Below the pieces are notes generated by a model. That model had not been told where the DNA came from and made no database searches. It worked only from the letters and a program-made list of their open reading frames with translations. From Synechococcus sp. MW101C3 (GTDB taxonomy: Bacteria; Cyanobacteriota; Cyanobacteriia; PCC-6307; Cyanobiaceae): DNA of 64,000 nt. The stretch is taken from the NCBI RefSeq assembly GCF_002252635.1, contig NZ_NQKX01000001.1, positions 186,001-250,000 of the forward strand. Direction: 5' to 3'. Shown one piece after another: positions 1-64,000 of this stretch. Within the stretch, counting starts at the first letter, position 1, and each line of letters starts with the position of its first letter. The position numbers and the translations under genes are program-made.

Positions 1-151
1 TCACATCGCCGCCTTCACCAGTGCGGATCTGCACCAGAACGATGCAGGGATGGCGATGGGTCTGGATCTGCGCCTCCACCACGCGAAATCCGGTTGTGTC
101 AGCCACCCGGCGCGCGAGGGATTCCAGTGCGGGAAGAAGGGGGTGGGGCAC
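1..151 (-). CDS. rimP: Ribosome maturation factor RimP, N-terminal part (runs off the window)
   Basis: This is the first 50 codons of RimP, which assists maturation of the 30S ribosomal subunit in the cytoplasm. The reading frame starts at a GTG (149-151, reverse strand) with MPHPLLPALESLARRVAD, followed by GFRVVEAQIQTHRHP and ending at the window edge in GEGGDV. This is the usual N-terminal layout of cyanobacterial RimP, where a short helix leads into the first strand. The rest of the gene lies left of position 1. In cyanobacteria nusA usually follows, but that cannot be seen here. The call rests on recognising a short stretch, so it is good but not certain. Confidence 0.85.
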   Translation of the reverse strand, partial: MPHPLLPALESLARRVADTTGFRVVEAQIQTHRHPCIVLVQIRTGEGGDV

Positions 152-306
152 CGGGGCGGGTCAGGAGCAGTGGAGCGAGCCCGACCGGCTCCTGCAGAGA
201 ACTGCCCCGGACGCTGGAGCAAGCTCATGCGCCTGGGTATGCCCGCCGGGCACTTCGTCATCCTAGAGGTCGGTGCTCCAGCACCGCCCAGCGGCCAGGC
301 GACGCC

Positions 307-591
307 TCACTCCGTGGTGCCCAGGCTGGTGCTCGGAGCGCCGCCGAACAGGCCGAGGCTGGGGGCCTCCCCATAAAAGTCGTCCACCCCCGCTTCACCG
401 CGCAGGGCCGCGTCCTGGTTGATGCAGCGCTGCGGCTCCTTCACGTATTGACAGACCCTCGCCCAGAGCTTGGCGCGGGTGCCGGGAGCGCCCTGGCTGA
501 AGAGCACCTGGTCATTGCCACCGACCATCCCCTGGATCTCCACCTGACAAAGTGCGCAGCGCACGCGGGTGCCGGGGGGGATCGAAGCCAT
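307..591 (-). CDS. Conserved cyanobacterial small protein, function unknown
   Basis: A 94-residue soluble protein beginning MASIPPGTRVRCALCQVEIQ. It contains a CxxC pair (CALC) near the N-terminus and a central motif KLWARVCQYVKEPQRCINQD that I recognise from hypothetical proteins of marine and freshwater Synechococcus. The four cysteines could bind metal, but this is only a possibility. The gene lies upstream of rimP on the same strand with a 155-nt gap, and diverges from the phosphoesterase at 696. No function can be assigned. Confidence 0.7.
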   Translation of the reverse strand: MASIPPGTRVRCALCQVEIQGMVGGNDQVLFSQGAPGTRAKLWARVCQYVKEPQRCINQDAALRGEAGVDDFYGEAPSLGLFGGAPSTSLGTTE

Positions 592-649
592 GGCATGGCG
601 GCGGTTGGAGGCAACTTAGGCTGCTATCTGCGGGCCCGGGCCCCACTGT

Positions 650-680
650 TGCGACGTCGAAAAGGTGCGACGTCAAAAAG
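650..680. promoter_or_regulatory. Direct repeat with GACGTC core in the divergent intergenic region
   Basis: Two 15-bp copies, TGCGACGTCGAAAAG (650-664) and TGCGACGTCAAAAAG (666-680), match at 14 of 15 positions with a 16-bp period. Each contains the palindrome GACGTC. They lie between the divergent starts at 591 and 696, only 16-46 bp from the phosphoesterase start. This spacing suits a regulator-binding site or a 5' untranslated element. The binding role is inferred. Confidence 0.4.
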
Positions 681-695
681 TTCCCGTTGCCAGCT

Positions 696-2815
<2,120 letters not shown>

Positions 2816-2861
2816 GCCTGCCCGCGCCCTTGCTACGGTCACGGCCTTTGGCGCGCCTTCG

Positions 2862-3575
2862 ATGTCAGATCTGCAGGACCGCATGAAGCAGGCGGTGGCT
2901 GCTGCGGCCGTTGACCAGATCCGGGATGGCATGGTGCTGGGTCTGGGCTCAGGCTCCACGGCCGCCTTGATGATCAAGGAGCTGGGCGCCAAGCTCAGCC
3001 GTGGCGAACTCACCAACATCGTGGGCGTGACCACGTCGTTTCAAGGCGAAGTGCTGGCTGCGGAGCTCGGCATCCCGCTGCAGAGCCTCAACGCGGTGGA
3101 GCGGATTGACCTGGCGATCGACGGTGCCGATGAAGTCGACCCCAACTTCCAGCTGATCAAGGGCGGCGGTGCCTGCCACGTGCAGGAAAAGCTGGTGGCG
3201 CGCCGTGCCCAGCGCTTCGTTGTGGTGGTGGATTCCACCAAGCTCGTGGAACGGCTCAATCTGGGTTTTCTTCTGCCGGTGGAGGTGCTGCCCGCCGCCT
3301 GGCGTCAGGTGAAGTCGGAGCTGGAGGTGATCGGCGCGGAGGTGGAGCTGCGCATGGCCGTGCGTAAGGCCGGCCCGGTGGTGACCGACCAGGGCAATCT
3401 CGTGCTCGACCTGAAGTTCCCCGGCGGGATCGGCGACCCGGTTTCGCTGGAGCAGGAGATCAACAACATCCCCGGCGTGCTTGAAAACGGTCTGTTCGTC
3501 AACCTGGCCGACCAGGTGCTGGTGGGTCAGATCACCGACGGCGTGCCCGAGGTGAAAGACCTGCCGAAGCGCTGA
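2862..3575 (+). CDS. rpiA: Ribose-5-phosphate isomerase A
   Basis: A 237-residue RpiA, interconverting ribose 5-phosphate and ribulose 5-phosphate in the Calvin cycle and pentose phosphate pathway. Motifs visible are GLGSGSTA near the N-terminus, the catalytic-site segment [11 protein letters not shown] and the lysine-containing [12 protein letters not shown]. The start is ATG 2862 ([12 protein letters not shown]); upstream in-frame sequence overlaps the end of the protease gene and is not RpiA-like. Length matches the family. It ends convergent with hisD, 48 nt away. Confidence 0.96.
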
Positions 3576-3623
3576 CCGGCGTCAGCGGTTGTGGCGGCGT
3601 GACAAGAGCGGTTGCGGCGGGCT

Positions 3624-5347
<1,724 letters not shown>

Positions 5348-5546
5348 TCGCCCGCCGGGGTTTCTCTCCTTTGTTCATCAACGCAGCTCACTGCCTGAGC
5401 TTGCAGGCACTGCAGCCCCGGCAGATGTCCTACAGGTGCCACCCCCTCCAAGCTGCCCTCCCCTGCAGGGCTCCTTGCAGTTCAGGGCACTACCTCGTCT
5501 CCACCTCTCTGTCCGGTCTACGCCGCTGCCCTTCCACGCCGCCGTC

Positions 5547-6395
5547 ATGACAGGCCAGTCCGCGCCAGCACTGACCACGCCAGCGTTTACCACGCCAGCA
5601 CTGATCGACAGCCACTGCCATCTGGTGTTTCGCAACTTCGAGCACGATCTCGAGGACGTGATTCAGCGTTGGCGCCAGGCCGGGGTGGTCTCCCTGCTGC
5701 ACGCCTGCGTCGAACCTGCCGAGATTCCGGCGATTCGCGCCCTCGCCGATCGCATCCCTGAGCTGCGCTACTCCGTGGGGGTTCATCCGCTCGACACCGA
5801 GCATTGGCAGGACGACACCCCCGCGGTGCTGCGCGCTGCCGCTCAGGCCGATGGGCGGGTGGTGGCGATCGGGGAGCTGGGCCTTGACAGCTTCCGTGCC
5901 ACCAATCTTCAGGTGCAGCTTGACATCCTGCGTCCGCAGCTGGACCTGGCCGTGGAGCTGGATCTCCCGGTGATCATCCACTGCCGCGATGCGGCCGAAC
6001 CCATGCTGGCCGAGCTGCGAGCCCGGCAGAGCGAAGGACGCTGCCCCCGCGGGGTGATGCACTGCTGGGGCGGAACCCCTGAAGAAATGGAAGGGTTTCT
6101 GGAGCTGGGGCTGCTGATCAGCTTCAGCGGCACCGTCACCTTCGCCAAAGCCGAAGCCACCCACGCCTGTGCCCGCCAGGTGCCGGCCGACCGCTATCTG
6201 GTGGAAACCGATTGCCCGTTCCTCGCACCGGTCCCCCGTCGGGGCAAGCGCAATGAACCCTCCTTTGTGGCCTCCGTGGCCGAGCGGATGGCTGTGTTGC
6301 GCGGGGAAACCCTCACAGAAGTGGCGGCTTGCAGCACCGCCAATGCGGTAGGTCTTTTTCGACTTCCTGTGACATCCATTCCTCAATGTGTATGA
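5547..6395 (+). CDS. tatD: TatD-family metal-dependent hydrolase
   Basis: A 282-residue TatD-type amidohydrolase fold enzyme; family members show DNase activity. Metal ligands are seen as DSHCHL (H-x-H), the glutamate in IGELGLD, HCRD, MHCWGG and the terminal aspartate in VETDCPFL. The ATG at 5547 follows a short Thr/Pro/Ala-rich leader of about 20 residues before the domain begins. It lies between rpsT and rpoB on the same strand. The C-terminus ends abruptly after LFRLPV, which is normal for the family. Confidence 0.93.
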   Translation: MTGQSAPALTTPAFTTPALIDSHCHLVFRNFEHDLEDVIQRWRQAGVVSLLHACVEPAEIPAIRALADRIPELRYSVGVHPLDTEHWQDDTPAVLRAAAQADGRVVAIGELGLDSFRATNLQVQLDILRPQLDLAVELDLPVIIHCRDAAEPMLAELRARQSEGRCPRGVMHCWGGTPEEMEGFLELGLLISFSGTVTFAKAEATHACARQVPADRYLVETDCPFLAPVPRRGKRNEPSFVASVAERMAVLRGETLTEVAACSTANAVGLFRLPVTSIPQCV

Positions 6396-6466
6396 TGTTT
6401 TATTGGTCTGGCAGCGCGAGCGCTCCATTGTCGACGTCAGCAGTCTTGAACAGAGCTCCATAGGCC

Positions 6467-6509
6467 GGATTCAGGCGGGCCGCCCCTTCCGGCTACACCC
6501 GCCTGATCC
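6467..6509 (+). promoter_or_regulatory. Strong hairpin in the 230-nt tatD-rpoB intergenic region
   Basis: An inverted repeat pairs GGATTCAGGCGGG (6467-6479) with CCCGCCTGATCC (6498-6509), giving a 12-bp stem with one bulged T and an 18-nt loop. It is 117 nt upstream of the rpoB start and has no run of T after it. It may terminate or attenuate transcription between tatD and rpoB, or fold in the rpoB leader RNA. Only the structure is seen; the role is inferred. Confidence 0.45.
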
Positions 6510-6625
6510 GCCCGCTTCCAGCGCGCAGGCGGCTCATTCCCCCTTGCCTTGAGCCCCAGGGCATTTCAAGCCGCTGACGCCCCCGTTCCAGGTCACTCCT
6601 CCCCCTCCGTACTGCAGGTCCCCGC

Positions 6626-9922
<3,297 letters not shown>

Positions 9923-9976
9923 AGATCCACGCCTGATCCGTTCCGTACTCCTTGACGTCCGCGCGACACCCCGGCC

Positions 9977-17245
<7,269 letters not shown>

Positions 17246-17412
17246 GGCCTTTCCCCTGAGGCCACTCCGCTGTGGCGCGCGGATGAGACAGGCGCGCCGC
17301 CGTTGTACGGCATGCCAGCGCGTCTTTTGCAGACGGCCTCACCCAGGCACGCTGAAGCCGCTGGATCAGGGCCGCTCTCACCCACCAGCCAACAACGACC
17401 GTGGGTCACCCG

Positions 17413-18699
17413 TCAGGTGGCATCGCGGGAGGGATCGAACGCCCCGCGGGCTTCCGCTTCGCTCCATGGCGTGAGCTGAAGCATCAGCAGGAAGGCCGGC
17501 AGCGCTGCCGTCACGGTGAACAGGAAGAACGGTCCCCATCCCGCCCGCTCGGCCACGAGCCCGGCGGGTGCCGCCAGCACCGAGCGGCTCATGGCGTAGA
17601 CGCCGGAGAACAGGGCGTACTGGGTGGCGGAGAAGCGCGGGTTGCAGAGGCTCATCAGCAGGGCCACGAACACCGCGCCCACCATCCCGCCGGAGAGATT
17701 CTCCAGGCTCACCACCGTGATCAGCCCTGCCAGCCCGCCTCCGAACTGGGCGAGTGCCCAGTAGCTGAGATTGCCGAGCGCCCCGGCGACGGCAAACAGC
17801 CACAGGGAGCGGTTCATGCCCAGCCGGCTGAACAGCACGCCCCCCAGCACCGTGCCCGCCATCGTGGCGGCCACCGCCCAGCCGCCTTGCACCAGGCCGA
17901 TGTCGGCGGGGCTGAAGCCCTGGCTGGTCAGGAACGGGATGGCCATGGCGCTCAGCAGGCCATCCGGCCAGCGGTAGAGCAGCACCAGCAGCAGCAGTTG
18001 CCAGGAGCGGTTCGGGCCGCTGCGCCGCAGGAATTCCCGGGCTGGGCCCAGCACCGCCTGGCGCAGGCTGGTGACCGGATGGTCGATGGCGGGCAGCCGC
18101 GGTGCCGTCAGGGTGAACGGCAGCATGGCGGCGATCAGCACCGCCGAGCCGAGAAAGGCCGCCGGCCAGCCGAAGCGCCCGGCCAGCAGGAATCCCCCTG
18201 CCCCCACTGCCAGCATCGCCGCCCGGTAGCCCAGCGAGGCGGCGGCCGCACCGGGCCCCCGCTCCAGTTCCGACAGCAGGTCGGTCCGGTAAGCATCCAC
18301 GGCGATGTCCTGGGTGGCGCTGCAGATCGCCAGCACCAGCGCCATCACGCCGATGGCGGCGAGGCTGGTGGCGTCGGTGCTCGGCCGCAGCAGCGCCATC
18401 GCGGCGGTGACCACCACCAGCACCAGCTGCAGCAGCACCAACCAGCCCCGGCGCCGGTCGGGCCAGGGGATCGGCCAGCGATCCAGCAGCGGCGCCCAGA
18501 ACAGCTTCAAGGTGTAGGGCAATTCGGCCAGGGGAATCAGGCCGATCAACCCCAGCGGAACCTGGCTGGCGCTCAGCCAGCCCTGCAGCAGGCGGCTGCC
18601 CACCATGTAGGGAGCACCGCTGGCCACACCGGCGGCCGCCACGGCCACAAGCCGGCGCCAGGACGGAACGGTTGGGGCAGGGCTGGAAACAGGCGGCAA
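17413..18699 (-). CDS. AmpG-like MFS transporter
   Basis: A 428-residue integral membrane protein with about 12 hydrophobic helices. The motif CSATQDIAVDAYRTDLL is typical of the AmpG muropeptide/acetyl-CoA transporter branch of the MFS, and AELPYTLKLFWAPLLDR matches its early loop. Its role may be import of cell-wall fragments, but the substrate is not shown. The frame opens at TTG 18699; an alternative GTG is at 18648, so the start is uncertain. It diverges from the 41-residue gene at 18763. Confidence 0.85.
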   Translation of the reverse strand: MPPVSSPAPTVPSWRRLVAVAAAGVASGAPYMVGSRLLQGWLSASQVPLGLIGLIPLAELPYTLKLFWAPLLDRWPIPWPDRRRGWLVLLQLVLVVVTAAMALLRPSTDATSLAAIGVMALVLAICSATQDIAVDAYRTDLLSELERGPGAAAASLGYRAAMLAVGAGGFLLAGRFGWPAAFLGSAVLIAAMLPFTLTAPRLPAIDHPVTSLRQAVLGPAREFLRRSGPNRSWQLLLLVLLYRWPDGLLSAMAIPFLTSQGFSPADIGLVQGGWAVAATMAGTVLGGVLFSRLGMNRSLWLFAVAGALGNLSYWALAQFGGGLAGLITVVSLENLSGGMVGAVFVALLMSLCNPRFSATQYALFSGVYAMSRSVLAAPAGLVAERAGWGPFFLFTVTAALPAFLLMLQLTPWSEAEARGAFDPSRDAT

Positions 18700-18762
18700 G
18701 GGTCCCGTTCACGACTGGGCGAACCCTATGCCTTCAGAATGCCAACACCACCAGGACTTTCC

Positions 18763-18888
18763 GTGTCGTTCTTTCGCTCCACCCTGCTGCCGGCCGGAAT
18801 CGTGCTGCTCTTCGGCCTGGCCCTGTTCGCCGTGAGTGCGAGGATCTGGCTTCCCGGCGACATGGCAGCGCCTGCGCCGATTGGATGA
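18763..18888 (+). CDS. Conserved 41-residue single-span membrane protein
   Basis: The frame reads MSFFRSTLLPAGIVLLFGL, continues ALFAVSARIWLPGDMAAP and ends PIG. One hydrophobic helix spans about residues 8-26, followed by a short Pro/Ala-rich tail. I recognise this as a small protein found across marine Synechococcus, without a known function. GTG 18763 is chosen because sequence upstream of it is not conserved in character. The HEAT-repeat gene begins 20 nt after it on the same strand. It is too short for default gene callers. Confidence 0.65.
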   Translation: MSFFRSTLLPAGIVLLFGLALFAVSARIWLPGDMAAPAPIG

Positions 18889-18908
18889 GGAGGGGCAGTC
18901 TGGTGCCC

Positions 18909-19724
18909 ATGGAAGACGAAGCCAGCAGCGAATCCGTGCCGCCGTTCTCAAGGAGCCCGGCGGAACTGGCGTTCGATCCGGAGCTGCTGGCCGGTGAGCT
19001 GGCTCAGGAACTGGCTCTCGATCCGCTTGATGCCATCGACACGCTCGAACCTGGCCAGGGCGACATCGCCGCTGAGTGCGATCTGGGCCTGGAGCTGCTG
19101 GCCGGCAGCCACGACCAGTGCATGCAGGGGCTGCGCATCTTCTGCGAACACCGCGATCCCCGCGCCGTGCCACGGCTGCTGCCGTTGCTGGCTTCCACCT
19201 GCCCGATCCTGCGGATGAGCGCGGTGTACGCCCTCGGGCGCAACCCCGATCCGCGGGCGGTGGAGCCCTTGCTGGCCCTCCTTCAGGACGATGCCAACGG
19301 CTACGTGCGCAAGGCGGTGGCCTGGAGCCTGGGCAATTACCCGGAAGCGCCGGTGCTCAACCCCTTGATCCGGGCGCTTCAGCTCGACATCGCCGCCGTG
19401 CGTCTGTGGGCAGCCGGGTCGCTGGCGGATGCCGGCAGCACGGGAGCGGCCAAGGCGGATCAGGCGGCTGCCCAGCTGCTGCTGAGCCTGCGGATCGACA
19501 GCGAGCCGGTGGTGCGCAGCAACAGCGCCTGGTCACTCGGCCGCCTGTACGACCATCTCGTCCCCCCGCGCCAGTCGGAGCTGGTGGGTGTGCTTGTGGA
19601 CGTGTTGCTGAACGACAACGACGCCACCGTGCGCGACGAGGCCCGCGTGGCCCTGGAGCAACTGGAGGATCCCTCCGTGCTGGAACGGTTGCAGACACTG
19701 GTCGATGAGGGCCTGCTGAACTGA
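18909..19724 (+). CDS. HEAT-repeat protein
   Basis: A 271-residue soluble protein. After an acidic N-terminal region it has several HEAT-like helical repeats, for example AVPRLLPLLAST, LRMSAVYALGRNPDPRAVEPLLALL, YVRKAVAWSLGNYPEAPVLNPLI and VVRSNSAWSLGRLYDH. Such repeats mediate protein binding; in cyanobacteria the fold is shared with phycobilin lyases (CpcE/F, NblB), but the cited repeats alone do not prove lyase activity. ATG 18909 is preferred over GTG 18903. It heads a same-strand series with a DUF2997 protein, Ycf35 and a ferredoxin. Confidence 0.8.
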   Translation: MEDEASSESVPPFSRSPAELAFDPELLAGELAQELALDPLDAIDTLEPGQGDIAAECDLGLELLAGSHDQCMQGLRIFCEHRDPRAVPRLLPLLASTCPILRMSAVYALGRNPDPRAVEPLLALLQDDANGYVRKAVAWSLGNYPEAPVLNPLIRALQLDIAAVRLWAAGSLADAGSTGAAKADQAAAQLLLSLRIDSEPVVRSNSAWSLGRLYDHLVPPRQSELVGVLVDVLLNDNDATVRDEARVALEQLEDPSVLERLQTLVDEGLLN

Positions 19725-19780
19725 AGCGCCGCACGGTTTGATCGATCCGGCTAGCATCCGGCCACGCTTTCTGCCGCAGG

Positions 19781-19993
19781 ATGGCTCAGCACACCATCCG
19801 ATTTCGCATCCGGCCCGACGGCACCGTCGAGGAGCTGGTCCAGGGATTTCGTGGTGAGGGCTGCCAGCAGCTGACCGAGCGGATCGAATCCAGCCTCGGC
19901 AGCGTTCAGCAACGCAGCAGCACGGCGGAAGCCTTCCAGAGCCAGATCCAGACCTCCTCGGCGGCTTTGCCGGTCGAGCAGCGTTCCGCCTGA
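19781..19993 (+). CDS. DUF2997-like small protein
   Basis: A 70-residue protein beginning MAQHTIRFRIRPDGTVEELV, with a following GxxCQQLTERIE segment. This matches the DUF2997 pattern, in which a short beta-strand pair precedes a helix. It is found adjacent to ycf35 in cyanobacteria. The ATG at 19781 is unambiguous. Its C-terminal half is Ser/Gln-rich and may be disordered. Function is unknown, but the conserved neighbourhood implies a shared role with Ycf35. Confidence 0.8.
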   Translation: MAQHTIRFRIRPDGTVEELVQGFRGEGCQQLTERIESSLGSVQQRSSTAEAFQSQIQTSSAALPVEQRSA

Positions 19994-20020
19994 ACCCTTC
20001 ACTGTTCGCCCCCTGTTTCG

Positions 20021-20413
20021 ATGTCGCACTTCAGCACCGTCAAGACCGAGCTCCGCGACCGTGAGGCCCTTCTCGGCGCCCTGCGTGATCTCGGCCATGA
20101 GCCTGATCCGAGCGAGCGCCCGGTGCGCGGCTATCGCGGCCAGACCGTGCTCGCCGACCTTTGCGTGGCGCAAAGCGGTGGCGGCGATATCGGCTTCCGC
20201 TGGAATGCCACCAGCAACAGCTACGAGCTGGTGACCGACCTCGATCTGTGGAAGCAGCCCGTGCCTGTGGAGCGCTTCCTGGCCCAGGTCACCCAGCGCT
20301 ACGCACTCCGTTCCATTCTTGCCGCTTCGGCAGCGGAAGGGTTCCAGGTCACGGAGCAGACCCAGGCCGTCGACGGCAGCATCGAGTTGGTCGTGTCCCG
20401 CTGGGACGCCTGA
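20021..20413 (+). CDS. ycf35: Ycf35 (DUF1257) family protein
   Basis: A 130-residue protein beginning MSHFSTVKTELRD, continuing LLGALRDLGHEP and containing GGGDIGFRWN and YELVTDLDLW. These are the Ycf35/DUF1257 signatures also found in red algal plastid genomes. Function is not established. The gene sits 27 nt after the DUF2997 protein and 4 nt before the ferredoxin, which points to a single transcript. Length is normal. Confidence 0.9.
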   Translation: MSHFSTVKTELRDREALLGALRDLGHEPDPSERPVRGYRGQTVLADLCVAQSGGGDIGFRWNATSNSYELVTDLDLWKQPVPVERFLAQVTQRYALRSILAASAAEGFQVTEQTQAVDGSIELVVSRWDA

Positions 20414-20417
20414 GTCC

Positions 20418-20870
20418 GTGCCGCCTGACCGGCTCGAGTCCGCCACGGCAGCCACCGGCTCTGGTGCAGTCCCGGGCGCTGCTGCAGCTGCTGATCCTTC
20501 GCTGGCTTTCACGGCCGCGGCCACGGCACGCCCTGTGCCCACCGGGCGTGAACCGCTGCTGGGCGGGCGTCTGCGTCAGCGGGCCGTCTGGGTCGACGAG
20601 GCCGTTTGCATCGGCTGCCGTTACTGCGCCCACGTGGCCGGTAACACCTTTCTGGTGGAGCCCGTGTGGGGACGCTCACGTGCGATCCGTCAGGACGGTG
20701 ATAGCACCGAGACGATTCAAGAAGCGATCGATACCTGCCCCGTCGACTGCATTCACTGGGTGGCCTACGAGGAGATCCCGGCGCTGGAGGAGCAACTGCG
20801 CCAGCAGGAGCTTCACCCTCTGGGCCTGCCCTGCGCGGCACGGGTCAAGCGCACCCTGCCCCGGCCCTGA
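20418..20870 (+). CDS. [4Fe-4S] ferredoxin-domain protein
   Basis: A 150-residue protein. An Ala/Thr-rich N-terminal part precedes a ferredoxin domain with CIGCRYCAHVAGNTF (C-x2-C-x2-C) and the distal ligand in DTCPVDCIHW, so one [4Fe-4S] cluster is expected. The GTG at 20418 lies 4 nt after ycf35; the frame is open upstream but only as a shadow of ycf35. The C-terminus (LPCAARVKRTLPRP) is not ferredoxin-like. The electron partner is unknown; the operon suggests Ycf35 or the HEAT protein. Confidence 0.85.
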   Translation: MPPDRLESATAATGSGAVPGAAAAADPSLAFTAAATARPVPTGREPLLGGRLRQRAVWVDEAVCIGCRYCAHVAGNTFLVEPVWGRSRAIRQDGDSTETIQEAIDTCPVDCIHWVAYEEIPALEEQLRQQELHPLGLPCAARVKRTLPRP

Positions 20871-20902
20871 ATCTCCCCACCCGTCCCGCAGCAGCACCGG
20901 TG

Positions 20903-22117
20903 ATGCCGCCCATCCCCACGCGCCGTTTCGGCCGCACCGGTCTGCCCATGCCGGTGCTTTCACTCGGCGGCATGCGCTACCAGCAGAGCTGGAGCGACCT
21001 TCCCGGCGACCAGATCACCCCGGCCAGCCAGGCGAATGTGGCGGCCACCCTGGAGCGGGCCCGCGCCCATGGCCTGCATCACATCGAAACGGCGCGCCAC
21101 TACGGCACCTCTGAACGGCAGCTGGGCTGGCTGCTGGGGCCCACGCCGGATCCGCAGCGCATCCTCCAGACCAAGGTGCCGCCGCACGAGGATCCCGCCG
21201 CCTTCGAGGCCGAGCTGGAACTCAGCTGTGCGCGGCTCCAGGTGGAGCGGCTCGATCTGCTGGCCATCCATGGCGTCAACCTGCCGGAGCACCTGCAGCA
21301 GACCCTCCGCCCGGGCGGCTGCCTGGAGGTGGTGCGCCGCTGGCAGCGCGACGGCAGGCTCGGCTCTGTCGGCTTCTCCACCCATGCTCCGCTGCCGCTG
21401 ATCCTGGAGGCGATCGAAAGTGATGCCTTCGATTACATCAACCTGCACTGGTATTTCATCCGCCAGCAGAACAGCGCGGCGATCGAGGCCGCCCACCGCC
21501 ATGACATGGGCGTGTTCCTGATCAGCCCCACCGACAAGGGGGGGCACCTGCACAGCCCCTCGGAGCGGCTGTGTGAGCTGTGCGCGCCACTGCATCCGAT
21601 CGTGTTCAACGATCTTTTCTGCCTCGCCAACGCCGACGTGCACACACTCAGCGTCGGAGCGGCCTGCCCCCAGGACCTCGACCTGCACCTGGAGGCTGTG
21701 CAGCGGCTCCCCGAGGCTGATCAGCTGCTGCCGCCGGTGCTGGAGCGGCTGGAACAAGCGCGGCTCGACGCGCTCGGCGCTGCCTGGCTGGCCAGCTGGC
21801 AGGAGGGGCTGCCCGACTGGAGCGACACCCCCGGTGGCATCAACGTGCCGGTGCTGCTCTGGCTGTACAACCTGCTGGAAGCCTGGGACCTCGAGAGCTT
21901 CGGCCGCGCTCGCTACGGCCTGCTGGGGCAGGGGGGGCACTGGTTTCCCGGTGCCAATGCCGATGCCCTCGATGCCGAGGTGAGCGAGGCGGCGTTGTTG
22001 GCGGCTCTACGGGCCAGCCCCTGGGCCGCCCAGATCCCCGAGCTGCTGCGCCGACTGCGCCGTCGGCTCGGAGGTACCCCGCACCAGCGGCTGATGGCCG
22101 GGGAGGCGGCCGCCTAG
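20903..22117 (+). CDS. Aldo/keto reductase family protein
   Basis: A 404-residue oxidoreductase-like protein. The AKR barrel is visible from [25 protein letters not shown], with [18 protein letters not shown] (tyrosine in the active-site position) and LLAIHGVN. The C-terminal half has a longer insert than classical AKRs and lacks the CxxC-type cluster seen in some fused family members. ATG 20903 directly follows a GTG at 20900. Its stop overlaps the stop of rsmG by 4 nt on the opposite strand. Substrate unknown. Confidence 0.85.
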
Positions 22118-22872
22118 CCCAGCGGCAGCTTGGCGGGTACGCCCACGGGACGGGGGTAGAGCCTGGGGCATGGTCCAGTGGAAGCCACCACCACGGCATG
22201 GCGCACACCACGGCCTGACGGCAGCTCCTGCCGCTCCACCCGCCGCAGCTCCGCCCGCAGGGGCAGCACGGCCCGCTCCATGGCCTGCTGGTCTTCGGCG
22301 CCCCACTGGCCCCGGTAGAGCAGCGCCTGGCCCCCGGGCCTGAGCAGCGGCACCAGATATTCGGCCACCACCGGCGCCGCGGCCACGGCGCGGGCCAGGG
22401 CCCAGTCGAAGCGGCCGCGGCAATCACGGCTGTGGCCTGTGAGTTCCGCCCGCTCGCACCGCACCACCACCCGCTCGCCCAGATCCAGCGCGGCGGCCAT
22501 CGCCTGCACGGCCGCCGCCTTGCGGCCCACCGAATCCACCAGGGTGAGCCGCGCCTGGGGCAGGGCGATCGCCAGCACCAGGCCGGGGAAGCCGCCGCCG
22601 GTGCCCACGTCCACCAGCTGCAGCGGCGCCGCCGGGCTACATAGCAGGGAGCGCCAGGGCCAGAGGCTGTCGAACACCTGGGCGATCCAGTAGTCGTCGC
22701 CCTCCACCAGCCGGGTGAGGTTGAGGCGGCCATTCCACTGGCGCAGCTCCTGCTGCAGCGCTTCGAGTGCGCCCAACTGCGCCGCGTCGGGTTGCCAGCC
22801 GAGTGCGGGCCAGATCGTGGTCAGGTCTCTGGCCTGGTCCGGGGGGCTGAGGGGATCGAGCGGAGCGTTCAT
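22114..22872 (-). CDS. rsmG: 16S rRNA (guanine527-N7)-methyltransferase RsmG
   Basis: A 252-residue SAM-dependent methyltransferase (formerly GidB). Family features are [17 protein letters not shown], the SAM-binding [31 protein letters not shown] and the [11 protein letters not shown] segment. The start [16 protein letters not shown] is ATG 22872. It diverges from the J-domain gene at 22948 and its stop overlaps the aldo/keto reductase stop. Length is normal for cyanobacteria. Confidence 0.93.
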
Positions 22873-22947
22873 TCCCTAGGAGGTCACCATCCGCGCCGGC
22901 AGAACCGACTGAGATCTCTAGGATCTCGCAGACCCGGTGCGGGCTTG

Positions 22948-23541
22948 GTGGCTGCAGGCGAACGTCCAGGAGGGGGGCAGACCCACTACCAGTTGCTGCG
23001 TCTGTCGACCACGGCGACGGCTCAGGAGCTGCGCCTGGCGTTCCGCACCTTGAGCAAGCTGTACCACCCCGACACCACCACTCTGCCGGCTGCGGAAGCA
23101 GAGCAGCAGTTTCAGCGCCTGCAGACGGCCTACACCACCCTCAGCGACCCCGATAGTCGCCACGCCTACGACCGGCAGCTGCGGCTGCTGCAGCTGCAGA
23201 AAGCTGCAGCGCTCCAGAAGGCCACGGCCGCCCCCGGCCTGGGGGTTCCCGCTGGGCAGCGCGCCCTCTCCGCACGCCGGGCGCTTTCGGGCGGTGAGTG
23301 GTTCGCGCTGGTGCTGCTCGGTGCCGCCCTGGTGTGCAGCCTGGTGCTGGGGCTCGGTCTGGCCTGGTGGCGGGGAGTTGATCTGCTGGTGTTGCCCGTG
23401 TCCGTGCAGACTGCCCCTCCATCCGGTGATACCGCTGGGGATGAACGCCCTGCCTCCGCTTCAGACGCCCCTCTACAACCATCCGTTGCCGGCCCTGGAG
23501 CAATGGCTGCGGCAGCTGGGAGCGAGCCCCAGCCGCAGTGA
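22948..23541 (+). CDS. J-domain protein with C-terminal membrane helix
   Basis: A 197-residue DnaJ-like co-chaperone. The J domain begins THYQLLRL and contains LYHPDTTT (HPD motif) and SDPDSRHAYDRQL. A hydrophobic span near residues 119-142 (ALVLLGAALVCSLVLGLGLAWW) suggests membrane anchorage, followed by a low-complexity tail rich in Ser, Ala and Pro. The start is GTG 22948. The tail overlaps the DUF3143 gene by 101 nt in another frame. It should recruit an Hsp70 to the membrane; the client is unknown. Confidence 0.85.
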   Translation: MAAGERPGGGQTHYQLLRLSTTATAQELRLAFRTLSKLYHPDTTTLPAAEAEQQFQRLQTAYTTLSDPDSRHAYDRQLRLLQLQKAAALQKATAAPGLGVPAGQRALSARRALSGGEWFALVLLGAALVCSLVLGLGLAWWRGVDLLVLPVSVQTAPPSGDTAGDERPASASDAPLQPSVAGPGAMAAAAGSEPQPQ

Positions 23542-23707
23542 CCGCAGCTCCTGGGATCTTCATCAGCCGCACTGGAGTGCCTTGATCGAGTTCGCGGTCG
23601 AGGACATCCGCGTGACCTGGCACCAGGACGGGCGCAGCACGGTGCGGCTGTTTCCCTATGGCCTCACCCGCGCCGATGTGGAATCAGCGATCCTGGCCGG
23701 GCCCTGA
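23441..23707 (+). CDS. DUF3143 family protein
   Basis: An 88-residue soluble protein. MNALPPLQTPLYNHPLPALE and WLRQLGASPSR, followed by WDLHQPHWSALIEF and VTWHQDGRSTVRLFPYGLTRADVESAI, fit the DUF3143 family of cyanobacteria. ATG 23441 lies inside the J-domain gene in a different frame, and the first 34 codons are shared DNA. The J-domain/DUF3143 pairing occurs widely in cyanobacteria, so both frames are probably real. It ends 8 nt before the convergent bioA. Function unknown. Confidence 0.85.
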   Translation: MNALPPLQTPLYNHPLPALEQWLRQLGASPSRSDRSSWDLHQPHWSALIEFAVEDIRVTWHQDGRSTVRLFPYGLTRADVESAILAGP

Positions 23708-23714
23708 GCCGCGC

Positions 23715-24980
23715 TCACAGGGCGGCCAGACCCTCCTGGATCACGCCGTAGCAGTGGGCCAGCTGGTCGTCAGTGAGGCACAGGGGCGGCAGCAGATAGA
23801 CCACCTGCCCCAGGGGCCTGATGAACACGCCCCGTTCCAGCGCCAGACGCTGAAGCACCCGCCCGCTGCGGTTCAGGTAGCCGGGGTCGGCCACCTTGAG
23901 GTCGAAGGCGGCGATGGTGCCGCACAGGCGCGGCCGCTCCACGCGCGGATCGGCGGCGAGCGCTTCGAGATGCGGCCGGTGCCGCGCTTCGAAGCCCGCA
24001 TACCGCTCCGGAGCTCCGGCCAGCAGGGCCAGGCTGGCGTTGGCCGCGGCGCAGCCCAGCGGGTTGGCCGTGAAGCTGTGGCCGTGGAAGAAGGTGTGGG
24101 TGGGGTCCCCGCTGATGAACCCCTGGTAAAGCTGCTCGCTGGCCAGGGTCACCCCCATCGGCAGGAAGCCTCCGGTGAGGCCTTTAGAAAGCGCCACCAG
24201 GTCGGGACGGATCCCCGCCTTGCGGCAGGCGAACAGCGCGCCGGTGCGGCCGAAGCCGGTCATCACCTCGTCGGCGATCAGCAGGGCACCCGCCTGGCGC
24301 ACCCGCTGCTCCACCGCCTGGAGAAAGCCGGGACGCACCATCGCCATGCCGCTGGCCCCCTGCACGAGCGGCTCCAGGATCACCGCCGCCGTGGGACGTT
24401 CCAGCAGGCTTTCGAGCGCCTGTAACGCTGCCTCTTCCTTCTCTGCCACCAGCGGATCGTGCCACCAGGTGGAGGGCCAGGGGGCCCGCGCCACCGGGCA
24501 GAGCAGCGGGTCGAAGGGCGCCGAAAACAGGGACCGCTCCCCCATCGCCATCGCCCCGAAGGTGTCGCCGTGGTAGGCCCCGTCAAAGGCGATCCACTGC
24601 GGGCGGTCCTCGCCACGATTCCGCCACCACTGCCAGGCGATCTTCAGGGCCACCTCCACGGCCGTGGAGCCGTCATCGGAGAAGAACAGCCGCTCCAGCC
24701 CGCTGGCGGCGCTGAGGCTTGTGGCCAGCTGCTCGGCCTGGGGATGGCTGAAGTTGGCGAAGATCACCTGCTCAAGCTCCGTCACCTGGCTGGCCACCGC
24801 TGCCGCGATCGTGGGCTCGGCATGCCCGTGCAGGGTCACCCACCAGCTACTAATCGCGTCGATCAACTGGCGGCCGTCATCGAGTTCCAGCAGGGCGCCC
24901 CGGCCGCGCACAGCCCGCAGCGGCGGCTCGCTCGTGGCCACCTGGGTGGTCGGATGCCAGAGATGGGGATGCCAGCTCAT
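23715..24980 (-). CDS. bioA: Adenosylmethionine-8-amino-7-oxononanoate aminotransferase
   Basis: A 421-residue class III aminotransferase converting KAPA to DAPA in biotin synthesis, using SAM as amino donor and PLP as cofactor. Seen motifs: AISSWWVTLHGHAEPTIA, SDDGSTAVEVALK, AFDGAYHGDTFGAM, IADEVMTGFGRTG and the PLP lysine region LVALSKGLTGGFLPMG. The start is ATG 24980 (MSWHPHLWHPTTQ); an in-frame GTG-side extension to 25028 would overlap the 51-residue gene upstream. It is the last gene of the bio cluster. Confidence 0.95.
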   Translation of the reverse strand: MSWHPHLWHPTTQVATSEPPLRAVRGRGALLELDDGRQLIDAISSWWVTLHGHAEPTIAAAVASQVTELEQVIFANFSHPQAEQLATSLSAASGLERLFFSDDGSTAVEVALKIAWQWWRNRGEDRPQWIAFDGAYHGDTFGAMAMGERSLFSAPFDPLLCPVARAPWPSTWWHDPLVAEKEEAALQALESLLERPTAAVILEPLVQGASGMAMVRPGFLQAVEQRVRQAGALLIADEVMTGFGRTGALFACRKAGIRPDLVALSKGLTGGFLPMGVTLASEQLYQGFISGDPTHTFFHGHSFTANPLGCAAANASLALLAGAPERYAGFEARHRPHLEALAADPRVERPRLCGTIAAFDLKVADPGYLNRSGRVLQRLALERGVFIRPLGQVVYLLPPLCLTDDQLAHCYGVIQEGLAAL

Positions 24981-24999
24981 CGGGCAGGAACGGCGGCCT

Positions 25000-25155
25000 T
25001 CACCGGCAGCGGCGGGCTTCGCGCTCACCTTCGGCGGCCAGGGGGCCGCAGTTCACCCACCGCACCACCGAGATCTCGATGTCGGTGAAGATCACCAGCA
25101 CGGCGGTGCAGATCGCTGCCACCACAGTGCTGACCAGCGCGTGCTTTCGGGTCAT
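25000..25155 (-). CDS. Predicted 51-residue membrane protein between bioD and bioA
   Basis: The frame starts ATG 25155: MTRKHALVSTVVAAICTAVL, then VIFTDIEISVVRWVNCGPLA and a charged tail (EGEREARRCR). Residues about 8-26 form a likely transmembrane helix or signal sequence; two cysteines lie in the tail. It fits exactly into the gap between bioD (stop 10 nt upstream) and bioA (start 20 nt downstream), in the same direction. Family unknown to me. The regular spacing and plausible protein composition support a real gene. Confidence 0.6.
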   Translation of the reverse strand: MTRKHALVSTVVAAICTAVLVIFTDIEISVVRWVNCGPLAAEGEREARRCR

Positions 25156-25164
25156 GCGCCAAGG

Positions 25165-25809
25165 TTACGGGGCGCCGAGGGCGCTGCTGAGGCCGCTGGT
25201 CTCCCAGGCCTCGGCCAGCGCGGCGGCGCCCAGCAGCGGCAGCGGCGGCAGGCAGCCCAGCAGCGGCGCACCGCTCAGCTCGCGCAAGGTGCCGGGATTG
25301 TCGGCATGCGGGGGGCCGTTGAGCACGAGGCCCAGCAGGGGGATCTGGCGGCTCCGCAGCGCCTCGACCGACAGCAGCGTGTGGTTGAGGGTGCCCAGTC
25401 CGCTGCGGGCCACCAGCACCACCGGCAACCCCCAGCGCTGGATCTGATCGATCTGCATCAGGTCACGGCGCAGGGGCACCAGCAGCCCGCCGGCCGTTTC
25501 CACCACCAACGGTCCGTCCACGGCGGGAAGATCCAGCCGCTCCCGCTCGAGATGCTCCCCTTCCAGCTCGGCAGCCCAGTGGGGCGAGACCGGCGCGGCG
25601 AAGCGGTAGGCCTCCGGCAGTAATCGCTGCTCGATCTGCGCGGCGGTCAGCCCCAGCATCCGGCCCACCCGGTCACGGTCGCCGCCGTCCTCGAGCCCGC
25701 ACTGCACCGGCTTCCAGTAGTGGGCGCCCAGCCCCAGGGTCAGCAGGGCGCTGACCACGGTCTTGCCCACGTCGGTGTCCGTGCCGCAGATGATCAGTTG
25801 CTGCTTCAT
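25165..25809 (-). CDS. bioD: Dethiobiotin synthetase
   Basis: A 214-residue ATP-dependent enzyme closing the ureido ring of dethiobiotin from DAPA and CO2. The P-loop is GTDTDVGKT at the N-terminus, followed by the substrate-contact region KPVQCG and VVETAGGLLVPL. The start is ATG 25809 (MKQQLIICGT). It is separated from bioC by 66 nt and followed by the 51-residue gene after 9 nt. Length is normal. Confidence 0.95.
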   Translation of the reverse strand: MKQQLIICGTDTDVGKTVVSALLTLGLGAHYWKPVQCGLEDGGDRDRVGRMLGLTAAQIEQRLLPEAYRFAAPVSPHWAAELEGEHLERERLDLPAVDGPLVVETAGGLLVPLRRDLMQIDQIQRWGLPVVLVARSGLGTLNHTLLSVEALRSRQIPLLGLVLNGPPHADNPGTLRELSGAPLLGCLPPLPLLGAAALAEAWETSGLSSALGAP

Positions 25810-25875
25810 GAACGTGCTGCCTCGTTCAGATGCTGCTGGTGCATGAGCTTGCTGCCTCCTGCCGGGGTTGCTTCA

Positions 25876-26685
25876 TCACGCCACAGTGCCAGCCTGGCGC
25901 CACGGGCTGGGAGCGGGCCGCTGACCGATCAGCACCAGCACCTCCCAGGTGAGGAGCTTGCGCGGCCGGCCGGCTGGGCTCAGGGTGGGCTCCGCCGGCC
26001 AGGCGGCCTCCAGCCGGCGCCACTGGCCGGGTGTGAGTGGCGCCGCAGGCGTGCTGCCGGCACCGAGCGCCTGGATCTGCCGCAGAAAGGTGAGCGCCGT
26101 CGGCGCGAAGCGGCTGAAGCGCAGGCGCCGCTGTGCCTTGAGCTTCAGGTGGCGCTGGGCGCCATGCACCAAGGCGCCGGCTTCGGGCAGCGGCAGGGCG
26201 CTGCAGGGCCCCCGCGCCCCCGCCGCCGCCTGGAGCCACTGGGGGAAGCTGCCGGCCGTGGGTACCGCCAGCACCAGCCAGCCGCCCGGGGCCAGGCGGC
26301 GGCACCAGTGCTCCAGCTGATCCTGCGGGCACTCGAGCCACTGCAACGCAAAGCTCGACACCAGCAACGAGGCGTTCTCCAGCTGGGGCGGCAGGCCGGT
26401 GTTGAGGTCCCACAGCAGCGATTCCCCCCCGTCCCTTGCACCTTGGTGCAGCAGCTCGGCGCAGAGGTCGAGGCGCAGGGGCTGAAGTGACGGCCGCAGT
26501 TGCTGCACCGCCCTGCTCAGCAGGCCGCTACCGGCGCCGAGGTCGGCGCAGGGGCCGGCAACCAACGGCAGCTCGCGGCAGTGGCGGGCCAGCCGCCAGG
26601 CCACCGCCCGCTGCAGGCTGGCCCGTTGCTCATAGGTACCGGCGTGGCGGCCGAACGCCTTGCGCACCTGCTCCTGCAGGGTCAT
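25876..26685 (-). CDS. bioC: Malonyl-ACP O-methyltransferase
   Basis: A 269-residue SAM-dependent methyltransferase that methylates malonyl-ACP to begin pimeloyl assembly. Features are VRKAFGRHAGTYEQRASLQ (typical BioC N-terminus), CADLGAGSGLLSRAV (SAM motif I) and LLVSSFALQWLECP. ATG 26685 overlaps the bioK stop by 4 nt (ATGA), which indicates translational coupling. The C-terminal third is divergent, as usual in BioC. Confidence 0.93.
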   Translation of the reverse strand: MTLQEQVRKAFGRHAGTYEQRASLQRAVAWRLARHCRELPLVAGPCADLGAGSGLLSRAVQQLRPSLQPLRLDLCAELLHQGARDGGESLLWDLNTGLPPQLENASLLVSSFALQWLECPQDQLEHWCRRLAPGGWLVLAVPTAGSFPQWLQAAAGARGPCSALPLPEAGALVHGAQRHLKLKAQRRLRFSRFAPTALTFLRQIQALGAGSTPAAPLTPGQWRRLEAAWPAEPTLSPAGRPRKLLTWEVLVLIGQRPAPSPWRQAGTVA

Positions 26686-27374
26686 GGCGCCTCCAGCCAG
26701 CTGAGCACGGGCTCGATCAGGGGCGCGCGCAGCAGGCTGTGGCCCGCTCCGGCGATCTGCCAGACGGTGGCCGCGGGCAGAGCCCGCCGCAGGGCGGCCC
26801 GGCTGGCGGCGGCGACAATCCGGTCATCCTCGGCTTCCACCAGCAGCACCCGGGCTGCGAGTGGAAACGCTGCCGGCAGCCTGTCGACCCGCCCCAGCAG
26901 GTCCAGATCGCTGCGCAGCCGCTCGATGCCCGCTGCCGTGAGTGGCTCGCTCCCCGGGCCCGGTGGCAGCAGGTCGGCGGGATCGGGTGCTGCCGCCTGG
27001 CGAAGGAAGTCCGCCAGCAGGTCCGCGGCCTGCCCGCCGGCCAGCCGCGCTTCCATGCCGGCCAGGGCAGCGCGCAGGGGGCGGCCTTCCCTCCCTGACG
27101 GCACGAAGGCCGCGAAGCTCGCCAGCAGCACCACCGCATCGGCGGAGGCCAGCACGGCTGGAGGCAATAAGTGCAGCCCGAGTGAATGGACAAGCACACC
27201 GCGCCTGCCGGGGGGCGATCCGTTCTCCCAGGCGGGGATCCGGGGCAGCAGCGGTCCGTAGCCCCGTTCGCCGCAGTGCCAGCTCCAGCCGCGTGGCTCG
27301 GCAGCTGCCCGCCACGGCTCCCAGGCCCGGCTGTCGCCGGCCCAGCCATGCATCGCCAGCAGTTGCCCGCTCAT
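26682..27374 (-). CDS. bioK: Alpha/beta hydrolase, putative pimeloyl-ACP methyl ester esterase BioK
   Basis: A 230-residue alpha/beta hydrolase between bioF and bioC. BioK is the esterase that replaces BioH in marine picocyanobacteria, releasing pimeloyl-ACP from its methyl ester. The N-terminus MHGWAGDSRAWEPW contains the oxyanion HGW, the nucleophile is probably the serine in GVLVHSLGLHLLP (H-S-L-G), and the C-terminal GAGHSLLRAP supplies the histidine. Its start and stop overlap the neighbours by 4 nt each. The identification depends on position and fold. Confidence 0.8.
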   Translation of the reverse strand: MSGQLLAMHGWAGDSRAWEPWRAAAEPRGWSWHCGERGYGPLLPRIPAWENGSPPGRRGVLVHSLGLHLLPPAVLASADAVVLLASFAAFVPSGREGRPLRAALAGMEARLAGGQAADLLADFLRQAAAPDPADLLPPGPGSEPLTAAGIERLRSDLDLLGRVDRLPAAFPLAARVLLVEAEDDRIVAAASRAALRRALPAATVWQIAGAGHSLLRAPLIEPVLSWLEAP

Positions 27375-28639
27375 CGGCCGCCACCGGCCACCGGCGTGCC
27401 GAGGGCGGCCAGCAACCGCGCCAGCGTGCCGGTGGGCAGGCTGCGGCTCAGCACCAGTCGCAAGCGGGAGGTGCCCTCAGGCACCGTGGGCGGGCGGATC
27501 GCCACGCTGAGCAGACCGGCCCGCTCCAGCTGCGCTTGCAGCGCCAGGGCGGCCCCGTCATTGCCCACCAGCAGCGGCAGCACCGGCCCGGTCCCTTCCG
27601 GTCGCTGCCAGCCGGCTGCGGCCAGGCCGCAGCGCCAGCGCTCCGCCCGGTTCAGCAGGGCCTGCCCCAGTCCGGGATCCTGCTGCAGCAGCTCCAGGGC
27701 CGCCAGGGCAGCCGCCGCTAGGCAGGGCGCTAGGGCCGTGGAGTAGCGGAAAGCGCCTGAGCTCTGCAGCAGCCAGTCGGCCAGGGGGGCATCAGCCGCC
27801 AGAAAGGCGCCGCCGCTGCCGAAGGCCTTGCCGAAGGTGCCGCTCACCAGGCTCACCCCTGCCAGGCCATGGGCCAGGCCCCGTCCGCCCGGCCCCAACA
27901 CGCCGAGCCCGTGCGCTTCATCCACCAACAGCCGCGCCCTCTGCTGCCGGCAGATGCGGGCGATGGCCGCCAGATCCGGGCTGGTGCCCTCCATGCTGAA
28001 CAGGCTCTCGGTGATCACCAGCGTCTGGCGCTGAGGCTCCGCTGTCCGTTGCTGGATCAGCCGCCGTTCAAGGTCGGCGCTGTCGTTGTGGCGGAACCGC
28101 AGCAGGCGGGCGCCGCTGGCCTGCACCCCCAGCAGCAGCGAGTGATGGATCAGCCGGTCCGCCAGCACCACCCCGTGCCGCCCTGTGAGGGCGAGCACGG
28201 CCGCCAGATTGGCCTGAAATCCGCTGGGGAACAGCAGCACCTGCCCACGCCCGAGCCAGTTGGCGAGGGTTTCGGCCAGCAGGGTGTGCACCGGCCGGGT
28301 GCCTGTCACCAGCGGAGAGGCGCCGGAGCCGGTGCCGTCTCTGGCGATGGCGTCGCAGGCTGCCTGCTGCAGAAGGGGGTGATGGCTGAAGCCCAGATAG
28401 TCGTTGCTGGCCAGGTCCAGCAGTGGCGCTGCCGCCTCACCGGCGCCCACCACGGCCTTCAGCCCGCCGCCGGCCGTGGTGGCAAAGCTGCGCAGCCGCC
28501 GGCGCCGGTCGGGGGGGACGCGGCTGAGGGATGGCCACAGGGAGCTGAGGGGATCGGCAGGATCACCGGCCGGGAGCACGTTCACCACCCACTGGGGGCC
28601 ACGGGGCCCACCAGTCTGCCCAGCCGCGCCGGGGCTCAT
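27371..28639 (-). CDS. bioF: 8-amino-7-oxononanoate synthase
   Basis: A PLP enzyme of up to 422 residues condensing pimeloyl-ACP with alanine. Motifs are LDLASNDYLGFSHHP, GSGASPLVTGT, LVDEAHGLGVLGPGGRG and the PLP-lysine segment SGTFGKAFGSGGAFLA. ATG 28639 is the longest frame and lies only 11 nt from the divergent helicase start; GTG codons at 28588, 28585 and 28579 are shorter candidates that better match usual BioF N-termini. It is first in the bio operon and overlaps bioK by 4 nt. Confidence 0.92.
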   Translation of the reverse strand: MSPGAAGQTGGPRGPQWVVNVLPAGDPADPLSSLWPSLSRVPPDRRRRLRSFATTAGGGLKAVVGAGEAAAPLLDLASNDYLGFSHHPLLQQAACDAIARDGTGSGASPLVTGTRPVHTLLAETLANWLGRGQVLLFPSGFQANLAAVLALTGRHGVVLADRLIHHSLLLGVQASGARLLRFRHNDSADLERRLIQQRTAEPQRQTLVITESLFSMEGTSPDLAAIARICRQQRARLLVDEAHGLGVLGPGGRGLAHGLAGVSLVSGTFGKAFGSGGAFLAADAPLADWLLQSSGAFRYSTALAPCLAAAALAALELLQQDPGLGQALLNRAERWRCGLAAAGWQRPEGTGPVLPLLVGNDGAALALQAQLERAGLLSVAIRPPTVPEGTSRLRLVLSRSLPTGTLARLLAALGTPVAGGGR

Positions 28640-28650
28640 AGAATCTCTGC

Positions 28651-31506
28651 ATGCTCACTGCCGGTACCGACGCTCCGTCCGCTGCGACGACGGTTCCCCC
28701 CGCGGTGCCTGTTCCGGAGCCCCACCACGAGCCGAAGCCTGTGTCTCCGGTGGAGGAGCTGTTCCCGTTCCCGCTCGATCCCTTCCAGCTGGAAGCGATC
28801 GACGCCCTCAACCAGGGGCATTCGGTGGTGGTGAGTGCCCCCACTGGCTCCGGTAAAACCCTGGTGGGCGAATACGCCATCCATCGGGCGCTGGCCCACG
28901 GGCAGCGCGTTTTCTACACGACGCCGCTCAAGGCCCTCTCCAATCAGAAGCTGCGCGATTTCCGCCAGCAGTTCGGCGAGGAGCGCGTCGGCCTGATGAC
29001 CGGCGATCTGAGTGTGAACCGGGAAGCGGCGATCGTGGTGATGACCACGGAGATCTTCCGCAACATGCTCTATGCGGAGGTGGATCGGGGCGACGATCCG
29101 CTCGCTGACGTGGAGGCGGTGGTGCTTGATGAGTGCCACTACATGAATGACAGCCAGCGCGGCACGGTCTGGGAGGAGTCGATTATCCACTGCCCACCGG
29201 CGGTCCAGCTGGTGGCCTTGTCGGCCACGGTGGCCAACGCCGGCCAGCTCACTGACTGGATCGAGCGGGTGCACGGTCCGACCACGCTTGTGATGAGCGA
29301 CCACCGGCCCGTGCCGCTGGCCTTCAGCTTCTGCAGCGCCAAGGGCCTCCATCCGCTGCTCAACGACGAGGGCACCGGGCTCCACCCGAACTGCAAGGTG
29401 TGGCGTGCCCCCAAGGGCGATCGCCGCAAGGGCAAAACACCCCGGCCGCCCCAGCCGGAGCCGGCACCGCTGCCTTTCGTGGTGGCCCAGCTGGCCGAGC
29501 GCGAGATGCTTCCGGCCATCTACTTCATTTTCAGCCGCCGCGGCTGCGACAAGGCCGTGCGGGATCTGGGCCGCAGCAATCTGCTCAACGCGCAGGAGGC
29601 GGAGGTGGTGCGCCGTCGTCTCGACGCCTTTGTGGCCGTCACCCCGGAGGCCGTGCGGGAGGGGGGCCATGCCGAGGCCCTGCTGCGCGGCATCGCCGCC
29701 CATCACGCCGGCGTGCTGCCGGCCTGGAAGGAGCTGATCGAGGAATTGTTCCAGCAGGGTCTGGTGAAGGTGGTCTTCGCCACCGAAACCCTGGCGGCGG
29801 GCATCAACATGCCGGCGCGCACCACGGTGATTTCTGCGCTCTCCAAGCGCACCGAGCGGGGTCATCGACCTCTGATGGGCAGCGAATTCCTGCAGATGGC
29901 GGGCCGGGCCGGCCGCCGTGGCCTCGATGTGCAGGGCTATGTGGTCACGGTGCAGAGCCGTTTCGAGGGGGTGCGTGAGGCGGGGGCGCTGGCCACCAGC
30001 CCCGCAGATCCCTTGGTGAGCCAGTTCACGCCCAGCTACGGCATGGTGCTCAACCTGCTGCAGCGCTACGACCTGGCCAAAGCCCGGCAGCTGGTGGAGC
30101 GAAGCTTCGGCCGCTATCTCGCCAACATCGACCTGTTAGAAGACGAGGCCCGCATCGCTGAACTGCGCCAGCAGTTGGAGCAGCTCACGGGTCTCGGCGA
30201 CGACGTCCCCTGGGAGGCCTTTGAGGCCTATGAGAAACAACGCGACCACCTGCGCGAGGAGCGCCGGCTGCTGCGGATCCTGCAGCAGCAGGCCGAGGAG
30301 ACCCTCGCCCACGAGCTCACATTGGCGCTGCAGTTCGCCAGCGAAGGGACGCTGGTGAGCCTGAAGTGCCCGCAGCTCAGGGGCCGGGTCACCCCGGCGG
30401 TGATCGTGGAGAAACCCATGGGGCCCGGTCAGTTTCCGCTGCTGCTCTGCCTCACTGACGACAACATCTGGATCCTGGTGCCCTGCAATGCGGTCGTGAG
30501 CCTGCATGCGGAGCTCAGCTGCCTGCAGGTGACCACGATCGCGGCCCCGGAGCTGCGCCACGTTGGCGAGCTTCGTCATGGCGATCAGCACAGTGGCGGT
30601 CTGGCGCTGGCGGTGGGCTCGATGGCCCGCCGCCACGACATGACCACACCCCAGTACGACTTGGCCGGTGAGGTGCGCGATCAGGCCCTGCGGGTGCAGC
30701 AGCTGGAAGCGGAGCTTGAGCGTCACCCTGCTCACGCCTGGGGTGACCGCCGCCAGCTCAAGAAGCAGCGGCGCCGCATGGAGGAGCTGGACGCGGAGAT
30801 CGAGGAGCGGCAGCGACTGCTTCATCACCGCTCCAACCGTCACTGGGACACCTTCCTGTCCTTGATCGAGATCCTGCGCTTCTTCGGCGCGCTGGCGGGG
30901 CCGGATGGTCTGGTGCCCACGGAGGTGGGCCGCACCGTTGCGGCCCTGCGCGGCGACAACGAGCTCTGGCTCGGACTGTCACTGATGAGCGGCCATCTCG
31001 ACGAACTCAGTCCGGCCGAACTGGCCGCCGTGTTCGAAGCGATCAGCACCGAGGTGAACCGCCCCGATCTCTGGAGTGCCTACGACCCGCCACCGCTGGC
31101 GGAGGAAGCTCTGCGCGACCTTGGTGGCCTGCGGCGGGAATTGTTGCGCCAGCAGGAGAAGGCGGCTGTGGTGGTTCCGGCCTGGTGGGAGCCGGAGCTG
31201 ATGGGCCTCGTGCATGCCTGGGCGTCCGGTACCAGCTGGGTCGATGTGATGGCCAACACCTCGCTGGACGAGGGCGATGTGGTGCGCATCCTGCGCCGCA
31301 CGGTGGATCTGCTCGCCCAGGTGCCGTACGCCGAAGCCCTCAGTGAACTACTGAGAACAACGGCGCGAAAGGCATTGAATGCCATCAACCGCTTCCCGGT
31401 GTGTGAGCTTCAGGATCTACCCGGCGCCACTGCCTCTGCAGCCCCCAATCCAGCAGCACCCTCTCCCCCATCGCTTGCAGATGAAGGAACGAAAGGGGTG
31501 GAATAG
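28651..31506 (+). CDS. Ski2-like DExH RNA helicase with DSHCT-type C-terminus
   Basis: A 951-residue superfamily 2 helicase. Motif I is APTGSGKT, motif Ia TTPLKALSNQK, motif II DECH, motif III SAT and motif VI QMAGRAGRRGLD. The C-terminal region beyond residue 600 contains a helical DSHCT/Ski2-type portion ending around ARKALNAINRFPV. Homologues process structured or double-stranded RNA in eukaryotic exosome cofactors; the cyanobacterial role is not settled. The first 30 residues are low-complexity. The final ~30 residues are Ala/Pro-rich. Confidence 0.9.
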   Translation: MLTAGTDAPSAATTVPPAVPVPEPHHEPKPVSPVEELFPFPLDPFQLEAIDALNQGHSVVVSAPTGSGKTLVGEYAIHRALAHGQRVFYTTPLKALSNQKLRDFRQQFGEERVGLMTGDLSVNREAAIVVMTTEIFRNMLYAEVDRGDDPLADVEAVVLDECHYMNDSQRGTVWEESIIHCPPAVQLVALSATVANAGQLTDWIERVHGPTTLVMSDHRPVPLAFSFCSAKGLHPLLNDEGTGLHPNCKVWRAPKGDRRKGKTPRPPQPEPAPLPFVVAQLAEREMLPAIYFIFSRRGCDKAVRDLGRSNLLNAQEAEVVRRRLDAFVAVTPEAVREGGHAEALLRGIAAHHAGVLPAWKELIEELFQQGLVKVVFATETLAAGINMPARTTVISALSKRTERGHRPLMGSEFLQMAGRAGRRGLDVQGYVVTVQSRFEGVREAGALATSPADPLVSQFTPSYGMVLNLLQRYDLAKARQLVERSFGRYLANIDLLEDEARIAELRQQLEQLTGLGDDVPWEAFEAYEKQRDHLREERRLLRILQQQAEETLAHELTLALQFASEGTLVSLKCPQLRGRVTPAVIVEKPMGPGQFPLLLCLTDDNIWILVPCNAVVSLHAELSCLQVTTIAAPELRHVGELRHGDQHSGGLALAVGSMARRHDMTTPQYDLAGEVRDQALRVQQLEAELERHPAHAWGDRRQLKKQRRRMEELDAEIEERQRLLHHRSNRHWDTFLSLIEILRFFGALAGPDGLVPTEVGRTVAALRGDNELWLGLSLMSGHLDELSPAELAAVFEAISTEVNRPDLWSAYDPPPLAEEALRDLGGLRRELLRQQEKAAVVVPAWWEPELMGLVHAWASGTSWVDVMANTSLDEGDVVRILRRTVDLLAQVPYAEALSELLRTTARKALNAINRFPVCELQDLPGATASAAPNPAAPSPPSLADEGTKGVE

Positions 31507-31985
31507 TGGCCTGGGTGGGTAAAACTTCCATTCATCTCGATCAACGGCAATCATAAGCTTCTGTGGGATCAGCTTCGTGACCATCGCCCACACGTGCTTA
31601 GGGAGAGCCTGCATATTCCAGGCACTCGTTTAAACTCCCCTTGTGATTGCAGATGAGAGCTGGGTTCAATCGGTGGCAATAGCTCCAGACCGCTTCTTGG
31701 AAGTCTGCGCCTACGGTAACTCTGATCAGATTACTGCCAAGACGCGCACGCTTCCTGAGGCCGAGGGCTTGGCGAAGCCTCTGTCGCGAGATGATTCTGG
31801 CGGAGATGGATCTGGTGGCGTATCAGAAAACGTCCATCAATCTGAGCGACCCAAAGGACTCCTCTCTGCCAGTAGAGATGACACCTCTCCACACGGATGA
31901 TCCCGCCGCACCGGCAAAGCGTGGTCAGGATTTCCCAGGAGCTGTGCATTCATGTGGTCACCCCCTACAAATGGAGGAAGTGACG
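31507..31985. other. 479-nt segment without a recognisable gene, at the edge of a decayed island
   Basis: This stretch lies between the helicase stop and the left end of the IS3-like remnant. Its base composition is visibly more AT-rich than the flanks. A frame at 31643-31900 encodes 85 residues (starting MIADESWVQSVAIAPDRF) but ends in Ser/Gly/Asp-rich low complexity and resembles no family I know. It is probably remnant DNA, perhaps left by an IS-mediated deletion. I see no RNA gene. Confidence 0.4.
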
Positions 31986-33136
31986 TGGACCCCGAAAACC
32001 GGTCCAGGGTGAATGAGATCCTCAGCCGGCCAGATTGGGCCAGGGATTCGACCATGAAACGCACCAGGCACACAGCCGAGCAGATCATCCGCGAGCTCTA
32101 AACGGCATAGCAACTGATCGCCCAGGGCAAGACCGTCGCAGAGGTCTGCCGCGTCATCGAGGTGACGCAGCCGACGTACCACCGCTGGAGACAGCAGTAC
32201 GGGGGGATGCAGGCCGAGGAAGCCAGACGGCTGACTCAGCTGGAGAAGGAGAACGCCCGGCTCTAGGCGAAGCCTTCTCGAAGAGAAGCAGTAGGACCTT
32301 GCGGTGCGACGGGAAACTTCTGAGCCCGGAACGTCGGCGCTGGGCTGTTGAGGTCTCGCGCGCACGCTTCCGGGTTTCGGAGCGGCTGGCCTGCCGTGTG
32401 GTGGGCCAGCACCGCAGCACCCATCGCCATGGGGGCAAGGTGATCGAACTGGAGGAGGTCAAGCTGCGGCATCGCTTGCGGCAGATCGCGGCTGACCACA
32501 TTCGCTGGGGCCGCCGCATGGCCTACCGCCTCCTGCGGCGGAAGGGCTGGACGGTGAACCAGAAGCGGGTGCAACGGTTCTGGCGGGAGGAAGGCCTACA
32601 GCGGGCCCATTCCCAGGACACGGAAGCGGGCACGGCCCGCCGACGGCTCGGTGAGGCGTTACCGGGCGGAACATCCCCACCAGGTCTGGGCCATGGACTT
32701 CCAGTTCGACGCCACCGCCGATGGCCGTCGGCTCAAATCCCTGAACGTGATCGACGAGCACAGCCGCCTCTGCCTGGCCATCCGGGTACGCAGGCGCTGC
32801 AAGGCCAAGGACGTAGTGGCGGTGCTGAAGGCGCTCACGGGCCTCTACCAGGCACCAGCGTTCATCCGGTCAGATAACGGGCCTGAATTCATCTCCCAGG
32901 CCTGACGTGGCTGGTGCGAGACCAGCGGCACAACCACGGCCACCATCGAGCCAGGATCCCCGTTGCAGAACAGGTTTGCGGAGTCGTATGAGCTCCGCTC
33001 GACTTCGTCTACAGGCCACACTCGGCCCTCCAGGGGCGTACGCCCCTGGAGGCAGCTCAACAGGGAGCTGCCGCATGACCACAACCATCCACTCTCATCA
33101 GGCCTGAACCGATCAAGGGGGTCACGTCGGGGTCCA
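31986..33136 (+). mobile_element. Degenerate IS3-family insertion sequence with intact ends
   Basis: The element is bounded by a perfect 10-bp terminal inverted repeat: TGGACCCCGA at 31986-31995 and TCGGGGTCCA at 33127-33136. Its 1151-nt length fits the IS3 family, and TG...CA ends are typical. The 3 bp flanking each end (ACG on the left, TGC on the right) do not match, so no target duplication remains. Inside, a 26-bp palindrome at 33027-33052 lies in coding sequence and is not an end. The transposase reading frames are broken. Confidence 0.8.
32054..33107 (+). pseudogene. IS3-family transposase (OrfA and OrfB), inactivated
   Basis: OrfA starts at ATG 32054 (MKRTRHTAEQIIREL) but meets TAA at 32099 and further in-frame stops; QGKTVAEVCRV and YHRWRQQYGGM show its helix-turn-helix part. 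OrfB continues in other frames: the SPERRRWAVEVSR segment, IRWGRRMAYRLLRRKGW, and after a frameshift near 32630 the DDE-domain part VWAMDFQFDATADGRRLKSLNVIDEHSR and FIRSDNGPEF. A stop follows at 32903 and the catalytic glutamate region is missing through an internal deletion. It cannot encode an active enzyme. Confidence 0.88.
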
Positions 33137-33251
33137 TGCCCAGGCAGATGGCAAAACTCTTGATCTTCCAGCTTTCGTAGAAAAACCCCCTCTCGTCACT
33201 GATCAGCTTTGGCGTGAACAGCAGTGGACCTTCGATCGCAAATGAGTTCAC
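33137..33251 (-). pseudogene. rfbC: dTDP-4-dehydrorhamnose 3,5-epimerase fragment, cut by the IS
   Basis: Only the N-terminus remains: MNSFAIEGPLLFTPKLISDE then RGFFYESWKIKSFAICLG. This is the usual RfbC beginning, where DERGFFYES is diagnostic. Homology stops exactly at the IS right end (33136). The continuation expected beyond the IS left end (before 31986) is absent, so the remainder was deleted. It follows the rfbA remnant in the common rfbA-rfbC order. Confidence 0.8.
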
Positions 33252-33289
33252 ATTGATGAGTGACCATCCTTGGGGTTTCCTTTGGTTGG

Positions 33290-33945
33290 CTGCAATGACA
33301 TGCCGTCGTTGAGGTAGAGCAGATTTAGATCTGTGATTTCCAGTTCGCCACGTGAGGAGGGGTGCAGACTCTTGGCTCCTTCAACCACAGTGTTGTCATA
33401 AGAATAGAGCCCCGTCAGCGCGTAGCGCGGCTTTGGTTTTGCCGGCTTCTCTTCAATGGAGCGCACTTGACCGTTGGCTTCAAACTCCACAATCCCATTG
33501 CGTTCAGGGTCACTAACTGGATAGGCAAACACTGTGGCTTCAGGTTCTCCGACCCCTGCGCACAACAGTTGTGACACCAGGTAGTGTCCGTGGAAGAGAT
33601 TGTCCCCGAGCACCAACCAACGCGGCATGCGAGTTGCCCAGAAAGTGCTCGCCGATTAAAAAAAGCCTGCGCTAACCCACCAGGGCTGGGTTGAATGGCG
33701 TATTCAATCGTGATTCCCCATTGTCTTCAATTGTCCAGCAACCTACGAAAAGCTTCCTGGTCGTTGGGGGTGGTGATGATAAGGATTTCAGTGATTCCTC
33801 CCAGCATTAAGGTGCTGAGTGGGTAGTAGATCATAGGCTTGTCGTAAACAGGCATCAGTTGTTTGCTGATGGCTGTGGTCAGCAGCGCCAAGCGAGCTCC
33901 ACTTCCACCGGCAAGAATGATTCCTCTTCTGTTAGGATGAGGTGG
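33290..33945 (-). pseudogene. rfbA: Glucose-1-phosphate thymidylyltransferase remnant
   Basis: The signature [36 protein letters not shown] and [12 protein letters not shown] identify RfbA, which makes dTDP-glucose for rhamnose. A TGA stop interrupts the frame near 33727, after AFRRLLDN. A run of seven T at about 33656-33662 and a short duplication near 33630 shift the frame, and translation would resume with LVLGDNLFHGHYL. About 80 C-terminal residues are missing after LYLNDGM. Two-thirds of the gene is recognisable; it is not functional as it stands. Confidence 0.85.
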
Positions 33946-33951
33946 AGCTTG

Positions 33952-34045
33952 TTGATGCGTTGATGCGTTGATGCGTTGATGCGTTGATGCGTTGATGCGT
34001 TGATGCGTTGATGCGTTGATGCGTTGATGCGTTGATGCGTTGATG
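33952..34045. repeat. Array of 11 tandem copies of an 8-bp unit
   Basis: Eleven perfect copies of TTGATGCG run from 33952 to 34039, followed by a partial TTGATG to 34045. Read on the reverse strand, the array lies just before the rfbA remnant and forms an eight-residue periodic frame INASTHQR that joins the rfbA frame. Eight is not a multiple of three, so a copy-number change shifts the frame. No normal rfbA start codon is visible between the array and RRGIILAGG. It is not a CRISPR, since there are no spacers. Confidence 0.95.
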
Positions 34046-34264
34046 TAGTTGATTGAGCTTTGCTCGTGTTCTACAATGTCATTGTTGTATTGAAGCATGC
34101 CATTTTGTGTTGCTTCGCTGGAAATCAACGCATGATTGTTTCGTGGGATTCGCCATGGGGGCTGCGGCGTGATCTTTATTGGTTGCATAAGCTGTGCTTG
34201 CCACAGAGTGTCAATGACTCCAGCAGCGTGCAGAGCGATAAGGGTCAGAGTCAAGCTTGTGGTG

Positions 34265-34915
34265 TCAACTGCCAGCTGGTGATGACAGGATCTCTCGGGA
34301 TTCCAGTTCGCGCATCACCAGATCTACGCACTGGTCCACATTTAATGTTCCGGTTTCCACGCGCAGTTCCGGGGCAGCCGGGGCCTCATAGGGGCTGGAG
34401 ATTCCCGTGAACTCTTTGATTTCACCAGCACGTGCTTTGGCATAAAGCCCCTTCGGGTCCCGATTTTCGCAGGCCTGCAGGTCGGCGGCACAGTGAATCT
34501 CGATGAAATCTCCCTCACCGACAAGCCCCCGGGCTTTGTCACGATCGGCGCGGAAGGGGGAGACGAACGCCGTAAGAACAATCACGCCCGCGTCAAGGAA
34601 CAGCTTTGCTACTTCTCCGATCCGCCGGATGTTCTCCTCCCGGTCGTGATCCGAGAAGCCCAGGTCTTTGCAGAGGCCGTGGCGGATGTTGTCGCCGTCC
34701 AGCACGTAACTGCTGAGCCCGCGGGTGAACAATTCCGCATTCACCGCATTGGCAAGGGTGCTCTTGCCGCTGCCCGAGAGCCCGGTGAACCAGAGGATGG
34801 CACTGTTGTGACCTTGCCTCTCCGCCTGGCTGCTGCGATCCACCGAGGCCTGATGCCAGACGATGTTGCTGGATTTGATCACGTTGCTGGCTTCACCGCT
34901 TGCATTCACAGGCAT
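34265..34915 (-). CDS. cysC: Adenylyl-sulfate (APS) kinase
   Basis: A 216-residue kinase phosphorylating APS to PAPS. The P-loop is [11 protein letters not shown]; downstream [46 protein letters not shown] and [25 protein letters not shown] are typical CysC motifs. The start is ATG 34915. It follows cysQ after 41 nt, and cysQ degrades the PAP that arises from PAPS use, so they are functionally linked. The rfb remnants begin downstream. Confidence 0.96.
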
Positions 34916-34956
34916 GGAAGGATCGGCAGGGTACAGGAGTGGAGAGCACCGCCAGA

Positions 34957-35895
34957 TCAGAGCGCTGCCGCCGGATCAATGCGGGCCATGGCTGCTGCCG
35001 CGGCATCGCAGAGAACCTGGTGGGCAGGTCCGTGGCTGGCAATCAGGCAACCGGCCTGGCGGAAGTCCCCAGTGTTGTACAGCAAAGGCCGCCCATCGGC
35101 GTGAGTGAAGGCGCCACCTGCTGCCAGCAGCACCGCTTCGGGAGCCGCCATGTCCCAGTCCTTCGGAGCTGTCTTGCCGGACAGGGAGATGTAGAGGTCG
35201 GTTTCGCCGCGCAGGATCGACGCCACCTTCCCCCCCACACTCCCGCGCGCGATGCCGCTGGCGATCGGCAGTGAGGTCATCAGCTGTTCCAGCCGGTCGT
35301 CGCGGTGGCTGCGGCTGGTGACCGGAATCAGGCTCGACAGTGCGGTGCGCCCGCTCAGGGAAGGGGCATGACGTTCCCCGTCCGGCGCTTCCTTCCAGGC
35401 GACGGGTGGCTCGATCCCGTCGGGGTCGAGCCACCCGAACCAGAGCTCATCGAGCTCTGGCAGCAGAACCACCCCGAGGGCAGGCCGCTGCTGGTGCACT
35501 AGGGCCAGATGCACGGCGTATTCGCCGGTGCCCTGAAGGAAGTCCTTGGTGCCATCGAGGGGGTCGAGGATCCAGAGCCAGTCGTTGGCGATGGCCTGAT
35601 CGGCGGGCCACTGACCCGTGGTCTCCTCGCTGAGGATGGCCCAGGAGGCTGCTGGGAAGGCGCTCTGCAGCCCCTTGATCAGATGCTCGTTGACGGCAAG
35701 ATCGGCTGCCGTGACTGGTCCTTTGGGATCCTCATCCACCGAGAGGATCGGCGGATAGCCGAACGGAGGGGTGTCGCCGCGGGCATAGGCCCGCAGGATG
35801 GCCGCCGCCTCCCAGCACAGCCGCCGAACGGCAGTGAGAACCGCGGCGACTTGATGGCCGGCGAGCGTGCTTTCTGCGAAGTAGAGCTCCTTCAT
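34957..35895 (-). CDS. cysQ: 3'(2'),5'-bisphosphate nucleotidase, CysQ-type inositol monophosphatase family
   Basis: A 312-residue metal-dependent phosphatase. Motifs are the ILSEET region, WILDPLDGTKDFLQGTGEYAVHLAL (core aspartates) and KDWDMAAPEAVLLAAGG (second metal site). Expected role is hydrolysis of 3'-phosphoadenosine 5'-phosphate. ATG 35895 (MKELYFAES) overlaps the nrdJ stop by 4 nt (ATGA); a longer in-frame start at 35928 is less likely. It is followed by cysC. Confidence 0.9.
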   Translation of the reverse strand: MKELYFAESTLAGHQVAAVLTAVRRLCWEAAAILRAYARGDTPPFGYPPILSVDEDPKGPVTAADLAVNEHLIKGLQSAFPAASWAILSEETTGQWPADQAIANDWLWILDPLDGTKDFLQGTGEYAVHLALVHQQRPALGVVLLPELDELWFGWLDPDGIEPPVAWKEAPDGERHAPSLSGRTALSSLIPVTSRSHRDDRLEQLMTSLPIASGIARGSVGGKVASILRGETDLYISLSGKTAPKDWDMAAPEAVLLAAGGAFTHADGRPLLYNTGDFRQAGCLIASHGPAHQVLCDAAAAAMARIDPAAAL

Positions 35896-38240
35896 GGTTT
35901 CTGGGGCTTGGCCAGCGGCAGCAGGCATTTGTCGGAGTCGCAGCCGGCTGGACCCGCCTCCACCAGTTCGCCGTTGTCGTAGCGCTGCAGGGAGGCGAAG
36001 AAATCGAATTCGCGGCGCCGCGCCGCCACCTCCTCCTGTAGGCGCTGGTAAGTGGCCTGGTCGATCGGCTCGAACGGCAGGCGGGGGAAGGTGGCGTTGG
36101 CATCGAAGCGGGCCAGAAGCGCCGCCGAGATGTATCCCTTGCCTTGATCGATCGCTGCGTGAATGGCTTCAGCGAGAGGTTCGATTTCGTTTTCGCGGAA
36201 CTCGACCGTGGCTGAGGTGTTGTGGGCGGTGTAGTGCTGTTGGACCTGCATGTAGAAGTCAAACTGGGCCAGCGCCGAGAAGCTGTTGATCTCCACGGCG
36301 TCGGCGCCGGGCAGGTTGGCCCAGCTCACTTCGGTGGGGATTTCCACCAGCCACTCGGTGCAGCGGGGATCAAACGGATCATCCAGCAGGCGGCCCTGTT
36401 CATCCTTGTCGCTCTGGCTCGGCACGATCGTGTAGCCGTAATCCATGCAGGCGAGTGCCACCGGATCGTTCTTGCGGAAGGTGATGCGGCGGATGAAGCG
36501 CTGGGCCTTGGGCGGATGCCAGCCGGGGCTGGCGCCGGTGAGCAGGCTCTTGGTGCCGGCGGGCTGAACCGTGGTGCAGCGGTTCGGGCGGCGCAGACCA
36601 TGGCGGTCGCAGTAGTCCCACACGGCCTCGTTCACCGCCGTCTTCCAGCGCGATAGGTAGGCGGCTTCCTGTTGCTTGAACGCCAGCCCGGCCTCGCTGT
36701 CCGGACGGCCCTCCTCCCACCAATTGAGCCAGGGGGTGCCGAAGGCATGCACGAAGAAATCGAACAGGCCCGTGAAGCTCACACCCACGATCGGATCCCA
36801 GGCACGGCTCTGGCGGTAACGCTCCACCTCAAAGCGGTGGTTCAGCAGGCAGGCCACCGCCAGACCGGCGGCGCGGAAGGCATCCGCCTGGCCCTCGTGG
36901 TCGGCGGGGTCGATCTGGTTGAGGTGAATCTCCGCCAGGTTGCAGTGGAAATCGGCGCCGAGGATCTCGCCGCAGGGGTTGAGGCCGTAGCGGCTGAGGC
37001 GGTGCTCAAGTTCGGCGTCCGTGATCTGCGGATGGTTCAGCTGCAGCCAGCGGCCCGCTTCCTCACGGCCCTGATCGCAGTAGATGGTGATGAACTCGCT
37101 GCGCAGTTCAGGGGTGGACAGCAGGTCGGCATTCGAGCGGGCGATCGCCTCGGGGGCGAACTGGATGGCGCCTTCGCCGCTCTGAAACTGCTTGAGCACC
37201 GCCTCCCGCACCACCTCGCGGCTGGGGCGGGTATGGAACACGCGTGTGTGGTTGGCCATGCGCAGCGCATCGCGCTCGGGGTCGATGCGCCAGTTGCCTT
37301 CCGCGTCCTGCTGCCAGAGGTTCTCCTTGGCGCCGGCTGCGGAGGCGTCGTCTGCGCAGAATTGCCGCATGCCCGCACTGCGGCGGATGTTGCCGGCCAC
37401 GATCGTGACGGCCGCCTCATCGATCAGCAGGCAGCATTCCACTGAGCTGAGCTGGCGGCCATGGGCCTTGTTGAGGATCTCGGCGACGCGCCCGTAGAGG
37501 TCTTTGAGCTTCACCGGGTTGGCCATGCCGCCGAACCCCTTGAGCGTTTCGCCCACAGGACGCACATCGGAGAGGTCAACGCTGACCGTCACCTCACCGT
37601 CGAAGCGGACATCGCTGCTGAGCTCCAGCAGGAGCTGGTAGCTGTCCACCCAGCCGCGGCGGGTGTCGCCCACCTTGATCGCCACGTCGTGGCCCGTAAT
37701 CGTGTGGGTGGTGTGCTCCTGGCGCTGGCCGGCGGGAGTGGCGCCGATGTCGGTGACGGAGGTGATCCGCAGGCGGTTGCGCACCGCAGGCAAGCGATCG
37801 ATCAGCCGAGGCTCGATGATGGCGCCCGTGCCGCAGCCCATCATCGCCAGGTCCATCATCAGACCGAAGGCTTCCCAGTCGATCAGGTTGGTGGAGGTGC
37901 AGTTGTAGGCGCCGGAGAAGTTCTGGGGCTGCTCGATCCAGTCGGTGCCACCGATCCACAGCCAACGCCCTGAGGGCAGAGCCTGCTGCCGTTTATGCAT
38001 CCGGCGCAACAGGGCCACTTCCTCGGCGTTGAGGTTGCCGAGCCTGCGCAGCCCTTCGAGGTTGCGCTCGCTCACCTCCTGCCAGCTTTCGCGCCCGTTC
38101 GGAGTCTTGCGGCTGTAGGTGCGGTAGAAGACCGGGTTCGCCGCCGGCGCCGTGACGGGGAAATCCGCAGCGGCGGCTTCTGGCAGGCCAGCCAGCCGGG
38201 TGAGCTCGGCTGCGGTGGCAGGCGTGGCGGAGAGGGTCAC
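35892..38240 (-). CDS. nrdJ: Adenosylcobalamin-dependent ribonucleotide reductase (class II)
   Basis: A 782-residue single-chain class II reductase that makes deoxyribonucleotides using adenosylcobalamin, with no separate radical subunit. The active site is visible as NPCGEI, and C-terminal redox cysteines occur in GCDSDKCLLPLAK. Other family parts are NFSGAYNCTSTNLIDWEAFGL and MMGCGTGAIIEPRLI. Length is typical of the monomeric ribonucleoside-triphosphate reductases. The start is ATG 38240. Upstream on the same strand lies an inverted repeat (38270-38302), with a divergent methyltransferase gene beyond it. Confidence 0.95.
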   Translation of the reverse strand: MTLSATPATAAELTRLAGLPEAAAADFPVTAPAANPVFYRTYSRKTPNGRESWQEVSERNLEGLRRLGNLNAEEVALLRRMHKRQQALPSGRWLWIGGTDWIEQPQNFSGAYNCTSTNLIDWEAFGLMMDLAMMGCGTGAIIEPRLIDRLPAVRNRLRITSVTDIGATPAGQRQEHTTHTITGHDVAIKVGDTRRGWVDSYQLLLELSSDVRFDGEVTVSVDLSDVRPVGETLKGFGGMANPVKLKDLYGRVAEILNKAHGRQLSSVECCLLIDEAAVTIVAGNIRRSAGMRQFCADDASAAGAKENLWQQDAEGNWRIDPERDALRMANHTRVFHTRPSREVVREAVLKQFQSGEGAIQFAPEAIARSNADLLSTPELRSEFITIYCDQGREEAGRWLQLNHPQITDAELEHRLSRYGLNPCGEILGADFHCNLAEIHLNQIDPADHEGQADAFRAAGLAVACLLNHRFEVERYRQSRAWDPIVGVSFTGLFDFFVHAFGTPWLNWWEEGRPDSEAGLAFKQQEAAYLSRWKTAVNEAVWDYCDRHGLRRPNRCTTVQPAGTKSLLTGASPGWHPPKAQRFIRRITFRKNDPVALACMDYGYTIVPSQSDKDEQGRLLDDPFDPRCTEWLVEIPTEVSWANLPGADAVEINSFSALAQFDFYMQVQQHYTAHNTSATVEFRENEIEPLAEAIHAAIDQGKGYISAALLARFDANATFPRLPFEPIDQATYQRLQEEVAARRREFDFFASLQRYDNGELVEAGPAGCDSDKCLLPLAKPQKP

Positions 38241-38269
38241 GGAAACAGGGGCAGCGTGGCGCGTGGAGA

Positions 38270-38302
38270 AACCTTAACCCCACCTGTGGGGTGCGCAAGG
38301 TT
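38270..38302. promoter_or_regulatory. Nested inverted repeat between nrdJ and a methyltransferase gene
   Basis: Outer arms AACCTT (38270-38275) and AAGGTT (38297-38302) enclose an inner stem ACCCCAC / GTGGGGT. The centre lies about 46 nt upstream of the nrdJ start and 130 nt from the divergent gene at 38416. It could be a regulator-binding palindrome or a hairpin in the nrdJ leader. Only the symmetry is seen; the protein that binds is unknown. Confidence 0.4.
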
Positions 38303-38415
38303 CATCCTGCACCAGCGGCAGTGTCTGTACGGCTCGCCAGGGGCTGACCGCCCCACCAGCGCCGGCTGCCGCCCCGCCGGGGCTGCGCCAGGCTGGCGGC
38401 GCTGCGGTGGTGGCC

Positions 38416-39087
38416 ATGGAGCGGATCTGCGAGCCCGAGCTGATGGACGACGCCGAGCAGGCGCGCGCCTATGCCGACGCCGACTTCGCTGCCGGTGACC
38501 GCGCCCTGCTCAAGCGCACCGAGGACCTGTTCGGGCCACAGCTGGGGCCGCGGATCATCGATCTGGGTTGCGGACCCGGCAACATCAGCTTCCTGCTGGC
38601 GGAGCGTTATCCCACGGCCCGGGTGCTGGGTCTCGATGGCGCCCCCGCCATGCTGGCGATCGCCGCCGCGCGCCTGCAGGCCACGCCGGACCGCTGGCCA
38701 GGGCTGAGCTTTCAGCACCTGTTGCTGACGCCGGGGGGTGCCCTGCCGCAGGAGGGCCGCTGGACGGCGGTGGTCAGCAACAGCCTTCTGCACCATCTGC
38801 ACGATCCGATGGTGCTGTGGCAGGCGGTGCGCCGGCTGGCGGTCCCCGGAGCGGCCATCTGCATCAAGGATCTGCGCCGTCCGTCGGATCCAGCGGCCCT
38901 GGAAGAGCTGGTGCAGCGCCATGCCGCCGGTGCTCCGCCCGTGCTGCGGCGTGATTACGCCCAGTCGCTGCGGGCGGCCTTTCGCCGCGTGGAGGTGGAG
39001 GCGCAGCTCCAGCAGGCGGGGATCGAGGGGTTGGCGGTGCGGGAGCTCGACGACCGCTACCTGGAGGTCTGGGGACGATTGGCCTGA
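38416..39087 (+). CDS. Class I SAM-dependent methyltransferase
   Basis: A 223-residue methyltransferase. The SAM-binding motif is IIDLGCGPGNISFLLAERYP, followed by LGLDGAPAMLAIA (motif II) and VVSNSLLHHLHDPMVLW. The frame may also start at GTG 38407, but ATG 38416 is preferred (MERICEPELMDD). The substrate cannot be inferred. It is divergent from nrdJ and followed by the HEAIH-motif gene after 63 nt. Confidence 0.85.
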   Translation: MERICEPELMDDAEQARAYADADFAAGDRALLKRTEDLFGPQLGPRIIDLGCGPGNISFLLAERYPTARVLGLDGAPAMLAIAAARLQATPDRWPGLSFQHLLLTPGGALPQEGRWTAVVSNSLLHHLHDPMVLWQAVRRLAVPGAAICIKDLRRPSDPAALEELVQRHAAGAPPVLRRDYAQSLRAAFRRVEVEAQLQQAGIEGLAVRELDDRYLEVWGRLA

Positions 39088-39150
39088 ACGGCGGGGAGCC
39101 ACCGGCTGCCGCTAAACCAAAGGGGCTCCTTCGTTGCTGCACTTCTCTCC

Positions 39151-39966
39151 GTGCTGCCCCACGCCCGCCGTTGGCGCCGGCCCTGGAGGCCTGCCCTGGC
39201 GCTGGCCCCAGCCACCGGCGCCGCTACCGCGGCTGTTCTTGCCATCGCGGTAGCCGCCATGGGCCTTGTGCCACTGGCGAGCGCGCCGGTGGTGGCACAG
39301 GCTCTGCGCCCTCCCGCCTGGTTGCAGGCGCCTCCGGCCAGCATCGGTCCGATCCAGCCCACCTGGGAAGCGCTGCTGTTCGCCCGGCTCGATGCCGGTG
39401 ATCAGGCCTGGTTGCCCCGCCCGCAACGGTTGCCCGATGGCCGACTCCGCTACGTGTACCGGCAGCGCCGTGGTGAAAGAGATCTCACCATGGCCCAGAT
39501 CCACGACCTGCTGCGCAATCCGCCCCGCTATACCGCCGAGCGGTCCGCCATCACTTCCCTGCTCGCCCAGCTGTGGGGCCTGGGGGTGCGGGTGGAGCTG
39601 ACCACCCCGCGGGTGGCGGCGGCGGCCGGCGAATGGGTGCCCCGTGAGGCGGTGATCCGGATCCGGCCGGATGTGCCCGACCGCGGCACCCTTGATTTCG
39701 CCGCTGTGCTCAACCACGAGGCCATCCATGTGGCCCAGAGCTGCCGAGCAGGCGGCCTCAGGCGGCCGCCCACCCCCCTGGGCCTGCCGGTACGCCTGTC
39801 GCCGGAAGCGCGGGAACTGCTCGCCCAGCCTCTCTACGCCCGCATCCCCCCCCTGGTGCGCCAGCTGGAGCTGGAGGCCTTCAGTCATCAGCGGGATCTG
39901 GCCCTCGGTGCCCACCTGCTGCGCAGCCTCTGCCGGCCGGACAGCCGCCTCGGCCTGGCAGGCTGA
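39151..39966 (+). CDS. Exported protein with HEAIH metallopeptidase-like motif (paralogue A)
   Basis: A 271-residue protein with a basic N-terminus and one hydrophobic segment (about residues 15-48), so probably secreted or membrane-anchored. Residues 189-193 read HEAIH within [13 protein letters not shown], a HExxH zinc-site pattern, with glutamates 47 and 49 residues downstream (LELEAF). Two cysteines (AQSC and SLCRP) are conserved with the paralogue at 58332 and could form a disulfide. Activity is inferred from the motif; I do not know a named family. It precedes prfC by 4 nt. Confidence 0.75.
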
Positions 39967-39970
39967 GACC

Positions 39971-41629
39971 ATGACCAGCGCCTCCCCCCCACCCGTTTCC
40001 CCCAGCGACGACATGGCCGGGGTTGCCCTGGCTGAAGCGGTGGCGAAGCGGCGCAACTTCGCGATCATTTCCCACCCGGACGCGGGCAAGACCACCCTCA
40101 CCGAGAAGCTGCTGCTCTACGGGGGGGCGATTCAGCAGGCCGGTGCGGTGAAGGCCAAGGGAGAGCAGCGCAAGGTCACCTCCGACTGGATGGAGATCGA
40201 GAAACAACGCGGCATCTCGATCACCTCCACCGTGCTGCAGTTCGACTACGCCGGCAGCACGGTGAACCTGCTCGACACGCCAGGCCACCAGGATTTCTCG
40301 GAAGACACCTACCGCACCCTCGCCGCTGCCGACAACGCAGTGATGCTGGAAGACGCCGCCAAGGGCCTCGAACCACAGACCCGCAAGTTGTTCGAGGTCT
40401 GCCGGCTGCGCAAGGTGCCGATCTTCACCTTCATCAACAAGATGGACCGGCCGGGCCGCGAGCCACTCGAGTTGATCGATGAGATTGAAAGTGAGCTGGG
40501 CCTCACCTGCTGGCCGGTGAACTGGCCGATCGGCAGCGGTGATCGTTTCCGTGGCGTGATCGATCGCCGCAGCAAGGACGTGATCCTGTTCGAGCGGGCG
40601 GAGCGGGGCCGCCAGTCGGCGGAGAAGCGCTTGGCGGCCGGCAGCCCCGAGCTGGCTCGGCTGGTGGAACCGGAACTGCTGGCGGCGGCGCTGGAGGAAC
40701 TGGAGCTGCTCGATGGTGCCGGCGCCGAGCTCGATCTCGAGCTGGTGCATGCCGGGGAACTGAGCCCGGTGTTCTTCGGTTCGGCGATGACCAACTTCGG
40801 CGTGCGTCCCTTCCTGGATGCCTTCCTGGAGCTGGCGCAGCGGCCGGTGGCGCGGCTGAGCAGCGACGGCCCGGTGGATCCGCTGCGGCCGGAGTTCAGC
40901 GGCTTCGTGTTCAAGCTGCAGGCCAACATGGACCCGCGCCACCGCGACCGCATTGCCTTCGTGCGGGTCTGCAGCGGCCACTTCGAGAAGGACATGAGCG
41001 TGCGGCATGCCCGCAGCGGCCGCACCATCCGCCTCTCTCGTCCCCAGAAGCTGTTCGGGCAGGACCGTGAGGTGGTGGAGGACGCCTATCCCGGTGATGT
41101 GATCGGCCTGAACAATCCCGGCATGTTCGCCATCGGCGACACCCTCTATGCCGGCAGCAAGGTGGAATACGAAGGTATCCCCTGCTTCAGCCCTGAACTG
41201 TTCGCCTGGCTGCGCAACCCCAACCCGTCGGCGTTCAAGAGCTTCCGCAAGGGGGTGAACGAGCTGCGGGAGGAGGGAGCCGTGCAGATCCTCTATGACA
41301 CCGATGCCAGCAAGCGCGACCCGATCCTGGCGGCCGTGGGCCAGCTGCAGATGGAGGTGGTGCAATACCGGCTTCAGAACGAATACGGAGTCGAAACGCG
41401 CCTCGAGCCCCTCGGCTTCAGCGTGGCCCGTTGGGTGGTGGGCGGCTGGGCGGCGCTGGAGGCGGTGGGGCGCATCTTCAATTGCAAGACCGTGCGCGAC
41501 GCCTGGGACCGGCCGGTGCTGCTGTTCAAGAACGAGTGGAATCTCAACCAGCTGCGGGAAGACCACCCCGCCTTCGAGCTCAGCGCCGTGGCGCCGGTGG
41601 TGAGCGGCGTGGAGCCGATCGCCCTCTGA
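39971..41629 (+). CDS. prfC: Peptide chain release factor 3
   Basis: A 552-residue GTPase that recycles release factors RF1/RF2 from the ribosome. The G-domain motifs are SHPDAGKTT (G1), [11 protein letters not shown] (G2), DTPGHQDF (G3) and NKMDRPGRE (G4). The C-terminal domain contains [22 protein letters not shown] 39971 follows the HEAIH gene by 4 nt; upstream in-frame codons read through that gene and are not RF3. Length fits the family. Confidence 0.95.
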
Positions 41630-41701
41630 GCATTTGCTGATGCGGGTGCCCACGGCGCTGCTCCCGGCCCGCCAGAATCTTTGCAACGAAAGATCACAGC
41701 C

Positions 41702-41926
41702 ATGGCCGAGCCCTTCTGGCTGGTTCGCCCCCGCCACGACGGAGGTTCCGACTACGTGCGCTTCCTTCCCAGCCAGGAAGCCGTCGAGGTGCGCGAAGGC
41801 AGCCACCTCCCGCCCCAGATGCCTTTACTGAAGCGGCGCCAGTGGTTGCCGCTCAAAGAGGCAGAAGCCTGCCGCCGGCATCTTCAGCAGGAAGGCGGTT
41901 TCCACTCCAGCGAACCTTTGTTCTGA
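41702..41926 (+). CDS. DUF1651-like small protein
   Basis: A 74-residue soluble protein, MAEPFWLVRPRHDGGSDYVRF..., with LLKRRQWLPLKEAEACRRHLQQEGGF towards the end. The arrangement of an N-terminal Trp segment and the LxxRxxLPLxEA helix is typical of DUF1651, a family common in Synechococcus and Prochlorococcus. ATG 41702 is preferred over codons upstream, which would add non-conserved residues. Function unknown. It lies between prfC and the CPP1-like gene. Confidence 0.7.
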   Translation: MAEPFWLVRPRHDGGSDYVRFLPSQEAVEVREGSHLPPQMPLLKRRQWLPLKEAEACRRHLQQEGGFHSSEPLF

Positions 41927-42013
41927 AGCACTGGTTCGGTGGCAGCGGAGGCCTCCGGATGGGGCGCGCCTCGATACGCTCGTACCACGACCCTGCTCAC
42001 CGCACCGGAGGCC

Positions 42014-42727
42014 ATGACCAACGGTTCTGCCCTGCCCCCCGGCGCGACCGGCGGCCCCAGCGATGGTTCCAGCCCCTACGAACGGCTCGGCATCGCTTCT
42101 GATGCCAGCTTCGACGAAGTTCAGGGAGCGCGTCAGCAGTGCCTTGATGCGGTAGGAGACGACCCCCAGGCCCGCGCCCGCGTGGAAGCCGCCTACGACG
42201 CCGTACTGATGGAACGGCTGCGGGAGCGGCAACAGGGCCGGGTCAGCAGCGCCGCCCTCAGTGCCTCGAAGCGGGAAGAGGTGAAGCCGGCCGTGATCGC
42301 CCGGGCCCCCTCCAGGCCTGCCTTGCCGGCCATGCCTTCCCTGCCCCAGCTCTCTGGCGGCAAACTCACGCGGCCGAAGTTCTCGATGCCCCGCCTGGCC
42401 CTGGCCGAGGGCCGTGAGCGCTGGGTGCCACTGGCCGGTCAAGGAGCGATCCTGCTGCTGCTCCTGGTGTCCCCCCCGTCCTCCGACACGGTGCTGCTCG
42501 CCCTCTCCACCCTGCTCACGGTGGTGAACCTGCAGCGGCGCAACGGCCGGTTTCTGGCGGCGGTGGGCTGGAGCTTCGCTCTGCTGGGCCTCGGCCTGCT
42601 GATGGGCGGCGTGCTCGCCCAGCTCGTTGATCCGGCCCTGCCGCTCGGGCTGCCGCTGGCGGGCGAACAGCTCCAGAGCCTGCCGGCACTGATCCTGCTG
42701 TTGCTGGGGGCCCTGCTGCTGGCCTGA
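42014..42727 (+). CDS. CPP1-like J-like membrane protein (DUF3353)
   Basis: A 237-residue protein. A J-like fold starts at SPYERLGIASDASFDEVQGAR and lacks an HPD tripeptide. The C-terminal half contains hydrophobic helices (QGAILLLLLVSP; GWSFALLGLGLLMGGVLAQL; LPALILLLLGALLLA). This layout matches CPP1, the chaperone-like protein that stabilises protochlorophyllide oxidoreductase in plants, and its cyanobacterial relatives. ATG 42014 chosen after a non-conserved leader. Role here is inferred from the family. Confidence 0.85.
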   Translation: MTNGSALPPGATGGPSDGSSPYERLGIASDASFDEVQGARQQCLDAVGDDPQARARVEAAYDAVLMERLRERQQGRVSSAALSASKREEVKPAVIARAPSRPALPAMPSLPQLSGGKLTRPKFSMPRLALAEGRERWVPLAGQGAILLLLLVSPPSSDTVLLALSTLLTVVNLQRRNGRFLAAVGWSFALLGLGLLMGGVLAQLVDPALPLGLPLAGEQLQSLPALILLLLGALLLA

Positions 42728-42907
42728 CGGCTGCCGAAGGTTTGTGTCGCCCTGGTTGAGTCTGGTGGGGGCACGCCAGTGATGCCCCTAGGGCACGCTC
42801 ACAGCCCGTGCAGGCTTCCATGCCTGCCGGGTGCAGACTTTGCCTCCGCACGCCCAGTTGAGGGCTGTGAGGCTGCAGTCCGCTTCCGGCTCAGGCGCCT
42901 GTGGCCT

Positions 42908-43822
42908 TCAGACAGCCGCCAGCTCCTCGATCAGTTCCCGCAGCTCGGGCGCCTCCACGCCGTACACCTCGTTGCAGAAATGGCAGGTGAGCTCGGCGCG
43001 GCCGTCTTCGCGCAGGATCGTGTCGAGCTCGTCACGCCCCAGCAGCCGCAAGGCATTGACGCTGCGCCTGCGGGTGCAGGGGCAGTGGAAGGTGACGTTC
43101 TGGCTGGCCTCCGCATCCTCCAGGAGCTGGGGATCGAGGTCCGGGAAGATGTCTTCCAGCAGGCGTTGCAGATCGCCGCTGCAGTCGGCGAGCCGCTGGC
43201 TGAACCCCTGAATCTCGCGGCAGCGCTCCTCCAGCAGGGCCACCAGCGCCGGTTCCCGGGCCGCCTTGGGCAGCACCTGTACCAGCACCCCACCGGCGCA
43301 ACGCACACCGCTGCTGTCGATCTGCTCACCGACGAACACCGCCGACGGGGTCTGCTCGGAATGGAGCAGGTAAGAGGCCACGTCATCACCGATGCCGCCG
43401 CTCACCAGCTCCACCGTGCTGCTGAACGGCTCGCCCTTGCCCTGGTCGCGCACCACGTGCAGATAGCCGGTGCCCGTGGCCTTGCGGAAGTCGAAGCGGT
43501 GCAGGCCCTCGGGCGTTTCCACCAGATCGAGCTCCAGGCCCGGCGCCCCCACGTAGCCGCGCACGGTGCCGTCCCGGCCCGCATCCACCATCAGGCCGCG
43601 CAGCGGTCCGTCCGACTGGATGCGCAGGTTCACCCGTCCGTGGGCCACCTTCATCGAACTGGCCAGCAGCAGACCGGCGGTCATCGCCCGGCCCAGCACG
43701 GCGGTGGTGAGGTACGAGAGGCCGTGGCGACGACGGGCGTAGCGCGTGGTGACGGTCGTGAGGGCCGCCACCATGCGGATGCCGCCATCGGCGGCCGTGG
43801 CCCGTACCAATCGATCGGGCAT
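42908..43822 (-). CDS. hslO: Redox-regulated chaperone Hsp33
   Basis: A 304-residue Hsp33, activated when oxidation releases zinc. The four zinc cysteines are intact: FHCPC (C-x-C) and CHFCNEVYG (C-x2-C) near the C-terminus. The N-terminus [21 protein letters not shown] is typical. Its 3' end is convergent with the CPP1-like gene; the 180-nt gap contains two short GC-rich hairpins (GGGGCA/TGCCCC at 42768-42788; GCAGGC/GCCTGC at 42810-42827). The ABC ATPase gene lies 14 nt upstream on the same strand. Confidence 0.96.
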
Positions 43823-43836
43823 CGTCCCGCCCCAAC

Positions 43837-44484
43837 TCAGGGCATCGTACGGAGCCTCGGCAGGGGCTGAAGCGCCCCGCCCTGCAGCCGCCAGCCTTCC
43901 TTCACCCAGCCCTTGAACAGCTCCGGTTCGTGGGTCACCACCAGCAGCACCCGGTCCCGCGCCAGCAGTTGCAGCAGTTGCAGCACCTCTTCCCGCACCG
44001 ACCAGTCGAGGCCGGCGGTGGGTTCATCCAGCAGCAGCACGGGCGGATCGCGCAGCAACTGCACCGCCAGCGCCAGCCGCCGCTGCTGGCCGCCGCTGAG
44101 CCGCTCCGGCGGCTGCTGCAGCGACAGCCCCTGCAGCCCCACCCGGGTGAGCACCTGTTCGACCCGTTCCGACGCCAGCCGCCGCTGACCCAGCTTCAGC
44201 TCCTGGCCCACCGTGAGGCCGAGGAAATGGCGCTCGGGAAACTGAAACACCAGGCCGCAGAGCCCGCGCCGCTGCCTGGCGTTCAACGCCTGCCCTTCCC
44301 ACAGGATCGCGCCGCCATCGGGGTCCGCCAGACCGCAGATCAGCTCCAGCAGGGTGGTCTTGCCTGAGCCGCTCTGCCCGGCCACCAGGGCGGGCCGGCC
44401 CGGCTCCAGGCGCAGCTCCACCCCGTCGAGCAGGGCGGCTGGGGTGGTGGCCGGGTGGTAGCGCAGGGATCGAAGCTCGAGCAT
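43837..44484 (-). CDS. ABC transporter ATP-binding protein, ECF/CbiO-like
   Basis: A 215-residue ATPase. Walker A is GQSGSGKTT, the signature LSGGQQRR and Walker [13 protein letters not shown], with a switch histidine in VVTHEP. The Q-loop sequence [10 protein letters not shown] resembles energy-coupling factor ATPases for cobalt or vitamins. No permease or substrate-binding gene is adjacent, so partners lie elsewhere. ATG 44484 ([14 protein letters not shown]) is preferred over longer in-frame starts. It diverges from the DUF3531 gene. Confidence 0.85.
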
Positions 44485-44551
44485 GGCGGGTTTCGCTTCC
44501 CCCAGCTTGCTGGATGCGTGTTTGATGGGGGCAAGCACGCTGCCTTCTCCC

Positions 44552-45004
44552 ATGGACGTCCGCTTTCGGGATGTGGATCCCTTCAACTGCTGGATCTGGG
44601 TGCGTTTTGCTGCTCCGCCCGGGCAGGGGGAGCGCGGCTACATTGATACGACCTTCGAGAGCTGGTTCTTTCTCGGCAAGCTGGGCGGCTTCAATGCTGA
44701 GAACCTTCAGGTGCATGAGGAGGGCGTCGATCTCAGCTGGATGACCTACGACGGCGACGACGCTGAACGGGCCCTGCCGGCGTTGATGCACAACATGGGC
44801 GAACTGGAATACCAGGAGGACTGGGCCCGCTGCTGGGTGGATCTCGGCACCAGCGATGGCGTTGCCCTTGATGTGCTGATCAACGCCCTTCGGCAGCTCG
44901 ACAACGACGTGGTGGAGATTGAGGAACTGGTGATCGGCGGTCTCAACGACGACTGGCCGGTGGAAGACCAGCCCGATGCGATGTTCGCCCCCGGGGTCAA
45001 TTGA
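44552..45004 (+). CDS. DUF3531 family protein
   Basis: A 150-residue protein, MDVRFRDVDPFNCWIWVRF..., containing GYIDTTFESWFFLGKLGGFNAENLQVH and EYQEDWARCWVDLGTSDG. These are DUF3531 features, found in cyanobacteria and plant chloroplasts. ATG 44552 is selected as the usual family start. The protein is acidic and tryptophan-rich, and its function is unknown. rsmE begins 8 nt after its stop. Confidence 0.85.
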   Translation: MDVRFRDVDPFNCWIWVRFAAPPGQGERGYIDTTFESWFFLGKLGGFNAENLQVHEEGVDLSWMTYDGDDAERALPALMHNMGELEYQEDWARCWVDLGTSDGVALDVLINALRQLDNDVVEIEELVIGGLNDDWPVEDQPDAMFAPGVN

Positions 45005-45011
45005 GCGCGGT

Positions 45012-45998
45012 GTGACCCGGGAGCTGCGTCGTCTTTTGATCGAGCCCGGGCGCCTTGCCCGGGCGGCGGCTCAGCCGCCAGATTCCTCGGCTGCGGAAGT
45101 CGCTGCCAGCGGTCAAGCTGCAGCGCCCGGCTGCGAGGGTGCTCTGCCTATCCTCCGCTTGGAAGACGGCGAAAGCCACTACCTCACGCGGGTGCTCCGC
45201 TATGGCCCCGGCGATCGCTTTGCGGTGGTCGACGGCGTCGGCCAGTTGTGGAGCGCGCTGCTGACCGATCGCAGCAGCGCCCGGCTGGAGCAGCCCCTGG
45301 CGGCACCCCTTGCGGTCGAGCCCTTGCCCTCGCCCCTGCTGGAGCTGGCGGTGGCAGTGCCCCGCCGCGATTTCGACACCGTGCTGCGCATGAGCTGCGA
45401 ACTGGGGGTCGACCGCCTTCAGCCGCTGCTGGCCGAGCGCGGCGTGCGGGGGGCGGAAACCGGTGGGCCGGGCCGATGGGAACGCTGGCAGGCGATCGTG
45501 CGGGAGGCCTGTGAGCAGTGCGAGCGTCTGTGGCTGCCGCAGCTGCTGGAGCCCATGGCCGCCGCCGCCTGGCTCCAGAATCCGGCTTCGCTGGCCAATG
45601 GCGCCGCGTGCCTGGAGCAAGGTCAGTGCCGATGGCTCGCCACCACCCGGGCGGCCGACCTGCCGCTGCTGAGTGAGCTGCTGGGGACGGGAGCCCTGCC
45701 TGCTGGCACAGAGCTGCGCGGCGTGGCAGAGCTGGGTGGTGGAGCAGTACAGCGGACCTGGTTAGAGCTGGGTGGCGCTCAAGCCCCGGGTGCGCATTGT
45801 GTTGGCATCGCCCGCCTGGCGATCGGGCCTGAGGGGGGGTGGACGCCGGCGGAGGAGAAGGTGGCGGTGGACGCGGGCTGGCAACCGGCGAGCCTGGGCC
45901 CGACGATCCTGCGCACCTCGACGGCGGCTGTGGCCGGCCTGAGCCTGCTGAGTGCCTGGCGAGCGGGATCCAGGCGAGCGAGATCAAGCGGCGGCTGA
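45012..45998 (+). CDS. rsmE: 16S rRNA (uracil1498-N3)-methyltransferase RsmE
   Basis: A 328-residue SPOUT-fold methyltransferase. The N-terminus RELRRLLIEPGRL is typical, and the SAM-binding knot is visible as GIARLAIGPEGGWTPAEE, followed by TILRTSTAAVAGLSLLSAW. Compared with ~240-residue relatives it has a longer N-terminal insert (Ala/Pro/Gly-rich, about residues 20-45) and extra residues in the middle. The start is GTG 45012. It probably shares a transcript with the DUF3531 gene. Confidence 0.88.
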   Translation: MTRELRRLLIEPGRLARAAAQPPDSSAAEVAASGQAAAPGCEGALPILRLEDGESHYLTRVLRYGPGDRFAVVDGVGQLWSALLTDRSSARLEQPLAAPLAVEPLPSPLLELAVAVPRRDFDTVLRMSCELGVDRLQPLLAERGVRGAETGGPGRWERWQAIVREACEQCERLWLPQLLEPMAAAAWLQNPASLANGAACLEQGQCRWLATTRAADLPLLSELLGTGALPAGTELRGVAELGGGAVQRTWLELGGAQAPGAHCVGIARLAIGPEGGWTPAEEKVAVDAGWQPASLGPTILRTSTAAVAGLSLLSAWRAGSRRARSSGG

Positions 45999-46035
45999 AT
46001 CGGCGGCTGGATCCCTGGGGCGCAGATTGCCGCGC

Positions 46036-46407
46036 TCAGCTCTTCATCAGGCTGGCGGCCATCGCCTTGAACGGGCCGATGTTGGCCCCGGCCAGCCGGC
46101 GGCGGCGGGAGAGGGCGCCGGCGGGGGTGAGGCACTCGGGCGAGAAGGTGACCAGCGAAGGAGGCGGCAGGTTGTCCTGTTCACGCCGCAGCTCGGCCGC
46201 CATCGCTTCTGCGGTGGTGAGCACGCTGCCCGCTGCAGCGACGCCGGCCTCTGCTGCTGGCCCTGCGGTGGCTGCAGAGGGTTCCGCGCTGGTGGGTGGA
46301 GCCACAGGAGCCGCCGGAGCCACCGTCACAGGGGCCACGGTCACCGGCTCAGCGGTGGCGTTCTTGTCGAAGTCGATAAAGAACGAGCCCTTGCGCTTGA
46401 ACAGCAT
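46036..46407 (-). CDS. Conserved cyanobacterial protein with low-complexity linker
   Basis: A 123-residue protein. The N-terminus MLFKRKGSFFIDFDKNA is followed by a Val/Ala/Pro/Thr-rich linker (about residues 18-65), then a conserved end with LVTFSPECLTPAGALSRRRRLAGANIGPFKAMAASLM. I recognise that end from Synechococcus hypotheticals. It may tether a basic C-terminal peptide by a flexible linker. Function unknown. It is convergent with rsmE and divergent from the DUF92 gene (121 nt). Confidence 0.65.
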   Translation of the reverse strand: MLFKRKGSFFIDFDKNATAEPVTVAPVTVAPAAPVAPPTSAEPSAATAGPAAEAGVAAAGSVLTTAEAMAAELRREQDNLPPPSLVTFSPECLTPAGALSRRRRLAGANIGPFKAMAASLMKS

Positions 46408-46528
46408 GGTGATCCGAAGACGGGACGTTGGCTGTGATTATCCGCCGGCACCTGCAGGGGACCGACGCCGCTTAGGGGAGTGCAACAGAGAGCGGCAGCC
46501 CACGCCACTGCTGAAGAGACTGGGGCCT

Positions 46529-47383
46529 GTGCGGTCTGCCCCCTTGAGCGTTCTGCTGCTGTCGGCCGTGCCGGTGCCGGTGTCCCCCTTCACGGGCCTT
46601 GAGGCGTTGCTGGGGGCGCCACCGCTGCTGCCGGCCCAGACCCTCCAGCACTGGCTGCTGGCGCTGGCGCTGCATGGCCTGTTGATCAGCGCTGTCCAGC
46701 GGTTCCCCCTGCTCACCCGCTCCGGCTGGGTACACGCGGGTGTGCTCGGCACACTGCTGTGGGGCGCGCTCGGCTGGCGCGGCTGGTTTGCGGTGGTGGG
46801 CTATCTGGTGCTGGGCTCCCTGGTGACCCGGCTGGGCTTTCGCCAGAAGCAGCAGCAGGGGCTGGCCGAAGCGCGGGGTGGCCGTCGGGGGCCGGAGAAC
46901 GTGTGGGGCTCCGCAGCCACCGGGGCCGTGCTGGCCCTGCTCACCACCGTGCCTGGAGCGCCGGTGCCGCTGCTGCTGCTGGGTTTCGGGGCCAGTTTCG
47001 CCGCCAAGCTTGCCGACACCTGCGGCAGTGAGATCGGCAAGCGCTGGGGGCGTCACACCGTGTTGATCACCTCCCTGCGGCCGGTACCCGCCGGTACGGA
47101 AGGGGCGGTCAGTCTGGAGGGGACGGGTGCCAGCCTGGTGGGCAGCGCGGTGATGGTGCTGGTGCTGAAGTTGCTGGGGTTGCTGGGATCGCCCCCCGCG
47201 CTGCTGTTGGTGTTGCTGGTGGGGGTGCTGGCCACCCTGCTGGAGAGCTGGATCGGCGCCACCCTGCAGGCGCGGCTCGCCTGGCTGACCAACGAGCTCG
47301 TGAACGGAATCCAGACGTTGCTGGCGGCGTTGATCGCCATGGGGCTGGCCTGGGGCGCCGTGGCGCTGGGTCTGGCCGCCTGA
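46529..47383 (+). CDS. DUF92 family membrane protein (VTE6-like)
   Basis: A 284-residue integral membrane protein with about seven hydrophobic helices. The family motifs are RSGWVHAGVLGTLLWG, FAAKLADTCGSEIGKRWG and GAVSLEGTGASLVGS. Plant VTE6 of this family phosphorylates phytyl phosphate to phytyl diphosphate for tocopherol synthesis and chlorophyll phytol salvage, so a similar role is plausible. GTG 46529 is a likely start; the true one may be further in. Its end is convergent with the sigma factor gene. Confidence 0.8.
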   Translation: MRSAPLSVLLLSAVPVPVSPFTGLEALLGAPPLLPAQTLQHWLLALALHGLLISAVQRFPLLTRSGWVHAGVLGTLLWGALGWRGWFAVVGYLVLGSLVTRLGFRQKQQQGLAEARGGRRGPENVWGSAATGAVLALLTTVPGAPVPLLLLGFGASFAAKLADTCGSEIGKRWGRHTVLITSLRPVPAGTEGAVSLEGTGASLVGSAVMVLVLKLLGLLGSPPALLLVLLVGVLATLLESWIGATLQARLAWLTNELVNGIQTLLAALIAMGLAWGAVALGLAA

Positions 47384-47399
47384 TTCAGGGGCGCTTGAC

Positions 47400-48215
47400 T
47401 CAGGCCTGGGCGAACAGATCCCCCCATTCTCTGCTGAGTTCCTGGCGCAGCCGCGCCGCCAGCCGTTCGAAGCGGCGTTGGGCCACCCGCGCCCGGATCC
47501 CCAGCTCCTCGCCCAGCTGGCGCCAGGAGGCCCCATCCAGCACCCGCCCTTCCAGCAATCGCCGCTCGCTGACCTCCAGGTCTTGCAGCCGCTGCCTGAG
47601 CCAATGCTGCGGTTCCGGCTCGGAGCAGGAGGATTCGCTCAGACGATCGGCGCGGCAGGGATGGGGGGCTTCCCGGGCGCTGAGCTTCTCCACCAGAGGG
47701 GTGCTGGAGGCTTCAGCCGTGCCAACCGGCGCATCGAGGCTGGAGCACTGCAGGGCCCAGTGCAGGCTGCAGGCCTCCTGCCACTGGGCGACAGGGCAGC
47801 CCAGGGCGGCCGCCAGCTCCGCGTCGCGGAGCGCGGGCTTCTGCTGGTGAAGGCGTTGCTGCTGGAGGGTCTGCCCGCGCTGATGCAGGTCGCGCAGCAG
47901 GCGTGAGGCTTTCAACGGCTGTTCGTTGTCGCGCAGGTGGTGCTGCATGGCCCCGCGGATGAAGGGCACGGCGAAGCTGCTGAGGGATGTGCCCTGGGCC
48001 GGATCGAAGGCTTCCACCGCGCGGATCAGACCGATCGAGCCCTGTTGCACCAGATCGTCGAACGGCACGGCGGTGTGGGGCCGGAGGCGGTTGGCCACCT
48101 GCCGGACCAGGGGCAGGTTGAATTCCACGATCTTGTTGCGATCACGTGGATGGCCGCTGCGCTGGTATTGCGCCAGCAGCTCGGGATTGCGGCGTTGAAA
48201 GATGGTGAGCGTCAT
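47400..48215 (-). CDS. Group 3 RNA polymerase sigma factor
   Basis: A 271-residue alternative sigma factor of the sigma-70 family. Region 2 is clear (VEFNLPLVRQVANRL; FDDLVQQGSIGLIRAVEAFDP; SSFAVPFIRGAMQHHLRD). Region 3 is divergent with a long Gln/Arg-rich insert, and region 4 is WRQLGEELGIRARVAQRRFERLAARL. The missing region 1 and small size place it in group 3. ATG 48215 is chosen over a longer in-frame GTG-type start. The regulon is unknown. Confidence 0.88.
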   Translation of the reverse strand: MTLTIFQRRNPELLAQYQRSGHPRDRNKIVEFNLPLVRQVANRLRPHTAVPFDDLVQQGSIGLIRAVEAFDPAQGTSLSSFAVPFIRGAMQHHLRDNEQPLKASRLLRDLHQRGQTLQQQRLHQQKPALRDAELAAALGCPVAQWQEACSLHWALQCSSLDAPVGTAEASSTPLVEKLSAREAPHPCRADRLSESSCSEPEPQHWLRQRLQDLEVSERRLLEGRVLDGASWRQLGEELGIRARVAQRRFERLAARLRQELSREWGDLFAQA

Positions 48216-48382
48216 GGTGGGGAACCGGAGGTGCCAACGGGAAGTCCTTGGAATCACCTTCTCGCCGGGTGGCCCTTCCCCACCATCCCCACTCCCGGTG
48301 ATTTCGCCTCCCCCGTAGGGGTGAGATCAAGGAGGTTGCCGCTGGCTCTGGCGGGCAGTCAGGCGGGTGATGAGCAGCTCGC

Positions 48383-49147
48383 TCAGGCAGGGGTGCGGCT
48401 CTGTTGTGGCTCCAGTGAGGCCCAGCGCAACAGGGCCGGCCAGTGTTTCAGACGCTCATAGAGACGCCGGTGTCCGGCGCTGTTGAGGTGCAGCCCGTCG
48501 CTGTCGAGCAGCCGCAGCCAGTGCGGATCCTCCAGCAGGCCATCGAGAAGCGGTAGGAACGGCACATCCGCTTCGAGGCAGGCTTCCTCCAGCAGGCCCT
48601 CGTAGTGGCGCACGGTGGCCAGGTCGTACCAGAGACAGCCGGCGAAGGGCATCACCGCCTCATCCACTGGGGTGAGGCCGATCACCATCACCGGCGCCAG
48701 CTGCCCGGCCTGGTGCAGCAGTTGCTGCAGGCCGAACAGGAACGCCTCCGGGGCCAGTTGGTGGCGCCCATCCGGGCGCCCCACGCGGGCCGTGTCGTTC
48801 AGCCCGATGCCCAGCAGGATCCCCTGGGGCCCCTGGCGCCGCAGCTCACCGCGGCAGCGCACTTCCGCCTCCAACCGTGCCGCCAGCCGCTCCAGGCCGT
48901 CGCCTCGCACGCCGAGGTTGTAGAGCACGGGCCCGCCCGGGATCTCCATCCAGTGGCGCCGCAGCTGCTCGCACCAGCCGCCCCCATCGGGGTCTCCCCA
49001 GCCGTACACCCCGCTGTCGCCCAGCACGATCAGCTTGCGGGGCGGGGGTGAGGCCGCAGTGCCGGGTGCCGGGAGAGTCAGAGACGGTTCAGGAAACGGC
49101 TGAGGCGCTGCAGGCCGTCGTCGATGGTGGCTGGAGAGGCTGCACAC
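48383..49147 (-). CDS. GDSL/SGNH-family hydrolase
   Basis: A protein of up to 254 residues. Block I is VLGDSGVYGWGD (GDS), block III GIGLND, and block V SDGLHLNSAGH provides the Asp and His of the triad. Such enzymes are esterases or lipases. The longest frame starts at GTG 49147 and overlaps the end of the upstream aminotransferase by 70 nt; a start nearer the GDS block is equally possible because the first ~35 residues are non-conserved. The sigma gene lies downstream. Confidence 0.82.
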   Translation of the reverse strand: MCSLSSHHRRRPAAPQPFPEPSLTLPAPGTAASPPPRKLIVLGDSGVYGWGDPDGGGWCEQLRRHWMEIPGGPVLYNLGVRGDGLERLAARLEAEVRCRGELRRQGPQGILLGIGLNDTARVGRPDGRHQLAPEAFLFGLQQLLHQAGQLAPVMVIGLTPVDEAVMPFAGCLWYDLATVRHYEGLLEEACLEADVPFLPLLDGLLEDPHWLRLLDSDGLHLNSAGHRRLYERLKHWPALLRWASLEPQQSRTPA

Positions 49148-50286
49148 GAGAGGCGGATGCAGCGGTCGTCGCCGAAGGCCACCCCGGGAACCACCGCCAG
49201 CCCCTGGTCCTCCAGCAGCCGGTTGGAGAAGGTCATGGAATCAAGCCCATGGCCGCTGATGTCCGGGAAGGCGTAGAAGGCCCCTTCTGGCTGCTGCAGA
49301 GTGAGGCCGGGCAGAGCCATCAGGCCGGCACTCAGCAGCGCCCGGCGCTGGTTGAACTCCTGGGCCATGGCATGAACGCAGTCACGCGGGGCGGTGATCG
49401 CCGCCAGCGCGCCGTACTGGGCGAAGGTGCAGACGTTGCTCGTGCTCTGGCTCTGCAGGGCGCTGGCGGCGGCGATCACATCCTTGCGGCCGGCGAGGTA
49501 ACCCACCCGCCAGCCGGTCATCGCCCAGCCCTTGGCAAAGCCGTTGACGATGAAGATGCGGTCGGCGAGGTCGGGGGCCAGGGCCGCCAGGCTGTGGTGC
49601 TCCAGGCCAGGTGCCAACAGGAATTCGTAGATCTCATCGCTCACCACCGCCACCTGCGGATGGCGGCGCAGCACGGCAGCGAGCTGCTCCAGCTCCTGCC
49701 GGCTGAGCACCAGACCCGAGGGGTTGGAGGGGCTGTTGATCACCAGCAGCTTGCTGTTGGCCGTGATGGCGGCCTCGAGCTGGTCGGGTTGGAGCCGGAA
49801 GCCCTGAGCGGGTGCGGTGGGCAGCACGCGCACCGTGGCGCCTGCCAGGTGCGCCATCTCCGGATAGCTGAGCCAGTAGGGGGCCGGCAGCAGCACCTCG
49901 TCGCCGGGGTCGAGCAGCACCTGGAAGAGGTTGTAGAGCGCCTGCTTGCCGCCGTTGGTGACCAGCACCTGATCGGCCGCGGTGGGCACACCGTTTTCCT
50001 CGCTCAGCTTCTGGGCCAGGGCTTGCCGCAGCAGGGGTTCGCCGGCGGCGGGTCCATAGCGCGTGGCACCTTCCTCCAGCGCCCGGCTGGCGGCCTGGCG
50101 GATGAAGGCGGGCGTTTCGAAATCCGGTTCACCCGCGCTGAGGCTGCAGATGTCATGGCCGTCGGCCCGCAACTCGCGCGCACGGGCGGTGATCGCCAGG
50201 GTGAGGGACGGCTGCAGGGCCCGGGCCCGGGCTGAAAGTGCCAACGGGCTGGTCATCAGCGGAGGCGGTGCGATCGGCCGCGACAT
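49078..50286 (-). CDS. Class I aminotransferase, aspartate-type
   Basis: A 402-residue PLP aminotransferase of the 1-beta group that includes aspartate and aspartate/prephenate aminotransferases. Motifs: CSLSAGEPDFETPAFI, GATRYGPAAGEPLLRQAL, INSPSNPSGLVLS, SDEIYEFLL and the PLP lysine in VNGFAKGWAMTGWRVGYLAG. The lysine context (AKG rather than SKT/SKA) is slightly unusual but the key residue is present. ATG 50286 with an alternative at 50256. It diverges from the glycosylase gene. Confidence 0.9.
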   Translation of the reverse strand: MSRPIAPPPLMTSPLALSARARALQPSLTLAITARARELRADGHDICSLSAGEPDFETPAFIRQAASRALEEGATRYGPAAGEPLLRQALAQKLSEENGVPTAADQVLVTNGGKQALYNLFQVLLDPGDEVLLPAPYWLSYPEMAHLAGATVRVLPTAPAQGFRLQPDQLEAAITANSKLLVINSPSNPSGLVLSRQELEQLAAVLRRHPQVAVVSDEIYEFLLAPGLEHHSLAALAPDLADRIFIVNGFAKGWAMTGWRVGYLAGRKDVIAAASALQSQSTSNVCTFAQYGALAAITAPRDCVHAMAQEFNQRRALLSAGLMALPGLTLQQPEGAFYAFPDISGHGLDSMTFSNRLLEDQGLAVVPGVAFGDDRCIRLSCAASPATIDDGLQRLSRFLNRL

Positions 50287-50442
50287 GGGCGCCGGGGCAC
50301 TCCAGCGTTGGAATGCCTTCGATAAGGGGATTAGACATCCTGCCTGACGTAGTGGCCGCTTGGCTTCGTCCCCGCGCAGGTTGTCATCAGCGGCCCCTGG
50401 ATCCGTTCCATAGGATTCCTTTCACGCTGGGGTGAGGCGGGG

Positions 50443-51270
50443 ATGGAACAGAGCGAACCCCTGCCCGGAGTTGTGGTGCAACCCAGCCTGTTCGGAGGCA
50501 GGGCGGTGGATGCCGGAGCGCAGGCGTCCGGCGGGATGCCGTTGGTTGAGGCCGTGATCGCCAGCGCCCCCCGTCATGCAGCCGCTGAGCCCCCCGATCC
50601 AACGGCGGCCCTGGCCGCTCTGCACGGCGCCTGCGAAGCCTGCCGCCGTTGCGGGTTGGCTCTGGGACGGCAGCAGGTGGTGGTGAGCCGCGGCAATCCG
50701 GCCGCCTCGCTGATGGTGATCGGCGAGGGTCCCGGCGCCCAGGAAGATGCCAGCGGCTCGCCCTTCGTGGGCCGCGCCGGCCAGTTGCTCGATCAGATGT
50801 TTGCCAGCGTGGCGATCGACACCCGCCAGGACGCCTACATCTGCAACGTGGTGAAGTGCCGTCCACCCGAGAACCGCAAGCCGACGCCGGAGGAAATGGC
50901 CGCCTGCCTGCCCTGGCTGCTGAAGCAGATCGAGCTTGTGCAGCCCAAGGTGCTGGTATTGGCCGGTGCCACGGCGATGGAGGGGGTGCTGGGCCTGAAG
51001 GGGGGGATCACCAAGCTGCGCGGCCAGTGGCGGCAGTGGCGGGGGCTGTGGTGCCTGCCGATCTTTCATCCTTCCTATCTGCTGCGCAACCCATCGCGCG
51101 AGCGCGGCACCCCCAAATGGCTTACCTGGCAGGACCTCCAGGACGTGCGCCGCCGTCTCAATCAGCTGGAGGCAGGCTCTCCCTATCTGGATGCAGACGG
51201 GGCCTCAGCTGGGGCGACCCCCGCGACCACACCAGCGACCACTCCGGTAGCGGACATCTCCGCCGACTGA
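50443..51270 (+). CDS. Uracil-DNA glycosylase, family 4
   Basis: A 275-residue [4Fe-4S] uracil-DNA glycosylase for base-excision repair. The cluster ligands begin with [13 protein letters not shown] (C-x2-C), with further cysteines expected in [13 protein letters not shown] and later. Motif 1 is [20 protein letters not shown], and motif 3 includes FHPSYLLRN (catalytic His). The C-terminal ~30 residues are low-complexity Thr/Ala/Pro. ATG 50443. ispG follows after 62 nt. Confidence 0.9.
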
Positions 51271-51332
51271 GCACGCCGCTTGCACGCCTGTCTGTGGCAG
51301 TGTTGGGGCCAGTTCCCCGGCTTCCAGCTCCG

Positions 51333-52577
51333 ATGACCGGCACCGTGGCCCGGCCCCAGACCGCCCCGGCAGGTCTGCCCACTGACTGGGCCAGCAACCC
51401 GCGCTACGACACGGTGATCCGCCGCCGCAAGACCCGCAGCGTGCGGGTGGGCGATGTGTGGGTGGGCAGCGACCACCCGGTGGTGGTGCAGTCGATGATC
51501 AACGAGGACACCCTCGACATCGCGGGTGCCACCGCCGGCATCCGTCGCCTCCATGAATCCGGCTGCGAGATCGTGCGGCTCACGGTGCCGAGCCTGGCCC
51601 ACGCCAAGGCGGTGGGAGAGATCCGCAAGCGCCTCGAAGACAGCTACCGCCCCGTGCCGCTGGTGGCTGACGTGCACCACAACGGTATGAAGATCGCCCT
51701 TGAGGTGGCCCAGCATGTCGACAAGGTGCGCATCAACCCCGGGTTGTATGTGTTCGACAAACCCGACCCCAACCGCACGGAGTTCACCCCCGAGGAGGTG
51801 GCCGCGATCGGTGAGCGCATCCAGGCCACGCTCGAACCGCTGGTGAGCCTGCTGAAAGAGCAGGACAAGGGCCTGCGCATCGGCGTGAATCACGGCTCCC
51901 TGGCGGAGCGGATGTTGTTCACCTACGGCGACACCCCGCTGGGGATGGTGGAGAGCGCCATGGAGTTCATCCACATCTGCGACCGCCTCGACTTCCACAA
52001 CATCGTGGTGTCGATGAAGGCTTCGCGGGCGCCGGTGATGCTGGCGGCCTACCGGATGATGGCCGACCGCATGGACGCCGAAGGCTTCCACTACCCGCTG
52101 CATCTGGGCGTCACCGAGGCGGGTGACGGCGACTACGGCCGCATCAAGAGCACGGCCGGCATCGCCACCCTGCTGGCCGAGGGCCTGGGGGACACGATCA
52201 GGGTGTCCCTCACCGAGGCCCCAGAGAAGGAGATCCCAGTCTGCTACTCGATCCTGCAGGCGCTGGGCCTGCGCAAGACGATGGTGGAGTACGTGGCCTG
52301 CCCCAGCTGCGGCCGCACCCTGTTCAACCTGGAGGAGGTGCTGCACGTGGTGCGCAACGCCACCGCCCACCTCACCGGCCTCGACATCGCCGTAATGGGC
52401 TGCATCGTCAACGGCCCCGGCGAGATGGCCGACGCCGACTACGGCTACGTGGGCAAAACCCCCGGCACCATCTCTCTCTACCGCGGCCGCGAAGAGATCC
52501 GCCGTGTGCCGGAAGCGGAGGGTGTGGAAGCGCTGATCGCTCTGATCAAGGAAGACGGCCGCTGGGTCGACCCCTGA
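51333..52577 (+). CDS. ispG: (E)-4-hydroxy-3-methylbut-2-enyl-diphosphate synthase (ferredoxin)
   Basis: A 414-residue IspG of the MEP isoprenoid pathway, using a [4Fe-4S] cluster and ferredoxin as electron donor in cyanobacteria. Cluster ligands are in [12 protein letters not shown] (C-x2-C) and [22 protein letters not shown]. The N-terminus has [30 protein letters not shown] 51333 is the family start. The length without the plant insert is normal for bacteria. Confidence 0.97.
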
Positions 52578-52705
52578 GGCCTTGGCCGCCTGACGCCACG
52601 CTGCCAGTCACATTCGGAAGCCCCTGGATCCCTGACCCACCCTGTCCTGTGCCCCCTGGCACGGGCTAGTTTGAACACAGCACAAACGCTCACGAGGCCG
52701 AGAGC

Positions 52706-54043
52706 ATGTCCAGGGGTAGCACCAGCATTCTCGTCCTGGCTGGGCTCGGCGCCTGTGCGGCCGCAGCCGTGGTGGGTGGCGAATGGCTGATGGCGCCCAG
52801 TGCTGCCTCCCTGATCACCGACAGCCCCAAGGAGGTGATGGATCAGGCCTGGCAGATCGTCTTCCGCGATTATCTCGACACCACCGGCAAATACACCCCG
52901 GAGCAGTGGCGCAAGCTGCGCCGCGACCTCCTCGCCAAAACCTACGGCAATACCAAAGAGAGCTACGAGGCCATCCGGGGCATGCTCGGCACCCTCGATG
53001 ATCCCTACACCCGCTTCATGGATCCGCGGGAGTTCAAGGAGATGCAGATCGACACCTCGGGGGAACTCTCCGGTGTCGGCATCCAGCTGAGCCTCGACAA
53101 GGACACCAAGGAACTGGTGGTGGTGTCCCCGATTGACGGCTCCCCAGCTTCGCGGGCCGGCGTGATGCCGAAGGACGTGATCATCTCGATCGACGGCAAG
53201 AGCACCAAGGGGATGAGCACGGAAGACGCGGTGAAGCTGATCCGCGGCCAGGCTGGCACCAAGGTGACCCTGCAGGTGCGGCGCAAGAATCAGGTGCTCG
53301 AGATGCCGCTCACCCGCGATCGCATCGAGCTGCACGCGGTGGAACATCAGGTGAACACCACCCCTGATGGCTTCAAGGTGGGCTACATCCGCCTCAAGCA
53401 GTTCAACGCCAATGCCTCCAAGGACATGCGTGCCGCTCTGCGCGACTTGGAGAGCAAGGGGGTGCAGGGGTATGTGCTGGATCTGCGCAGCAACCCCGGT
53501 GGCCTGCTGGTGGCGAGCATCGAGATCGCCCGCCAGTGGCTCGATGAAGGCATCATCGTGTCCACCAAAACCCGCGACGGCATCCAGGACGTGCGGCGCG
53601 CCAACGGCCGGGCACTCACCAAGGCTCCTCTGGTGATCCTGGTGAATGAGGGTTCCGCCAGTGCCAGCGAAATCCTCTCCGGTGCCCTGCAGGACAACAA
53701 GCGAGGGGTGCTGGTGGGTCAGAAGACCTTCGGCAAGGGGTTGGTGCAGTCAGTGCGGGGGCTCTCCGATGGCTCCGGCATGACCGTGACCATCGCCAAA
53801 TACCTCACCCCCAGCGGCCGCGACATCCACAAGCACGGCATCAAACCCGATGTGTCGGTGAAGCTGAGCGAACAGGAGGCCCGATCACTCAAGCTCGAAG
53901 AGATCGGCACCCGCAACGATCCTCAGTACCGGGTGGCTGAAAACACCTTGGTGAAGCAACTGCGCACGGTGGGCAAGGCACCCGGCAAGCCCTACAACCC
54001 CTCAAGTGCCAACCTGCCGGCTGCTCTCGGACCCACTAACTGA
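52706..54043 (+). CDS. Carboxyl-terminal processing protease (S41)
   Basis: A 445-residue exported protease of the CtpA/CtpB/CtpC group. A signal/anchor helix lies at residues 8-33. A PDZ domain follows (SGVGIQLS; SPIDGSPASRAGV; DVIISIDG). The catalytic Ser is in NEGSASASEILSGAL and the general-base Lys in GKTFGKGLVQ-like sequence (KTFGKGLVQ). CtpA processes the D1 precursor in the lumen, but the sequence alone does not distinguish CtpA from CtpB or CtpC. It is followed by a 7-bp hairpin. Confidence 0.92.
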   Translation: MSRGSTSILVLAGLGACAAAAVVGGEWLMAPSAASLITDSPKEVMDQAWQIVFRDYLDTTGKYTPEQWRKLRRDLLAKTYGNTKESYEAIRGMLGTLDDPYTRFMDPREFKEMQIDTSGELSGVGIQLSLDKDTKELVVVSPIDGSPASRAGVMPKDVIISIDGKSTKGMSTEDAVKLIRGQAGTKVTLQVRRKNQVLEMPLTRDRIELHAVEHQVNTTPDGFKVGYIRLKQFNANASKDMRAALRDLESKGVQGYVLDLRSNPGGLLVASIEIARQWLDEGIIVSTKTRDGIQDVRRANGRALTKAPLVILVNEGSASASEILSGALQDNKRGVLVGQKTFGKGLVQSVRGLSDGSGMTVTIAKYLTPSGRDIHKHGIKPDVSVKLSEQEARSLKLEEIGTRNDPQYRVAENTLVKQLRTVGKAPGKPYNPSSANLPAALGPTN

Positions 54044-54063
54044 TCAGGGGGGTTATCCCCTGA
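54044..54063 (+). terminator. Hairpin directly after the protease stop
   Basis: TCAGGGG (54044-54050) pairs perfectly with CCCCTGA (54057-54063) around a GGTTAT loop, starting right after the stop codon. There is no T-run after the stem, so it may terminate weakly or protect the transcript end. Confidence 0.5.
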
Positions 54064-54136
54064 GCGCGCCATCCTTCCAAGGGGCACTGTTTCCGGCGCT
54101 CATTTCACGGGCAAACAGTTGCGCACCCCTTCTACG

Positions 54137-54220
54137 GGCCAAGGTTTATAGGGAAAGTCTTAACTGGCAAGGTTTATGGGTAAGTCTTAGGTGGCAACGT
54201 TTATTGGACAAGTCTTGCGG
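54137..54220. repeat. Three imperfect tandem repeats of 27-29 bp
   Basis: Units run 54137-54165, 54166-54192 and 54193-54220. Each starts GGC(C)AA(G/C)GTTTAT and ends with AAGTCTTR plus 3-5 nt. Conserved cores GTTTAT and AAGTCTT keep about one-helical-turn spacing. The repeats sit within the 312-nt stretch (54044-54355) between the protease and the 59-residue gene, which holds no other gene that I see. They are AT-richer than the surroundings. They may be binding sites or remnant repeats. Confidence 0.65.
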
Positions 54221-54280
54221 AGCAACGGCTGAAGACCAACTTGTGTGCGCCATTCGCGCGCACCAATCAATCCATGGAAT

Positions 54281-54317
54281 AAAGCCCTGCTGCGGGAATT
54301 CTCGCAACAGGGCTTTT
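54281..54317. terminator. Bidirectional intrinsic terminator
   Basis: AAAGCCCTG (54281-54289) and CAGGGCTTT (54308-54316) form a 9-bp stem, extended inward after one mismatch by TGCG/CGCA. On the plus strand it ends in TTTT. On the minus strand it lies 39 nt after the stop of the 59-residue gene and ends TTTATT. It should terminate both that gene and read-through from the protease gene. Confidence 0.82.
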
Positions 54318-54355
54318 GCCTTCTCTGAGGCCGGTAAGCGCTGTGGATCGGAGCT

Positions 54356-54535
54356 TCAGGCCACCGGCTGCATGAGGCCGCCGCCGGGGTTGGAGTCGTC
54401 ATCGTCGTTGTTCTGGTTTTCGTCCTGGAACAGGGCGAACAAGCCCAGAGCGATCACGCTGATCAGGGCCGAAACAAGGCCCACACCGCTCTGCAGCCCT
54501 GCCGAAACCCCACCGGAAGCAACGAATTCGCCCAT
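54356..54535 (-). CDS. Conserved 59-residue single-span membrane protein with acidic tail
   Basis: Starts at ATG 54535: MGEFVASGGVSAGLQSGVGL, then VSALISVIALGLFALF (one membrane helix), an acidic Asn/Asp stretch, and the end SNPGGGLMQPVA. I recall similar Synechococcus and Prochlorococcus proteins ending GGGLMQPV, so it is probably conserved in picocyanobacteria. It may be a small subunit or assembly factor of a membrane complex, but the function is unknown. It has its own terminator and lies 101 nt from the mfd stop. Confidence 0.75.
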   Translation of the reverse strand: MGEFVASGGVSAGLQSGVGLVSALISVIALGLFALFQDENQNNDDDDSNPGGGLMQPVA

Positions 54536-54636
54536 TTAGCCCAAACCTTTCCGGAACTGTAACGAAGTTTTGCGGGGATGAGGGTGAAGAGAATCGGAAG
54601 CTTGTCGGGGGGTGGCCAAGCAACACGTCCCCCCCC

Positions 54637-57600
54637 TCAAACCACCAACACCGCCGCATTCCTGGCGGCTGCTTGGTCCTGGCGCTGGGCGTCGGTGAGG
54701 CCATCAGCGGCGGGGATCTGGCCGGCCATGGCGGTGAGCCACTCCATCAGGGTGTCGAGCTGCTTCTCGGCGGGGAGCACGCTGAGGCCGCGGGCCAGCA
54801 CTTTTGCGGTGCTGCCGGCGCCGCCCTGATACACCAACCGGCCGTGCAGGTGCTGGGGCAGGCCCTGGCGCAGCAGCCGGAAGGCGGGCTCCTCCATCGG
54901 GGTTTCCAGCACGATGTTGGGCTTTTCGGGCTTGAGGCGTGAGAAGCCGCAGCGTTTGGCCAGCAGTTTGAGTTCCATCAACTGCAGCAGGCTCTGCACC
55001 GGCGCCGGCAGGGCCCCGTAGCGATCCACCCAGTCGGCAGCCAGCTGGAGCAGTTCGCTCTTGGCGGTGCAGCCGGCAGCAGCCCGGTAGGCGGCCATCT
55101 TTTCGTCCGCTTCGGTGATCCAGTCGGCGGGGATGAAGGCGGTGATCGGCAGATCGATCTGGGTGTCTTCCACCACGGGGATGTCCTGGCCCTGGATCTC
55201 CGCCAGGCTTTCCTGCAGCATCTCCATATAGAGGTCGAAGCCGATCGCTTCGAGCTGGCCGCTCTGCTCCACCCCCAGCAGGTTGCCCACGCCGCGGATC
55301 TCCATGTCGCGCATCGCCAGCTGGTAGCCGCTGCCCAGTTGCGCGAACTCCTGGATCGCCCGCAGCCGCTGCCGTGCCGCCTCACTGAGGGCGCCATCAC
55401 CGGGATAGAACAACCAGGCATGGGCCTGGATGCCGCTGCGGCCCACCCGACCGCGCAGTTGATACAGCTGGGCGAGGCCGAATCTGTGGGCGTCTTCCAC
55501 CAGAATTGTGTTCACCCGTGGGATATCCAGGCCGCTTTCGATGATCGTGGTGCAGAGCATCACATCGGCTTCGCCGGCATTGAAGGCCACCATCGCGCTC
55601 TCCAGTTCCCCTTCGGCCATCTGGCCGTGGGCCACCAGCAACTTCAGGCCCGGCAGCATCTCGCGCAACTGGCCCGCCACCTCCTCGATTCCCTCCACCC
55701 GCGGCACCACGTAGAACACCTGGCCGCCACGATCCAGTTCCTGGCGGATGGCGCTGCGCACCGCCTCATCGTCGCGGGCGGCCAGGTGGGTCTTGATCGG
55801 GCGGCGCAGCGGTGGCGGCGTGGTGATCAGGCTCATCTCCCGCACCCCCGACAGGCTCATGTAGAGCGTGCGTGGAATCGGCGTGGCGGAAAGCGTCAGC
55901 ACGTCGACGTCTTTTCGCAGCGCCTTGATCTTCTCTTTCTGGTTCACACCGAAGCGCTGCTCCTCGTCCACCACCAGCAGCCCCAGTTGCTTGAAGCTGG
56001 TGCCCTTGCCCAGCAGCTGGTGGGTGCCCACCACGATGTCGATCGTGCCGGCGGCCAGCCCTTCCTGAATCGCCTTGCGCTCCAGCGTTGTGCGGAAGCG
56101 ATTGAGCAGCGCCACCTTGAGCGGGTAGGGCGCAAAGCGTTCGCTCAAGGTGCGCCAGTGCTGCTGGGCCAGCACCGTGGTGGGGGCCAGCAGCGCCGCC
56201 TGGCGTCCGGCGGTCACCGCCTTGAACAACGCCCGGATCGCCACCTCGGTCTTGCCGAAGCCCACATCGCCGCACACCAGCCGGTCCATCGGCTTGGCGG
56301 TCTCCATGTCGCGTTTCACTTCCGCGATCGCCTTCAGCTGATCCGGCGTGGGCTCATAGGGGAAGGAATCCTCCAGCTCGCTTTGCCACGGGCCATCGGG
56401 CGGAAACACGATGCCGGGGGCCTGATGGCGCTCTGCGTACAGCTTCACCAGGTCGAGCGCCACCTTGCGCACCGCCTTGAGCGCTCTCTCCTTGGCCCGC
56501 GCCCAGGCCACGCCCCCCATGCGGTTGAGCTCCGGCGGCGTGTCGGTGCTGGCGCGGTAGCGGCCCAGGCTGCCCAGCTGGTCGGCGGCCACCCGCAGGG
56601 TGCCGTCGGCGTACTGCACCACCAGGTAATCGCGGCTTTCGCCGCTGATCGCCAGCTTCTCCAGCTTGAGGAAGCGGCCGATGCCGTGATTGCGGTGCAC
56701 CACGAAATCGCCGGGTTGCATCTTGCCCGGATCCACCGTGCGGCTGGCCGCCTTGCGGCGCCGCCGCACATAGCCGCTGGCGGCCAGGCTGTGCTGGCCG
56801 AAGAACTCCCGGTCGGTGAGCAGCACCAGCTTCCAGGCCGGCAGTTGCAGCCCTTCCAGCTCGGCGGTGCCCTTGAGCTTGAGCGCCACAGGTGTGTTCT
56901 GCTCCACCAACCGCTCGATCGCCGGGAAGTCGTGCGGGTTGGGCACGAAGCGGGCGATGCAGTCGTGCTCCTCCAGCAGCGCCACCGCCCGTGACGGCTG
57001 GGCCGAAAGCAGCCACACCTTCGCCTTTTCCTGTTGGTAGCCCTTCACCAGCGCCGCTAGGCGGCCGAAGGCGTTCGGATGGGCCGGCACCGGACGGCTG
57101 GAGAGATCGAAGGCGTTGGGGTGGCGGTCGGTTTCCGCCAGTTCAGCCAGATCGAAACCGGCGAACGCCTCGACATCCTCAAGGGCCTGCTCGGGCGGCC
57201 GGTGCAGCAGGGCGGGCAGTAGCACCGGCTGGCCGCAGGCTGCCGCCAGCTCCGCCTGCACCTCGCCGTGGTGGCTGTCGGCGTGATCGAACCACTGCTG
57301 GCCGTGGGCGCGACAATGGCGCCGCTCATCCACCGCAATCAACGTCCTGGCGGGCAGGTAATCGAGCAGGGAGGCGGGCCGCGCCCAGGCCAGACCCATC
57401 AGCCGCCGCATCCCCTCGGGCGTGCCGCCCTCCAGCAGCTGATCGAGCGCTTCCGGCTGCAACAGCCCCTCGAGCCCCACCGGCATCGTTTCCCGCAGGG
57501 CATCCGCCACCAGCGGGCCGTAGCCACTGGGGGTGAGCCGCACCGCCTCGGTGGCATCGAGCGAACGCTGGGTGGCGGGGTCGAATTCCTTGAGCTTCTC

Positions 57601-58230
57601 CAGCTCCTCGCCGAAGAACTCCAGCCGCACCGGCAGCTCGGCGCTCACCGGAAACACGTCGACGATGTCGCCGCGGCGGCTCCAGCTGCCCTCCTGCTCG
57701 ATCGTGGGCACCCGCTCGTAGCCGAGGCGGCTGAGGGTGTCGGCCAGCTGCTCCAGGTCCACCGTGTCGCCCTTGCGCAGGCACAGGCAGCGGGCGGCCA
57801 GGGCCGCGGGCGGCGGCAGGTGGGGTTGCAGGGCCCGCTCGGTGGCCACCACGGCCCCCTGCCACGGGTGGCTGTTGCCGTCGGCGCTTCCCGCATCCAC
57901 CAGCTCGGCGAGTACCTGCAGTTGCCCCCAGGTGATCTCGGTGGTGGGATCGAAGGGTTCGTAGGGCGAGCCCTCACTGGTGGGATAAAGCTGGGCCGTG
58001 GGCCAGCCCATCAGTTCCAGCAGCGCCGCCCAGCGGCCCGCCTCTTCCAGCGTGGGCACGATCACCAGCAGAGGCGTCTGCCGCTGCCGGGCCAGGGCAC
58101 TGGCGATCAGAGCACGACCGGCCCGGGAGGCGCCCCGCAGGCTCAGCCGTTCTTGGCGCTCGATCCGTTGCAGCACCTCACCGGTGAGGGGCACCTGCTC
58201 GAGCTGGCGCACCAGGGCGGTGAGGGGCAT
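54637..58230 (-). CDS. mfd: Transcription-repair coupling factor Mfd
   Basis: A 1197-residue DNA translocase that removes stalled RNA polymerase and recruits UvrA. A UvrB-like N-terminal part is followed by the RNA-polymerase-interacting domain (GDFVVHRNHGIGRFLKLEKL). The helicase motifs are CGDVGFGKTEVAIRA, APTTVLAQQH, VVDEEQRFGVNQKEK, LSATPIPRTLY and QLRGRVGRSG. ATG 58230 (MPLTALVRQLEQVPL) is chosen; upstream in-frame codons are not Mfd-like. It diverges from the second HEAIH gene by 101 nt. Confidence 0.97.
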   Translation of the reverse strand: MPLTALVRQLEQVPLTGEVLQRIERQERLSLRGASRAGRALIASALARQRQTPLLVIVPTLEEAGRWAALLELMGWPTAQLYPTSEGSPYEPFDPTTEITWGQLQVLAELVDAGSADGNSHPWQGAVVATERALQPHLPPPAALAARCLCLRKGDTVDLEQLADTLSRLGYERVPTIEQEGSWSRRGDIVDVFPVSAELPVRLEFFGEELEKLKEFDPATQRSLDATEAVRLTPSGYGPLVADALRETMPVGLEGLLQPEALDQLLEGGTPEGMRRLMGLAWARPASLLDYLPARTLIAVDERRHCRAHGQQWFDHADSHHGEVQAELAAACGQPVLLPALLHRPPEQALEDVEAFAGFDLAELAETDRHPNAFDLSSRPVPAHPNAFGRLAALVKGYQQEKAKVWLLSAQPSRAVALLEEHDCIARFVPNPHDFPAIERLVEQNTPVALKLKGTAELEGLQLPAWKLVLLTDREFFGQHSLAASGYVRRRRKAASRTVDPGKMQPGDFVVHRNHGIGRFLKLEKLAISGESRDYLVVQYADGTLRVAADQLGSLGRYRASTDTPPELNRMGGVAWARAKERALKAVRKVALDLVKLYAERHQAPGIVFPPDGPWQSELEDSFPYEPTPDQLKAIAEVKRDMETAKPMDRLVCGDVGFGKTEVAIRALFKAVTAGRQAALLAPTTVLAQQHWRTLSERFAPYPLKVALLNRFRTTLERKAIQEGLAAGTIDIVVGTHQLLGKGTSFKQLGLLVVDEEQRFGVNQKEKIKALRKDVDVLTLSATPIPRTLYMSLSGVREMSLITTPPPLRRPIKTHLAARDDEAVRSAIRQELDRGGQVFYVVPRVEGIEEVAGQLREMLPGLKLLVAHGQMAEGELESAMVAFNAGEADVMLCTTIIESGLDIPRVNTILVEDAHRFGLAQLYQLRGRVGRSGIQAHAWLFYPGDGALSEAARQRLRAIQEFAQLGSGYQLAMRDMEIRGVGNLLGVEQSGQLEAIGFDLYMEMLQESLAEIQGQDIPVVEDTQIDLPITAFIPADWITEADEKMAAYRAAAGCTAKSELLQLAADWVDRYGALPAPVQSLLQLMELKLLAKRCGFSRLKPEKPNIVLETPMEEPAFRLLRQGLPQHLHGRLVYQGGAGSTAKVLARGLSVLPAEKQLDTLMEWLTAMAGQIPAADGLTDAQRQDQAAARNAAVLVV

Positions 58231-58331
58231 TGGGTCGTGTGGCGCAGGGATCCCGATCCTGGCAGTTGCACTCCTGCCGCTGCTTTGCTGGTGCAGATCG
58301 ACCATCATGAAGGTCACGTTGATCTCTGGGA

Positions 58332-59159
58332 GTGAGCCGGCACCATCCCCCGCGTGGATCGGGCGCTCCCGTGCTGCCGCTGACGCTGTTGGCCGCTGGT
58401 CTGCTGCTGGCGGGCCTGGCGGTGGCGCCGCCCGAGCGCAGGGGCGAAACCCTCGGCGCACTGGAAGCGCTGCCGTTTCAGGTGTCGGACACGCTGTTCG
58501 CCCGGCCCCCGGCCCCCCTGCGGCCGGGCGATGTGGCCGTTGATGCCTTCATGGCCGGCGATCTGATGGCGCGGCTGGAGCAGGCCGATGTCGACTGGCA
58601 GCCGCAGGCCGAGGTGCTGCCTGACGGCGGTGTGCGTTACCGCTACCGCCGCCGCGAGGGAGACCCCAAGCTCTCGATCGAGCAGATCCGCGCGCTGATG
58701 CTCGATCCGCCGCGCTTCGAGCGCGAGCGACAGGCGATCCGCGATCTGCTCGATCAGCTGCAGCGGGTGGGGGTAAGGGTGGTGCTGGGCCCGCCCCGCA
58801 AGGCCGGCGCCGCCGGTGAGTGGGACCCTGCCGCCCGCACAATCCGCATCAAGCCGGAGGTGGTGGACCAGGGCAGCGCCACCTTTGCTCTGGTGCTGAA
58901 CCATGAGGCCATCCATGTGGCGCAGAGCTGCCGCCGCGGGGGGGTGTCGGCCCCGCCCAAGCAGCTTGGGCTCTCCATTACCGCCAGGCCCCAGGCCCAG
59001 GGGCAGCTCAACGACCCGATCTACGCCAATCTCTCGCCCCTGGAGCGCCAGCTCGAGCAGGAGGCCTATGCCAACCAGGACCAGCTGGAGAAGGGGGCCG
59101 GCCTGATCAGCCAGGAATGCCGCCCACCGGTGGGTTGGTCAACTGCCTGGCCCAGCTGA
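58332..59159 (+). CDS. Exported protein with HEAIH metallopeptidase-like motif (paralogue B)
   Basis: A 275-residue paralogue of the protein at 39151-39966. A hydrophobic segment near residues 13-33 suggests a signal or anchor. Residues 191-195 are HEAIH within [13 protein letters not shown], with glutamates 47 and 49 residues downstream (LEQEAY) conserved in both copies. Two cysteines (AQSC, QECRPP) are shared. Other shared parts are LPDGxxRYxYR, PPRxxxER and GVRV. The start is GTG 58332. A zinc-dependent peptidase is the best guess, not a demonstrated activity. Confidence 0.75.
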   Translation: MSRHHPPRGSGAPVLPLTLLAAGLLLAGLAVAPPERRGETLGALEALPFQVSDTLFARPPAPLRPGDVAVDAFMAGDLMARLEQADVDWQPQAEVLPDGGVRYRYRRREGDPKLSIEQIRALMLDPPRFERERQAIRDLLDQLQRVGVRVVLGPPRKAGAAGEWDPAARTIRIKPEVVDQGSATFALVLNHEAIHVAQSCRRGGVSAPPKQLGLSITARPQAQGQLNDPIYANLSPLERQLEQEAYANQDQLEKGAGLISQECRPPVGWSTAWPS

Positions 59160-59163
59160 GCGG

Positions 59164-59459
59164 CCGGCAGCGGTTTCACCGAGCTTGGGGCTGCCGGTTC
59201 TGGATTCAGTTGGAAGGGATCCGCACTGCAGCGGGGCACCCACTGCAGTGGCGCTCTGGCTCCTGCCAAGCAGGGAGTATCGCCGGGAACGGTGTTCAAG
59301 GTGAAGCCCGTGCAACCGAGCCCATCCGCAGGAGAGCTCTCCCGCTGGCGACCCGCCAGGCGAGAGAGCCTGATGACAAGCGCTTTGTCATCTCCAGCGC
59401 CGGCCTCCGCTCGCTGTATCTCTGGAATCCAGAGCCCGCAGCACCGCGGGGCCGCGGTG
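59164..59459. ncRNA. Hairpin-rich non-coding segment, candidate structured RNA
   Basis: No gene is recognised between 59160 and 59492. It contains six inverted repeats: CCGGCAGC/GCTGCCGG (59164-59197), CACTGCAG/CTGCAGTG (59224-59250), a long imperfect hairpin around CTGGCG/CGCCAG (about 59336-59370), GATGACAA/TTGTCATC (59372-59392), TCTGG/CCAGA (59421-59433) and CACCGCGG/CCGCGGTG (59442-59459). It does not match tmRNA, RNase P, 6S or SRP RNA sequence landmarks that I know. It may instead be a convergent termination region. Confidence 0.35.
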
Positions 59460-59492
59460 TGCCCGTGCCTATCGCCGGACCGGGTTAGGCGT

Positions 59493-60371
59493 TCATGCTC
59501 TGGTGGCCAGTTGATCTTCCAGCAGCATGTTGAACTGCAGCAGCTGCTGATCATTGAGCTGCTGGCGGCTGTTGAGCTGAAAATGCCGCTCCAGGAAGAG
59601 GCGCCCCTCTGCCGCTCCCCACTGCAGCTGGCCGAGCAGCTGGTCGCTCTGATCCAGCAGGTCGCGGCGACGCAGGGGTGTGGCGGCCTGCTCCGGCCTG
59701 CTGCCGGGTGCCAGTTGCTGCAGGGCATTCAGATAGCCCATCAGATCCAGGTAGCGCACCAGGCGGCTGCGGCTCGGATGGTTGAAGGCCCGCGCCAGGT
59801 ACGCCGCTTCCTCCTCCCGGCCCCATCCCAGTCGCTTGAGTTCCAGCTCTACCTGCGCCAGTTCATCGCTCCAGTCTTCGGGATCGGCTGTGACCTCCGG
59901 CTCCGATGGGGAAAGGCCCTGGGGCGTGGGCGCCGCAGAGGCATGGGCTGGCGCTGCTGGTGTGGCCGGCGAGGCGCAAGCCTGATCGGGTGCCGGGGAC
60001 GCCTCCATGGGCACAGGAGCCTGGGCGGGTGGCGCTGGAAGCGGAGCGTGTGAAACCACAGGCATCACTGCCGCCTGCGCCGGCACACCCCCACGGCTCA
60101 GCGCCAACAGCGGCTGCTCTGCCTCAACCGCGCTGATGGCTGGCTTCTGGGGTGGCGCTTTCGCCGCACCCACCGGCTCCGGCCTGGCGAGGGCAGCGGC
60201 GCCGCTTGGGGACCATCGCCTCTGCAGGCGCTCGATGGCGCGGTCTTCCGCCAGTTCCGCCGTGGCGGCCTCGCCCAGAGCGCTGCCGATCAGGGCGCCC
60301 TGGTCCCAGGCGCTCACCTTCACCACCCGCTGTCCGGGTTCGGCGTGCACCAGTTCCGCCTGCAGCTGCAT
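59493..60371 (-). CDS. Conserved cyanobacterial hypothetical protein
   Basis: A 292-residue protein with an ordered N-terminal part (MQLQAELVHAEPGQRVVKVSAW... LGEAATAELAEDRAIERL), a long Pro/Ala-rich linker (about residues 60-160), and a helical C-terminal domain (WSDELAQVELELKRLGWGREEEAAYLARAF; RLVRYLDLMGYLNAL). The middle is probably unstructured. ATG 60371 fits better than the longer start at 60425, which would nearly abut the divergent terC gene. Function unknown. Confidence 0.7.
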   Translation of the reverse strand: MQLQAELVHAEPGQRVVKVSAWDQGALIGSALGEAATAELAEDRAIERLQRRWSPSGAAALARPEPVGAAKAPPQKPAISAVEAEQPLLALSRGGVPAQAAVMPVVSHAPLPAPPAQAPVPMEASPAPDQACASPATPAAPAHASAAPTPQGLSPSEPEVTADPEDWSDELAQVELELKRLGWGREEEAAYLARAFNHPSRSRLVRYLDLMGYLNALQQLAPGSRPEQAATPLRRRDLLDQSDQLLGQLQWGAAEGRLFLERHFQLNSRQQLNDQQLLQFNMLLEDQLATRA

Positions 60372-60430
60372 CCCGGCTCGGGCTTGGTTTGGCTTTCCTA
60401 GAGTGACCGATTCGCGCGCCGCCACTGCCT

Positions 60431-61186
60431 ATGGAAGCGGAGTCGATCGAGTCACTCACACCGCTGCTGCAATCGGCAGACCAGTGGGGGGAGATTCTGC
60501 TGCTGCTTCCCCTGCTGGTGGCGATGGAGGCCGTGCTCTCCGCGGACAACGCCATCGCCCTGGCCGCCATCGCGCGTCACCTCGACGATCCGGCCCGCCA
60601 GCGCCGCGCCCTCAACCTCGGCCTGCTGCTGGCCTTGGTGTTCCGGATGGCCCTGATCGTGGCGGCCCGCTGGGTGCTGGTCTTCTGGCCGCTGCAGTTG
60701 CTGGCGGCGGTCTACCTGCTCTGGCTGTGCATCACCAACCTGGCCGGATCCAGCGAGGCCGGCGGTGAAGCGGCAGGCGCTGCAGCCATCAGCCACGTGG
60801 AACCGGCGGTCCAGCGGCTCCACGGTCAGACCCTGGGCTCCGTGGTGGCCACGCTGGCGGTCACCGATCTGGCCTTCTCGCTCGATAGCGTCGCGGCGGC
60901 GGTGGCGGTCAGCGACCGGCTCTGGCTGGTGATGACCGGCGGCGTGATCGGTGTGGTGGCCCTGCGCCTCACGGCCGGTCTGTTCATCCGCTGGTTGGAG
61001 GAGTACCGGCATCTGGAGCGGGCCGGCTATCTTGCCGTGGGTCTGGTGGGGGTGCGCCTGCTGCTGCGCCTGGCCCTGCCCCAGATCGTCCCCCCCGAAT
61101 GGGCGCTGCTGCTGGTGGTGGCCTGCCTGTTCGTCTGGGGGTTCTCGCAGCGCAGTGAGCAGCAGACCGGGGAGGTCAGCCCCTGA
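60431..61186 (+). CDS. TerC-family integral membrane protein
   Basis: A 251-residue protein with about seven hydrophobic helices. Family signatures are EAVLSADNAIALAAIARHL and the second acidic motif VTDLAFSLDSVAAAVAV. In plants a TerC relative is needed for thylakoid biogenesis; in bacteria relatives are linked to metal ion export and tellurite resistance. The start is ATG 60431. The DUF6464 gene follows after 11 nt. Confidence 0.88.
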   Translation: MEAESIESLTPLLQSADQWGEILLLLPLLVAMEAVLSADNAIALAAIARHLDDPARQRRALNLGLLLALVFRMALIVAARWVLVFWPLQLLAAVYLLWLCITNLAGSSEAGGEAAGAAAISHVEPAVQRLHGQTLGSVVATLAVTDLAFSLDSVAAAVAVSDRLWLVMTGGVIGVVALRLTAGLFIRWLEEYRHLERAGYLAVGLVGVRLLLRLALPQIVPPEWALLLVVACLFVWGFSQRSEQQTGEVSP

Positions 61187-61197
61187 CGCCCCTGCAC

Positions 61198-61539
61198 GTG
61201 GATCTGCGCCAGGCCGGCACCGAGCGGTTGCTGGAACGCTTTGAGGTGGCCCACCTCGGCGAGGTGCCCCAGCCGGGCCGTTGGATCGAGCGGGGTGAGC
61301 GTTCGTTTCTGGTGCTGCAACGCCACCACCGCTACCAGCTCCGCAACGGACGCTACGAGCTCACCGAGGTGGCGCTGCAGGTCAAACCACAACGGCAACC
61401 GGCGGATGCCACCTGGTGGAACAACCACTGGGTGATCGGCGACCCCAGCTGCCGCTTCAATGCCCGCTCCCCGCTGCTGCGCTGCGCCGTCTTGCCTGAA
61501 GGCCCCTGCGAGCGCTGCCTGCATCGTGCGCCTGTCTGA
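61198..61539 (+). CDS. DUF6464 family protein
   Basis: A 113-residue protein with GRWIERGERSFLVLQRHHRYQLRNGRYELTEVAL and then NNHWVIGDPSCRFNARSPLLRCAVLPEGPCERCLH. These match the cyanobacterial DUF6464 family by eye. Four cysteines near the C-terminus may bind a metal. The start is GTG 61198. Its stop is only 6 nt from the convergent sbtA stop. Function unknown. Confidence 0.75.
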   Translation: MDLRQAGTERLLERFEVAHLGEVPQPGRWIERGERSFLVLQRHHRYQLRNGRYELTEVALQVKPQRQPADATWWNNHWVIGDPSCRFNARSPLLRCAVLPEGPCERCLHRAPV

Positions 61540-61545
61540 GCCGCT

Positions 61546-62553
61546 TCATGGGAGCACAGTCAGCGGGATGAAGCGCTGCACCACTGCCATGTAAAGCGGG
61601 ATCCCCACGACGATGTTGAAGGGGAAGGTGACACCCAGGGCGCTGGAGATGTAGAGGCTTGGGTTTGCTTCTGGCACGGTCATCCGCATGGCGGCGGGAA
61701 CGGCGATGTAGGAGGCGCTGGCGCACAGCACCATGAACAGCAGCGCATTTCCCTGCGGCAGGCCCAGCCAACGGGACAGCAGCAGGCCCACCGCGGCATT
61801 GAAGAGCGGCATCAGCACGGCGAAGGCGATCAGGTAGCTGCCGGCACGCCGCAGATCGCCGAGCCGCTGTGCCGCCACGATGCCCATGTCGAGCAGAAAG
61901 AAGCTGAGGGCGCCGTAAAACAGCTTGCCGGTGAAGGGCTCCATTGTTTCCACCCCCAAGGGGCTGAAGGCCGCCACCAGCAGGCCGATCACCAGACTGC
62001 CGATCAACAGCAGCACCGAACTGTTCAGGAAGGCTTCATGCAGCAAGCTGCCCCAGGCCACGCCCGTGCCGATGCCGCCGGCGTGGCGTTGATGACTGGT
62101 GAGTTTCACCAACAGCAACCCCACGATGATGGCCGGTGATTCCATCAGCGCCAGGGCCGCCACCATGAAGCCGTCATGGGGGATGTCAGACACCACCAGA
62201 AATGTTTCGGCGGTGATGAAGGTGACGGCGCTGATCGAGCCGTAGGTGGCGGCCACAGCGGCCGCATTGGAGGCGTCGAACTGCCGCCTGAGCACCAGGA
62301 AGCTGTAGAGCGGCACCACGGCCGACATCACCACAGCGGCGGCGATCGTGGCGATCACCTGCATGCCCAGGCCGCTGTGTTGCAGCTCCACCCCTCCTTT
62401 GAAGCCGATCGCCAGCAGCAGATACAGCGAGAAGAGCTTGGGCAGGGGGGCGGGAATCTCCAGATCCGATCGCACCAGCACCGCAATCACCCCAAGAGCG
62501 AAGAAAAGAACCGGCGGAGAGAGCAGATTCTGCAGAATCAGTCCGGTCTGCAT
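61546..62553 (-). CDS. sbtA: Sodium-dependent bicarbonate transporter SbtA
   Basis: A 335-residue membrane protein with about ten helices. Its N-terminus MQTGLILQNLLSPPVLFFALG and SDIPHDGFMVAALALMESPAIIVGLLLVKL are typical SbtA sequence. It imports bicarbonate as part of the CO2-concentrating mechanism. No sbtB-type PII-like gene is adjacent. The upstream gap (62554-62708) contains no gene and must hold the promoter. ATG 62553. Confidence 0.94.
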   Translation of the reverse strand: MQTGLILQNLLSPPVLFFALGVIAVLVRSDLEIPAPLPKLFSLYLLLAIGFKGGVELQHSGLGMQVIATIAAAVVMSAVVPLYSFLVLRRQFDASNAAAVAATYGSISAVTFITAETFLVVSDIPHDGFMVAALALMESPAIIVGLLLVKLTSHQRHAGGIGTGVAWGSLLHEAFLNSSVLLLIGSLVIGLLVAAFSPLGVETMEPFTGKLFYGALSFFLLDMGIVAAQRLGDLRRAGSYLIAFAVLMPLFNAAVGLLLSRWLGLPQGNALLFMVLCASASYIAVPAAMRMTVPEANPSLYISSALGVTFPFNIVVGIPLYMAVVQRFIPLTVLP

Positions 62554-62708
62554 CGAGGTTCCCGTGATCGATCAATGGCGCACCGGCAGGCTACAGGTCT
62601 GGGCCTGGGCGCCGGGATCCTGGCGACCGGGGATGGTGGGGGATCGAATTGTGAGCGCCGTAATCGTGAGCGAAGGGACAGCGAGTGCCGGAAAAGCGAG
62701 CGCTGGAT

Positions 62709-63563
62709 TCAACCCTTCACACCATCGCCGCTGGAGCTGGGAAGGATATAACGTTGAAGCACAATGAACAGCACCAAAACTGGCAGGATCGACACCACTG
62801 AACCCGCAGCCACAAGCCGCCAGTCGAGGGAGAAGCTGCTGGCAAGCTGCTGCAATCCGAGCGGCAGTGTATAGAGATTCGGATCATCGAGGATGATCAA
62901 GGGCCAGAGAAAATCACTCCAGGTGCCGATGAACACGAACATCGCCAGGGTGATCAGATCGGCCCGGGCCGCGGGAATCATCACGTTCCACCATTCACCC
63001 AGCGGCGTGCAGCCGTCGATGCGGGCGGCCTCTTCCAGCTCCACGGGCACTCCGATGAAGCTTTGCCGCAGCAGAAAGATGCCGAAGGCGGTGGCGGCCT
63101 GGGGAATGATCAAGGCCAGCAGGGTGTTGCGCAGGCCCAGCTGCACCATCAACAGGTAGAGCGGGATCATCACCACCTGGAACGGAATCAGGATCGTGGC
63201 CACCACCAGCGCCAGCACCAGGCCACGGCCGGCGAAGCGCATCCGCGCCAGCGGGTAGGCCGCCAGGGAGCAGAACAGCAGGTTGCCCACCACTGCCAGC
63301 AGGCTCACCACCGTGCTGTTGAACAGGTAAAGGCCCAGCGGATGTTCAGCGAACAGGCGCCCATAGGCCGCCAGGCTGGGCTGCGCTGGAAACAACGACG
63401 GAGGCGAGGCGAAGATGTCTTCGGCCGGACCCTTCAAGGACGTGCTGACCAGCCAAAGCAGCGGCACCAGCACCATCAGGGCCACCAGCAGCAGCAGCCC
63501 GAGCTGCAGGGCCGGCAGCCACGGGGTCCGCTGGGGCTGCAGCCTGCGGGGAGAGCGGCTCAC
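62709..63563 (-). CDS. Carbohydrate ABC transporter permease (MalG/GgtD-like)
   Basis: A 284-residue membrane protein with six predicted helices. The EAA loop is visible as [23 protein letters not shown], typical of the inner-membrane permeases of CUT1-type sugar importers. In picocyanobacteria such genes include the glucosylglycerol/sucrose/trehalose importer GgtD, a plausible but unproven identity. The GTG at 63563 overlaps the leuA stop by 4 nt. The companion permease, binding protein and ATPase are not in the window. Confidence 0.87.
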
Positions 63564-64000
63564 AGGCGGGGGCGTTCCGCCACCGGCAGCGGTGCGCGCT
63601 GGGGGTGAAGAGGCAGCCGTTCGGTGCCCTGCACCAGCCGGTTGAGCGCGTGGATGAAGGCCTGGGCGGCAGCCACCACGATGTCGGTGTCGGCGGCGTG
63701 GCCCGAATAGAGCACCCCTTGGTGGCGCAGCCGGATGGTGACCTCCCCCATCGCATCGATGCCCTCGGTGACCGACTTGACGCTGAACTCCACCAGCTCG
63801 TTGGGCACGCGTGCCAGCGCATTGAGCGCCTGGCAGACCGCGTCCACCGGGCCTGTGCCGATGGCGGCGCCGGTCAGCTCGGCGCCATCGGCCGTCACCA
63901 GGGTGACCGTGGCGGTGGGCTGCAGGTTGGTGCCGGTGCTCACCTGCACCAACTTCAGCGTGTACTGGGCGTCAGGCTGCTGGGCCTGCTCGCTGACGAT
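63560..64000 (-). CDS. leuA: 2-isopropylmalate synthase, C-terminal regulatory part (runs off the window)
   Basis: The C-terminal domain of LeuA, the first enzyme of leucine biosynthesis, extends past position 64000. The sequence [20 protein letters not shown] and [52 protein letters not shown] belong to the leucine-binding regulatory domain. The catalytic N-terminal domain is outside. Its stop overlaps the permease start by 4 nt. Confidence 0.94.

Follow-up and report, generated by a model that had tools for sequence, protein, structure and literature searches.

A candidate exported gluzincin-like peptidase encoded ahead of prfC in Synechococcus sp. MW101C3, and its relatives in cyanobacteria and phages

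The gene that immediately precedes prfC in Synechococcus sp. MW101C3, here called gene A, is predicted to encode an exported zinc endopeptidase of gluzincin-like type. From sequence comparison and a predicted structure, we put a probability of roughly two in three on this reading, in which gene A would also be a duplicate of a gene linked to mfd and would be co-transcribed with prfC while having no function in common with it. At the least, the product is probably what the sequence-only reading of this DNA had proposed, an uncharacterised and exported zincin-type candidate peptidase, given its predicted fold and its conserved His, His and Glu. Profiles and models place it in a gluzincin-like family whose tested members reach no Pfam or NCBIfam model and which is partly covered by the phage cluster PHROG 16003. 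Features of the window (the whole 64,000-nucleotide stretch that was analysed) are collected in Table 1.

Table 1. Features of the window that bear on gene A
Feature	Position	Strand	Basis
Gene A, candidate exported HExxH peptidase, 271 aa	39151..39966	+	ORF, family alignment, AlphaFold2 model
N-terminal hydrophobic segment, residues 25-43, probable signal peptide or anchor	39223..39279	+	Kyte-Doolittle hydropathy; export predicted
HEAIH, residues 189-193; predicted zinc ligands H189 and H193, predicted general base E190	39715..39729	+	Sequence; putative roles
C198 of gene A	39742..39744	+	C in 49/49 rows of alignment A3, 16/16 of A4, 16/16 of A5
E240, predicted third zinc ligand (ExxA)	39868..39870	+	E in 49/49 A3, 16/16 A4, 16/16 A5; in A6 E 40/46, D 6/46
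E242, second conserved glutamate	39874..39876	+	49/49 A3, 15/16 A4 (one Q), 46/46 A6
C261, possible disulfide partner of C198	39931..39933	+	Alignment; putative pairing
prfC (peptide chain release factor 3)	39971..41629	+	TIGR00503, 773.9 bits; cut-off 467
SAM-dependent methyltransferase-like gene, upstream of gene A	38407..39087	+	Reaches no NCBIfam cut-off
Adenosylcobalamin-dependent ribonucleoside-triphosphate reductase, upstream of the gene A locus	35892..38240	-	TIGR02505
Gene B, paralogue of gene A, in the widespread mfd-linked group	58332..59159	+	Sequence, gene order, tree
HEAIH of gene B	58902..58916	+	Pattern search
mfd (transcription-repair coupling factor), divergent from gene B	54637..58461	-	TIGR00580, 999 bits

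Gene A and its predicted active site

Gene A starts with GTG and ends with a TGA stop at 39964-39966. The sequence-only reading had described an open reading frame with HEAIH at residues 189-193, downstream glutamates at +47 and +49, a hydrophobic N-terminus, two cysteines common to a paralogue 19 kb away, and a distance of 4 nt to prfC. Each of these was found again: relative to H193 the glutamates are E240 and E242, the cysteines C198 and C261 are present in gene B as well, gene B is 50% identical to gene A across 207 aa, and the coordinates, with prfC identified by TIGR00503, place its ATG at 39971, which leaves a 4-nt gap after the gene A stop. Searched with a degenerate DNA pattern for HEAIH, the window has two matches, one each in genes A and B, against a mean of 0.00 in shuffled sequences (n=100). 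Compared with the orthologue from Synechococcus sp. ATX 2A4, gene A has a dN/dS of 0.155 over the whole gene and 0.088 over the domain, with prfC at 0.065 as the yardstick in the same comparison, and is under purifying selection.

Export of the gene A product is predicted by hydropathy alone. The 19-residue Kyte-Doolittle mean peaks at 2.22 from residue 25 in gene A and at 2.35 in gene B. Relatives were collected from named genomes with the peptide pattern HE[AS]IHVAQ, which returned 119 stretches, 98 of them relatives, and the best 80 of these 98 were kept. A hydrophobic segment with a mean of at least 1.6 precedes the domain in 76 of the 80. Three of the four exceptions (L052, L060 and L105; 1.23-1.42) share the gene order of gene A (A-type), so that half of the six named A-type relatives fall under the threshold, which counts against export.

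All 49 aligned relatives have the same residue as gene A at H189, E190, H193, Q196, C198, E240, E242, A243 and C261; for HExxH and Q196 this is partly by construction of the search pattern, which is not so for the glutamates and cysteines. Sixteen divergent members from hosts and phages show a single change at these positions, E242 to Q, once. Among 46 viral rows, collected with a pattern that contained HExxH, Q and C, the position of E240 is glutamate in 40 and aspartate in six, and E242 is always kept. A less biased set is given by the 66 homologous ORFs that were found by profile in fetched host regions, of which 60 have the exact HExxHxxQxC spacing; the other six comprise one C198R, four with the cysteine one place later and one with no cysteine. 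Four loci (L196, L204, L211 and L222) have a variant, HEGWHxVQ, in which the conserved cysteine stands one residue away from its usual place. The gluzincin-type combination is conserved, with HExxH intact in 66/66 of the profile-found ORFs and the downstream Glu (E240) in 49/49 rows of alignment A3 and 16/16 of A4. Both cysteines persist in a branch of the family without a signal peptide, so their conservation is no proof of an oxidising compartment.

Predicted fold and comparison with known families

The sequence-only reading had recognised no named peptidase family, and this still holds: gene A matches no Pfam or NCBIfam model at E <= 1, and its relatives have only sub-threshold matches to SprT-like, eCIS core, DUF6782 and Peptidase_M76, among others. 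A PADLOC search with gene A found nothing. Against PDB sequences, a profile search with a limit of E 10 returned one irrelevant row (Rep, E 0.13), with the minigluzincins absent.

Structure prediction followed by fold comparison, proposed earlier as a check, yielded a confident fold whose best solved matches are zinc peptidases. The AlphaFold2 model of gene A has a mean pLDDT of 84.9, with block means of 91-98 for residues 71-260 and lower values at the ends (mean 66 for 261-270, the block that holds C261); that of a distant phage relative, modelled from other sequences, reached 92.3. Foldseek against the PDB gave no match at E <= 0.001 for either model. IrrE/PprI is the top solved match of both (Z 7.1, rmsd 3.5 and 87 aligned for gene A; Z 7.6, rmsd 4.0 and 93 aligned for the phage relative), at Z values below 8, which may reflect no more than a common arrangement. 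Mostly zinc peptidases follow, including lethal-factor-type proteins and ArdC, with other kinds (LonA, for example) lower in the ranking, and the first 16 rows for gene A are zincin-fold proteins by title or recall. The mycobacterial regulators among the fold matches presumably carry an M78 domain. SPRTN/SprT is also represented, if 6mdx, a DNA-protein crosslink protease, is of SprT type, as we assume; selecase, abylysin and jannalysin we take to be the minigluzincins.

IrrE/PprI (Peptidase_M78, PF06114) resembles gene A in its HExxH, in the glutamate of an ExxA motif and as first fold match. PprI is a cytosolic protease that cleaves the repressor DdrO. However, PF06114 has no match in gene A at E <= 1 or in the window's genome at E <= 0.001, and the hydrophobic N-terminus and the two conserved cysteines of gene A set it apart from IrrE/PprI. 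Profile comparison against a rough M78 set gave probabilities of 1% for the host profile, 62% for a mixed host-phage profile and 19% and 34% for phage profiles, over the HExxH half only. SprT-like/SPRTN (PF10263) likewise shares HExxH and appears below threshold in relatives (12.3 bits in gene B; 6mdx, Z 4.5), but the tested proteins stay below its 25.6-bit cut-off, gene A has no match, and E <= 0.01 was reached in 1 of 49 and 2 of 46 rows. Much the same was seen for Peptidase_M76 (PF09768), presumably Atp23, which has HExxH in common with the family and matched 6 of 46 phage rows at E <= 0.01 (best 0.001); its best weak match of 20.1 bits (L175, same-family) and all others with known bits lie below the 25.2-bit cut-off, and gene A has none. 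The minigluzincins are small single-domain folds whose best rows have a weak Z of 4.5 in both fold searches.

DUF6782 (PF20573), a putative metallopeptidase, matches relatives below its threshold along their HExxH half, with 19.6 and 16.6 bits. At E <= 0.01 it matches 16 of 98 cyanobacterial genomes, some at members of the gene A family. Of 14 control genomes it matches three, Synechococcus elongatus being one of these; a single one of the three exceeds the cut-off. It was rejected as the identity of the family: no genome among the 98 exceeds its 27-bit cut-off, gene A has no match, and the best relative stops at 19.6 bits.

PHROG 16003, a phage family of unknown function, matches two viral relatives at 1.5e-22 and 8.5e-18, gene B at 2.4e-4 and gene A at 0.0081; at E <= 0.01 it reaches 12 of 20 relatives, and among 14 control genomes it matches Synechococcus elongatus alone. 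In the viral rows the motifs follow one another as in gene A, but these rows have four cysteines rather than two, and gene A is longer, with an extra N-terminal region.

Gene order, origin and distribution

In the named loci (the best 80 of 98 relatives), mfd adjoins the homologue and points away from it in 74 of 80, a count that, like those for umuC and the sliding clamp below, may represent one inherited arrangement. The remaining six have a methyltransferase-like gene of the window's type and prfC nearby; in five of these six, prfC is the next gene downstream, within about 75 nt, and the 4-nt gap recurs in the orthologue of Synechococcus sp. ATX 2A4. In Cyanobium sp. CACIAM 14 (L054) the A-type gene has an in-frame stop and prfC lies about 2.9 kb away; this gene is either a decaying copy or a sequencing error. 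A contig titled as a Bifidobacterium breve MAG (L093) holds an mfd-linked cyanobacterial locus and is probably mis-binned. An N-terminal CxxC...CxxC pattern is present in 33 of 74 B-type loci versus none of the six A-type loci. In the window itself, the listed start of the mfd ORF probably lies too far upstream. A third, more distant copy of the family, with the motif HESAH, is found on another contig of the same genome; its N-terminus is zinc-ribbon-like at 18.9 bits, below the Pfam cut-off of 29.

A tree of the 'quick' kind was constructed from 111 rows and 139 columns; 40 of its 108 inner branches are open, and it warns of long branches meeting, one of them beside the umuDC/phage clade. It omits L054 because of its stop, eight near-duplicate or B-type loci (L202, L203, L206, L209 and L234-L237) and five further ORFs that depart from the exact motif, and its B-type and viral rows are a chosen set only. 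In this tree the six A-type rows (the window and five of the six named loci) form one clade (SH-aLRT 95), which nests in a 22-row clade with B rows (SH-aLRT 96). From this nesting, gene A is best read as a lineage-restricted duplicate of the mfd-linked gene. Among the 66 ORFs from fetched host regions, eight adjoin mfd, four divergently as gene B does and four downstream on the same strand, the latter forming a clade of their own (SH-aLRT 99). This second exported-looking clade, 3' of mfd and apart from the divergent B position, comprises L175, L198, L218 and L220.

With gene A as query, matches were obtained in 140 of 400 same-family genomes and in 14 of 292 genomes of the phylum. A profile of the divergent members matches 67 of the 292 phylum genomes and 35 of 36 same-family genomes (own included; own count from a kinship-ordered listing), the one miss being G274. 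The profile also has weak matches in genomes from other classes (E 1e-7 to 1e-3), several of which may belong to other zincins. The sequence-only reading had pictured a protein of picocyanobacteria and suggested a phylogenetic profile. This description proved too narrow, as the family extends to other cyanobacteria, to phages and to a form without a signal peptide.

In a viral structure library, gene A has five matches at E <= 0.001. The first eight rows are five named Synechococcus phage proteins (best 1.1e-5; Syn5 gp14 at 2.3e-3), two nameless entries and one of another kind. Two viral relatives searched against 50,697 phage records at E <= 1 matched 22 and 29 records, all from Synechococcus phages or Cyanophage PSS2 and all below 60% identity. 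When host and phage profiles are compared, their alignment has 98.5% probability (E 3.5e-15) and spans 130 columns, among them HExxH, ExEA and the final Cys. Scanning viral contigs with a pattern returned 476 stretches, of which 191 are relatives, and the 80 best of these were retained; no relative turned up when a myovirus member served as a single-sequence query against viral contigs. By our own sorting, the 81 viral ORFs from 81 loci, some of them near-copies, divide into 40 that look exported and 41 without a signal peptide. Of the 40 exported-looking ORFs, 16 are followed in the fetched stretch by a T7-like RNA polymerase gene, 14 of them at a distance of no more than 331 nt. The homologue stands directly 5' of this polymerase gene in Syn5 and P60; in S-CBP42 and S-TIP28 a single small gene separates the two. 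In S-CREM2 (L189, 1797-2402) and S-CRES1 (L190, 1887-2450), the homologues have an S-type phycobiliprotein lyase gene nearby. The annotation of S-CREM2 gp108 is metallopeptidase, a word that is absent from the main text of PMC10665884. Among the matches listed for picocyanobacterial and cyanophage metallopeptidases, the available parts of the open-access literature yielded no description of the family.

Viral ORFs without a signal peptide have a different neighbourhood. The sliding-clamp gene (gp45) is upstream in 30 of 41, within 6 nt in 28 and with denV in between in two; of the other 11, one has only gp44 and ten have neither. In the T4-like cyanophages DSL-LC02 (L319) and S-SRM01 (L320) the homologue directly follows the clamp gene, and in SynMITS9220M01 (L321), also T4-like, denV separates the two. 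The DSL-LC02 homologue is annotated as a serine hydroxymethyltransferase, probably wrongly. Ten viral rows of this form group with 12 umuDC-type host rows and one other host row (SH-aLRT 94).

On the host side, umuC adjoins the homologue in 17 of the 66 ORFs from fetched regions, of which 16 are of Prochlorococcus type, on the same strand and within 104 nt, and one is of the exported type. The 16 (L163-L170, L174, L228 and L233-L238) lack a signal peptide and lie 3' of umuD-umuC in Prochlorococcus-like genomes; UmuC, UmuD-like S24, DnaG and Mfd were confirmed by Pfam among the neighbours tested. Linkage of umuC to the exported short type was considered and dismissed, since it was seen only at L210 of G270, one of 30 loci returned, with 42 genomes of its genus covered. 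In a second, overlapping sample, 54 of 151 same-family genomes match the Prochlorococcus type at E <= 1e-6, and the window's genome is not one of the 54; umuC is adjacent on the same strand in 25 of the 30 returned loci and not in five; three of these 30 (L352, L373 and L377) repeat loci of the first sample.

Each of the 16 umuD genes has a LexA-like box 25-41 nt ahead of its start that agrees with the consensus at 12 or more of 14 positions (shuffle p <= 0.01 in every case), although these genomes are related and the 16 boxes are not independent events. This was obtained with the looser consensus, AGTACWNWTGTACT, as given in PMC3091678; the stricter published Nostoc LexA motif matched one of 13 umuD loci and none within the window. 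PMC2921402 reports LexA sites at Prochlorococcus umuC and umuD, and PMC3744912 describes induction of umuC by mitomycin C in two marine Synechococcus strains and a cyanobacteria-specific gene, SYNW1405/sync1474, that is up under mitomycin C. No LexA-like box was found upstream of gene A, its methyltransferase gene, gene B or prfC (best 7-9 of 14 positions, shuffle p 0.455 to 1.0).

Proposed function and its alternatives

We propose that the gene A product would be a small zinc-dependent endopeptidase of a new gluzincin-like family, with the motif order HExxHxxQxC...ExEA...C. Judged from its sequence, the hydrophobic N-terminus would take the protein out of the cytoplasm, either secreted or tethered to a membrane. 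H189, H193 and E240 would hold the zinc and E190 would activate water, as motif and fold suggest, and a disulfide between C198 and C261 may staple the active-site helix to the C-terminal helix. The enzyme would cleave some protein in the periplasm or the thylakoid lumen. Gene A would be a selectively maintained duplicate of gene B, and its position next to prfC would reflect co-transcription, not a common function.

Since likeness of fold shows no function, the protein could instead keep the zincin fold and metal site while serving as a metal-dependent binder, chaperone or inhibitor; we consider this unlikely, as a pure binder need not keep the catalytic Glu of HExxH, which is retained in 66/66 host ORFs and 16/16 divergent members. 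Less probable again is action in the cytoplasm on DNA-bound or SOS-related proteins, with an N-terminal segment that is no export signal. Consistent with this would be the divergence of the B group from mfd in 74 of 80 loci, of which 33 also show a zinc-ribbon-like CxxC...CxxC, the position of the branch without a signal peptide 3' of umuDC, the title of the best fold match, IrrE/PprI, as a DNA damage repair regulator, the presence of 6mdx among the rows, and the weaker hydrophobic segment in three of six named A-type relatives. However, a strong hydrophobic segment precedes the domain in both A and B, the LexA-like box is absent upstream of the window genes searched, gene A adjoins prfC and no repair gene, and the umuDC-type protein finds no match in the window's genome.

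The sequence-only reading had coupled gene A to prfC. The 4-nt gap, in the window and in ATX 2A4, and the place of prfC as next gene in five of six A-type loci agree with this as far as position goes. The pairing is rare, though, at six of 80 loci against 74 of 80 for mfd, prfC is distant in CACIAM 14, and gene A nests in the mfd-side group; a functional role in translation termination through co-expression with prfC is therefore very improbable.

For the branch without a signal peptide, the umuDC and sliding-clamp neighbourhoods suggest, by association of gene order, a DNA-damage role like that of SPRTN or IrrE. This says little about gene A, which has no LexA-like box upstream and whose neighbour is prfC. 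More tentatively, and with the odds in our estimate against it, the whole could be one zinc-peptidase family of picocyanobacteria and phages that works in two compartments. The non-exported branch would be an SOS or replisome protease with a role like SPRTN/IrrE, co-expressed with UmuDC in Prochlorococcus and placed beside the clamp, sometimes with denV, in T4-like cyanophages, where it would remove or regulate proteins that sit on damaged DNA; the exported branch, including A and B, would be the same enzyme redeployed outside the cytoplasm, and other phages would export copies of their own while they infect.

Picocyanobacteria rank with the most abundant photosynthetic cells, and this putative protease family is present in 35 of 36 sampled relatives and in many phages. 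The positions of the branch without a signal peptide, beside umuDC and the phage clamp, raise the questions of whether this branch acts as a protease in DNA damage and what phages gain from it. The comparison provides, for the genes of the window, candidate catalytic residues and a history of duplication.
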